Source: an uncultured Clostridia bacterium (GTDB lineage Bacteria > Bacillota > Clostridia > UBA1381). From it: a stretch of DNA of 41,890 nt. The notes beneath the pieces were generated by a model. That model was not told where the DNA came from. It searched no databases and saw nothing but the letters and a program-made list of their open reading frames with translations. This document shows positions 1-41,890 of the stretch, one piece after another. A program made the position numbers and the translations under genes. Location: positions 1 to 41,890 of the forward strand of contig CANQIP010000012.1 in NCBI GenBank assembly GCA_947623955.1, given 5' to 3'. Every line of letters starts with the position of its first letter. Positions within the stretch are counted from its first letter, which is position 1.

Positions 1-32
1 AGCAGCTCCGCCATCTGTTTAAAACTGTCCAT
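1..32 (-). CDS. 5' end of an unidentified leftward gene (cut by window edge)
   Basis: Only the first eleven codons are inside the window, reading MDSFKQMAELL. The start is supported by an AAAGGA ribosome binding site 8 nt upstream of the ATG and by a good promoter at 77-105 that points at it. The peptide is too short to identify; I assign no function. Confidence 0.6.
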   Translation of the reverse strand, partial: MDSFKQMAEL

Positions 33-76
33 GTATCTTTTCCTTTCATTTTCGTAATCTATACATACTCCATTAT

Positions 77-105
77 ATTATACCTAATTTTCCCTGTAAT
101 ATCAA
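77..105 (-). promoter_or_regulatory. Sigma-A promoter for the edge gene
   Basis: Reading leftward, TTGATA (100-105) and TATAAT (77-82) are separated by exactly 17 bp. The predicted start near 70 gives a leader of about 38 nt before the ATG at 32. Confidence 0.7.
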
Positions 106-156
106 TACCCTTTTCATGTTTTTTTCGGGAATGTGAGGGAAGTGGGATTTATATGT

Positions 157-277
157 AAAAACCCCTCCGACGCCTTCGGCGCCACCTCCCCTAGTAGGGG
201 AGACTCACGATATGTACCGCTTGCCGTATGGCTCCCCTATTAGGGGAGCTGTCACACGTAGTGTGACTGAGGGGTTT
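157..277 (+). repeat. Hairpin repeat family A, copy 1 (forward)
   Basis: The element starts AAAACCCCTCCG and ends CTGAGGGGTTT, so its ends are near-perfect inverted repeats. Inside are four hairpins in fixed order: CGCCTTCGGCG, a CTCCCCTAGTAGGGGAG stem, a CTCCCCTATTAGGGGAG stem, and a GTCACACGTAGTGTGAC stem. The same order recurs at 765-874 (reversed), 7211-7316 and 30378-30537 (reversed). It carries no ORF of its own. With the family C hairpin at 279-305 and two promoters it accounts for most of the gene-free stretch 33-365. Confidence 0.9.
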
Positions 278-278
278 A

Positions 279-305
279 TGCGGGCAGATAGTATCCGCCC
301 CTATG
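279..305 (+). repeat. Short hairpin repeat family C, copy 1 (diverged)
   Basis: A small hairpin built on GCGGGC...CCGCCCCTA directly abuts the family A copy. It is a diverged version of the GGGCGACC/GGTCGCCC hairpins at 7317-7344, 7371-7398, 12019-12048 and 12055-12083. Confidence 0.6.
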
Positions 306-312
306 CTTTTCA

Positions 313-341
313 TTGATTTTTTACGGTGGGTATGGTATAAT
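313..341 (+). promoter_or_regulatory. Promoter of the ACT-domain gene
   Basis: TTGATT (313-318) and TATAAT (336-341) with a 17-bp spacer, only 8 bp past the repeat cluster. The leader to the ATG at 366 is about 18 nt. Confidence 0.75.
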
Positions 342-365
342 CTTTCCGTAATCAAAGGAGTATTT

Positions 366-746
366 ATGAAGGAGAATGAAATGAAATTAAAAAAATTGCC
401 GTATGATTTCACGGTATGTCAGGCAGCGAGTGCGGAGGATATTGATTTAAACAATGAGTTCTGTTTTGCCGCCAAAACGGACGAAGAAATGTCTCTCGTC
501 TGTAAAACGGCTGACGCTCCCGCAAATACGACCGCACGTGACGACGGTTGGAAAGGATTTCGTATTCAGGGGGTTCTTGACTTTTCTCTTATCGGGATAT
601 TGTCGAAAATATCAAACATTCTCGCGGAAAACGGAATTGCCGTGTTTGCGGTGTCCAGCTTTAATACGGATTATATTTTTGTAAAAGCGGGTAATTTTGA
701 CAAAGCCATGGACGCGCTTGCGGACGCGGGCTATACGGTGGAATGA
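366..746 (+). CDS. ACT-domain protein (COG3603-like)
   Basis: A small cytoplasmic protein of 126 residues. The C-terminal half carries the conserved run of the COG3603/ACT_7 family: GVLDFSLIGILSKIS (about residues 70-84) and IAVFAVSSFNTDYIFV (about 91-106). ACT domains bind small ligands, often amino acids, and usually act as regulatory modules; no enzyme domain is attached, so the ligand and partner are unknown. The start at 366 follows AAAGGAG by 5 nt. A second ATG at 381 has its own AAGGAG 6 nt upstream, inside the first codons, so the N-terminus may be five residues shorter. The gene is monocistronic and lies between two oppositely oriented family A repeats. Confidence 0.88.
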   Translation: MKENEMKLKKLPYDFTVCQAASAEDIDLNNEFCFAAKTDEEMSLVCKTADAPANTTARDDGWKGFRIQGVLDFSLIGILSKISNILAENGIAVFAVSSFNTDYIFVKAGNFDKAMDALADAGYTVE

Positions 747-764
747 ATTGGGAATTGACACATT

Positions 765-874
765 AAACCCCTCAGTCAGCTACGCTGACAGCTCCCCTAG
801 TAGGGGAGCCTCTCGAAGAGCGGCGCATATCGCAAGCCTCCCCTACTAGGGGAGGTGGCGCCATAGGCGTCGGA
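765..874 (-). repeat. Hairpin repeat family A, copy 2 (reverse)
   Basis: Reverse-oriented copy: it opens AAACCCCTCAGTCAGC and closes with GTCGGAGGGGTTTT, with the same four internal hairpins in mirrored order. It begins 18 bp after the ACT gene stop and may serve as that gene's 3' hairpin. From 875 to 1016 I see only the weak hairpin listed next. Confidence 0.9.
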
Positions 875-934
875 GGGGTTTTACACCTCTAAATCATAAT
901 TTACTGAACAGATAAAAATAAATATCACAATCAA

Positions 935-954
935 GAGCAACAAGTCTGTTGCTC
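935..954 (-). terminator. Possible cysE terminator (weak)
   Basis: GAGCAACA and TGTTGCTC pair as an 8-bp stem with a 4-nt loop about 60 nt past the cysE stop. On the minus strand it is followed by a T-rich but interrupted stretch, so termination here is uncertain. Confidence 0.35.
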
Positions 955-1016
955 CTGATAAGAATTTTAATTTTAACTATTGTATTTTTGCTGACACTTA
1001 CGCAAAAAGTAATTTC

Positions 1017-1937
1017 CTATATCACCCAATCCCATGTGCCGTCGGTGGGGTTGCCGTTTGTGAATTCGAGTTGGGGGCTGCGGACGCTGACGCGCATACC
1101 CTCGCTGACGGAGTTCACGATAAACGCGTTGCCGCCGATCGTCGCACCGCTGCCGATAACCGTTTCGCCGCCGAGAATTGTCGTGCCCGAATAAATCGTC
1201 ACGTTGTCGCCAATCGTCGGGTGGCGCTTTACGCCTTTAAGCTGCTGACCCTTGCGCGTCGAGAGCGCGCCGAGCGTCACGCCCTGGTAAATCTTCACGT
1301 TATCGCCTATCTCGGTCGTTTCGCCTATCACTATGCCCGTGCCGTGGTCGATGAAGAAATATTTGCCTATCTTCGCGCCCGGGTGAATGTCGATACCCGT
1401 TTGGCTGTGTGCGTACTCGGTCATTATGCGCGGTATCATCGGAACTTTAAGCTCCCATAATTCGTGAGCTATGCGGTAAACCGTTATCGCGAAAAGCCCC
1501 GGGTACGAGAAAATAATCTCGTCCGTGCTGTATGCGGCGGGGTCGCCGTCGTACGCGGCGCGAACGTCGGTCTGCAGATACTCGCGAATTTTCGTGAGAC
1601 GCTCGAGGAATTTATGGACGATCTCTTCCGCCTCCATATTTATCGCGGACTTTTTGCACTCGCTGCACATCTCTATGTTACCGAGAGCCTTCGCGACCTG
1701 CTTTTTTAAATTGTACTGTATAAACTCCAGACGCTCGCCGACAAGAAATTTTATGTACTCGCTCCGCGCCCTGTTCTCGTCAAAAAAGCCGGGGAAAAGG
1801 AGCTTGCGTATTTCCTCCACGACCTCGATAAGCGTGTCCTTGGCAAGCATATTTTCCGCGTCAATGCGGTTTGTCGTACCGTCGCTTGAATAGCTTGCGA
1901 CTATGTCGTCCACAAGCTTTTCCGTTTTTTCGTTCAT
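1017..1937 (-). CDS. cysE: Serine O-acetyltransferase (CysE/EpsC long form)
   Basis: Transfers an acetyl group from acetyl-CoA to L-serine, giving O-acetylserine for cysteine synthesis in the cytoplasm. The 306-residue product has an alpha-helical N-terminal domain (about 1-165) and a left-handed beta-helix hexapeptide-repeat acyltransferase domain (about 175-280). The catalytic histidines lie in DIHPGAKIG (about 183-191) and [13 protein letters not shown] (about 195-207). Length fits the roughly 300-residue EpsC-type enzymes rather than the shorter Bacillus form. I place the start at the ATG at 1937 because GGAAG lies 8 nt upstream; the GTG at 1946 would touch the ribosome binding site. It has its own promoter at 1982-2010. 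No T-box-like leader fits in the short 5' region, and no cysK is nearby. Confidence 0.93.
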
Positions 1938-1981
1938 CGCGCTCACTTCCTTACAAACATATCGTTACATACTATGCTATT

Positions 1982-2010
1982 ATTATAATAAACATTAAAT
2001 AAAAGGTCAA
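1982..2010 (-). promoter_or_regulatory. cysE promoter
   Basis: TTGACC (2005-2010) and TATAAT (1982-1987) with a 17-bp AT-rich spacer on the minus strand, located just after the prsA terminator, so cysE is transcribed independently of the upstream block. Confidence 0.8.
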
Positions 2011-2030
2011 TAGTTTTTTATATACAAACA

Positions 2031-2053
2031 GCCGCCCCGTTTGCAGGGGCGGC
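2031..2053 (-). terminator. Terminator after prsA
   Basis: GCCGCCCC and GGGGCGGC form an 8-bp GC stem around a 7-nt loop, 14 nt after the prsA stop. On the minus strand the following TGTTTGTATAT is a moderate U-tract. Confidence 0.7.
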
Positions 2054-2066
2054 GTGTGTGTTTTTA

Positions 2067-3059
2067 TTATTCGGTCGGCGCGGGGGTCGCCGCGGCAACT
2101 GCCGCGTCAACAAGCTTTTCAATCACGTCGTCGTTTTCCGTGACGGTGACATTGTACTCCGTAACCCACTTTTCAAGCTGCTCCTCGAAAAGTCCGTTCT
2201 CGGCTGCTTGGTCGATTGTGTCCTCGACGCTTGCGTACGCCTCTTCAAAGTACTCCGGCGACTCTTCAAGGTCGAGACGCTGTATTACGTGGTAGCCGTA
2301 GCTCGTCTTTACGAGCGTGAACTCGCCCGGCTGAATCGACTTCGTGCCGTCCTCAAACTCCTGTACCATTGTGCCGTCGGTGAACACGTAGCCGTCGGGA
2401 TTACTTTCCATACCGGGATCCTCGCCGTACTCCTTTACGAGCTCGTCAAAGTTCTCGCCCGCCTTTGCCTTCGCGAGTACCTCTTCGGCTTTTGCCTTTG
2501 CCGCCGCGTCGTCGGTGTCGTCGTCAATGGATATAAGCACGTGCTTTGCGCGCAGGTAGTGGTTCTTGAAATAGTCGCGCTTTTCGTCGTCGGTAAGTTC
2601 GCCCATATCGAGTTTAGCCTTTAACGCGTCGGTGTAATAACCCATTCCCACCATAGTATCAATATCCGCCTCGGTAAGACCGTTCTTTTCAAGGAACGAC
2701 TCGTACTTGTCGCCGTAGCTTTCCTTTACCTGATTTTTGTCGTCCTCCATGTTCTTCTGCGCCTCGTCGTCAAGCTCTATTCCCATAGCCTTCGCGACCG
2801 CGATGCGCTTAAAGCCCATTTCACATTCCTCGAGCGCCCTGTCCTTCGCTCTCGCGGTGTCGTTCATCTGACCGTTATACAAATTGAAAAACAGCGTGAA
2901 TATGCCGCCGCTCACGCTCTCCGTGCCGACCGTCATTACAACGTTGTCCGTCGGTATTGTCTGCTCCGTCTTTTGTTCACCGCCGCCGTTATTCGCTCCG
3001 CAGCCCGTTAAAATAAGCGCTCCCGCAATCACAGCCGCAGCCGTTTTCGTAAATTTCAT
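2067..3059 (-). CDS. prsA: PpiC-type peptidyl-prolyl isomerase lipoprotein (PrsA-like)
   Basis: A membrane-anchored foldase on the outer face of the cytoplasmic membrane that helps exported proteins fold. The signal peptide ends in the lipobox LTGC (cysteine near residue 20). A SurA-N-like helical region covers about 35-165 and the parvulin rotamase domain about 168-265, including RAKHVLISI and the YGYHVIQRLD strand typical of PpiC domains. Length 330. The start at 3059 has AAGGAG 8 nt upstream; the ATG at 3065 is only 2 nt from it. It follows mfd by 43 bp and closes the long leftward block. The pth-mfd-prsA grouping is common in Clostridia. Confidence 0.9.
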   Translation of the reverse strand: MKFTKTAAAVIAGALILTGCGANNGGGEQKTEQTIPTDNVVMTVGTESVSGGIFTLFFNLYNGQMNDTARAKDRALEECEMGFKRIAVAKAMGIELDDEAQKNMEDDKNQVKESYGDKYESFLEKNGLTEADIDTMVGMGYYTDALKAKLDMGELTDDEKRDYFKNHYLRAKHVLISIDDDTDDAAAKAKAEEVLAKAKAGENFDELVKEYGEDPGMESNPDGYVFTDGTMVQEFEDGTKSIQPGEFTLVKTSYGYHVIQRLDLEESPEYFEEAYASVEDTIDQAAENGLFEEQLEKWVTEYNVTVTENDDVIEKLVDAAVAAATPAPTE

Positions 3060-3102
3060 TTCCATTTCTCCTTATCTTTATTTTTTATATGGGTATTATA
3101 CA

Positions 3103-6100
3103 CTACTTTTCCGCATTTTGCAATTCTTTTATCGCAGTTAATAATTTGTTTACAATATTCAAAATCTGCTTATGCTCGCCTTTGAGCGCGTAACCTATCA
3201 CGGGGCTGTCGCCGGAGTAGAGCTTTATGCGTCCCTTAAACATGCCGTCAAGCCCCATTACAAGCTGCGCGTCCACGTACTCGGGCGCGAATTTCAGCAT
3301 TACGGAGTCGGCTGTCTGGTTTATCTCGTACACGCCGCACTCCTTCGCCGGTATTTTAAGCGACGCGACCGCGATAATGTTCATCACCGGCACGGGTATG
3401 TCGCCGAAACGGTCGACAAGCTCGTCCTCGATCTCGTAGCGGTCGTCCTCGCTCTCTATCGCGGCAATTTTTTTGTACATTTCTATTCTCTGGTTGTGGT
3501 TCGTTATATATTCCTCGGGAAGGTACGCGCTTACGCTCACGTCGACCGATACGTCGCGCTTTTCCTCGGTCTTTACGCCGCGCGCCTCGTCCACGCTCTC
3601 CTTTAAAATACGGCAGTACATGTCGTAGCCGACCGCGTCCATGTGACCGTGCTGCTCCGCGCCCAGAATGTTGCCCGCGCCGCGTATTTCAAGATCGCGC
3701 ATCGCTATCTTAAAGCCCGAGCCGAACTCCGTAAACTCCTTTACGGCACGCAGTCGCTTTGACGCGACCTCGGAAAGTATTATGTCACGGCGGTACGTGA
3801 AGTACGCGTACGCGGCGCGGTTAGAGCGTCCGACTCGTCCGCGGAGCTGATAAAGCTGAGCGAGACCCATTTTATCGGCGTTTTCTATTATGATCGTGTT
3901 CGCGTTCGGTATGTCGAGACCCGTCTCTATAATCGTCGTGCAGACAAGCACGTCCGTTTTGCCGTTTACCATGTCGTACATTATATCTTCGAGACTGTCC
4001 TCCTTCATCTTGCCGTGCGCGACGGCTACCTTTATGTCGGGGAACTGCTCCTGTATCCACTCGGCGCGGCGATGTATGCCCTGTACGCGGTTGTAGAGAT
4101 AAAACACCTGTCCGCCGCGTGAAAGCTCGTTGCGTATCGCGTCCGTTATTACGGCGGGGTTGTCTTCGAGGACGTACGTCTGTACGGGGTAACGGTTCTC
4201 GGGCGGCTCGGTGAGTACGCTCATGTCGCGTACGCCCGTCATCGCCATGTGGAGCGTACGCGGTATCGGCGTGGCTGTCATGGTGAGGACGTCGATATTC
4301 TTTTTAAGCTCCTTTAATCGCTCCTTATGCTCGACGCCGAAACGCTGTTCCTCATCTATTATTAAAAGTCCCAAATCCTTAAATTCCAAATCCTTAGACA
4401 GTATGCGGTGTGTGCCGATTATAATGTCTATCTCGCCCGTTTTGAGCTGCTTTAATATGCGCTTTTGCTCCGCTTGTGTGCGGAAACGTGACAGCATCTC
4501 GACCTTTATCGGGAAGTTTTCCATGCGCTTTAAAAACGTTTCGTAGTGCTGCATCGCGAGTATTGTCGTCGGGCAAAGGTATGCCGCCTGTTTCGAGTCG
4601 CTGACGGCTTTAAACGCGGCGCGCAGCGCGACCTCGGTCTTGCCGAAACCAACATCGCCGCACAGAAGTCTGTCCATCGGCTTTGTGCTTTCCATGTCGG
4701 ATTTTACCTCTTCAATCGAACGGAGCTGATCCTCCGTCTCGGTGTACTCGAAGGTGTCCTCAAAGTCGCGCTGCCACGGCGTGTCCGCGCTGAACGCGAA
4801 CCCTCTCGCCCTTTCACGCTCGGCGTAGAGCGCGACAAGCTTTTTAGCAAGCTCCGCAGTCGATTGCTTTACGCGCTGTTTTGTCCTGTTCCAGTCGCTG
4901 CCGCCAAGACGGCTCAAAGTGAGGTGCTTGCCCTCGCTGCCGACGTACTTGTAAAGCATATTTAGCTGGTCTATCGGTATATATAAAATGTCCGTACCCT
5001 TGTACTGTATTTTAAGGTAGTCCTTCGTCACGCCGCCGACCGTTATCCTCTGTGTGCCGACGTATTTGCCTATGCCGTGGGTGCGGTGTACAACGTAGTC
5101 GCCCGCGCTTATGTCGGTGTAGTTCTTTATGCGGTTCGTGTTGTCAGCCTTGCGGCGCGTGCGGCTCTTTTTCGTTTCGAAGATTTCGCGGTCGCTTACA
5201 AGCACGAATTTAAGCTCGGGATACTCAAACCCCTTGCTCATATCGCCGCGCATTATGACGGTGTCGCCTCGGTAAAATTTCACGTCGGAGCTTTTTTCGT
5301 ACGCGAATTTGGCGCGTATGCCCCTGTCCTTCAAAACGCCCGCGAGGTTCTCGCCGCGTCCGCGCGACGCCGCGAGGATCACGACGGTGTAGTTCTGCTC
5401 CTGCCACTTTTTGAGGTCGTCGTAGAGGTATTCTATTTTACCGTGGAACGAGACGGTCGTTTTCGTCACGAACGTTTCGAGACGCTTATATTTAAAGTCG
5501 CACGACGAGTGCGACAGCGCGTCGAGCGCGACGAGACGTCTTTCGGATAATTCCTTCACAATATCCCTGTACGGGCGGCAGAACGCGTCCTTTGCCGAGG
5601 ACAAAATGTTCTTGTCTTTAAGGTCTGTTACGCGCTCCGCCATGTCGCGCTCAAAGCTTACGCCGCGCTCGCATATGCGCTTGGGGTCGATTATAAACAC
5701 GAGATCGTCGGGCGTAAAGTAGTCCGCGACGGACGGTATTTTATCGTACACGAGCGACACGTACTTGTCGAGCGACGGAAAGTAGCGCGTTTCGTTAAGG
5801 CTCTCGATGTCGGCGTTCGTCGTTTCGATAAAAACGGTCTCGTCGCTCTTTTTGCGTTTCACGCTTTTTACGCGTTTTTCAAGCTCCAAAATAAGCGCGG
5901 CGCGCTTTTCGTCGGTCAGCGTTATCTCTCCCACCGGCGACACCGCCGCGCTGCTTACCTTGTCGAGCGAACGCTGCGTGTACACGTCAAACTCCCTGAC
6001 GGAGTCGGTTTCGTCGTCGAAAAATTCCACGCGGTACGGGTTGTCGCAGCCGGGCGGGAACACGTCGAGTATACCGCCGCGCACCGCGAACTGACCCACG

Positions 6101-6594
6101 CCCTCGACCGCGTCCTCGCGCGTGTAGCCCATTATAACAAGACGCTCCGAAAGAGCGTCCAAATCAAATCGCTTTCCCACCTCGAACGTCACGCAGAGGT
6201 CTTTAAATTCCTCTTTATCAGCCGTAAACTGCAATACCGCGTCAAGGCTCGTCACAACGACGTGACCCTTGCCTGAAATAAGTCTGCGCAGCACGCTTAT
6301 ACGTGCGTGTTCGTTTTGTCTGCCGGACGTTTCGATATTGTAGAACACGTATTCCTTCGACGGGAAGTACAGCACGCTGTCGGTGTAAAGCTGAAGGTCG
6401 GAATACATTTTCCGCGCCTCGGCGTCGGTGTAGCAAATTACGAGCGCGGAAACACCGAGATCCCCCGCGAGGGAACAGATTAGCTGTCCCTGCGCCGACT
6501 CCGTTATGCCCGCGACCGATACCGCGCCTTCGTCGATATTCTCTTTTAACCCCGTGTAGGGCTTGTAGTCTGATAAAATGTCGGAAAATTTCAT
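3103..6594 (-). CDS. mfd: Transcription-repair coupling factor Mfd
   Basis: A DNA translocase that displaces RNA polymerase stalled at lesions and recruits UvrA. The 1163 residues show the UvrB-homology N-terminal module (about 1-350), the RNA-polymerase interaction domain (about 495-560, starting GDYVVHRTHGIGKYVG), and the RecG-like motor: Walker A GDVGFGKTE (646-654), DEEQ box (747-750), TMTATPIPRT (771-780), and the translocation motif with GSGFKIAMRDLEIRGAG (958-974). Length matches bacterial Mfd. The ATG is one base after the pth stop, so the two are translationally coupled. No frameshift or missing motif is seen. Confidence 0.97.
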   Translation of the reverse strand: MKFSDILSDYKPYTGLKENIDEGAVSVAGITESAQGQLICSLAGDLGVSALVICYTDAEARKMYSDLQLYTDSVLYFPSKEYVFYNIETSGRQNEHARISVLRRLISGKGHVVVTSLDAVLQFTADKEEFKDLCVTFEVGKRFDLDALSERLVIMGYTREDAVEGVGQFAVRGGILDVFPPGCDNPYRVEFFDDETDSVREFDVYTQRSLDKVSSAAVSPVGEITLTDEKRAALILELEKRVKSVKRKKSDETVFIETTNADIESLNETRYFPSLDKYVSLVYDKIPSVADYFTPDDLVFIIDPKRICERGVSFERDMAERVTDLKDKNILSSAKDAFCRPYRDIVKELSERRLVALDALSHSSCDFKYKRLETFVTKTTVSFHGKIEYLYDDLKKWQEQNYTVVILAASRGRGENLAGVLKDRGIRAKFAYEKSSDVKFYRGDTVIMRGDMSKGFEYPELKFVLVSDREIFETKKSRTRRKADNTNRIKNYTDISAGDYVVHRTHGIGKYVGTQRITVGGVTKDYLKIQYKGTDILYIPIDQLNMLYKYVGSEGKHLTLSRLGGSDWNRTKQRVKQSTAELAKKLVALYAERERARGFAFSADTPWQRDFEDTFEYTETEDQLRSIEEVKSDMESTKPMDRLLCGDVGFGKTEVALRAAFKAVSDSKQAAYLCPTTILAMQHYETFLKRMENFPIKVEMLSRFRTQAEQKRILKQLKTGEIDIIIGTHRILSKDLEFKDLGLLIIDEEQRFGVEHKERLKELKKNIDVLTMTATPIPRTLHMAMTGVRDMSVLTEPPENRYPVQTYVLEDNPAVITDAIRNELSRGGQVFYLYNRVQGIHRRAEWIQEQFPDIKVAVAHGKMKEDSLEDIMYDMVNGKTDVLVCTTIIETGLDIPNANTIIIENADKMGLAQLYQLRGRVGRSNRAAYAYFTYRRDIILSEVASKRLRAVKEFTEFGSGFKIAMRDLEIRGAGNILGAEQHGHMDAVGYDMYCRILKESVDEARGVKTEEKRDVSVDVSVSAYLPEEYITNHNQRIEMYKKIAAIESEDDRYEIEDELVDRFGDIPVPVMNIIAVASLKIPAKECGVYEINQTADSVMLKFAPEYVDAQLVMGLDGMFKGRIKLYSGDSPVIGYALKGEHKQILNIVNKLLTAIKELQNAEK

Positions 6595-6595
6595 G

Positions 6596-7162
6596 TTATT
6601 TACCGTTAAATTTGTTCATCGCGCTTTCCGCGCCATTTTTGATGATTTCCTCAACCGCGCCGCACGCCCTTATTATAGCGTCCTCCATTACGGGTATCTC
6701 GTCCTTCGCGAAACGTCCCAGAACGTAATCGGCAAGGTCGCCGCCCTCTCGTTTCGGCGCGCCCACGCCCATTTTGACGCGCGGAAACTCGTCGCTGCCG
6801 AGCAGGTAGATTATGGATTTAAGTCCGTTGTGACCGCCCGCGCTGCCCTTTGCGCGCACTCTTATTCTGCCCGTTTCGAGAGAAATATCGTCGTTTATCA
6901 CTATTATACGCTCCGGCGGCACTTTGTAAAACCGCGCCAGTTCCGCGACGCTCTCGCCGCTTAAATTCATGTACGTCTGCGGCTTTACGAGGTATACCTT
7001 CTCGCCCGCGATGACGCCCTCGCCGTACACGGATTTGAATTTCAGCTTTTTAATTTTTATGTTGTGCTTGTCGGCGATGTAGTCTATCGTGTGAAAGCCG
7101 ATGTTGTGGCGCGTCATGTCGTATTGCGCGCCCGGATTGCCGAGACCGACTATGATATACAT
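6596..7162 (-). CDS. pth: Peptidyl-tRNA hydrolase
   Basis: Releases the peptide from peptidyl-tRNAs that drop off ribosomes. The 188-residue product has the N-terminal signature GLGNPGAQYDMTRHNIGF with catalytic His20, Asn10 in GNPG, the MNLSG box (about 66-70), and GVGAPKREGGDLADYVLGRF near the C-terminus. The ATG follows AAGGAGG by 11 nt, slightly far but with no better start nearby. The stop is directly followed by the mfd ATG. The 368 bp between pth and glmU is filled with hairpin repeats, which could separate pth-mfd-prsA expression from the upstream genes. Confidence 0.96.
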   Translation of the reverse strand: MYIIVGLGNPGAQYDMTRHNIGFHTIDYIADKHNIKIKKLKFKSVYGEGVIAGEKVYLVKPQTYMNLSGESVAELARFYKVPPERIIVINDDISLETGRIRVRAKGSAGGHNGLKSIIYLLGSDEFPRVKMGVGAPKREGGDLADYVLGRFAKDEIPVMEDAIIRACGAVEEIIKNGAESAMNKFNGK

Positions 7163-7210
7163 TCGCGATGTTTCCTCCTTGTAGGTTTGTTGGATTGTTA
7201 TTTGGGGTAT

Positions 7211-7316
7211 AAAACCCCTCCGACGCCTTCGGCGCCACCTCCCCTAGTAGGGGAGGCATACAGTGAGGCTCCCCTATTAGGGGAGCTGTCACGCGGAGCG
7301 TGACTGAGGGGTTTTT
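7211..7316 (+). repeat. Hairpin repeat family A, copy 3 (forward)
   Basis: Opens AAAACCCCTCCGACGCC and ends GACTGAGGGGTTTTTA with the same four hairpins as copy 1; the centre between the two CTCCCC stems is shorter. It lies between glmU and pth, both transcribed leftward, so it would be part of a read-through transcript. Confidence 0.92.
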
Positions 7317-7344
7317 ACGGGCGACCGCAAGGGTCGCCCCTACG
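7317..7344 (+). repeat. Short hairpin repeat family C, copy 2
   Basis: GGGCGACC, loop GCAAG, GGTCGCCC followed by CTACG. It abuts family A copy 3 in the same relative arrangement as at 279-305. Confidence 0.85.
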
Positions 7345-7370
7345 ATACCGTTGACATCGGGTTGTCGTGG

Positions 7371-7398
7371 ACGGGCGACCGCGAGGATCGCCCCTACG
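7371..7398 (+). repeat. Short hairpin repeat family C, copy 3
   Basis: A second GGGCGACC...GATCGCCCCTACG copy, 26 bp after copy 2, with two compensating-looking substitutions around the loop (GCAAGG becomes GCGAGG). Confidence 0.85.
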
Positions 7399-7401
7399 TA
7401 T

Positions 7402-7522
7402 GACCCCCTCTATGAGGGGGTCTAAACTTGCTTGCAAGTTTAGGGGGGTGGTGTGGAATGTTGTCAATAACACCCCCCAAAACTCACACGTGAGTTTTGA
7501 CCCCCCCCTCGGAGAGGGGGTC
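7402..7522. repeat. Palindromic repeat family D
   Basis: A 121-bp structure whose halves are imperfect inverted copies: GACCCCCTC/GAGGGGGTC, a TAAACTTG/CAAGTTTA hairpin and GGGGGGTG on the left; CACCCCCC, an AAAACTCAC/GTGAGTTTT hairpin and a final CCCCTC/GAGGGG stem on the right. No ORF. It completes the gene-free stretch 7163-7530. Confidence 0.8.
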
Positions 7523-7530
7523 TTTCACTC

Positions 7531-8895
7531 TTACTCCCCGCGTTTATCTTTCCATGTGTTTTTATTCACCTGACGTTCTCTTGCTATTGCGAGGGCGTTA
7601 TCGGGGATGTCGTCGGTAATCGTCGAGCCCGCCGCGATATACGCGCCGTCACCGACGCTGACGGGCGAAACGAGGTTGGTATTGCAGCCGATAAAGCAGT
7701 CGTCGCCTATCGTCGTGCGGAATTTCTTTTTGCCGTCATAGTTACAGGTAACAGTGCCGCAGCCGAAGTTTACGCGCTCGCCCACGTCGCTGTCGCCGAT
7801 GTAGGTGAGGTGTGATATTTTCGTGCCGTCGCCTATGGCCGAGTTCTTGACCTCGACAAAATCGCCGACCTTCACGTTGTCGCCGACGACGCAGTTCGGG
7901 CGCACGTACGCGAACGGGCCTACGTTTGTGTTTCTGCCTATTTTGGAATTTAAAATCACGGAGCTTAAAATATGCGCTCCGTCGCATATCTCGGAACTGT
8001 CAACGGTCGTCGTGCCGCCTATGTAGCAGTCCTCCCCTATCACCGTGCCGCTTTTTATCGTAACACAGCCGTCTATCTCGGTATCAGCGCCTATCGTTAC
8101 GCCGTCCTCGATACAAACGCTGTCAATGTCGCGTATCGTTACGCCCTCGCGCATATGCTTTTCGTTTATTCGGCGGCGCATTATTTTTTCAGCCTCGTAA
8201 AGCTGCACTCTGTCGTTTATGCCGCGTATCTCGTCGTTATCGGATATGGCGTACCCGCCGACCTTTTCGCCCGCGGCAAGGAGAATTTCGAGTGTGTCGG
8301 TGAGGTAATACTCGCCCTGCGCGTTGTTCGGCGTGAGCTTTGTGAGCGCGTACGCGAGCGACTGCGCGTCAAACACGTACATGCCGGAGTTTACCTCGTT
8401 TATCTTCTTTTCCTCGTCTGTCGCATCCTTCTGCTCAACGATTTTTTTAACGCCTCCGTCCGCGCCGCGCACTATTCTGCCGTAACCGGTCGCGTCGGGG
8501 AGTATGGCGGTTATGACGGTTGCCTTGTTGCCGCTTGTTCTGTGATACTCCACCGCGTCCTTTATCGCACCGGCTGTCACAAGCGGAGTGTCGCCGTTTA
8601 AAATCACTATCTCACCGTCCGCGCTTTTTATAAAATCCATCGCCTGCATTACGGCGTGACCCGTGCCCTTCTGCTCCGCCTGCAGCGCGTATTCGCACGC
8701 GCCGCCGAGCGTTTCCTTTACCATATCCGCGCAGTGTCCGACAACGGCGCACACCTTGTCCGCGCCCGCCGCCTTCGACGCGTCTATGACCCACATCGTA
8801 AGCGGCTTGCCGCATACCGTGTGTATTACCTTCGGGCGGCTCGATTTCATTCTCGTACCCATGCCCGCCGCCAAAATCAGTGTTGAAAAGCTCAT
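7531..8895 (-). CDS. glmU: Bifunctional UDP-GlcNAc pyrophosphorylase / GlcN-1-P acetyltransferase
   Basis: Makes UDP-N-acetylglucosamine for peptidoglycan: it acetylates glucosamine-1-phosphate and then uridylylates it. The 454 residues comprise the nucleotidyltransferase domain (about 1-230, with LILAAGMGTRMKSSRPKV at 6-23) and the left-handed beta-helix acetyltransferase domain (about 250-450), where FVEVKNSAIGDG and HLTYIGDSDVGE carry conserved catalytic-site residues. Length is normal. The ATG has AAGGAGG 6 nt upstream and lies 11 bp after the ribF stop, so the two are co-transcribed. Downstream lies a 368-bp repeat cluster before pth. Confidence 0.97.
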   Translation of the reverse strand: MSFSTLILAAGMGTRMKSSRPKVIHTVCGKPLTMWVIDASKAAGADKVCAVVGHCADMVKETLGGACEYALQAEQKGTGHAVMQAMDFIKSADGEIVILNGDTPLVTAGAIKDAVEYHRTSGNKATVITAILPDATGYGRIVRGADGGVKKIVEQKDATDEEKKINEVNSGMYVFDAQSLAYALTKLTPNNAQGEYYLTDTLEILLAAGEKVGGYAISDNDEIRGINDRVQLYEAEKIMRRRINEKHMREGVTIRDIDSVCIEDGVTIGADTEIDGCVTIKSGTVIGEDCYIGGTTTVDSSEICDGAHILSSVILNSKIGRNTNVGPFAYVRPNCVVGDNVKVGDFVEVKNSAIGDGTKISHLTYIGDSDVGERVNFGCGTVTCNYDGKKKFRTTIGDDCFIGCNTNLVSPVSVGDGAYIAAGSTITDDIPDNALAIARERQVNKNTWKDKRGE

Positions 8896-8906
8896 GTTTA
8901 TCCTCC

Positions 8907-9809
8907 TTACAGTACCATGTTCCTTACTATTTCCGTATCCTTTTGTATCTGCTTTACAAGCTCGTCCGCGCCCGCAAATTTAATATCGCCGCGCAGACGC
9001 TTGGCGAAACTGACGCGTATGTATTCGCCGTAGATGTTTTCGTCAAAGTCGAGTATGTGGCTCTCTATCGTGACCTTGCGCGCGCCGAAGGTCGGGTTTT
9101 TGCCGACGTTTATGACGCATTTTAAGCGTTTGCCGTGCACGTATGTAATACCGGCGTACACGCCCTCCTTCGGAAGAGCCATGTGCTTGTCGTAAGCGAC
9201 GTTCGCGGTCGGAAAGCCCATTTTTGTGCCGTTCTGCAAGCCCTTTACGACTATGCCCTCGACGCAGAACCTGCGCCCGAGAAACATTTCCGCCCTCTCC
9301 ATGTCGCCCTCGCGGATAAGGGAGCGTATGTAAGTGCTTGAAACCACCGTGCCGTCAAGCTTTATAACGTCCGTCACAAGCACCTCAAAGCCGTATTTTT
9401 CGCCGAGACTGCGCAAAAGCTCCGCGTCGCCCGACGCTTTGTAGCCGAAACTGTAATCGTAGCCGCAGCAGACCGCCTTTACATGGAGCGTGTTCACGAG
9501 GTACCGGGCGAACTCGTCGGGTGAAAGCTGCATAAATTCCCGGTTGAAACGGCGCATAAACACAAAGTCGGGCTTTTCGCGTCCCAAAAGCTCTATTTTC
9601 GCCTCGATCGGCGTTATAAGCTCGACTCCGCCCTGCGTCAAGTCCTTCGTGTTCACGTCGAACAGCAGCACGCCGCTTTTTAAGCCGTGTTCTCCGGCGT
9701 ATTTTATGCCGTTTCGTATTATGGTCATGTGGGCGACGTGAAGTCCGTCAAAATTGCCGAGCGCGGCGACGGTGCCCTCATATGGCACGGTATCGCGCAG
9801 TATCTCCAT
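8907..9809 (-). CDS. ribF: Bifunctional riboflavin kinase / FAD synthetase
   Basis: Phosphorylates riboflavin to FMN and adenylylates FMN to FAD. The N-terminal FAD synthetase domain contains ALGNFDGLHVAHM (about 17-29), the HxGH-like nucleotidyl-transfer motif, and SSTYIRSLIREGDMERA (about 156-172). The C-terminal riboflavin kinase domain has MGFPTANV, which supplies the PTAN motif that coordinates Mg-ATP. Product 300 residues, normal. I place the start at the ATG at 9809, 7 nt after GGAGG; the in-frame GTG at 9815 overlaps the ribosome binding site. It lies 21 bp after truB, as in many Firmicutes. Confidence 0.96.
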   Translation of the reverse strand: MEILRDTVPYEGTVAALGNFDGLHVAHMTIIRNGIKYAGEHGLKSGVLLFDVNTKDLTQGGVELITPIEAKIELLGREKPDFVFMRRFNREFMQLSPDEFARYLVNTLHVKAVCCGYDYSFGYKASGDAELLRSLGEKYGFEVLVTDVIKLDGTVVSSTYIRSLIREGDMERAEMFLGRRFCVEGIVVKGLQNGTKMGFPTANVAYDKHMALPKEGVYAGITYVHGKRLKCVINVGKNPTFGARKVTIESHILDFDENIYGEYIRVSFAKRLRGDIKFAGADELVKQIQKDTEIVRNMVL

Positions 9810-9830
9810 TGTCACCCCTCCTCTTTTGTC

Positions 9831-10700
9831 TTAACTCCAGAATGATTTTTCGAGCGTGAGCCGTCCGTCCGTGATTTTCGACACGCACAGAAACGTCCCG
9901 TTTTCGTCGTAGACGCGGTATCGCTCGTTCTCCGCGCCCTTGTATGTCATGCGTACGCCGTTCGTTACGCTTTTTTTCTGTTTTTCGTTGAGCGTTATGC
10001 GCGGCAGGTCATCAAACAGTCTGTCCACGGGTATAACCGCTTTTTCCATATCGCCGTTCTCAGCCATAGCCGTGAGTTCGTCAAGCGTGTGACTTTCCTC
10101 TGCTGTGAACGCGCCCGTTTTCGTGCGGCGCAGCGCGTTCATGTACGCGCCCGTGCCGAGTTTTTCGCCTATGTCGGCGCAAAGCGTGCGTATGTAAACG
10201 CCCTTTGAGCAGTGTACGTCCATTGTGACGCTTTTGCCGTTTATGTCGATAATGTCTATCGAGTGTATTGTGACGCGTCGCGGCTCGCGCTCGACCTCTA
10301 TTCCCTGTCTTGCAAGCTCGTACAGCTTTTTGCCGTTACGCTTTACCGCCGAGTACATCGGCGGTATCTGTTCGATTTCGCCGACAAAGCTCATTACCGC
10401 GTTTCTGATTTCGTCCGCGCCGCAGGTGACCTCGCGCTCCGTCAAAACCGTACCCTCCGCGTCCTGCGTGTCGGTCGTTTTGCCGAGTATAAGCTCGGCG
10501 CGGTAAATTTTGTCGGACAGCGTGAGCATATCGGCAGCCTTTGTCGCGCTGCCCACGCACACGGGCAGAACGCCCGTCGCCATGGGGTCGAGCGTGCCTG
10601 TGTGACCGACCTTTTTCACGCCCGTAAGGCGGCGCACCGCGTACACCACGTCGTGCGACGTTTTGCCCTTCGGCTTATCGACGATTATTATACCGTTCAT
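9831..10700 (-). CDS. truB: tRNA pseudouridine(55) synthase
   Basis: Forms pseudouridine-55 in the T-loop of elongator tRNAs. The catalytic aspartate is Asp38 in VGHTGTLDPMATGVLPVCVG (31-50). KGVYIRTLCADIGEKLG is the second conserved block. The 289 residues include a short C-terminal PUA-like part. The reading frame stays open far upstream, but the product begins at the ATG at 10700, where MNGIIIVDKPKG is the standard TruB N-terminus. This ATG overlaps the nrnA stop (ATGA), indicating translational coupling. Confidence 0.96.
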   Translation of the reverse strand: MNGIIIVDKPKGKTSHDVVYAVRRLTGVKKVGHTGTLDPMATGVLPVCVGSATKAADMLTLSDKIYRAELILGKTTDTQDAEGTVLTEREVTCGADEIRNAVMSFVGEIEQIPPMYSAVKRNGKKLYELARQGIEVEREPRRVTIHSIDIIDINGKSVTMDVHCSKGVYIRTLCADIGEKLGTGAYMNALRRTKTGAFTAEESHTLDELTAMAENGDMEKAVIPVDRLFDDLPRITLNEKQKKSVTNGVRMTYKGAENERYRVYDENGTFLCVSKITDGRLTLEKSFWS

Positions 10701-11668
10701 TTCATTTCCTCTAACGCCTTTAAACATTCGTCTATGATTATTTTTTCCGCCTCGTCCATGCTTGCGGCGTGAATTGTGCCGCCGGCGGCTTTTTTGTGAC
10801 CGCCCCCGCCTATCGCGGCAGCCGCGCCGGAAACGTCCGCGTCGCCGTTCGAGCGCAGATTTACACGGTAGCCCGACGATGTTTTCTTTACGCACACGGC
10901 TATCTCCGCGCCCTCTATACGGCGCGGGATCTCCACGAGGTTCGGTATGTCCTCGGGGGCTATGCCGTACTTTTCGCCGTCCTTCTCGTCGGCTGTCACA
11001 AGCGTTATCTTACCGTCCGCGTAGCTCTTTATGCCGCCCGTTATCTCGGCTTTGAGCCTTGCCGCCGCGAGCGATTCGGTGTCGAAAAGAAGTCTCGCGA
11101 TTTCGGCGTGGTCAAAATTATATTCAAGCAAATCCGCAGCCATGCGCATTGTTTTCGGCGTAACGCTGCTGAATTTAAAGCAGCCCGTGTCGGAGCAGAT
11201 AGCGGTGTACAAATCAGCTGCTATCGCGTCGTCCAAATCGAGTTTCATGTACGCGAAAAGCTCCGTGAGTATTTCCGCAGCCGAGGACGCTCCGCCGTTT
11301 ACAAGGTTCGCGTCGGCGAAATTCGTGTTTGTATAGTGGTGGTCGATGTTTATAGTAGCGTCCGCCGCGTCGAACAACGCTTTGCGCGAGCCTATACGCT
11401 GCGCGTCGCCGCAGTCGATACACGCGCACAGGTCGTATCGCTTTTTCATGCTTTCGTCGTATATTATGTAGTCGTTACCCATGAACGAAAGGCGTTCCTC
11501 CACCTTGCCGCTTACGTATATTTCGGCTTTTTTGCCGAGCTTTGTCATCATTTTTTTAAACGCAAAGCAGGATCCCAAGGTGTCGGGATCCTCGTTTACG
11601 TGGGTCAGAATTGCAACCGTTTTGGCGGCTGTTATTTTGTCGGCAACCGCCTTAATATTATTTTCCAT
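10697..11668 (-). CDS. nrnA: DHH-family phosphoesterase (NrnA-like nanoRNase/pAp phosphatase)
   Basis: A cytoplasmic DHH/DHHA1 phosphoesterase; family members degrade very short RNAs and 3'-phosphoadenosine 5'-phosphate. Motifs visible are HVNEDPDTLGS (23-33), ACIDCGDAQRIG (82-93), the signature INIDHH (106-111) and, in the DHHA1 domain, GGGGHKKAAGG (287-297). Length 323. Its start overlaps the rbfA end by 11 nt, and its stop overlaps the truB start. The rbfA-nrnA-truB order is common in Firmicutes and supports the NrnA assignment over other DHH proteins; which substrate dominates cannot be read from sequence. Confidence 0.92.
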   Translation of the reverse strand: MENNIKAVADKITAAKTVAILTHVNEDPDTLGSCFAFKKMMTKLGKKAEIYVSGKVEERLSFMGNDYIIYDESMKKRYDLCACIDCGDAQRIGSRKALFDAADATINIDHHYTNTNFADANLVNGGASSAAEILTELFAYMKLDLDDAIAADLYTAICSDTGCFKFSSVTPKTMRMAADLLEYNFDHAEIARLLFDTESLAAARLKAEITGGIKSYADGKITLVTADEKDGEKYGIAPEDIPNLVEIPRRIEGAEIAVCVKKTSSGYRVNLRSNGDADVSGAAAAIGGGGHKKAAGGTIHAASMDEAEKIIIDECLKALEEMK

Positions 11669-11993
11669 AACGTTTTAAAAGCTCCTCTATTCTCGCGCCG
11701 TGCTCGATTGAGTTGTCAAGCTCAAAAATAAATTCGGGCGTGTAGCGCAGATCTATACGCTTGCCTATCTCGCGCCGTATATAGCCCGACGCGCTCTTTA
11801 AGCCTTCCATAGCCTTTTTTTTCGTTTCCTCGTCTCCCATTACGGAGATGTAGGCTTTCGCGTAGCGCAGGTCGCTCGTGACGCTGACCTTTACCACGCT
11901 CGTCATAAGCGGTATGCGCGAGTCTTTCAGGCTGCGTATGATGTTCGCCAGTTCGCGCATTACCTCGCCGTTGATTTTGTCTATTCTTGCCAT
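11658..11993 (-). CDS. rbfA: 30S ribosome-binding factor A
   Basis: A KH-fold protein that binds the immature 30S subunit and helps 16S rRNA 5'-end maturation. The 111 residues carry the family run MTSVVKVSVTSDLRYAKAYI (about 30-49) and the C-terminal RYTPEFIFELDNSIEHGARI block. Slightly short but complete. The ribosome binding site is weak (AGCAGG about 9 nt upstream). Unlike its neighbours it does not abut the preceding gene: 218 bp of repeats separate it from infB. Confidence 0.94.
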   Translation of the reverse strand: MARIDKINGEVMRELANIIRSLKDSRIPLMTSVVKVSVTSDLRYAKAYISVMGDEETKKKAMEGLKSASGYIRREIGKRIDLRYTPEFIFELDNSIEHGARIEELLKRYGK

Positions 11994-12018
11994 ATTTGTG
12001 TACCTGCTATAATTTATT

Positions 12019-12083
12019 TGCGGGCAACCGCAAGGGTCGCCCCTACGGGGTGGGGTACGGGCGGCCGATGACCGCCCCTACGG
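12019..12083 (+). repeat. Two family C hairpins in tandem (copies 4 and 5)
   Basis: GCGGGCAACCGCAAGGGTCG at 12019 and GGGCGGCCGATGACCGCCCC near 12060, each followed by CTACGG. They form the downstream part of the repeat cluster between infB and rbfA. Confidence 0.8.
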
Positions 12084-12084
12084 T

Positions 12085-12203
12085 GAGGCCCCCTTGTCAA
12101 AGGGGGCTGTCACGCGCAGCGTGACTGGGGGATTCTTTTCCAGATTTTATAAAGAATCCCTCCACCGCCTTCGGCGGTCCCCCTCCCTTTAACAAGGGAG
12201 GCT
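12085..12203. repeat. Hairpin repeat family B (permuted relative of family A)
   Basis: Two half-elements lie back to back. The left half has a CCCCCTTGTCAAAGGGGG stem, a GTCACGCGCAGCGTGAC stem, and ends GGGGGATTCTTT. The right half starts AAAGAATCCCTCC and has a CGCCTTCGGCG hairpin and a CCTCCCTTTAACAAGGGAGG stem. The parts match family A in kind but in permuted order, as if the end of one element met the start of another. It lies inside the infB-rbfA interval of an essential operon. Confidence 0.82.
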
Positions 12204-12211
12204 AACGTCGA

Positions 12212-14692
<2,481 letters not shown>

Positions 14693-14697
14693 ATTCA

Positions 14698-14964
14698 TCA
14701 TCCTTTCTTTTCTTCCTGTAAGGATTCATATATCTCCGACGGAACGGCACACCCCAGATGCCTTGCAAAGCCGTTCCTTTTTTTCGCCTTGTTTATACAT
14801 TCCGTTTCCCTGCACACGTACGCGCCCCTGCCGAACAGCTTTTTTTCATTGTCCGTCAGTACCGCGCCCGTGCCGTTTTCACGCACGACGCGTATAAGTT
14901 CGCTCTGCGGTTTCATCTGTCTGCACGAAATGCACATTCTGAGTGGTATATGTTTTTCCGTCAT
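14698..14964 (-). CDS. ylxR: YlxR-family RNA-binding protein
   Basis: A small basic protein of the YlxR (DUF448) family, found almost always between nusA and infB. The 88 residues show RMCISCRQ (9-16) and [12 protein letters not shown] (about 45-56). Family members bind RNA, and RNase P modulation has been reported in Bacillus. ATG 7 nt after GGAG, 4 bp downstream of the nusA stop. The L7Ae-like gene (ylxQ) that often follows is absent here. Confidence 0.93.
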
Positions 14965-14968
14965 AAAC

Positions 14969-15991
14969 TTACTCCGCGTTTATATCTATCTTCCAGCCTG
15001 TAAGACGCGCCGCAAGGCGGACGTTCTGCCCGGACTTGCCTATCGCGAGTGAAAGCTGATGCTCGGGAACGGTGACGGTCGCTCTCTTTTCTTCCTCGTC
15101 TATTTCCGTGCGTATCACCTTCGACGGGCTGAGGCTTGCCGCGATGTACTCCGCGGGATCCTCGCTCCACTTTACTATGTCAATCTTCTCGTCGCGCAGT
15201 TCCTCGCCTATGTTCTGCACTCTTATACCTCTCGGTCCTATGCACGAGCCCTGCGCGTCAACGTCGGGGTCGTTCGAGTAAACCGCTATTTTCGTTCTGC
15301 TGCCCGCCTCGCGCGCGATACTCTTTATCTCGACTATCCCCGCGCCGATTTCCGGCACCTCGTATTCAAACAGCTTTCTCACAAGACCCGGGTGCGTTCT
15401 CGAAACGATTATCTGTGTTCCTCTCGCGCCCGTTCTCACGTCGCTTACGTAGCAGCGTATCATTTCGCCCACCATATATGTTTCACCCGGCGGCTGTTCC
15501 TTTTCGGGGAGTATCGCCTCTATCTTGCCGATGTCGATAAACACCGCGCCGCGCTCCACTCTTTCAACGTGCCCGGATATTATGTCGTTCGTCTTTTCGG
15601 TGTACTCGCTGTATATGATACCGCGCTCAGCCTCTCTTATTCTCTGCGTGACGACCTGCTTTGCCGTCATGGCGCTTATTCTGCCGAAGTTTTTGGGCGT
15701 TACCTCTATGTTCACTATATCGCCCACATCGTAAGCGCCGTCTATCTTTCTCGCGTCCTCGAGAGAAATCTGTTCGCGCTCGTCCTCAACGGTTTCGGCA
15801 ACGGTTTTCTGCGCGTATACCTTGACCGTACCCTTTTCCTTATTCATTTCAACCTTGACATTTTGAGATGAGTTGAAATTCTTTCTGTACGCAGCCACAA
15901 GCGCAGCCTCCAAAGCCTCTGTAAGTACGTCGGGGCTTATGCCCTTCTCGTCGCATATTTCCATAAGAACGTCGAATAATCCTTTTTCCAT
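14969..15991 (-). CDS. nusA: Transcription termination/antitermination factor NusA
   Basis: Binds RNA polymerase and modulates pausing, intrinsic termination and antitermination. The 340 residues show the N-terminal polymerase-binding domain (about 1-125), an S1 domain (about 132-200, with GHVERVERGAVFIDIGKIEA), KH1 (about 205-275, with CIGPRGIRVQNIGEEL) and KH2 (about 280-340, with LSLAIGKSGQNVRLAARLTG). No C-terminal acidic repeats, as usual in Firmicutes. I place the start at the ATG at 15991 because the N-terminus then aligns in length with Bacillus NusA; a TTG at 16000 is also possible. It follows rimP by 22 bp. Confidence 0.97.
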   Translation of the reverse strand: MEKGLFDVLMEICDEKGISPDVLTEALEAALVAAYRKNFNSSQNVKVEMNKEKGTVKVYAQKTVAETVEDEREQISLEDARKIDGAYDVGDIVNIEVTPKNFGRISAMTAKQVVTQRIREAERGIIYSEYTEKTNDIISGHVERVERGAVFIDIGKIEAILPEKEQPPGETYMVGEMIRCYVSDVRTGARGTQIIVSRTHPGLVRKLFEYEVPEIGAGIVEIKSIAREAGSRTKIAVYSNDPDVDAQGSCIGPRGIRVQNIGEELRDEKIDIVKWSEDPAEYIAASLSPSKVIRTEIDEEEKRATVTVPEHQLSLAIGKSGQNVRLAARLTGWKIDINAE

Positions 15992-16013
15992 TTTTCTCAA
16001 ATCTTCCTCTCTT

Positions 16014-16472
16014 TTAAAATTTAAAGCCTAATCTTATATAAACCGCGCTTTTAACGGGTATTTTCTTTGTTTCTTCGCCGCATTCCACGTAAGCGTCGCC
16101 GTCCGAGTAATCTTTAAGAACGCCCGAAAACTCCTTTTGTCCGTCCTCGGCGGCGTACAGTTTCACATCCACCTCGCGTCCGATGTAGTACAGAAATTCC
16201 CTTTCCTTCGTGAGTTTCCTGTCCGCGCCGGGCGACGATACTTCGAGCGTGTACGCGCCTTCTATGAAATTCTCCCTGTCGAGAACCTCCTCGACCGCCT
16301 TTGAAAACGTTTCGCATTCATCTATGCCCACGCCGCCGTCGCGGTCGATGTAGTAGCAGAGCGAGTAGCCGTCCTGCTCCTTCTTATACGTCACGTCAAC
16401 GATGTAAACGCCCTGCTTTGCGGCGATTCCCTCGCCCGCGGCGAGAGCCTTTGTTTCCGTTATATTCGCCAT
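16014..16472 (-). CDS. rimP: Ribosome maturation factor RimP
   Basis: Assists late assembly of the 30S subunit. The 152 residues have an N-terminal alpha/beta domain with VYIVDVTYKK (about 22-31) and YYIDRDGGVGIDECE (about 40-54), then LEVSSPGADRKL (about 76-87), and a C-terminal SH3-like domain. First gene of the long leftward operon; the ATG follows GGGAGG at normal spacing. Its promoter (16569-16597) is a perfect consensus and its leader holds two hairpins, suggesting control upstream of the whole block. Confidence 0.94.
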   Translation of the reverse strand: MANITETKALAAGEGIAAKQGVYIVDVTYKKEQDGYSLCYYIDRDGGVGIDECETFSKAVEEVLDRENFIEGAYTLEVSSPGADRKLTKEREFLYYIGREVDVKLYAAEDGQKEFSGVLKDYSDGDAYVECGEETKKIPVKSAVYIRLGFKF

Positions 16473-16512
16473 ATTTCCTCCCTATTTCACGACTTTTTCG
16501 AAAATTATAAAT

Positions 16513-16539
16513 GAAAGAGTGGGACTTGCCCACTCTTTC
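16513..16539 (-). promoter_or_regulatory. Leader hairpin of the rimP-nusA operon
   Basis: A perfect 11-bp inverted repeat, GAAAGAGTGGG and CCCACTCTTTC around a 5-nt loop, lies between the promoter and rimP. On the minus strand it is followed by ATTTATAATTTT, an interrupted U-tract, so it could be a weak terminator or attenuator, and could also end transcription from the LCP gene. A second perfect hairpin (GAATATA/TATATTC, 16541-16555) precedes it. Confidence 0.7.
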
Positions 16540-16568
16540 TGAATATAGTATATTCATAGGTAGTATTT

Positions 16569-16597
16569 ATTATAGCATACAATGTGCAAAATGTCAA
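16569..16597 (-). promoter_or_regulatory. Promoter of the rimP-to-prsA block
   Basis: TTGACA (16592-16597) and TATAAT (16569-16574), both perfect consensus, with a 17-bp spacer. Predicted start near 16562, about 90 nt before rimP. Confidence 0.9.
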
Positions 16598-16612
16598 GTG
16601 TTTTTCGGCATT

Positions 16613-17878
16613 TTATTCTTCATCATCGTATGTATCATAATCGCTCGAATCGTATTCGTCGCTGTCATCGTATGTATCGGTTTCTTCGTCGTAGCTGTAA
16701 TCCTCGTCGTAGCTGCTGTCCGTGTAGTCGTAATCATCGTCGTCATCGTCCGACGATACCGAGTACGACTCGGACGGGCTGTCGTAGTACGTGTCGTCCG
16801 ACTCGTCGGACGAGCCGGACGCAGCCGCCTGACCGGCTGTTCTCGTCGTCTTGCCCGCCTCGCGGCTCTCCTCGTCGTCGGGATTGCCCGTCGTTATTCC
16901 CGACGCGTCGTAGCCGAACACCGTTTCAACCATTTCTCTCGTCGCGTCCATGTCGGGTATCCACACGTCGCCGTTTCCGTCGTGTCCGTACTCGCCGGGG
17001 AGCTGGTAGGAATGTATGCTCGCACTCGTGAAGTCGGTAATAAACTTTGAATACGTGATTATGTCGCTCACGGTGAAGTTCGTCTTTATCTCACCGCTTA
17101 CCGCCTTGAATATCGCGGGGATTTTCATTACGAGACTCGGATTTACCTTCTGGTCAACGACGGCTTTTAAGAATTTCTGCTGCATTTCCACTCTGTCGGT
17201 GTCGCCGTTCGTGTAGCCCTTAAACGTGCCGGTATTGGGATTGACATTACCGTGGCGGTAACGCATGAGCCATACCGCCTGCTGACCCGTAAGTCCCGGG
17301 TAGTCGCCGCCGTCGCCGTAATGTCCGGGCGGCAGGTATATGTGCAGGCTCTGCACGGGGTCGTCGTAAACCATGCCCACGCCGTCGCCGTACAGGTCGG
17401 GTATCTCGAAGTCGATCGGTCCGAGCTCGTTTATAACGTGAGCGACCGCGTCGAACGAAAAGTCCACGTAATAGTTTATGGGTATTCCCGTAATGCGCGT
17501 CACCGCCTCGCATGTCGCGGTCGGTCCGCCTATCTGTCCGTCACTGCCGATATACGCGTGCGCCGCGTTTATCTTCTGGTAACGGTTTCCGACGTACATC
17601 TCGGTGTCTCGCGGAACGGAGAGCATATTTATCTCGCGCTTGTCGGTGTCTATGCACGCAAGCATTATTGCGTCCGTACGCAGTCCTTCCACGTCCGTAC
17701 CCATCAGGAGCACGTTAAGCTTTCCGCCCTCGGCGCGTACCGTGGACGTATTATCAACCATTTCGGTCTCGTCGCCCGTCGTGCCGAATTCAAATCCCAT
17801 GCACACAGCCACCGCGGCAACGATTACCGCCAGCGATACGCCGAGAACCTGAAAATATCGTTTTACGTTAAATTTCAC
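16613..17878 (-). CDS. LytR-CpsA-Psr family cell-wall glycopolymer ligase with acidic tail
   Basis: LCP proteins move teichoic acids or capsular glycans from undecaprenyl carriers to peptidoglycan outside the membrane. The 421 residues have a short cytoplasmic N-terminus, one membrane helix (about 7-28), and the LCP domain (about 55-240) with NVLLMGTD, RTDAIMLACI and LSVPRDTEM, which hold the pyrophosphate- and Mg-binding Asp and Arg residues. The last ~64 residues are almost wholly Asp, Ser, Tyr, Thr and Glu, including a run of six Asp. Start: GTG at 17878, 8 nt after TTGGAGG; an upstream TTG at 17893 overlaps that site. Monocistronic with its own promoter. The tail is unusual for the family and probably disordered. 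Confidence 0.9.
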   Translation of the reverse strand: MKFNVKRYFQVLGVSLAVIVAAVAVCMGFEFGTTGDETEMVDNTSTVRAEGGKLNVLLMGTDVEGLRTDAIMLACIDTDKREINMLSVPRDTEMYVGNRYQKINAAHAYIGSDGQIGGPTATCEAVTRITGIPINYYVDFSFDAVAHVINELGPIDFEIPDLYGDGVGMVYDDPVQSLHIYLPPGHYGDGGDYPGLTGQQAVWLMRYRHGNVNPNTGTFKGYTNGDTDRVEMQQKFLKAVVDQKVNPSLVMKIPAIFKAVSGEIKTNFTVSDIITYSKFITDFTSASIHSYQLPGEYGHDGNGDVWIPDMDATREMVETVFGYDASGITTGNPDDEESREAGKTTRTAGQAAASGSSDESDDTYYDSPSESYSVSSDDDDDDYDYTDSSYDEDYSYDEETDTYDDSDEYDSSDYDTYDDEE

Positions 17879-17934
17879 TGAGGTATCCTCCAAATCACCG
17901 TAAAAACAGTGTCAAATTTTATATTATTGTAAAT

Positions 17935-17963
17935 AGTATAACATTTAAATTTTTTTTCGTCAA
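17935..17963 (-). promoter_or_regulatory. Promoter of the LCP gene
   Basis: TTGACG (17958-17963) and TATACT (17935-17940) with a 17-bp, almost purely A/T spacer. Confidence 0.78.
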
Positions 17964-18060
17964 CATATATACGGTGTCATTATTCATTACATTTTCATTA
18001 CATTATCACAATTTTTGACCGTTTTGCGGAAATTTATACCAAACGCGGGTTCGTTTGCGG

Positions 18061-18089
18061 TTGACGGCGCGGAAAATTGCTGTTATAAT
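18061..18089 (+). promoter_or_regulatory. Promoter of the alpha/beta hydrolase
   Basis: TTGACG (18061-18066) and TATAAT (18084-18089), 17-bp spacer, about 30 nt before the ATG at 18119. It is divergent from the LCP promoter. Confidence 0.82.
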
Positions 18090-18118
18090 ACACAAAAACA
18101 CGATGGGAGTATGACGAA

Positions 18119-18997
18119 ATGAGTTTGACGTACAGACTGGTTGACCGCATAATACGCAAAAAGGGCTTAAAACACCGCTTTGATATGCCGGAGGACGAGT
18201 TTTTAAATTTCCTGAAAACAAAGGAGCGTCCGACGGATCTGCCGAAATATATGTATAAGGAACTAAGCGTTAAAAGGACGGAGTTTGAGCAAAGACCGAT
18301 GTTCCGTCTGACGCGTAAGGACGGCTCGAACGGCAGAGCCGTGCTGTTTCTGCACGGCGGCGGGGGTATGTTCCCGCCGACGGCGTTTCATTACAAGTTC
18401 GCGCTGAAGATGGCGCAGAATTCACGCGCCGAGGTGTTTTTTCCGTTTTATCCGCTTGCGCCCGAGGCGACGGTCGATGAGTCGGCGGAGTGGGTTTTTA
18501 AGGCATACGATGAGATTTTAAAAGAGTACGCGGCTGATAAGATTACCGTCGTGGGCGACAGTGCGGGCGCGCTTTTGGCGGCAAGACTTGTCGGTCACAC
18601 GACGCGTAAGCCGCACGGCGTCGCGCTTATATCGCCCGTTACGGGTACGGATAACGACGACGAGGCGTACATAAAGGCAAAGCAAAACGACGTGCTTTTG
18701 TCGGAGTTTATAGTCGGCATGTCGGCAAAGCACTGGGGAAAGGATATACCTCTGTCGGATGGGCGCATGAATGCCGAGTATATTGATTTTACCGATTACC
18801 CGCCGACGCTGCTTTTCTACGGCACGGATGAAATGTTCGCGCCGCATATGGACAAGCTCATCGCGAACATAAAAAAGAACGGCGCGCATATAAAAGTGTA
18901 CGCCGGCAAGGGTATGTGCCACGACTGGGCGATCGTATCGTCCATACCCGAAGGGCGGCGCGCGCTTAAAAGGATATGTAAATTTATAAACGCGTAA
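18119..18997 (+). CDS. Alpha/beta hydrolase (HSL-type esterase/acetylesterase)
   Basis: A cytoplasmic serine esterase of the hormone-sensitive-lipase (Abhydrolase_3) family; no signal peptide. The oxyanion-hole motif is HGGGG (79-83), the nucleophile Ser148 is in GDSAG (146-150), and the other triad members are probably Asp237 in FYGTDEMFAP and His268 in GMCHDW. Length 292, normal. GGGAG lies 9 nt before the ATG. Monocistronic, with its own promoter and a strong hairpin terminator. Substrate unknown; small acyl esters or deacetylation of sugars taken up by the cell fit the carbohydrate-active neighbour but are inference. Confidence 0.88.
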   Translation: MSLTYRLVDRIIRKKGLKHRFDMPEDEFLNFLKTKERPTDLPKYMYKELSVKRTEFEQRPMFRLTRKDGSNGRAVLFLHGGGGMFPPTAFHYKFALKMAQNSRAEVFFPFYPLAPEATVDESAEWVFKAYDEILKEYAADKITVVGDSAGALLAARLVGHTTRKPHGVALISPVTGTDNDDEAYIKAKQNDVLLSEFIVGMSAKHWGKDIPLSDGRMNAEYIDFTDYPPTLLFYGTDEMFAPHMDKLIANIKKNGAHIKVYAGKGMCHDWAIVSSIPEGRRALKRICKFINA

Positions 18998-19000
18998 CGC

Positions 19001-19037
19001 AAAAACGGGGTCACTAAAATTTTAGTGTCCCCGTTTA
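19001..19037. terminator. Bidirectional terminator between hydrolase and GH2 gene
   Basis: AAACGGGG-T-CACTAAAA pairs with TTTTAGTG-T-CCCCGTTT, a 16-bp stem with one mismatch. A T-run follows on both strands, so it can end both the rightward hydrolase and the leftward GH2 transcripts. Confidence 0.8.
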
Positions 19038-19085
19038 TTTTAGTGTCCCCAATCTTTAGTGTCCCCATGGCGTTTTAATGTCCCC
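19021..19085 (+). repeat. Four direct copies of TTTAGTGTCCCC
   Basis: TTTAGTGTCCCC occurs at 19021-19032, 19039-19050 and 19055-19066, and once as TTTAATGTCCCC at 19074-19085, at 16-19 bp period. A near-inverted copy (GGGGTCACTAAA, 19007-19018) forms the terminator hairpin with the first. Confidence 0.85.
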
Positions 19086-19088
19086 GTA

Positions 19089-21482
19089 TTATATGACCTT
19101 GACAATATGCTCGCCCGTGTCAAGTCCGTCAGACTTTGCGGTGACTTTTATCTGTCCCGCTGCGTCGGCTTTTACAAGCAGCTGGCATTTGCCGTTAAAC
19201 GCGCGGCGCGTGTTTGTTTTTTCGCTGTCGTGGTCGGCGGGGTTGCCGTTGCCCGTGCCGAGCAGCTTGCCGCCGCTTATTTCAAAGCGTATTTTATTGT
19301 CGGCGGTCGGAACGGTATCGCCGTCGTTGTCGATTATATCAACGTTTATTATCGCCGTATCGCCGACGGCGATTTCGTTTTTATACGCGCTTAATTTTAC
19401 CGCGCACGGCTCGCCTATCGGCTTTATAATGTCCTCGGCGGTCTTTTGTCCGTTTTTGTATCCGACAGCCTTTATTTCGCCCGTTTCGCAGGTCACGTTT
19501 TCCCACGAAAGGTACCAGTTTCTTTCCATAGGCATTTTGCCGCAGCTTTTGCCGTTCACGAAAAGCTCGACCTCGTCGAGATTGGAGTAGCAGTAAAAAT
19601 TCACTGTTTCGCCCGCTGCAAAGCCGCTGCGGGGAAATACGTGCAGCGTCGGTTCATCCGTCCACCATGATTTATAATAGTAGTAATTATCCTTCTTAAA
19701 GCCGCAGTAGTCGAAAATGCCAAACTGCGAATACACCGCCGGATAGCCAAGCGGCGTCGGCTCTCCGCGATAGTCAAAGCCCGTCCAGAGAAAAATCCCC
19801 GAAAGGTACGGACGCTCCGCGAAATACTTCCACTCGTTCTCGGCTATGTCCTTCTTTACCGCCTTAATGCCGCTTTTTACCTTCTTTTCGTTGTCCGCGT
19901 CAAGCACGTAATACTGACCCCTGCTCTCGTCGGTAGCATAGCAGCCGCGCGTGCCGCTGTTTGACGACGCCTCTGTGATGATAACGGGCTGGTTCGGCAC
20001 TCGTTCATGGTAATCGTCCCACGCAAATCTGTTATAGTTAAAGCCCATAACGTCAAGGTACTTCGTCACGCCGATGTACGGCTCGGCGTTGTCGTAACGC
20101 CGTTCTCCGTCCCAGCACACGACAGCCGACGTGACGGGGCGCGTCGGGTCGAGCTTTTTGATTTCCGCGATCATGGTACGCGTCGCCCTTGCCGTTTCGG
20201 GGCGGTGCTGCGCGAATATTTCCTCGTTGCCTATGCCCCACAAAAAGATTGACGGGTGGTTCCTGTCGCGCTTTACCATTGACGTGAGGCTTTCGATGTC
20301 CTCGGGCGCGGACGACATGCGCCGCGTTTCCTCGAACACGAGCATACCGAGCCTGTCGCATATATCGAGAAGTTCCGGCGGCGCGGGGTAGTGCGAGCTC
20401 CTTACCGCGTTCGCGCCCATGCTTTTCATTTGCTTTACGCGGTACTCGTTCACGCTGTCGCTGTCGGGCACTGCAATTCCCACGCCCGCGTGGTCATAGT
20501 GACAGCACAAGCCCTGTATGCGGACGTGTCTGCCGTTCAGGTAAAAGCCGCCGTTACAGTCGAAACGCATATCCCTTATGCCGAAATTTACCTCGTATTC
20601 GTCGCAGACCGTTTCACCTACGTAAAGGCGCACTGTCGCGCTGTATAGGTACGGATTGTCCAAATCCCAGAGCGTCACGCTGTCGAGCGTCACCTCGCCC
20701 GAATACCGCGCACGCTCCCACGCGTCCACGGACACTGTTCCGTCCGTTTTGGCGATTGTATTTCCGCTGCCGTCCTTTATTTCCGCCTCGGCGCGTACGG
20801 ATTTTTCTTCAAAATTTCTGTTTAAAATATCGGCGTTTATTTTTACACGCGCCGTGCCGTTCGTTAAATCGGGCGCGGCTTGTACCGACACGCCCCACGG
20901 CTCGATATGTATGTTGCGGGTAATTTCAATGCGCGCCGGACGGTATATGCCGCCGCCCTCGTACCACCAGCCCTCGCGCTCGGACGCGTCGACGCGCACG
21001 GCGATTATGTTCTCGCCCGCGTTCAAAAAGTCGGTAATATCATAGTAAAATCCGCCGTAGCCGCTTGCGTGCGTTCCGACGTAGTACTCGTTCACGTAAA
21101 GAACGCTGTCGCGGTAAACGCCGTCGAAGTGAATGTATACGCGGTTTTCGTCAAGGTCGTCGGTAATCGTGATTTCCTTTCTGTACCACGCAACTCCGCC
21201 CTCCAGACAGCCGCCCGCGAACAGGCGGCTCCCGATGCTCTCCATTTCGGGAATATCGCGCATATCGGAGTTTTCGTTTGCTTTGAAACAATAATCCTTT
21301 TCGGGCAGGAAATCGTGCGGCAAATCGACGTTTCGCCACGCGGAGTCGTCAAAATCAAGCGCAGCCGCGCCTTTAAAGTGCGCACGCGCCTTCGCACCGC
21401 CCCAGCCGTCGGTCGGCTTTTTGGGCGTAATGTCTCCCTCGTAAAATTTCCAGTCCGTGTTTATATTGATTTTTTTACGCAT
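19089..21482 (-). CDS. Glycoside hydrolase family 2 (beta-galactosidase-like)
   Basis: A retaining glycosidase, probably cytoplasmic since no signal peptide is seen. Of 797 residues, about 1-175 form the sugar-binding domain (with GGVAWYRKEI), 185-300 an Ig-like sandwich, and 305-590 the TIM barrel. The acid/base is Glu420 in FLWGIGNEE and the nucleophile Glu504 in PVIITEASS. FLWTGFDYRGEPTP follows. The C-terminus holds DUF4982-like and Ig-like domains. GH2 also covers beta-glucuronidases and mannosidases; domain layout favours beta-galactosidase but the substrate is not certain. The ATG at 21482 has GGAGG 8 nt upstream. Monocistronic, with its own promoter. Confidence 0.92.
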   Translation of the reverse strand: MRKKININTDWKFYEGDITPKKPTDGWGGAKARAHFKGAAALDFDDSAWRNVDLPHDFLPEKDYCFKANENSDMRDIPEMESIGSRLFAGGCLEGGVAWYRKEITITDDLDENRVYIHFDGVYRDSVLYVNEYYVGTHASGYGGFYYDITDFLNAGENIIAVRVDASEREGWWYEGGGIYRPARIEITRNIHIEPWGVSVQAAPDLTNGTARVKINADILNRNFEEKSVRAEAEIKDGSGNTIAKTDGTVSVDAWERARYSGEVTLDSVTLWDLDNPYLYSATVRLYVGETVCDEYEVNFGIRDMRFDCNGGFYLNGRHVRIQGLCCHYDHAGVGIAVPDSDSVNEYRVKQMKSMGANAVRSSHYPAPPELLDICDRLGMLVFEETRRMSSAPEDIESLTSMVKRDRNHPSIFLWGIGNEEIFAQHRPETARATRTMIAEIKKLDPTRPVTSAVVCWDGERRYDNAEPYIGVTKYLDVMGFNYNRFAWDDYHERVPNQPVIITEASSNSGTRGCYATDESRGQYYVLDADNEKKVKSGIKAVKKDIAENEWKYFAERPYLSGIFLWTGFDYRGEPTPLGYPAVYSQFGIFDYCGFKKDNYYYYKSWWTDEPTLHVFPRSGFAAGETVNFYCYSNLDEVELFVNGKSCGKMPMERNWYLSWENVTCETGEIKAVGYKNGQKTAEDIIKPIGEPCAVKLSAYKNEIAVGDTAIINVDIIDNDGDTVPTADNKIRFEISGGKLLGTGNGNPADHDSEKTNTRRAFNGKCQLLVKADAAGQIKVTAKSDGLDTGEHIVKVI

Positions 21483-21516
21483 ATTTTCGTCCTCCGTCCG
21501 CGCTGTGTTCACCGTT

Positions 21517-21545
21517 ATTATAATTCTTTTCTCTGTAAATGTAAA
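21517..21545 (-). promoter_or_regulatory. Promoter of the GH2 gene
   Basis: TTTACA (21540-21545) and TATAAT (21517-21522), 17-bp spacer, about 30 nt before the ATG. Confidence 0.75.
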
Positions 21546-21657
21546 CATAAAAATGTGACTTTTCCGTTGTAAAATATGTAAAAATTTGTTGTAATACGTT
21601 TAATAAGCTGTTTTATATTTTTTATTAAGGGGGAAAGCGCAAAAACAGCGCGGATAT

Positions 21658-22479
21658 ATGAAACGTATAGTCTTTGAAAAGTGGCAGATAAAAAAGCTGC
21701 TCGCATGGTTCCTCGGTTTCGTAATCATAGGCGGCGGTTACATATGCTACACCACGTACACGCTCTACCGGGACAAGTCCGCTGAGGAGTATTACTGGCA
21801 GAAGAATATGCTCAACCGTGAGGCGGAGGCTATAGGCGCGCAGCAGGTCGGCGCGGAGACGACGCGCGTGTTCACGGGTACGTATCTCGAAAGCGTCAAG
21901 GAGGTCGCTCTGCGCAGCAGCTATTACCGCGTCGTGTGCAGTATATGGTTCCGCTGGAAGGGCGACGACGACCTCGACATGGTGAACAACTTCCATATCT
22001 ACAACGGCACGACGAACAAGCTTGAGGTCATGGAGGACACGATGATCAACGGCTGGCACTACCAGCGCTGCCGCCTCGACGTGACGGTGAACAACGATTT
22101 CTGGACGGTGCGTTTCCCGCTTGAGTCGCATCAGATGCGTTTCTACATAGAGCCCAACATGCCCGCGAAAAGAGTCATTCTCGAAAAGGACGGCGACAAC
22201 AGCTCGTACAATCCGAATATAGGCATACCGGGCTTTTACATTGTGCGTCACGACACGGCTGAATTTACGCAGGTATACGACACGTCCTACGGCAAAAACA
22301 GCGACGACGAGATCACATCGGAGTTTATGACGCAGTTTGAGATCAACAGGAGTGGTCTGGGGCTGTACGCGAAGTGCTTTATCGCGCTGTTCGGACGCGT
22401 AATGAGCTTTACGCTGATGTTTATAGTTATACTCGGTCATATACTCATGCCGCTGTCGGCGTATATGGCGACGGTATGA
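21658..22479 (+). CDS. Membrane protein resembling a pentameric ligand-gated ion channel extracellular domain
   Basis: 273 residues: a basic N-terminus, a membrane helix (about 13-33), an extracytoplasmic domain (about 40-230), and a second membrane helix (about 236-262) near the end. By eye the middle follows the beta-strand pattern of bacterial pLGICs such as GLIC: TGTYLESV (73-80) then VCSIWFRWKGDDD (93-105) match the TGIYLIES...LSLSWKDRR region; DVTVNNDFWTVRFPLESHQM (141-160) matches the DFRRYPFDSQTL region; and FEINRSGLGLYAKCF (227-241) matches the start of M1. Helices M2-M4 of a real channel are missing, and there is no Cys-loop pair. Ribosome binding site is poor (AAGGGGGAAA is over 20 nt upstream). 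First of a rightward cluster. I know no named family for it; channel homology is an inference. Confidence 0.6.
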   Translation: MKRIVFEKWQIKKLLAWFLGFVIIGGGYICYTTYTLYRDKSAEEYYWQKNMLNREAEAIGAQQVGAETTRVFTGTYLESVKEVALRSSYYRVVCSIWFRWKGDDDLDMVNNFHIYNGTTNKLEVMEDTMINGWHYQRCRLDVTVNNDFWTVRFPLESHQMRFYIEPNMPAKRVILEKDGDNSSYNPNIGIPGFYIVRHDTAEFTQVYDTSYGKNSDDEITSEFMTQFEINRSGLGLYAKCFIALFGRVMSFTLMFIVILGHILMPLSAYMATV

Positions 22480-22502
22480 TTTCGGAAAGGAGAGTTGGGG
22501 TT

Positions 22503-23231
22503 ATGAAAGATTACGCTATCGGTCTTGTCGCGGTAAAATGGAGCCGCGGAAGAATAGTTTTGCTCGTTATTCTCGCCGTGCTGAGCCTGCTTATACAGAA
22601 ATACATATCGGCAAATCCGTATCTGCCGCTGTGGCTCGACGGTTTCGGGCCGTTTTTCGCGGCGGCTGTGGACGGGCCCGTTTTCGGCGCGGCAGTGTCG
22701 GCGTTATGGCTTATATTAAGCATTGCCGTGAACGGTTTTTCCGTTCACTCGTTTTTGCTGATACTGATGTTCGCGATAATGGCGGCGATATTCGGTGCGA
22801 TGTTCCGTCTCGGATTTTTCGGGAACAAGAAAACCGTTCCGTTCGCGTTCGCGGTGCTGATTTTGGTTGATACCCTCACCGCCGTCGCGACAAGTATGGC
22901 TCTTTACGGAGAATCGACGTTTACAAATATTATAACCACATTCATTCACGGTCTTATGACCTCGCTCGGCGTACACGGACTTATAGCCGGAACGGTGTCG
23001 TATATGGCCGCGAGCATTGTGGATAAGGCGATCATTATCGCGGTTATATTCCTTATATTTAAGGTCATGCCGCAGAAAATTGCCGATTTCTTTGCCATAA
23101 ACAAGAAAATTCCCGTCGCCGTGTTCGCGAAAACGAAGGAGGACGGGGAATTTCAGGATGAAAAAGACAAACTCATGCATAACGCTCAGGAAAAAATCGA
23201 GCAGAAGAAAAGCGCGGAGGCGGTAAAATGA
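22503..23231 (+). CDS. ECF-transporter S-component-like membrane protein
   Basis: A 242-residue integral membrane protein with five or six hydrophobic segments (about 14-32, 45-75, 80-105, 110-133, 150-205). The stretch GPFFAAAVDGPVFGAAVSAL (about 48-67) and the C-terminal SIVDKAIIIAVIFLIFKVMP have the pattern of energy-coupling-factor S components, which bind vitamins or metals and pair with an EcfT/EcfA module. No EcfA or EcfT gene is in the window. A charged Lys/Glu tail follows. AAAGGAGA lies about 10 nt before the ATG; the gene starts 23 bp after the channel-like gene and overlaps the next by 4 nt, so the three are likely one operon. Substrate unknown. Confidence 0.65.
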   Translation: MKDYAIGLVAVKWSRGRIVLLVILAVLSLLIQKYISANPYLPLWLDGFGPFFAAAVDGPVFGAAVSALWLILSIAVNGFSVHSFLLILMFAIMAAIFGAMFRLGFFGNKKTVPFAFAVLILVDTLTAVATSMALYGESTFTNIITTFIHGLMTSLGVHGLIAGTVSYMAASIVDKAIIIAVIFLIFKVMPQKIADFFAINKKIPVAVFAKTKEDGEFQDEKDKLMHNAQEKIEQKKSAEAVK

Positions 23232-23923
23232 GAGAGCAGATAAGTAATGTCATTTACGGTCAGAAAACAAAGGGTCGCTCGACCGTGTACTACGACTGGT
23301 TCATAATGGTTGTCGCGATCGCGAGCGTTGTGCCGATGATGTTCCGCGGCGCGCTTTCGCAGTGGATGCAAATACTTGAATCAATCACGGTTTACATACT
23401 GTTTTTCGACTATATTTTGAGGTGGATAACGCACGATTTCAGAATGAAAAACCACTCGATTTGGGCGTTCTTCATTTATCCGTTCACGCCGCTGGCGATT
23501 ATGGATATTGCGGGTATACTCCCGACACTGGGACTTCTGCCGCCTACCTTTATGATTTTGAGGGTGCTGCGCCTTGTAAAGCTTGCGCAGTACTCGCAAA
23601 GCTGCAGACGCGTCATGAACGTGTTCCGCAGTCAGGCAAAAACGCTTTGCTCGGTGCTTATAATCGCGATGCCTGCAGGTATCGTTACGGCGGGCTTTAT
23701 GTTTGTTCGGACTTATGCTGCGCAAGGACGGAAAGGTCTCATGGAAAAAGCTGCCGCTCGCAGCCGTTATTTACGTGGTCGCGGCGTCGTTTTTGTCGGC
23801 GGCTATCGCGATGTGGCGCACTGGCGCGCCAAACAGCGGTTGGGAACTTGTATTTTTCAGCATGGCGCGGTCGCGCGGCGTTCCCGTGTTCTTTTCGGCG
23901 GCGTTCGGCGCGGGTGTGCTTAA
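23228..23923 (+). CDS. Voltage-sensor-like (S1-S4) membrane protein, probably frameshifted at its 3' end
   Basis: The 231-residue reading begins with an ATGA overlap with the S-component-like gene. Residues 1-130 look like a voltage-sensor domain: S1 (about 21-40), S2 with FFDYILRW, S3 with PLAIMDIAGILP, and S4 with MILRVLRLVKLAQ, arginine or lysine every third position. No pore signature (such as TVGYGD) follows. A hydrophobic segment ending VTAGFM runs up to about 23701; after that this frame becomes Arg/Gly-rich and implausible, while a neighbouring frame (from 23703) continues as membrane protein. Removing one T near 23702-23704 joins them into one 274-residue protein. The last ~75 residues of this reading are thus probably not real. 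Confidence 0.6.
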   Translation: MREQISNVIYGQKTKGRSTVYYDWFIMVVAIASVVPMMFRGALSQWMQILESITVYILFFDYILRWITHDFRMKNHSIWAFFIYPFTPLAIMDIAGILPTLGLLPPTFMILRVLRLVKLAQYSQSCRRVMNVFRSQAKTLCSVLIIAMPAGIVTAGFMFVRTYAAQGRKGLMEKAAARSRYLRGRGVVFVGGYRDVAHWRAKQRLGTCIFQHGAVARRSRVLFGGVRRGCA

Positions 23924-24053
23924 AGTCATAGACACCGCCGTGTTGTGCGTACTGCTGCCGATTTTGTACAAGCTTACGCCGAAAAGGTTTAAAAACGAGT
24001 ATTACAAGGAAAAACTCACATGGAAATCTCCGTTTAAGGAGAACTCAAATTAA
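23703..24053 (+). CDS. S-component-like C-terminal membrane segment (likely continuation of the preceding gene)
   Basis: A 116-residue frame without a convincing start or ribosome binding site. It reads FGLMLRKDGKVSWKKLPLAA then several hydrophobic segments and VIDTAVLCVLLPILYKLTP, which closely parallels VDKAIIIAVIFLIFKVMP at the end of the S-component-like gene upstream. It is either the C-terminal half of the voltage-sensor-like gene after a one-base frameshift, or the remnant of a second S-component gene joined by deletion. It ends just before the 24057 terminator. Confidence 0.55.
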   Translation: MFGLMLRKDGKVSWKKLPLAAVIYVVAASFLSAAIAMWRTGAPNSGWELVFFSMARSRGVPVFFSAAFGAGVLKVIDTAVLCVLLPILYKLTPKRFKNEYYKEKLTWKSPFKENSN

Positions 24054-24056
24054 AAG

Positions 24057-24092
24057 TAAAAGGCTTGAAACCGCATGGTTTCAAGCCTTTTT
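24057..24092. terminator. Bidirectional terminator
   Basis: AAAAGGCTTGAAACC, loop GCAT, GGTTTCAAGCCTTTTTT: a 13-bp perfect stem with A-run and T-run flanks. It ends the rightward membrane cluster and the leftward trpEG transcript, whose stop codon lies at its edge. Confidence 0.93.
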
Positions 24093-24655
24093 TACATATT
24101 AAGAAAGTTCTTTATTATTTTCTTACCGTCGGGCGTGAGGACGGATTCGGGGTGGAACTGTATTCCGTAAACGGGTCGCTCCGCGTGTCTTACACCCATA
24201 ATGCAGCCGTCGTCGCTGCGGGCCGTTATGTTAAGGCAATCGGGAAGCGTGTCCTCGTCAATCACGAGCGAGTGGTACCTGCCCACCTCCGTACGCGCGG
24301 AAAGTCCGTCGAATATCGGGCAGTCCATATCGATCGTCACAACGTCGCTCTTGCCGTGCATTATGCGCGGCGCGTGAGTTATCCTGCAGCCGAACGCCTC
24401 GCCTATCGCCTGATGTCCGAGACACACGCCGAGAATGGGTATATTCCCCGCGTTTTTGATAAGCTCGATACATATTCCCGCGTCCGCGGGGTAACCCGGT
24501 CCGGGCGACAGTATGATGCGGCTCGGGTTTTTGCTTATTACCTCATCGACCGTTATTTTGTCGTTGCGGTACACCTCTATGTCGGGGTTTATCTCGCCGA
24601 TGTACTGGCAGAGGTTGTACGTGAACGAGTCGTAATTGTCTATAACTATAATCAT
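24092..24655 (-). CDS. trpG: Anthranilate synthase component II (glutamine amidotransferase)
   Basis: Supplies ammonia from glutamine to TrpE. A class I amidotransferase of 187 residues: the oxyanion loop SPGPGYP (50-56), nucleophile Cys78 in GVCLGHQAIGEAFG, and His168/Glu170 in FHPES. Overlaps the trpE end by 4 nt (ATGA), so it is translationally coupled. PabA proteins are very similar and one copy can serve both folate and tryptophan pathways; pairing with a TrpE that has the feedback motif favours TrpG. No trpD, trpC, trpF, trpB or trpA follows: a strong terminator lies at the stop codon. Confidence 0.93.
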   Translation of the reverse strand: MIIVIDNYDSFTYNLCQYIGEINPDIEVYRNDKITVDEVISKNPSRIILSPGPGYPADAGICIELIKNAGNIPILGVCLGHQAIGEAFGCRITHAPRIMHGKSDVVTIDMDCPIFDGLSARTEVGRYHSLVIDEDTLPDCLNITARSDDGCIMGVRHAERPVYGIQFHPESVLTPDGKKIIKNFLNM

Positions 24656-26124
24656 ACTATATCACCCGCCTCCTCTATGGCTTTGAGCACAGCCGACGCT
24701 TTGTTTACGGACTCGCGGTACTCGTACTCCGGTTCGGAATCGTACACTATACCGCCGCCAGCCTGTACGTGCGCCTTGCCGTCCTTGAACACGCCTGTGC
24801 GTATCGTGATACAACTGTCGAAGTTGCCGTTAAAGCTGATGTAGCCTATCGCGCCGCCGTATACGCAGCGTTTCGTGTTTTCAAGCTCGTCTATAATTTC
24901 CATGGCGCGGATTTTCGGCGCGCCCGAGAGAGTACCGGCAGGCAGCGTCGCGCCGAGCGCGTCAAAGCACGTTTTGTCCTTTCGGAGCTTACCCTCGACG
25001 TCGGATATTATGTGCATTACGTGCGAGAACCGTTCGACGTACTTAAACCGTGTCACCTTTACCGAGCCGTACTCGCTGACGCGTCCTATGTCGTTGCGTC
25101 CGAGGTCTACAAGCATCGTGTGTTCCGCTATTTCCTTTTCGTCCTTTAACAAGCCCTTTTCAAGCTCCACGTCCTCCTCGACCGTCTTGCCGCGCGGACG
25201 CGTTCCGGCTATAGGGCCCGTGTGTACAATGCCATCCTCCACTCTCACAAGCATTTCGGGCGACGCACCGACTATCTGATAATCCCCGAAATCGAGGTAG
25301 TACATGTACGGCGACGGGTTTATCAGCCGCAGCGCGCGGTAGACGTTGAACGGGCTGACGTTCGTTTCGACCGTGAACCGCTGCGATGGCACGACCTGGA
25401 ATATGTCGCCGTTTTTGATATACTCCTTCGCCTTTTCGACGTTTTTGCAAAACTGCTCCTTCGTCATGTTCGACACGGGCTTTGAGGTCGAAATTTGTAC
25501 GTTCTTTTCCTTTACCGCAAGCGGCGACAAATCCTCCATTTCACGCCGTATTTCGAGCAGTCTGTCGGCTGCTGTTTTGTACTGCGTCTCTATGTCGCCG
25601 TCGGCGTGAATATTCACGATTATGACTATCTTCTGCCTGATGTGGTCGAACGCTATTATCTCGTCCGTCAGCATAAACTGCATATCGGGAACGCCGAGCT
25701 CGTCGGGGTTGCTGTTTGGAAGTTCCTCGTACTGCCGTATTATGTCGTAGGCGAAAAAGCCGACCGCGCCGCCGTTAAACGACGGTATATCGTCAAGCTT
25801 CGGGGCTTTGTACGCCGACACTATCCTTTCGAGCTCCTCCATCGGCTTACCCGTGTACGTCCGCGTATTGCCGTCGCAGTCGGTGACGGTTATCTCGCTT
25901 TCGAGGCTCTTAAACGTCAGGAACGGCTTTCTGCCTATAAACGAATAACGCGCCGTGACGTGGTTCTGACCGATACTTTCAAGCAAAAAGCAGTCCTTTT
26001 CGGTACGCATACGCTTGAAAACGCTTATCGGCGTGTCCATGTCGGCATAGCACTCCGTCGTAAGCGGTATTATGTTGTAATCCTTCGAGAGCGTTTTTAC
26101 CTCGTCCTGTGTCAGATTGAACAT
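24652..26124 (-). CDS. trpE: Anthranilate synthase component I
   Basis: Converts chorismate with ammonia from TrpG to anthranilate, the first step of tryptophan synthesis. The 490 residues carry LLES at 47-50, the element that binds tryptophan for feedback inhibition and which argues for TrpE over PabB. The C-terminal chorismate-binding domain shows TGPIAGTRPRGKT, DLGRNDIGRVSEYGSV, GTLSGAPKIRAMEII and a final GGGIVYDSEPEYEYRE. The ATG has AGGA 6 nt upstream. Expression is probably controlled in the 100-nt leader (see the hairpin and NAG repeats upstream). Confidence 0.95.
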   Translation of the reverse strand: MFNLTQDEVKTLSKDYNIIPLTTECYADMDTPISVFKRMRTEKDCFLLESIGQNHVTARYSFIGRKPFLTFKSLESEITVTDCDGNTRTYTGKPMEELERIVSAYKAPKLDDIPSFNGGAVGFFAYDIIRQYEELPNSNPDELGVPDMQFMLTDEIIAFDHIRQKIVIIVNIHADGDIETQYKTAADRLLEIRREMEDLSPLAVKEKNVQISTSKPVSNMTKEQFCKNVEKAKEYIKNGDIFQVVPSQRFTVETNVSPFNVYRALRLINPSPYMYYLDFGDYQIVGASPEMLVRVEDGIVHTGPIAGTRPRGKTVEEDVELEKGLLKDEKEIAEHTMLVDLGRNDIGRVSEYGSVKVTRFKYVERFSHVMHIISDVEGKLRKDKTCFDALGATLPAGTLSGAPKIRAMEIIDELENTKRCVYGGAIGYISFNGNFDSCITIRTGVFKDGKAHVQAGGGIVYDSEPEYEYRESVNKASAVLKAIEEAGDIV

Positions 26125-26155
26125 TCTCTATCCTACCCTTTCCGTATGTTATATG

Positions 26156-26186
26156 AAAAACGCCTTTTTCGCATCAGAAAAAGACG
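26156..26186 (-). terminator. Terminator-like hairpin in the trpE leader (attenuator candidate)
   Basis: On the minus strand CGTCTTTTTC and GAAAAAGGCG pair as a 10-bp stem with a 6-nt loop, followed by five T. It lies between the trpE promoter and the trpE start, so it can cut short trpE transcription; it may also end read-through from the heparinase-like gene. Confidence 0.75.
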
Positions 26187-26205
26187 TATAATTCTATTCA
26201 TTTTA

Positions 26206-26228
26206 CTCGTCTCATCTAATCTCGTCTG
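26206..26228 (-). promoter_or_regulatory. Five NAG triplets at 5-nt period (TRAP-site-like)
   Basis: The predicted trpE transcript begins with CAG, GAG, UAG, GAG, GAG, each separated by exactly 2 nt. This is the spacing of (G/U)AG repeats bound by the trp RNA-binding attenuation protein in Bacillus, where there are about eleven. GAGACG within the repeats can also pair with CGUCUU in the left arm of the terminator hairpin. Confidence 0.5.
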
Positions 26229-26233
26229 CCGAT

Positions 26234-26262
26234 ATTGTATCAGCAAATCCGCCGTTTGTCAA
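26234..26262 (-). promoter_or_regulatory. trpEG promoter
   Basis: TTGACA (26257-26262) and TACAAT (26234-26239), 17-bp spacer, directly after the stop codon of the heparinase-like gene. Predicted start near 26227, at the first NAG triplet. Confidence 0.82.
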
Positions 26263-26267
26263 TACGT

Positions 26268-27923
26268 TTATTCTATTGTGAGCGCAAACTCGCCCTCTCC
26301 ATGTACTTCAAACGTGAAATCTATGACCGTCACGTCCGTATCTTTGCCGCCGTGTTCCGCGTGCTTTGCGTGCGAGATTTTCACGTCATACGCGCCGTCC
26401 GCTTTAATAATTGCACCGCCTATGGCTATACCGTCAGCCGTTTCACGCGCGTCAAGGCGCGTTATGAAACGCTCCGTTATTTTGACAGGCTCGTCCGTTA
26501 CAAATTTGTCGGCAAGGCGAACTGTGTTTTCCGTAAGCGTGAGTGTGCGGACACATTTTTTAAGCGCCCTTACGCCGTAAGCGCCGCTTATGTCCGCGCC
26601 GACAGTTGTGCCGTTTACTTTAAAATCCTTCGCCGCGTACTCCGCGCCCGCAAGCTGTGGCGCGTCATTTATTACGGGTACACTGTGACCCAAGGACGAG
26701 CAGCAGAAAACTCCGTACCTGTCGTCGGAAAAATACTCGCGCGTGTACTCGCCCGCGCCGAGGTCGCAGAGAATAACTTCTCCGTTTTTCACGACGGTAA
26801 GGCTGCCTATGTCGTTGTGGTTGTGCGGCTCGCCGTTCGTGCCGCCCTTAAAGGCGAGCGACAGCGTATCGCCGCGCATTATCGCCCACTGCGCGCCGTT
26901 CATCACCGATACCGTTTCCGTTTCGCCGTCCTCGGCGGCGTTGTACCACGCCATGTCGCGCACCGCCCTGCACCACCTGCCGCACTCGTCGCCTGAAAAC
27001 GGCGCGAGGTACTCGCTCGGTATCGGCGGCACTCCGAAACGCTCCGTAAGGCGCGAGGAAAGTCCGGCGTATATTCTGCCGCGCTCAAAGTCGTCGGAAA
27101 AGCTGACGGTCACGCCGTCCGCGATTACGCATTTGCCCGCAAAGGCTGCCATTTTCGTAAGTTTCTCCGTGTTCACGGGGAAGTCCGCGCCCGTGCGTTC
27201 ACGGTAAAGCTCCAGAAACGCGGTGAGGTACGTCATGCCGTAACCCCAGTAATACAGCCCTTCAAGACACGCGCCGTCGTCGGAAAAGCTCTCGGCGTAG
27301 CTTTCAAAAACGCTATTAAGTACGCTGACGGCTCTGCGCGCGTCGTTCGCGCCCTCGATAAGGTAAAGCGCGGTCATACCGACGCAGCCGCCGCACACGG
27401 CGCACCAGTTCGAGCGCATATTTTCCCAGTTGTACGGCTCGCGGCGCGTAAGGTACGGCGTAAGCACGCGCCGTTTGACCTCGGATATTGCTTTTTCCGC
27501 GACGGCAGGCTTAATTACGCCGCGTGTGAGCGACACTATTTCCGTGAGCGACTGCGCCGTTTCGGCAGCGAAAAGGTCTACCGCGTTTTCGTCACCGCTT
27601 GCGTGAGCCGGGAGCGTCCACGTTTTTTCCGCGCACACCGCCGTTATTATTTTTTCTAATCTTCCTACCGCCTCACCGCGTCCGAGCATCGTCATAAGCG
27701 CGAAGTCTCTAAGCATCGTGCGGCGCACAAAATATTTGCGTTCGTACCCCACGCGTCTGCCCGTAAGCGCGTATTCGTCAAAATCCTCACGCGTAATCTC
27801 CGGCACGGGCGCGTCCTTAATGCGCTCGTATTCCGCGTAAAGCTCGCGAAGATAATTCTCCGTGTACGCGTTTTTAATATTCATAAACCGTTTTATGCTA
27901 ATTCCGCTTTTGTATATATACAT
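26268..27923 (-). CDS. Heparinase II/III-family protein
   Basis: A predicted polysaccharide or oligosaccharide lyase of 551 residues. The N-terminal half (about 60-320) is an alpha-helical toroid-type region, and the C-terminal half carries the family signature GEPHNHNDIGSLTVVKNGEV, with the conserved histidines and Asn of the HepII/III beta-sandwich, and a later LGHSVPVIND block. No signal peptide is visible, so it probably acts inside the cell on imported oligosaccharides. Substrate (heparan-type, alginate-type or other uronic acid glycan) cannot be told. The ATG lies 6 nt after GGGAG; 19 bp separate it from the M20 amidohydrolase upstream, so they share a promoter. Confidence 0.85.
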   Translation of the reverse strand: MYIYKSGISIKRFMNIKNAYTENYLRELYAEYERIKDAPVPEITREDFDEYALTGRRVGYERKYFVRRTMLRDFALMTMLGRGEAVGRLEKIITAVCAEKTWTLPAHASGDENAVDLFAAETAQSLTEIVSLTRGVIKPAVAEKAISEVKRRVLTPYLTRREPYNWENMRSNWCAVCGGCVGMTALYLIEGANDARRAVSVLNSVFESYAESFSDDGACLEGLYYWGYGMTYLTAFLELYRERTGADFPVNTEKLTKMAAFAGKCVIADGVTVSFSDDFERGRIYAGLSSRLTERFGVPPIPSEYLAPFSGDECGRWCRAVRDMAWYNAAEDGETETVSVMNGAQWAIMRGDTLSLAFKGGTNGEPHNHNDIGSLTVVKNGEVILCDLGAGEYTREYFSDDRYGVFCCSSLGHSVPVINDAPQLAGAEYAAKDFKVNGTTVGADISGAYGVRALKKCVRTLTLTENTVRLADKFVTDEPVKITERFITRLDARETADGIAIGGAIIKADGAYDVKISHAKHAEHGGKDTDVTVIDFTFEVHGEGEFALTIE

Positions 27924-27942
27924 ATCCCTCTCCCGTTTTCAC

Positions 27943-29160
27943 TCACGAGGAATGATTTTCAAGCCATTTTACAGCCGCGCACGCGTAGGCAGCCGCGCCC
28001 CGGTAAAGCACGGAGTCGTCAAAGCGCACCTTCGGGTGGTGCTGACCGTAGATATAGCCGTCGTTTGAGCTGCCCGCGACAAGAAATATGCTTGCCGTCG
28101 GCACTTCATGGCTCACGAACGCGAAATCCTCGCTGCCGCCGCCGGGCTTGCCGCCCGATATTACGGTGAGGTCTATCGCGCCGTCGCCGAATATTTCCTT
28201 CATATATTTAAGCATGTCGCCCGCAAGCGCGTCGTCTATCATCATACACGGGCAGTAATCGTAAAACTCGACCTCGGTTTCGCACCGCAAAGCCGTACCC
28301 ACGCCTTTAACGATTTCCTCCATGCGCTTTTTTATAAGCTCCCCTACCTTGTTTTCGGGGTCGGTCGTGCGTATCGTGCCCCACATTTCAGCCTTGTCGG
28401 GTATGACGTTCGACGCGCCGCCCGCCTCGAACCGTCCGGTCGTGAATACGCCGTAGTCGTGACCGTCTATCTCACGGCTGTTTATTTCCGCGAGCGCGAG
28501 GTGAATATGCGCCGCGGCGGTTATCGGGTCGATCGTTTCGTGCGGCACGGAACCGTGACCGCCCTTGCCGCGCACCGTTATATGGTACTGCTCGCACGAC
28601 GCGGTTGAAATCCCGCCGTTTGATACCGCGATCATGCCTGTAGGCAGCGGCACACCTGCCATTACGTGAATCATCACAGCCGCGTCAACGTGAGGATTTT
28701 CAAGCACGCCCGATTTAATCATGTCGGGCGAGCCTTGGAAAATTTCCTCGGCGGGCTGAAATTCAAGCTTAACCGTGCCGTTTATTTCGTCCTCGTGCGC
28801 CTTTAATATTTTCGCCGCGCCCAGCAGCATAGCCGTGTGCATATCGTGTCCGCAGCCGTGCATTTTGCCGTCCGTTTCGCTGCGAAAATCAACGTCCGCC
28901 TCCTCGAAAATCGGCAGCGCGTCCATGTCGGCGCGGAGCAGAATTGTTTTTCCCTTTCTTTTCCCGCCGCACAGCGCGATAAGTCCCGCCTTCCCCGTTT
29001 CGGCGGGCGCGCAGCCGTACTCCGTAAGCTTTTCCTTTACAAACGCCTTCGTGAATGTCAAATCAAAACCCGTTTCGGGGTGGCGGTGCAGTGTACGGCG
29101 TATTTCCCGTATTTCGTCTTGAAGTGACGACGCACCGCTTAATATTTCTTTAATGTCCAT
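27943..29160 (-). CDS. M20-family amidohydrolase (hippurate hydrolase/N-acyl amino acid deacylase type)
   Basis: A cytoplasmic two-metal hydrolase of 405 residues that cleaves N-acyl or N-aminoacyl bonds. Signatures include RRTLHRHPETGFD, LRADMDALPI, HGCGHDMHTAMLLGAAKIL with metal-binding His and Asp, FQPAEE, and HHPKVRFDD near the C-terminus; the central dimerization domain contains GKGGHGSVPHETIDP. The ATG at 29160 has GGGAGGAG 5 nt upstream. First gene of an operon with the heparinase-like gene, which makes deacylation of an amino-sugar breakdown product imaginable, but classic M20D substrates are acyl amino acids. Confidence 0.9.
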   Translation of the reverse strand: MDIKEILSGASSLQDEIREIRRTLHRHPETGFDLTFTKAFVKEKLTEYGCAPAETGKAGLIALCGGKRKGKTILLRADMDALPIFEEADVDFRSETDGKMHGCGHDMHTAMLLGAAKILKAHEDEINGTVKLEFQPAEEIFQGSPDMIKSGVLENPHVDAAVMIHVMAGVPLPTGMIAVSNGGISTASCEQYHITVRGKGGHGSVPHETIDPITAAAHIHLALAEINSREIDGHDYGVFTTGRFEAGGASNVIPDKAEMWGTIRTTDPENKVGELIKKRMEEIVKGVGTALRCETEVEFYDYCPCMMIDDALAGDMLKYMKEIFGDGAIDLTVISGGKPGGGSEDFAFVSHEVPTASIFLVAGSSNDGYIYGQHHPKVRFDDSVLYRGAAAYACAAVKWLENHSS

Positions 29161-29215
29161 TTTCGCTCCTCCCGCTGTGTGAAGTCGTTTCCGAATTGAT
29201 TTATCTTTAAAATTC

Positions 29216-29244
29216 ATTCTATCATAAAATGTGTAAAAGCACAA
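29216..29244 (-). promoter_or_regulatory. Promoter of the M20-heparinase operon
   Basis: TTGTGC (29239-29244) and TAGAAT (29216-29221), 17-bp spacer, about 50 nt before the M20 ATG. Divergent from the promoter at 29271-29299. Confidence 0.65.
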
Positions 29245-29270
29245 CCACAAAATTCCCGCGCAAATACGTA

Positions 29271-29299
29271 TTGAAAAAAATGCCGTATTGTGGTACAAT
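29271..29299 (+). promoter_or_regulatory. Promoter of the stalk-cyclophilin gene
   Basis: TTGAAA (29271-29276) and TACAAT (29294-29299), 17-bp spacer, about 26 nt before the AAGGAG/ATG. Confidence 0.78.
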
Positions 29300-29331
29300 A
29301 TCTATATATTTGTGTTTAAGGAGCTGTTAAA

Positions 29332-30375
29332 ATGAAAAGGATAACCGCTTTTATCGCCGCTTTTTCGGTCGCGGCGTCGATATTTACGGCGCTGCCCGCG
29401 TCGGCTGACGGCGACGTTACCATCAGGGTAAACGGCAGCGCGGTGACAATGCAGGTGCCGCCCGTAATAGAGAACGGCAGGACGCTTGTTTCGCTGCGCT
29501 CGGTAAGCGACGCGCTCGGCTGCGACATAGCGTGGGATCCCGACACGCGCGGTATAACCGTTACCGACGGCTCGGAGCTTACGTTCGCATGGATAGGCAA
29601 AGATACCGCGTTTTTGACGGACGCGGTTAAAATGTGCGGCTACGCGCCCATGGAGGTTCCGCCGACCATTATAAACGATTACACGATGGTGCCTTTAAGG
29701 GCGCTGTCGGAGCTTTTCGGCGCGGAGGTCAACTGGGACGACGCGTCGAGAACGGTCGATATTACGTACACGCGTCCCGCAGCCGACCTCACCGGTATAG
29801 CGGAAAAGTTTAAATCATACGAGCAGGCTTTGTTTGGAATGTACGACGCGTACCTCGGTTATGCGCTTAAAAACGGCAACGTAGTGAACGCGGAAATTCA
29901 GCTTGAAAACGGCGGCGTTATAGAGTTGGAATTGTACCCCGACATCGCTCCGGTATCGGTCGCAAATTTTGTCAGGCTTGCGGAAAGTCACTTCTATGAC
30001 GGGCTTATATTCCACCGCGTAATCAAGGATTTTATGATTCAGGGCGGCGGGTTCGGCACCGATTACGACTATAAGAAAGCGGATAATATTACGGGTGAAT
30101 TTCTCGTAAACGGTTATTTCAACCTCATACACCACGCCAGAGGCGTTATTTCCATGGCGAGGGCGCAGGACTATAACAGCGGTTCGAGCCAGTTCTTTAT
30201 CATGCACGCCGACAGCGACTCGCTCGACGGTCAGTACGCGGCGTTCGGGCGTGTGACAAGCGGTATGGAGTACGTTGACGCGATCGCCGAAACGCCGACG
30301 GAGCATAACGATACCATGAACGCCGACGATGTGCCGGTGCAGCAGCAGGTTATTAAGACGGTTGTTATAAAATAG
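29332..30375 (+). CDS. Secreted cyclophilin-type peptidyl-prolyl isomerase with stalk domain
   Basis: 347 residues: a signal peptide (about 1-25, cut after PASA), a copper-amine-oxidase N1-like stalk domain (about 27-150, two repeats with RTLVSLRSVSDALG and YTMVPLRALSELFG), and a cyclophilin domain (about 185-345). The isomerase core shows FHRVIKDFMIQGG, GVISMARAQDYNSGSSQFFI and the final AFGRVTSGMEYVDAI. It should assist folding outside the membrane; the stalk domain is a common wall or surface module in Firmicutes. AAGGAG lies 8 nt before the ATG. Monocistronic, with a family A repeat starting right after the stop. Confidence 0.9.
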   Translation: MKRITAFIAAFSVAASIFTALPASADGDVTIRVNGSAVTMQVPPVIENGRTLVSLRSVSDALGCDIAWDPDTRGITVTDGSELTFAWIGKDTAFLTDAVKMCGYAPMEVPPTIINDYTMVPLRALSELFGAEVNWDDASRTVDITYTRPAADLTGIAEKFKSYEQALFGMYDAYLGYALKNGNVVNAEIQLENGGVIELELYPDIAPVSVANFVRLAESHFYDGLIFHRVIKDFMIQGGGFGTDYDYKKADNITGEFLVNGYFNLIHHARGVISMARAQDYNSGSSQFFIMHADSDSLDGQYAAFGRVTSGMEYVDAIAETPTEHNDTMNADDVPVQQQVIKTVVIK

Positions 30376-30377
30376 TG

Positions 30378-30537
30378 CACATAAACCCCTCAGTCAGCTA
30401 CGCTGACAGCTCCCCTAATAGGGGAGCCTCACCGTATGCCTCCCCTATTAGGCGAACGATGCTTTAGCATCGTAGGCATGTTGCGCAGCAACAAATGCCG
30501 TAGCAAAGAGGCGGCGCCGTAGGCGTCGGAGGGGTTT
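30378..30537 (-). repeat. Hairpin repeat family A, copy 4 (reverse, with internal insertion)
   Basis: Starts AAACCCCTCAGTCAGC and ends GTCGGAGGGGTTTT like copy 2, but the second CTCCCCTATTAGG stem is interrupted by about 55 bp holding three small hairpins (CGATGCTTTAGCATCG, TTGCGCAGCAA, and a TTTGCTACGGCA-like pairing). The rest of 30376-30654 holds only this repeat and the next promoter. Confidence 0.88.
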
Positions 30538-30594
30538 TACCTGCGAACATACGTCGCGGGGTTTTCTTTTTTTGTGTTTAATCGGTAATTTCTC

Positions 30595-30623
30595 TTTACT
30601 TTTCGGTAAAAATTTTATATAAT
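30595..30623 (+). promoter_or_regulatory. Promoter of the M50-scpAB-gerW-radical SAM operon
   Basis: TTTACT (30595-30600) and TATAAT (30618-30623), 17-bp spacer, about 30 nt before the ATG at 30655. Confidence 0.78.
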
Positions 30624-30654
30624 ATAAATATCTGTAATATTAAGGAGAATTTGT

Positions 30655-31332
30655 ATGTTTAATATATTCACCCGCCTGTTCGGGAGCTGGCAGAATATTT
30701 TGATCGGTATACCCGTCACGCTTATCGCGCTTGCCGGTCACGAATTCGCGCACGGTCTTGTGTCGGACAAGCTCGGCGACCCCACGCCGCGCAGTCAGGG
30801 CAGGCTCACGCTTAACCCGTTCGCGCACCTCGACCTTGTGGGAACGGTGCTTATGATACTCACCGGTTTCGGCTGGGCAAAGCCGGTTGAGGTAAATCCG
30901 CGTTACTACAAAAATCCGAAAGCCGGTATGGCTGTTACGGCTGCGGCGGGCCCACTCGCGAACCTCATAATGGCGTTTGCGGCTATGCTTTTGTACGCGG
31001 CATTCCTCGTCGTGAATATAAAGCTTAACCTCGGCTGGTACGGCGCGGTCAACACCGTCGGCAGCATACTTTCGTTTTTTGCGTTTCGCAATCTCTGTTT
31101 CATGGTGTTTAACTTCATCCCCATTCCGCCGCTGGACGGCGCGAAGGTGCTCGGCATAATCGTGCCTAACAGGATATACTACACGATCATGCAGTACGAG
31201 AGATACGCGATGATACTGATTATGGTACTGTCCGTATCGGGCGCGCTGAACGCGGTGATAGGCACGGGCGTAAGCTTTTTTATGGATGGTATCACAAATT
31301 TGCTTAACGGCTTGATAAGGATAATGGTTTGA
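30655..31332 (+). CDS. Site-2-protease-family metalloprotease (M50)
   Basis: A membrane-embedded zinc protease of 225 residues. The zinc site is HEFAH (His29, Glu30, His33) within the first long hydrophobic segment; the third ligand is Asp161 in PPLDGAKVLG. Four to five further hydrophobic segments follow. No PDZ domain, so it is the minimal M50B type like YwhC or SpoIVFB relatives; the substrate is unknown. AAGGAG lies 7 nt before the ATG. The stop overlaps the scpA start (TGATG); M50 genes often precede scpA in Clostridia. Confidence 0.9.
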   Translation: MFNIFTRLFGSWQNILIGIPVTLIALAGHEFAHGLVSDKLGDPTPRSQGRLTLNPFAHLDLVGTVLMILTGFGWAKPVEVNPRYYKNPKAGMAVTAAAGPLANLIMAFAAMLLYAAFLVVNIKLNLGWYGAVNTVGSILSFFAFRNLCFMVFNFIPIPPLDGAKVLGIIVPNRIYYTIMQYERYAMILIMVLSVSGALNAVIGTGVSFFMDGITNLLNGLIRIMV

Positions 31333-32075
31333 TGGAACAGGTAACGTATAAACTCGAAAATTTTGAGGGCCCGCTTGACTTGCTGCTGACGCTTATACGC
31401 AAAAACAAGGTCAGCATTTACGATATACCGATAGCGATGATAACGGAGCAGTACCTTGAGGCGATCGACGGCATAGAGGAGATGAACCTCGACAACACGA
31501 GCGAATTTCTCGTTATGGCGTCGCAGCTTTTGTATATAAAGTCAAAAATGCTGCTGCCGAAAACCGACGAGGACGACGAGGACGACCCCCGAGAGGATCT
31601 TGCGCGCCGACTTCTTGAATATCAACAGTACAAGGAGGCGTCACAGGAGCTTAGGAAAAGCGAGTTCTCGACGCGGCATATGGTGTTCCGCGAGGCGGAG
31701 AATATCGACTTCCCCGCTCCGGAGTACGACGTAAATCACAGCACGGACGAGCTTTTAAGCGCGTTTGAGAGCATTTTCCGCCGTCATATGAGAAGGCAAA
31801 AGCCCGAAAAGCGAGCGTTCTCGCAGATCGTCGGACGCGAAAAGGTGTCGGTGGACGATATGGTCGAGAAAATCTGCAAGCGTCTGCGCCGTTCGGGCAG
31901 GATAAGGTTTGAAACGCTGTTTCGCGAGGACGACTCCAAGCCCGAGATGATAGCGACATTCCTCGCGGTGCTTGAAATGGTAAAGCTCGGCAGACTGTCA
32001 GCCGATTACGACAGCGAAAAGAAGGATTTTATACTCACGTCAAGGCGCGGCGGTGCGCGGGGAGGAAATGAATGA
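31332..32075 (+). CDS. scpA: Segregation and condensation protein A
   Basis: The kleisin subunit of the SMC-ScpAB condensin, linking SMC heads for chromosome compaction and segregation. The 247 residues start YKLENFEGPLDLLLTLIRKN (6-25), the standard ScpA N-terminus that binds the SMC neck, followed by SEFLVMASQLLYIKSKMLLP; the C-terminal winged helix ends about 240. The ATG shares one base with the M50 stop; an in-frame TTG one codon earlier is not preferred. The stop overlaps scpB by 4 nt. Confidence 0.96.
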   Translation: MEQVTYKLENFEGPLDLLLTLIRKNKVSIYDIPIAMITEQYLEAIDGIEEMNLDNTSEFLVMASQLLYIKSKMLLPKTDEDDEDDPREDLARRLLEYQQYKEASQELRKSEFSTRHMVFREAENIDFPAPEYDVNHSTDELLSAFESIFRRHMRRQKPEKRAFSQIVGREKVSVDDMVEKICKRLRRSGRIRFETLFREDDSKPEMIATFLAVLEMVKLGRLSADYDSEKKDFILTSRRGGARGGNE

Positions 32076-32632
32076 AGGAAAATATAAAATACGCCATAGA
32101 GGGTATACTGTTCGCGGCGGGCGAACCCGTCAAAGCCGCGAAACTGGCGGCAGTTCTCGATTGCGGCGTTGAGGATGTGGAAAACGCCGTCGGCGAGCTT
32201 AAAGACGAATACGAGCGCGACAAGCGCGGATTTAACATAATAGATATTTCGGAGGGGTACCAGATTTGTTCGCGCCCCGAATATTATACGTATATACAGG
32301 AAATATTAGGAGAGCAGAGACTTCAGCCGCTGTCGAACGCGGCGATGGAGGCTCTCGCGATCATCGCGTACAAGCAGCCCGTGACGCGGGGGCAGATCGA
32401 GGAAATACGCGGCGTGAACAGTGACGGCTGCGTAAACAGGCTGTACGAGCGCGGTCTTATCGAGGAAAAGGGCAGGCTTGACGCGCCCGGCAGACCGATA
32501 CTGTATGTGACAACGGACACGTTTTTGCGCTGTTTCGGGCTTAAAGACCCGCACGATTTGCCGCCGCTTGATTTGAGCAGTCTCGACACCGAGAGCGCAC
32601 AGGGCGTACAGCTGGAGATTGAGGGGAAGTGA
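32072..32632 (+). CDS. scpB: Segregation and condensation protein B
   Basis: The KITE-family subunit of condensin; binds ScpA as a dimer. 186 residues with two winged-helix domains: IEGILFAAGEPVKAAKLA (about 9-26) in the first and LSNAAMEALAIIAYKQPVTR (about 87-106), then GQIEEIRGVNSDG, in the second. Normal length. Overlaps scpA (ATGA) and is followed at 4 bp by the DUF2953 gene. Confidence 0.96.
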   Translation: MKENIKYAIEGILFAAGEPVKAAKLAAVLDCGVEDVENAVGELKDEYERDKRGFNIIDISEGYQICSRPEYYTYIQEILGEQRLQPLSNAAMEALAIIAYKQPVTRGQIEEIRGVNSDGCVNRLYERGLIEEKGRLDAPGRPILYVTTDTFLRCFGLKDPHDLPPLDLSSLDTESAQGVQLEIEGK

Positions 32633-32636
32633 GCCA

Positions 32637-33269
32637 ATGACGGCAGTGTATATCGTACTCATCATAGCCGCCGTTATCGCGCTGATAATATTCATACCTA
32701 TCGACGCGGCTTTTTCGGTGTCATACGCGGAGAAAAACGCGGATGTGTGCCTTACGGTAAAATACTTCCCGATAAAGCTGAACATTCTTCCCGCAAAAGT
32801 CAAAAAAGACATAAAAAAGGACGCGGAGAAGGACGCTGAAAAGGAAAAAAAGGATATTGAAAAATCAAAACGTCCGCTGTCACAGACGATAGAGCTTGCG
32901 CGGGAAGTTATAGACGTAACGTGGGACGATATTAAAAAACTCATACGCGACCTGTTCGCGCGGACGCTCGCGGTAAAGAAATTTTACGTCAGCGCGAAAA
33001 TAGGCACGGGCGACGCGATGTATACCGGGATCGCCTACGGCGCGGCGAACGCGTTTATATACGGCTTGCTCGGCTTTATCGAAAACCACACGCGCCTTTA
33101 CGATTGGAGAGTTGACATAAACGCGAATTATGACGGTTTCGTCATCGAGGGCGGCGCGGATATTACGGTGCGGACGCGCATTTCGAGCGTTTTGGTTATA
33201 GGCTTTAAGGCGGCTGTAATACTGCTTAAAATACTGAAAATTAACAGGAGGTTAAAGAACAATGGATGA
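32637..33269 (+). CDS. DUF2953 membrane-associated protein (YtfI-like)
   Basis: 210 residues with an N-terminal membrane helix (about 3-22), a lysine- and glutamate-rich charged stretch (about 55-85), and a C-terminal region matching the DUF2953 pattern (KIGTGDAMYTGIAYGAANAF, then GADITVRTRISSVL). In Bacillus the homologue ytfI sits next to ytfJ (gerW), the same pairing as here; function is unknown. The ATG at 32637 is 4 bp after the scpB stop; an in-frame TTG at 32619 would extend it by six residues. Overlaps the gerW-like gene by 8 nt. Confidence 0.85.
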   Translation: MTAVYIVLIIAAVIALIIFIPIDAAFSVSYAEKNADVCLTVKYFPIKLNILPAKVKKDIKKDAEKDAEKEKKDIEKSKRPLSQTIELAREVIDVTWDDIKKLIRDLFARTLAVKKFYVSAKIGTGDAMYTGIAYGAANAFIYGLLGFIENHTRLYDWRVDINANYDGFVIEGGADITVRTRISSVLVIGFKAAVILLKILKINRRLKNNG

Positions 33270-33708
33270 AAACAAGGTAAGCGATTTATTCACGCTGGCG
33301 TCGGAAAAATTCAAAGGACTTATCGACGCCAATTCCGTGGTCGGCGAACCGATGAAGGTCAGCGACGGAACGGTCATTATCCCAATCTCAAAGGTGTCCT
33401 TCGGTTTCGGCGGGGGCGGCAACGAGTTTGAAAAGAAAAATTCGGCAGGTACGCGGTTCGGCGGCGGCGCGGGCGGCGGCGCGTCGGTGCAGGCTGAGGC
33501 GTTTCTCGTGGTAAATAACGACAACGTGCGCCTTATACCTATGGATAGTCCTTCCACACCGATTGATAAAGTGATTGACATGGTGCCGGGCATTATAGAC
33601 AAAGCGAACGGATTTATAAGCTCCATGAGCGACAAGAGAGCCGCTAAAAAGACGCAGCAAGCCGACGCGGCGACCGATACAACAGCCGCGCCCGAGGAGA
33701 TTTTATGA
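33262..33708 (+). CDS. gerW: GerW/YtfJ-family sporulation protein
   Basis: 148 residues with the family core: GEPMKVSDGTVIIPISKVSF (28-47) and then a Gly-rich stretch FGFGGGGNEF...GGGAGGGASVQAEAFLVV. GerW family proteins are linked to spore germination in Bacillus but are widespread in Firmicutes, including non-sporulating ones. The last ~25 residues are Ala/Thr/Asp-rich and probably disordered. AGGAGG lies 10 nt before the ATG. Overlaps the neighbours on both sides, so it is translated within the scpAB operon. Confidence 0.9.
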   Translation: MDENKVSDLFTLASEKFKGLIDANSVVGEPMKVSDGTVIIPISKVSFGFGGGGNEFEKKNSAGTRFGGGAGGGASVQAEAFLVVNNDNVRLIPMDSPSTPIDKVIDMVPGIIDKANGFISSMSDKRAAKKTQQADAATDTTAAPEEIL

Positions 33709-35546
33709 TAACAACAAGAGATAAAATATTATCGGCTGTCACAAAGCCGACGCGTTACACGGGCGGTGAACTTAATTCCGTTATAAAGGACGGCTCCGCC
33801 TCGTTTGTGCGTTTCGGCTTTTGCTTTGCCGACATATACGAGATAGCCATGTCGCATCTCGGCATCAAAATCCTCTACCACACGCTCAACGAACGCTCCG
33901 ACACGTACTGCGAGCGCGTATTCGCGCCGTGGACGGACATGGAGGACGAAATGAAAAAGCACGGTATGCGTCTTTTCGCGCTCGAATCGGGCGACGAGGT
34001 GACGCATTTTGACATACTCGGCTTTACGCTGCAGTACGAGCTTTGCTACTCCACAATCGTGAATATGCTAAACCTCGCTGAGATACCCGTTCTCGCGAAG
34101 GACAGGGACGAGACGTACCCGATAATATGCGGCGGCGGTCCGTGCGCATACAACGCCGAGCCGGTGGCGGATATTTTCGACTTCTTCATGATGGGTGAGG
34201 GCGAGGATATTATCCACGAGGTCGTGGACGAGTATGTGAAGTGGAAAAAGAGCGGCAAAAAGAACAAGCGCGACTATCTTGAGGCTATCGCGGAGATAGA
34301 GGGTATCTACGTGCCGTCGTTTTACGACGTGGAGTACAACGACGACAACACCGTTAAAAGCGTCACGCCTAACAATCCCCACGCGAAGGCGAGGGTTAGA
34401 AAGCGCATAATGAACGACTTTTCCTCGGCGTACACACCCGAAACCATAATAGTGCCGTTCGGCGAGGTCGTGCATGACCGCGTCATGCTCGAAATAATGC
34501 GCGGCTGTCTGAGGGGCTGCCGTTTCTGTCAGGCGGGGTACATATACCGTCCGCTGCGCGAGCGTGATCCCAAGCGTCTGCTCGGTATCGCGGAAAATCT
34601 GCTTACGTGCAGCGGGTACGACGAGATTTCGCTGTCCTCGCTCTCGACGAGCGACTACGGCTCACTCAAAGAGCTTACGGACGGGCTTTTAAAGATAACC
34701 GAGGAAAAGAAAATCGGCTTGTCTCTCCCCTCTCTGCGTATCGACAACTTCTCTCTGGAGCTTATGGAGAAGGTGCAAAAGGTCAGAAAGACGGGTATAA
34801 CGTTCGCGCCGGAGGCGGGAACACAACGGCTGCGCGACGTGATAAACAAGAATATAACCGAGGACGACGTGCTGAAATCCGCCGATATGCTGTTCCGCGG
34901 CGGATGGACGACGGTCAAGCTGTATTTTATGATAGGTCTGCCATCGGAAACAACGGACGACGTGCGCGGTATAGCGGAGCTTGCGCAGAAGGTGCTGGAC
35001 GTTTACTTCGCCGTGCCGAAGGAGGAACGCGCGAAAAACATAAACATAACCGTCAGCACATCAAGCTTTGTACCCAAGCCGTTTACGGCGTTCCAATGGG
35101 CAGCGCAGGACACGCGCGATATGCTCATAGAAAAGCAGGACGAACTGAAAAAATCCATAAAATCCAAACGTATACGCTACAACTGGCACGACAACAAGAC
35201 AAGCTACCTCGAAGGCGTGTTCGCGCGCGGCGACAGGCGGCTCTGTCCCGTCATAATAAGGGCTGTGGAAAAGGGCTGCAAATTCGACGCGTGGAGCGAG
35301 CATTTCAGGTTTGATACATGGATGGAAACGTTTAAGGAACTGGGCGTTGACCCCGATTTTTACACGGTGCGCGAACGCGGCTACGACGAGGTTCTGCCGT
35401 GGGATCATATAGACGTGGGAGTTACAAAAAGCTTCCTCATGCGTGAAAACGAAAAAGCCAAACGAGCCGAAACGACGGCTAACTGCCGTCAAAAATGCGC
35501 CGGATGCGGCGCGGCGTCGTTCGGCGCGGGGGTGTGCCATGAGTGA
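33705..35546 (+). CDS. B12-binding-domain radical SAM protein (TIGR03960 family)
   Basis: 613 residues. The N-terminal third resembles a cobalamin-binding-type domain (LGFTLQYELCYSTIVNMLNL around 105-124 and GGGPCAYNAEP around 143-153). The radical SAM core has Cys268, Cys272 and Cys275 in MRGCLRGCRFCQAG for the 4Fe-4S cluster that cleaves S-adenosylmethionine. A C-terminal Cys-rich end (CRQKCAGCGAASFGAGVC) could bind another metal. The reaction is unknown. Overlaps gerW by 4 nt and the DUF2344 gene by 8 nt; the pair is conserved across Clostridia, often before rng and ribosomal protein L21/L27 genes, which do not follow here. Confidence 0.9.
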   Translation: MITTRDKILSAVTKPTRYTGGELNSVIKDGSASFVRFGFCFADIYEIAMSHLGIKILYHTLNERSDTYCERVFAPWTDMEDEMKKHGMRLFALESGDEVTHFDILGFTLQYELCYSTIVNMLNLAEIPVLAKDRDETYPIICGGGPCAYNAEPVADIFDFFMMGEGEDIIHEVVDEYVKWKKSGKKNKRDYLEAIAEIEGIYVPSFYDVEYNDDNTVKSVTPNNPHAKARVRKRIMNDFSSAYTPETIIVPFGEVVHDRVMLEIMRGCLRGCRFCQAGYIYRPLRERDPKRLLGIAENLLTCSGYDEISLSSLSTSDYGSLKELTDGLLKITEEKKIGLSLPSLRIDNFSLELMEKVQKVRKTGITFAPEAGTQRLRDVINKNITEDDVLKSADMLFRGGWTTVKLYFMIGLPSETTDDVRGIAELAQKVLDVYFAVPKEERAKNINITVSTSSFVPKPFTAFQWAAQDTRDMLIEKQDELKKSIKSKRIRYNWHDNKTSYLEGVFARGDRRLCPVIIRAVEKGCKFDAWSEHFRFDTWMETFKELGVDPDFYTVRERGYDEVLPWDHIDVGVTKSFLMRENEKAKRAETTANCRQKCAGCGAASFGAGVCHE

Positions 35547-36192
35547 TTATATTTTAAAATATGCGCGCGACGAGCGCGTCAAATACATTTCACATCTCGA
35601 CTTCATGCGCCTGTTCCACAGGACGATACGGCGCACGGGTCTTAATTTTGTGTTCAGCCAGGGGTTTAACCCCCATCCCATCATGACCGTCGCGCAGCCG
35701 TTATCGGTCGGCGTAACGTCCGACTGCGAATACATGCGCGTATCGTTCGACGACGACCTTGACGCGGACGAGATAATGGATACGATAAACGCCGCGTTCC
35801 CGCCGGGGTACAAAATACTCGCGGCAAAAAAGGTTCAGGGTAAGGAAATCGACCTCACAAAGCTTGACCGCGCGGTATACGCTGTCGAACTTGAATACGA
35901 GGGCATTGCGGACGTTGACGCGCTTATGGCGCACGACGAGTTAATCGTGCCGAAAAAGACGAAAAGCGGCGTTAAGGACTCCGACATACGCCCGTACATC
36001 TACGCTCTCGAAAAGACGGGCGACGACGGCAAAACGCTCACACTTACCATGTGCGTCGCGGTCGGCAGCGCGTACAACCTAAAGCCGCAAAGCGTGATTG
36101 ACGCTATGGAAAAGTACCTACCCGACTTCCGCGCCGGATTTATGAACGTACACCGCGCAAGCATGACGTGCGGCGGCAGCGAACCGCTGTAA
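35539..36192 (+). CDS. TIGR03936-family radical SAM-associated protein (DUF2344)
   Basis: 217 residues starting with DYILKYARDERVKYISHLDF (3-22) and LNFVFSQGFNPHPIMTVAQP (35-54), the family hallmark. It regularly accompanies, or is fused to, the TIGR03960 radical SAM protein and is thought to act with it; the biochemical role is not known. The ATG at 35539 overlaps the upstream stop by 8 nt. Last gene of the operon from 30655; no clear terminator hairpin is seen between its stop and the next promoter. Confidence 0.88.
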   Translation: MSDYILKYARDERVKYISHLDFMRLFHRTIRRTGLNFVFSQGFNPHPIMTVAQPLSVGVTSDCEYMRVSFDDDLDADEIMDTINAAFPPGYKILAAKKVQGKEIDLTKLDRAVYAVELEYEGIADVDALMAHDELIVPKKTKSGVKDSDIRPYIYALEKTGDDGKTLTLTMCVAVGSAYNLKPQSVIDAMEKYLPDFRAGFMNVHRASMTCGGSEPL

Positions 36193-36242
36193 AAAAGTCG
36201 GCATACTTCATAATTTTTCGGATAATTTTGCCGTGATTACTA

Positions 36243-36271
36243 TTGAAATCCAATAAAAGATGTGCTATAAT
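36243..36271 (+). promoter_or_regulatory. Promoter of the VOC-SDR operon
   Basis: TTGAAA (36243-36248) and TATAAT (36266-36271), 17-bp spacer, about 30 nt before AAAGGAGA. Confidence 0.82.
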
Positions 36272-36310
36272 GTTGATAAGAATAACAATAATTAAAGGAG
36301 AGTGATTAAC

Positions 36311-36700
36311 ATGGTAAACGGCATAGAGCATATAGCCATTGTCGCCAAGGACACGGCTGTGCTGAAAGACTGGTACATGGACATGTACGGCGGCAGAGTT
36401 GTGTACGACAACGGCAAAGGCACGTACTTCCTGCAGTTCCCCGACGGCAGCATGATTGAGTTCGTGGTGGCGCAGACGGGCAGGTCGGGTGAATCGGAGA
36501 AGTCACCGGGTATAAGACATCTCGCATTTTCCGTTTCACCGAAAAACTTCGACGAAATCGTCGCAAGACTGAAGGCGGACAGCCGCGTCGAGGAGGTACA
36601 CGACGTAAGCGAGAACGCGAAGGGTCTCAAAACGTACTGGTACAAGGATATTGAGGGCAATTTCAGTCATTTAATTTATCGCCCCGACCCGCTTATATAA
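36311..36700 (+). CDS. VOC (glyoxalase/bleomycin-resistance) superfamily protein
   Basis: 129 residues with two beta-alpha-beta-beta-beta modules: GIEHIAIVAKDTAVLKDWY (4-22) and GIRHLAFSVSPKNFDEIVA (60-78), ending YKDIEGNFSHLIYRP. His and Glu residues suited to metal binding are present in both halves. VOC enzymes include lactoylglutathione lyases, epimerases and dioxygenases; I cannot choose. The ATG at 36311 has AAAGGAGA about 8 nt upstream; a GTG at 36302 is closer to it than ideal. Co-transcribed with the SDR gene 52 bp downstream, so a role in sugar-acid metabolism is plausible. Confidence 0.85.
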   Translation: MVNGIEHIAIVAKDTAVLKDWYMDMYGGRVVYDNGKGTYFLQFPDGSMIEFVVAQTGRSGESEKSPGIRHLAFSVSPKNFDEIVARLKADSRVEEVHDVSENAKGLKTYWYKDIEGNFSHLIYRPDPLI

Positions 36701-36752
36701 GTTAATATTTTTTATATTAAAATACAAACAAAACAAGGAGGAAAAATTAAAG

Positions 36753-37553
36753 ATGAGTGATTACTTAAACTTCAGCCTTGACGGCAAGGTTGCGCTCGTG
36801 ACGGGCGCAAGCTACGGCATCGGCTACGCTATCGCATCCGCGTACGCAAAGTCGGGCGCGAAAATCGTTTTCTGCGACATCAAGCAGGACTTCGTTGACA
36901 AGGGACTTGCGTCCTACAAGGCGGACGGTATCGACGCGAAGGGTTACGTTTGCGACGTTACCAACGAGGAAATGGTACAGGACATGGTTAAGAAAATTGA
37001 GTCCGAGGTCGGCGTTATCGACATTCTTGTCAACAACGCGGGTATCATTAAGAGAATACCGATGTGCGACATGACGCCGGAGGAGTTTCGGCAGGTTATC
37101 GACGTTGACCTGAACGCTCCGTTCATCGTATCGAAGGCGGTTATCCCGTCGATGATCAAGAAGGGTCACGGCAAGATTATAAACATCTGCTCGATGATGT
37201 CGGAGCTCGGACGCGAGACTGTTTCGGCATACGCTGCCGCAAAGGGCGGTCTTAAAATGCTCACGAGAAACATCTGCGCGGAGTACGGCGCGTACAACAT
37301 CCAGTGCAACGGCATAGGACCGGGTTACATCGCGACACCGCAGACCGCGCCTCTCAGAGAAAAGCAGCCGGACGGTTCGAGACATCCGTTCGACCAGTTC
37401 ATCTGCGGACGCACACCTGCCGGCAGATGGCTGCAGGCGGAGGAGCTTACGGGCCCCGCGGTATTCCTCGCGTCGGACGCGTCGAACGCCGTAAACGGTC
37501 ACGTGCTTTACGTAGACGGCGGTATTCTTGCCTACATCGGCAAGCAGCCGTAA
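36753..37553 (+). CDS. Short-chain dehydrogenase, gluconate 5-dehydrogenase-like
   Basis: An NAD(P)-dependent oxidoreductase of 266 residues. The cofactor loop is TGASYGIG (17-24), NNAG is at 94-97, and the catalytic Ser147, Tyr160 and Lys164 lie in ICSMMSELGRETVSAYAAAK. The C-terminal CNGIGPGYIATPQTAPLRE and the length match enzymes annotated as gluconate 5-dehydrogenase (IdnO) or 2-deoxy-gluconate dehydrogenase (KduD), which interconvert hexonates and their keto forms. Which substrate is used is not certain. AAGGAGG lies about 11 nt before the ATG. Second gene after the VOC protein, followed by a strong terminator. Confidence 0.9.
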   Translation: MSDYLNFSLDGKVALVTGASYGIGYAIASAYAKSGAKIVFCDIKQDFVDKGLASYKADGIDAKGYVCDVTNEEMVQDMVKKIESEVGVIDILVNNAGIIKRIPMCDMTPEEFRQVIDVDLNAPFIVSKAVIPSMIKKGHGKIINICSMMSELGRETVSAYAAAKGGLKMLTRNICAEYGAYNIQCNGIGPGYIATPQTAPLREKQPDGSRHPFDQFICGRTPAGRWLQAEELTGPAVFLASDASNAVNGHVLYVDGGILAYIGKQP

Positions 37554-37569
37554 TTTAAAACCGACATAC

Positions 37570-37599
37570 AAAACCGCCGCAATTTGCGGCGGTTTTTTT
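37570..37599 (+). terminator. Terminator of the VOC-SDR operon
   Basis: AAAACCGCCGC, loop AATTT, GCGGCGGTTTTTTT: a GC-rich 9-bp-plus stem and a run of seven T. Confidence 0.93.
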
Positions 37600-37625
37600 A
37601 ACGGTTCATACATGGATTTTTGGTA

Positions 37626-37660
37626 AAGAAAAAGCAGGGCATGCGCCCTGCTTTTTTTGA
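37626..37660 (-). terminator. Terminator of the SGNH esterase gene
   Basis: AAAAAGCAGGGC, loop ATGC, GCCCTGCTTTTTTT; on the minus strand the stem is followed by TTTTTC. It lies just past the stop codon at 37668 and would also work rightward. Confidence 0.88.
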
Positions 37661-37667
37661 TTGTGAA

Positions 37668-40600
37668 TTACTGTAACTCAATATGTTCATCTTGCGCTTG
37701 GTTAAAGCTTGGGTCTCCGCCTGCAATTTTTTCTAAGCAGTCGAAGAGGTACTCTGCAATCCACTTAGCCAACGGCTCTTTATAGTGGTTATGGTCGCCG
37801 TACAAGCTCTGAACATATTCGAGCGGTGTCTGTCCATCACCAACCGGAGCAACGCCGGTCTGTAATGTATTGAAGTAATCCTCACCCGCAAAGCCAAGCT
37901 CAATGATGTTGAGGTTATTGTCCTGAGCAATCTTTCTGAGCAAGCCGTTACGCGCGCCCGTTCCACGGTTATTTGTGAACTTCTGGGTTGACGCATCATA
38001 GTCGCCGTTCCATGAAGGAGCACTTCCCGCAACAGGTCCGTCCGGAGTAGCCGTTACGATTACCGGAATAGCTCCTCTCTGGATAATACCCTGTACGCAA
38101 TAGTCGTCCATTACTCCAAGGAATTCCTCATTGCTTTCTCTACCGTTTATACCCATGTTAACCGTTACATAGTCGCCCGGGTTAACCGCAAGGAGAACAG
38201 CCTCAATTCTTCCTTCATTGTAGAAGTCTATGGAGTTACGTCCCGCCATACCATGGTTATGGAATGAACTGAACGCTGTCGGGAGTGTTACTCCGCTTTG
38301 AGATTCGGCAACATTACCCCACGAAATATTTCCGTTAGCATTGTTCTTTGTTGTCGAGTCGCCTATAGCGTATATTGCCGGCTTATCAAGCTCCGTCTTA
38401 GCCGTATCCTGCGCGATTGACAGCGACTTCAAGTCTGAATTAGCCGCAAATGTCAAGTCGAGTATACCGTCAACAACCGCAACCTTGTATGACGCGCCGG
38501 ACTTGGATACACCGAGTACCGTCGAAATACCTTCGGGTTTCTCCGAATATGTCGCAGTGCTGGTGGTGTTGGCAGTTACAGTGTAGTTACCCGCCGGAAC
38601 CTTAACCATAAACTTATAAGCAGCTGAACCGGTCACCTTATCCGAACCGTCTGTAAGCATGCTCGCATTTTCAAAGCCGTAACCCGCCTTATCGCTGTAC
38701 GAATCCGCCTTTGTTACCTGCGTATATCCTTCCTCGGGCTCGCCCGTACCGAACGAGAAACTCAAACCGTGGATATTAACCGGAATAGCTCTCGACAGCG
38801 GCGTTGCGTCATTGTTTATAGCATTGATGTAAATTCTTGCCGGTTTAGCCGCGCTCGTTACCGTCAGCGTTGCCTTGCCGTCCGCTACATTGAAGGTTAC
38901 GCCCGGAAGAGCTGTAGCCAATGTATCTGTTATATCCGTATAATTCTTATCAAGCACTTTGTATGTTATGGTTGACGCCGTTTCTGTAGGCTCGCCGTTC
39001 TCGCCCATAGCGAATTGAACATCATCGCCGTTCTTGTCAACCGTCTTAGCCGTAAACTCAGCCGTTGCGTTCTCGCCGCCTGTAAACGGAATTGTAAGAC
39101 TTGTTACAGGTGCTGTTACAGCAATCGAATTGCCGGAGGTTGTAAGATTGATGTCCTTCGTCGCATTTGCCGAACCGCTGCGTGCCGTAACGGTTACGGG
39201 ACCCGCCGGAGCGCCTTCTTTAACAACAAGCTTAGCTTTATGCGAATCTGTGCTGTCGGGAACGATCTGAATAGTATCGTCGTCCGAGTTGATCTCCCAT
39301 GTAACGGCTCCCGTTATGGTATAACCTTCGGCAGTCTTGGGCATAGCTACCAGCTCAAGCTCCGCGTCGGGAAGCGGCGTCGCGGTATATGTTACGGGCG
39401 CATTGTCTATAGGCTCCATTGTGTCAAGTCCGTCCCACATAAGCAGCTTTGCACCGCTTTCAAGCACATAATTGTTGAGCACCGCCTTGCTGTCGGTAAA
39501 CGTCAAATCACTTGTCTTTACGTTTGTAAGCTTTGTTCCGTCATAAGATGCAGCTATAAGCGTTGCTTTTGTAACATCGGCTTTTGTAACGGTCAATTTT
39601 TTAGCCACTCTGTCGTATGTATATACTCCGCTTTCGCCTATGGGGTTATCTCCCGCATCAGATTCATCGGGCGCGGGAACCTGCAGCTGCTCCGCACCGC
39701 CCTGGGTGTTGATCGTAATATTACCGATTGACGGATAATAAATCCTAAAGCTTGCAAGATCAACAGGGAAACCTCCTGTTACGCAGAAATATTTCTGATC
39801 CAATGTGTAACACGGGGTTGCGGGGTCCTCATCTGTTTTGCCGTCTTTTTGTTTGGCGTTGGCAGTGTTAATTGAAATGTCTTCAGCCTCTCCGAGCAGC
39901 ATACCGTCATTTTTGTATACCTTTGCCCAGCATACCTTAGCCGTTTCGTCAGCCGAAACAACAATCCTGTACCATTCGTCTTTTGACATTCCGCTATCTA
40001 CTACGGATTGTCCGTTAAGCGTCAATCCAGTACCGGTAAAGGACACAGTCCAGCTCGGATTGGCATTACCGTTATTTGCCGTACTCGCATAATGTCCGAA
40101 ACCGCCCGTTCCGCCGGTAAATCTGATTTTAACGTCGGTAATATACTGATTTGCCTGATTGCTCAACAAGTATGAGCCGACCGTTGAACCGGATGTTCCG
40201 CCGCCTGTGGAGAACTGTAAATACTTCGTTCCGTCCGTATCATCCTTTTTCAATTCGAGCGTTCTTGCGCCGTTTGAACCCGCGATTGTCCAGTTGTTAA
40301 GAACGACATCGCGATATGTTTCATTTTGTCCGCCTACTTTATATCCGACAAGAGAATTTTTATAAGCGCTCATATCCACGGGATAACCGGGCTGCGGAGC
40401 GAGATTGTCACCCGCTATAGCCGAGCGCAGCGTGGCAAAAGGCGTTGAAAGAGTTTTTTCCTCACCCTTGTACGTTATTTTAACGTTAACGCTGCCGAAC
40501 CAGTCGGAAACGCCGTTTCTTACATTAAAATACGCAACGTTGTCGGTTGAAGTCGGAGCTTCGCCTTCCGTGCCGCCGAGGTCGCCGTCACCGCTGCCCG

Positions 40601-41543
40601 GCTCTTTTGTAAGCGAAATATATCCGTCTTCGGGATCTTCTCCGTCGCCGCCGGAAAGACCCGTCGTCGTCCATTCGTATTCAATACCGTCTGCGTTTGA
40701 CAAATCTGTGCCGTATATACCGCTTACTTTTACTTCTATTTTTTTATGTACCGCGTTTTCGGCTCCCAACGGCGGATTTACTATTGCAGTGTTAACCTGC
40801 GAAACAAATTCAACCTTCGACATTGTTTCCTCTGCCACTTCGCCGAATGTGTCATCATCTGTTTTTTCTCTCACCGTGAAGTTGTCAAACTTCATTACGC
40901 TGTTATAACGACCGGAAAGGAAATGTATACCTGTTATCTTATTTGTAACATCGCCGTTTATGGGAAGAACAAGTTTGTCTACAAGCTTATCTCCGCTCTC
41001 CGGTGAAATTGTTGCGGATACCAGTCTTTTTGTTGTATCAACGATAATTTCATAGTGATACCATGTAGAATCTGTCTGCGTTACCGTCGCTGTGCTTATA
41101 TCGTTAAATGTCATTACACCGCCTTTGGTCATATCAATTTTAAATAAGTAGTTTCCACTGACAGCAGCGTTTGCGCCAGGCATGCCGCCGGTCAAAATGC
41201 CGAAACTGGAATTATCTGTATTAGAATTTGTAAGCGCCATGTCAAATTCCACAACATAGTATTCATGTCCCGTCAAATCCAAGTCCTCAAAATCCGAGGT
41301 CGCACCTCGGCTGTTGTTACTACCAGTAGTGTACTGAATATAATTGGTTTTATCCGTACCCAATGTAAGTCCATCGACATAATTAGGTGACGGCGTCCAT
41401 ACCGTTTTAGGATCGGTAACGCTTTCGTAATCCTGCGTATATGGCAGCGACGTTACCGCGCTTGCCGGCAACACAAACGCAAACTGCGCCGCCATCGCAA
41501 GCACTGCCGCGCCCGCGATTAGCTTTTTAAATTTTCCTTTCAT
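37668..41543 (-). CDS. Large secreted SGNH esterase (rhamnogalacturonan acetylesterase-like) with ConA-like and Ig-like domains
   Basis: 1291 residues, exported by a signal peptide (1-29). Then a concanavalin-like fold (about 35-230, with YYVVEFDMAL and MKFDNFTVRE), an Ig-like part (about 240-380), a second ConA-like fold (about 400-620), Ig-like modules (about 700-960), and a galactose-binding-like domain (about 965-1055). The C-terminal SGNH hydrolase has Ser1063 in GDSTTK, AGRNS (1100-1104), Asn in NMGIN (1129-1133) and Asp1250/His1253 in GDHNHYK, the layout of CE12 rhamnogalacturonan acetylesterases (pectin deacetylation). No LPXTG, SLH or dockerin is seen, so attachment is unclear. GAGGAG lies 8 nt before the ATG. 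Base composition looks AT-richer than the housekeeping genes. Confidence 0.85.
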   Translation of the reverse strand: MKGKFKKLIAGAAVLAMAAQFAFVLPASAVTSLPYTQDYESVTDPKTVWTPSPNYVDGLTLGTDKTNYIQYTTGSNNSRGATSDFEDLDLTGHEYYVVEFDMALTNSNTDNSSFGILTGGMPGANAAVSGNYLFKIDMTKGGVMTFNDISTATVTQTDSTWYHYEIIVDTTKRLVSATISPESGDKLVDKLVLPINGDVTNKITGIHFLSGRYNSVMKFDNFTVREKTDDDTFGEVAEETMSKVEFVSQVNTAIVNPPLGAENAVHKKIEVKVSGIYGTDLSNADGIEYEWTTTGLSGGDGEDPEDGYISLTKEPGSGDGDLGGTEGEAPTSTDNVAYFNVRNGVSDWFGSVNVKITYKGEEKTLSTPFATLRSAIAGDNLAPQPGYPVDMSAYKNSLVGYKVGGQNETYRDVVLNNWTIAGSNGARTLELKKDDTDGTKYLQFSTGGGTSGSTVGSYLLSNQANQYITDVKIRFTGGTGGFGHYASTANNGNANPSWTVSFTGTGLTLNGQSVVDSGMSKDEWYRIVVSADETAKVCWAKVYKNDGMLLGEAEDISINTANAKQKDGKTDEDPATPCYTLDQKYFCVTGGFPVDLASFRIYYPSIGNITINTQGGAEQLQVPAPDESDAGDNPIGESGVYTYDRVAKKLTVTKADVTKATLIAASYDGTKLTNVKTSDLTFTDSKAVLNNYVLESGAKLLMWDGLDTMEPIDNAPVTYTATPLPDAELELVAMPKTAEGYTITGAVTWEINSDDDTIQIVPDSTDSHKAKLVVKEGAPAGPVTVTARSGSANATKDINLTTSGNSIAVTAPVTSLTIPFTGGENATAEFTAKTVDKNGDDVQFAMGENGEPTETASTITYKVLDKNYTDITDTLATALPGVTFNVADGKATLTVTSAAKPARIYINAINNDATPLSRAIPVNIHGLSFSFGTGEPEEGYTQVTKADSYSDKAGYGFENASMLTDGSDKVTGSAAYKFMVKVPAGNYTVTANTTSTATYSEKPEGISTVLGVSKSGASYKVAVVDGILDLTFAANSDLKSLSIAQDTAKTELDKPAIYAIGDSTTKNNANGNISWGNVAESQSGVTLPTAFSSFHNHGMAGRNSIDFYNEGRIEAVLLAVNPGDYVTVNMGINGRESNEEFLGVMDDYCVQGIIQRGAIPVIVTATPDGPVAGSAPSWNGDYDASTQKFTNNRGTGARNGLLRKIAQDNNLNIIELGFAGEDYFNTLQTGVAPVGDGQTPLEYVQSLYGDHNHYKEPLAKWIAEYLFDCLEKIAGGDPSFNQAQDEHIELQ

Positions 41544-41588
41544 ATTGTTTTCTCCTCTCTTTTTGATTTTATTAAATCAGTTGTATAA

Positions 41589-41617
41589 ATTATACTATAA
41601 ATCGCTCGATTTGTACA
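41589..41617 (-). promoter_or_regulatory. Promoter of the SGNH esterase gene
   Basis: TGTACA (41612-41617) and TATAAT (41589-41594), 17-bp spacer, about 45 nt before the ATG. The -35 box is weak, suggesting regulation. Confidence 0.65.
41599..41612. promoter_or_regulatory. Operator-like inverted repeat in the SGNH promoter
   Basis: AAATCG and CGATTT, 2 nt apart, lie inside the spacer and touch the -35 box. The CG-centred palindrome resembles a LacI-family type operator, but no regulator gene is in the window. Confidence 0.45.
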
Positions 41618-41691
41618 GTGGTTTTTGTAGGTTTGGTTCAACAAAAAACCGACCTCTTTTTTGTGTAAAACAGCGAAAACCGTTCGCGTAT

Positions 41692-41725
41692 AAAAAAAAT
41701 CCTTCGCGTATTGCAAAGGATTTTT
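41692..41725 (-). terminator. Terminator of the tRNA operon
   Basis: Directly after the tRNA-Tyr CCA, the minus strand reads AAATCCTTTGC, a 5-nt loop, GCGAAGGATTT and a run of T. Confidence 0.85.
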
Positions 41726-41810
41726 TGGTGGGAGAGAATGGATTCGAACCATTGAAGTCGAAGACAACAGATTTACAGTCTGCCCCCTTTGGCCACTCGG
41801 GAACTCTCCC
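41726..41810 (-). tRNA. tRNA-Tyr (anticodon GTA)
   Basis: 85 nt including an encoded CCA. The acceptor stem is GGGAGAG/CTCTCCC, the anticodon loop CTGTAAA (anticodon at 41774-41776), the T-arm GGTTCGAATCC, and a long variable arm typical of class II tRNA-Tyr of bacteria. Confidence 0.96.
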
Positions 41811-41814
41811 GTAT

Positions 41815-41890
41815 TGGAGCTGGTGATGGGACTCGAACCCGCGACCTGCTGATTACAAATCAGCTGCTCTACCAATTGAGCTACACCAGC
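41815..41890 (-). tRNA. tRNA-Thr (anticodon TGT)
   Basis: 76 nt with encoded CCA; its 5' end is the last base of the window. The acceptor stem is GCTGGTG/CACCAGC, the anticodon loop TTTGTAA (anticodon at 41855-41857), and the T-arm GGGTTCGAGTCCC. It lies 4 bp upstream of tRNA-Tyr in one transcript. Confidence 0.95.

Follow-up and report, generated by a model that had tools for sequence, protein, structure and literature searches.

The window (the whole stretch of DNA analysed, 41,890 nucleotides from an uncultured Clostridia bacterium) carries, judging from comparison with related genomes, a membrane operon of four genes in a copy that was broken recently. For the intact genes it is very probable that A encodes a subunit of a pentameric ligand-gated channel (pLGIC) in which an N-terminal helix that looks uncleaved precedes the ectodomain and M1-M4, that C encodes a voltage-gated K+ channel, and that B and D encode S-component-type membrane proteins. 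Since relatives carry four intact genes, the pore-less A and C of the window, which at first sight look like a 'truncated pLGIC' and an 'S1-S4 protein', appear to be scars and not designed parts. The best explanation overall combines this recently broken copy with an intact form that would act as a ligand-triggered membrane-potential module; we put this combination forward tentatively, at slightly less than an even chance.

The preliminary description, made from the letters of the window, had recognized three close-set rightward genes with a 23-bp gap before gene 2 and a 4-nt overlap between genes 2 and 3, and this spacing is confirmed (Table 1). It had also taken gene 3 as a single gene reaching to 24053, which does not hold: the frame ends earlier, and the last part belongs to a fourth gene, D. 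A single gene or a programmed frameshift is ruled out by the relatives, in which C and D are separate and a further 333 bp lie between the ends that are joined in the window. Aligned with its 361-aa relatives, the A remnant consists of residues 1-246 fused in frame to residues 335-361, so that TM0, the ectodomain and a hybrid M1/M4 helix are kept and the end of M1, M2 and M3 are gone. The short pore region that had been noted for gene 1 is therefore real in the window but caused by a deletion of 264 bp, as relatives encode M1-M4. The C remnant retains residues 1-147 (S1-S4 and the start of S5) followed by residues 213-223, after which its frame continues out of phase into D up to its stop, a consequence of the 333-bp deletion. 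The D remnant comprises the final 116 codons of a 201-aa protein.

Table 1. Features of the broken operon copy in the window, with the evidence for their boundaries.
Feature	Position	Strand	Evidence
Remnant of gene A (gene 1), predicted pLGIC-type subunit, 273 aa	21658..22479	+	reading frame and comparison with relatives
Scar of the 264-bp deletion in A: lone copy of a 13-bp direct repeat	22383..22395	+	comparison with G008
Gene B (gene 2), ECF S-component-like membrane protein, 242 aa, intact	22503..23231	+	
Remnant of gene C (start of gene 3), predicted voltage-gated K+ channel	23228..23923	+	
Scar of the 195-bp deletion in C: lone copy of a 10-bp direct repeat	23661..23670	+	comparison with G008
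Junction of the 333-bp deletion, end of C joined to middle of D, no clear repeat	23701..23702	+	
Remnant of gene D, CD3073-like ECF S-component protein	23703..24053	+	frame differs from that of C

The deletions were established by comparison with relatives, the named ones of which are metagenome-assembled genomes. Relative to the intact copy of the relative G008, the first deletion removes residues 247-334 of A, i.e. the end of M1, the pore-lining M2, and M3, up to M4; in G008 the missing stretch is flanked by two copies of a 13-bp repeat, of which a single copy (CGCGCTGTTCGGA) is left in the window. This is the longest exact direct repeat in the 3.2-kb intact G008 operon. The second deletion removes 195 bp (65 codons) of C, including the pore loop with the selectivity filter. 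The 10-bp repeat at this scar is one of 14 of that length in the intact G008 operon, so the coincidence of repeat and scar is weak here. The third deletion, of 333 bp, starts at the end of C and reaches codon 85 of D.

Outside the cluster, some 33 kb of the window, between about 889 and 36701, are collinear with G008 at 94-96% identity. Three gaps of at least 9 bp inside the aligned flank blocks all fall between the listed frames, as do the breaks between blocks, except for one of 243 bp at 32625 that alters the last codons of an scpB-like gene. Another relative, G011, differs from the window by two 9-bp gaps inside an IF2-like gene (at 14390 and 14446). Beyond 36.7 kb, window and G008 have diverged (83% identity and less over most of this part), and a large repetitive protein is encoded there at 37668-41543.

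These comparisons bear on the possibility that the deletions are artefacts of metagenome assembly or of the library and that the operon of the organism itself is intact. The window's genome (56 contigs, 87.6% complete, with no second copy of gene 1) is probably metagenome-assembled too, all six named A-encoding contigs come from metagenome-assembled genomes, and A is as extremely constrained as if it were still in use. However, three deletions lie within 2.4 kb, whereas the collinear flank of about 33 kb has none of this kind inside genes, bar the one gene tail. A k-mer assembler would also not be expected to stumble over repeats of just 13 and 10 bp unless there are reads that span the junction, and other genomes carry different lesions. 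We consider an artefact improbable.

The intact operon is found in two close relatives, G008 and G007, where it consists of A (361 aa), B (242 aa), C (252 aa) and D (201-204 aa) and has the same neighbours as in the window, namely trpE-, trpG- and glycoside-hydrolase-like genes (names read from the frames). In both, the A protein begins with a helix and continues through an ectodomain to a membrane region at its C-terminus, C comprises S1-S6 and the motif TVGYGDI, and D is a second S-component-like gene in addition to B. The clusters of G018 and G043 are likewise intact. Matches to gene 1 were found in 9 of 101 genomes near the window, 10 of 95 genomes of the order and 10 of 391 genomes of the class sample, each count including the window's genome; a profile search of the phylum sample gave a match in only one of 299 genomes, the window's own. 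The union of the order and class-sample searches yields 18 A-bearing genomes. This count excludes L032, which is a contig from another metagenome-assembled genome and breaks off within A. A is intact in nine of them (G007, G008, G018, G043, G237, G283, G345, G346 and G461) and damaged or a stub in the other nine (G000, G001, G005, G011, G025, G037, G239, G301 and G428). Two of the genomes with intact A, G461 and G237, are single-contig assemblies.

All nine genomes with intact A have C and then D downstream on the same strand, and B stands between A and C in four of them and is absent in five. Among the nine with damaged A, C and D are present, whole or damaged, in six (G000, G005, G011, G037, G239 and G301) and absent in G001, G025 and G428, except for an end of D in G001. 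Five families (f1, f19, f53, f57 and f77) have intact A, damaged copies of the operon add a sixth (f54), and the surroundings of the operon vary between families (frames read by eye). A conserved cluster that unites a pLGIC-type protein, S-component-like proteins and a voltage-sensor protein is thus present across several families of this class, which upholds that part of the preliminary description.

The presence of A in this cluster is not constant. Searching the class sample with a D profile gave matches in 66 of 391 genomes at E <= 0.001, with 14 places at E < 1e-60. Half of these 14 lie in genomes with an adjoining A, whole or damaged; the other seven adjoin C without A (G420, G454, G323, G100, G357, G143 and G196). 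At five of the seven A-less loci, C adjoins a murA-like gene, and the upstream stretch shares 87-98% identity, over 163-243 bp, with the corresponding stretch of the A-bearing genome G283. When the DNA preceding C in genomes that lack A was searched for remnants of A, the matches listed were no better than chance-like (E up to 5). Given these C-D pairs in A-less genomes, C-D seems to be the more stable core, with A as the part most often missing.

The assignment of A relies on a chain of two steps. In a tblastn search of plasmids, A matches eight Azospirillum records (best E=2e-16, at most 27.4% identity); the matched Azospirillum frame in turn passes PF02931 (2.2e-07, 31 bits against a cut-off of 26) and matches solved pLGICs in the PDB (best E=5.6e-10). 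By this chain A can be placed in the pLGIC superfamily by sequence homology. When ten A proteins are combined in a profile, it has seven PDB matches, the first five of which are GLIC-type and GABA-rho chains (best E=0.0023), and a narrower profile of five closer A proteins finds GLIC at E=0.27. (We take the PDB entries 6fl9 and 6v4a to be sTeLIC and DeCLIC.) The pLGIC likeness that had been seen by eye in gene 1 is upheld by the profile match and by the link through the Azospirillum proteins. Direct naming of A through Pfam fails: gene 1 of the window, as sole query, has no credible match in Pfam or NCBIfam, and none of ten A proteins tested passes a Pfam cut-off on its own, Neur_chan_LBD appearing once (0.061). 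Families without any relation to pLGICs score better, in one protein each (HigB_toxin 0.0035, Lig_chan 0.015), and these matches are taken for chance. Neur_chan_LBD gave no match in 299 genomes of the phylum, where its control gave none either, so that this result carries no weight.

Hydropathy detects TM0, M1, M3 and M4 in A; M2 stays below the threshold and was placed by eye from the alignment. One strongly conserved block of A is the M2 stretch with the M2-M3 turn, in which H261, V263, D264, L266, I269, P270 and A271 to P288 are nearly invariant. At the inner end of M2 there is a conserved acidic residue. In GLIC an acidic residue at this position favours cations, which by analogy, and read from this one residue, suggests that A admits cations. 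Like other prokaryotic pLGICs (GLIC, ELIC, sTeLIC, DeCLIC and the homologues on Azospirillum plasmids), A has an ectodomain with an FP-x-(D/E)-(S/T) pro-loop region and four C-terminal helices with an LP turn after M2 (both by eye). It differs from them in its extra N-terminal membrane helix, its weak direct family score and its operon with a K+ channel and S-component-like proteins; in the window copy the pore is missing as well. The preliminary description had proposed a pore-less ligand-sensing ectodomain paired with separate membrane subunits, a view that the relatives do not support, A having its own complete pLGIC-type membrane region in all nine intact cases. An origin of A as a plasmid or phage gene was also considered and rejected: the plasmid matches are limited to the eight Azospirillum records, no phage record matches A, and a pattern search of viral contigs gave no match.

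C is of the Kv type. The voltage-sensor start that had been seen in gene 3 is supported by an Ion_trans match (Pfam, 9.8e-10), and intact C matches the same model at 1.7e-23 and Kv chains in the PDB from 5.8e-25. Voltage-sensor and pore domains, S4 charges and the TVGYGD filter are all present in intact C, and the filter together with R112, R115 and K118 is invariant in all 12 aligned C proteins. These proteins share with Kv channels of the Kv2.1, KCNQ and KvAP type the six helices, a basic residue at every third position of S4 and TVGYGD. They differ in their operon setting, where an S-component-like gene and in many cases also a pLGIC gene accompany them, and the window copy differs further in that it lacks the filter. 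The earlier suggestion of a voltage sensor acting as a separate pore-less subunit is not sustained, as each of the 12 aligned C proteins has its own K+ pore.

The S-component likeness of gene 2 stands, by matches to S-component models and by its kinship to D. B matches PF12822 at 0.0033 and 0.0067, both below the cut-off (the window's gene 2 gives the weak ECF_trnsprt match in Pfam, E=0.0067), and is related to D with an hhalign probability of 95. All 12 D proteins match NF045596 (ECF_S_CD3073) in a search allowing E up to 10 (best 6.7e-21), three of 12 match PF07155 (best 4.4e-7) and seven of 12 match PF12822 (best 1.4e-5). The remnant translated from 23703-24053 gives a weak match to the second half of NF045596 (E=0.027). 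In the PDB, the D profile has one weak match, a riboflavin uptake protein (E=0.17), and the B profile a single unrelated one (0.99). D thus resembles the CD3073 family of ECF S components in matching family models, yet the equivalog cut-off of 180 bits is not reached (53.4 for the first D member, 14.1 for the window's piece of D, 16.7 for the window's B). The S-component fold has been reported in both transporters and receptors, according to the part of PMC11109136 considered. Compared with S-component-fold receptors such as the 5TMR histidine kinases, the D proteins have no fused signalling domain.

EcfT-type proteins are encoded elsewhere in all 14 genomes tested, which makes plain import by D and B the core of the main rival explanation: the genes would serve ion and osmotic housekeeping, with C as a K+ channel, A as a non-specific or proton-gated cation leak, and D and B importing a micronutrient through a shared ECF module, united by joint expression only. 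The C-D pairs found without A and the placement of D in S-component families agree with such a role. On the other hand, six families, counting damaged copies, keep the tight order A-(B)-C-D although the surroundings vary, which argues for a shared task, and no ECF A or T gene was seen in the cluster itself, in which respect the surroundings of D and B differ from those of ECF transporter S components. We consider housekeeping rather unlikely and prefer the ligand-triggered membrane-potential module.

The damage to A contrasts with the constraint on its sequence. Between window and G008, 243 codons of A show 27 synonymous changes and a single nonsynonymous one (dN/dS 0.008), compared with dN/dS of 0.042 for B, 0.036 for the start of C and 0.173 for the tail of D; between the two intact genomes G008 and G007, dN/dS of A is 0.016. 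A is under extreme purifying selection, and yet it has been damaged recently and more than once. In G011 the same 264 bp are missing from A, and the A region has lost a further 216 and 75 bp, including the start region of A; its B, C and D are open. By shared-site patterns, the window pairs with G008, whereas G011 pairs with G007 (68 sites, as opposed to 8 and 9). As G008 and G007 are intact and window and G011 lie on different branches, the 264-bp loss either happened twice or was spread by recombination.

Other genomes are damaged in other ways. G005 has a stop and a 16-bp loss in A, and G037, on a short contig that starts inside A, has losses in A, C and D. In G239, residues 1-96 of A are fused in frame to the end of B, and in G301 the first 107 residues of A were not found. 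G001 has short pieces of A and the end of D only, and the trp and hydrolase-like neighbours are absent from the stretch compared; G025 and G428 have short pieces of A with weak scores (8.0e-5 and 6.5e-7). In G346, where A is intact, C has a frame break near codons 57-60. The lengths of the window's deletions are all multiples of three, but losses of 16, 10, 5 and 278 bp in G005 and G037 show that this is no rule.

Two further explanations were considered. A trimmed A that binds ligand without a pore, together with a C reduced to its voltage sensor, might function in the window as a new complex; the deletion in A is in frame and leaves one hybrid helix, and the same 264-bp in-frame deletion occurs in G011 on a different branch. 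But C runs out of frame into D, D is without its first half, the sister G008 is intact, and G011 also lacks the A start region, and we hold this explanation to be very unlikely. Alternatively, the operon might be an anti-phage or toxin-like module with a channel that is costly and hence often lost, in keeping with the patchy presence and frequent loss of A. Against this, no PADLOC model matched A, B or D, C had two weak matches (E 0.025 and 0.027), A occurs in no phage record, and a defence role seems very unlikely to us; the neighbouring genes were inspected by eye.

How the intact operon would work can be outlined as follows. An extracellular small ligand, perhaps captured first by D or B, would be bound by the ectodomain of A and open the A pentamer, so that cations enter and the membrane depolarises. 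C would sense the depolarisation through S4 and let K+ out, by which the membrane potential would be restored and shaped; the part of D and B would be ligand binding, concentration or delivery, or modulation of the channels. We infer that such a ligand-triggered membrane-potential module, with cations entering through A, K+ leaving through C and D and B handling the ligand, is a realistic possibility, somewhat short of an even chance. As C-D can exist without A, A may be an input added to a K+ channel/S-component core. The window copy could not perform these steps, because A and C have lost their pore parts; its products would be no more than an ectodomain anchored in the membrane, a stub of the voltage sensor, and B. 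A bolder version, which we think unlikely but worth stating, is that the intact operon is a minimal excitable-membrane unit, in which a neurotransmitter-receptor-type channel admits cations in response to a ligand, a Kv channel answers voltage with K+ efflux and an S-component-type subunit captures ligand or modulates, all of them produced together, and that A is a contingency gene, constrained yet repeatedly lost, partly through a 13-bp-repeat hot spot that deletes the pore in frame.

Bacterial pLGICs are structural models for nerve receptors. Tasneem et al. (PMC549065) described predicted operons in which their genes stand beside those of ligand-binding proteins (PBP-II, Cache) and, in one case, of a Na+/H+ symporter; the present operon resembles those neighbourhoods, which in the sections of that paper considered include no K+ channel or S-component partner. 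According to a paper of 2016 (PMC4795631, as far as the text considered goes), a biological role was known for no pLGIC of unicellular organisms, and the terms 'Clostridi', 'Firmicutes' and 'operon' are absent from its main text. The preliminary description had regarded the cluster as an undescribed system, and in the open-licence literature no paper on the A-(B)-C-D operon was found among the top matches listed. That a receptor gene is repeatedly and recently lost despite extreme constraint poses a puzzle about its cost. The conserved operon offers a concrete, testable role for a pLGIC, in membrane-potential signalling or in ligand uptake, and its intact copies in related bacteria could help to reveal the bacterial role of the relatives of neurotransmitter receptors.

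In genome G239, in which the gene for the pLGIC-type subunit A (pLGIC, pentameric ligand-gated channel) is damaged, the end of the gene for the ECF S-component-like membrane protein B is joined in frame to residues 1-96 of A. This fusion is a natural chimera, the product of a deletion. D, the operon's other S-component-like protein, has counterparts elsewhere: several genomes (G343, G411, G325, G224 and others) carry D-like S-component stretches within long open frames, each of at least some 700 residues. These frames may represent S-component-fold receptor fusions.

At position 32625 the window lacks 243 bp that the close relative G008 has between the scpB-like gene and the next gene (274 bp in the relative G011), and the absence of this stretch alters the scpB-like tail. 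Intergenic stretches of the window and of other loci hold short dispersed repeats of roughly 80-130 bp each, and sequence comparison places copies about 87-94% alike at several sites on the G008 contig; they may represent a MITE- or REP-like element family. The large repetitive protein is poorly conserved relative to G008 (two blocks, 83% and 69%), with well conserved flanks, and is possibly a fast-evolving surface protein.

Coordinates of the features discussed
Feature	Location	Remark
Repetitive protein	window 37668-41543	large, secreted-looking
Dispersed short repeat	window 7197-7529, 12083-12212, 30377-30455; also loci L066-L079	between genes
A-B fusion frame, G239	L063 6089-6556	
pLGIC-type gene	L084 3695-4879	Azospirillum plasmid
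pLGIC-type gene	L085 3785-4873	Azospirillum plasmid

In Azospirillum sp. B510 the pLGIC-type gene is followed on its 3' side by genes annotated as CheW, an MCP-domain protein and a mechanosensitive channel, an arrangement that agrees with a chemoreceptor role.
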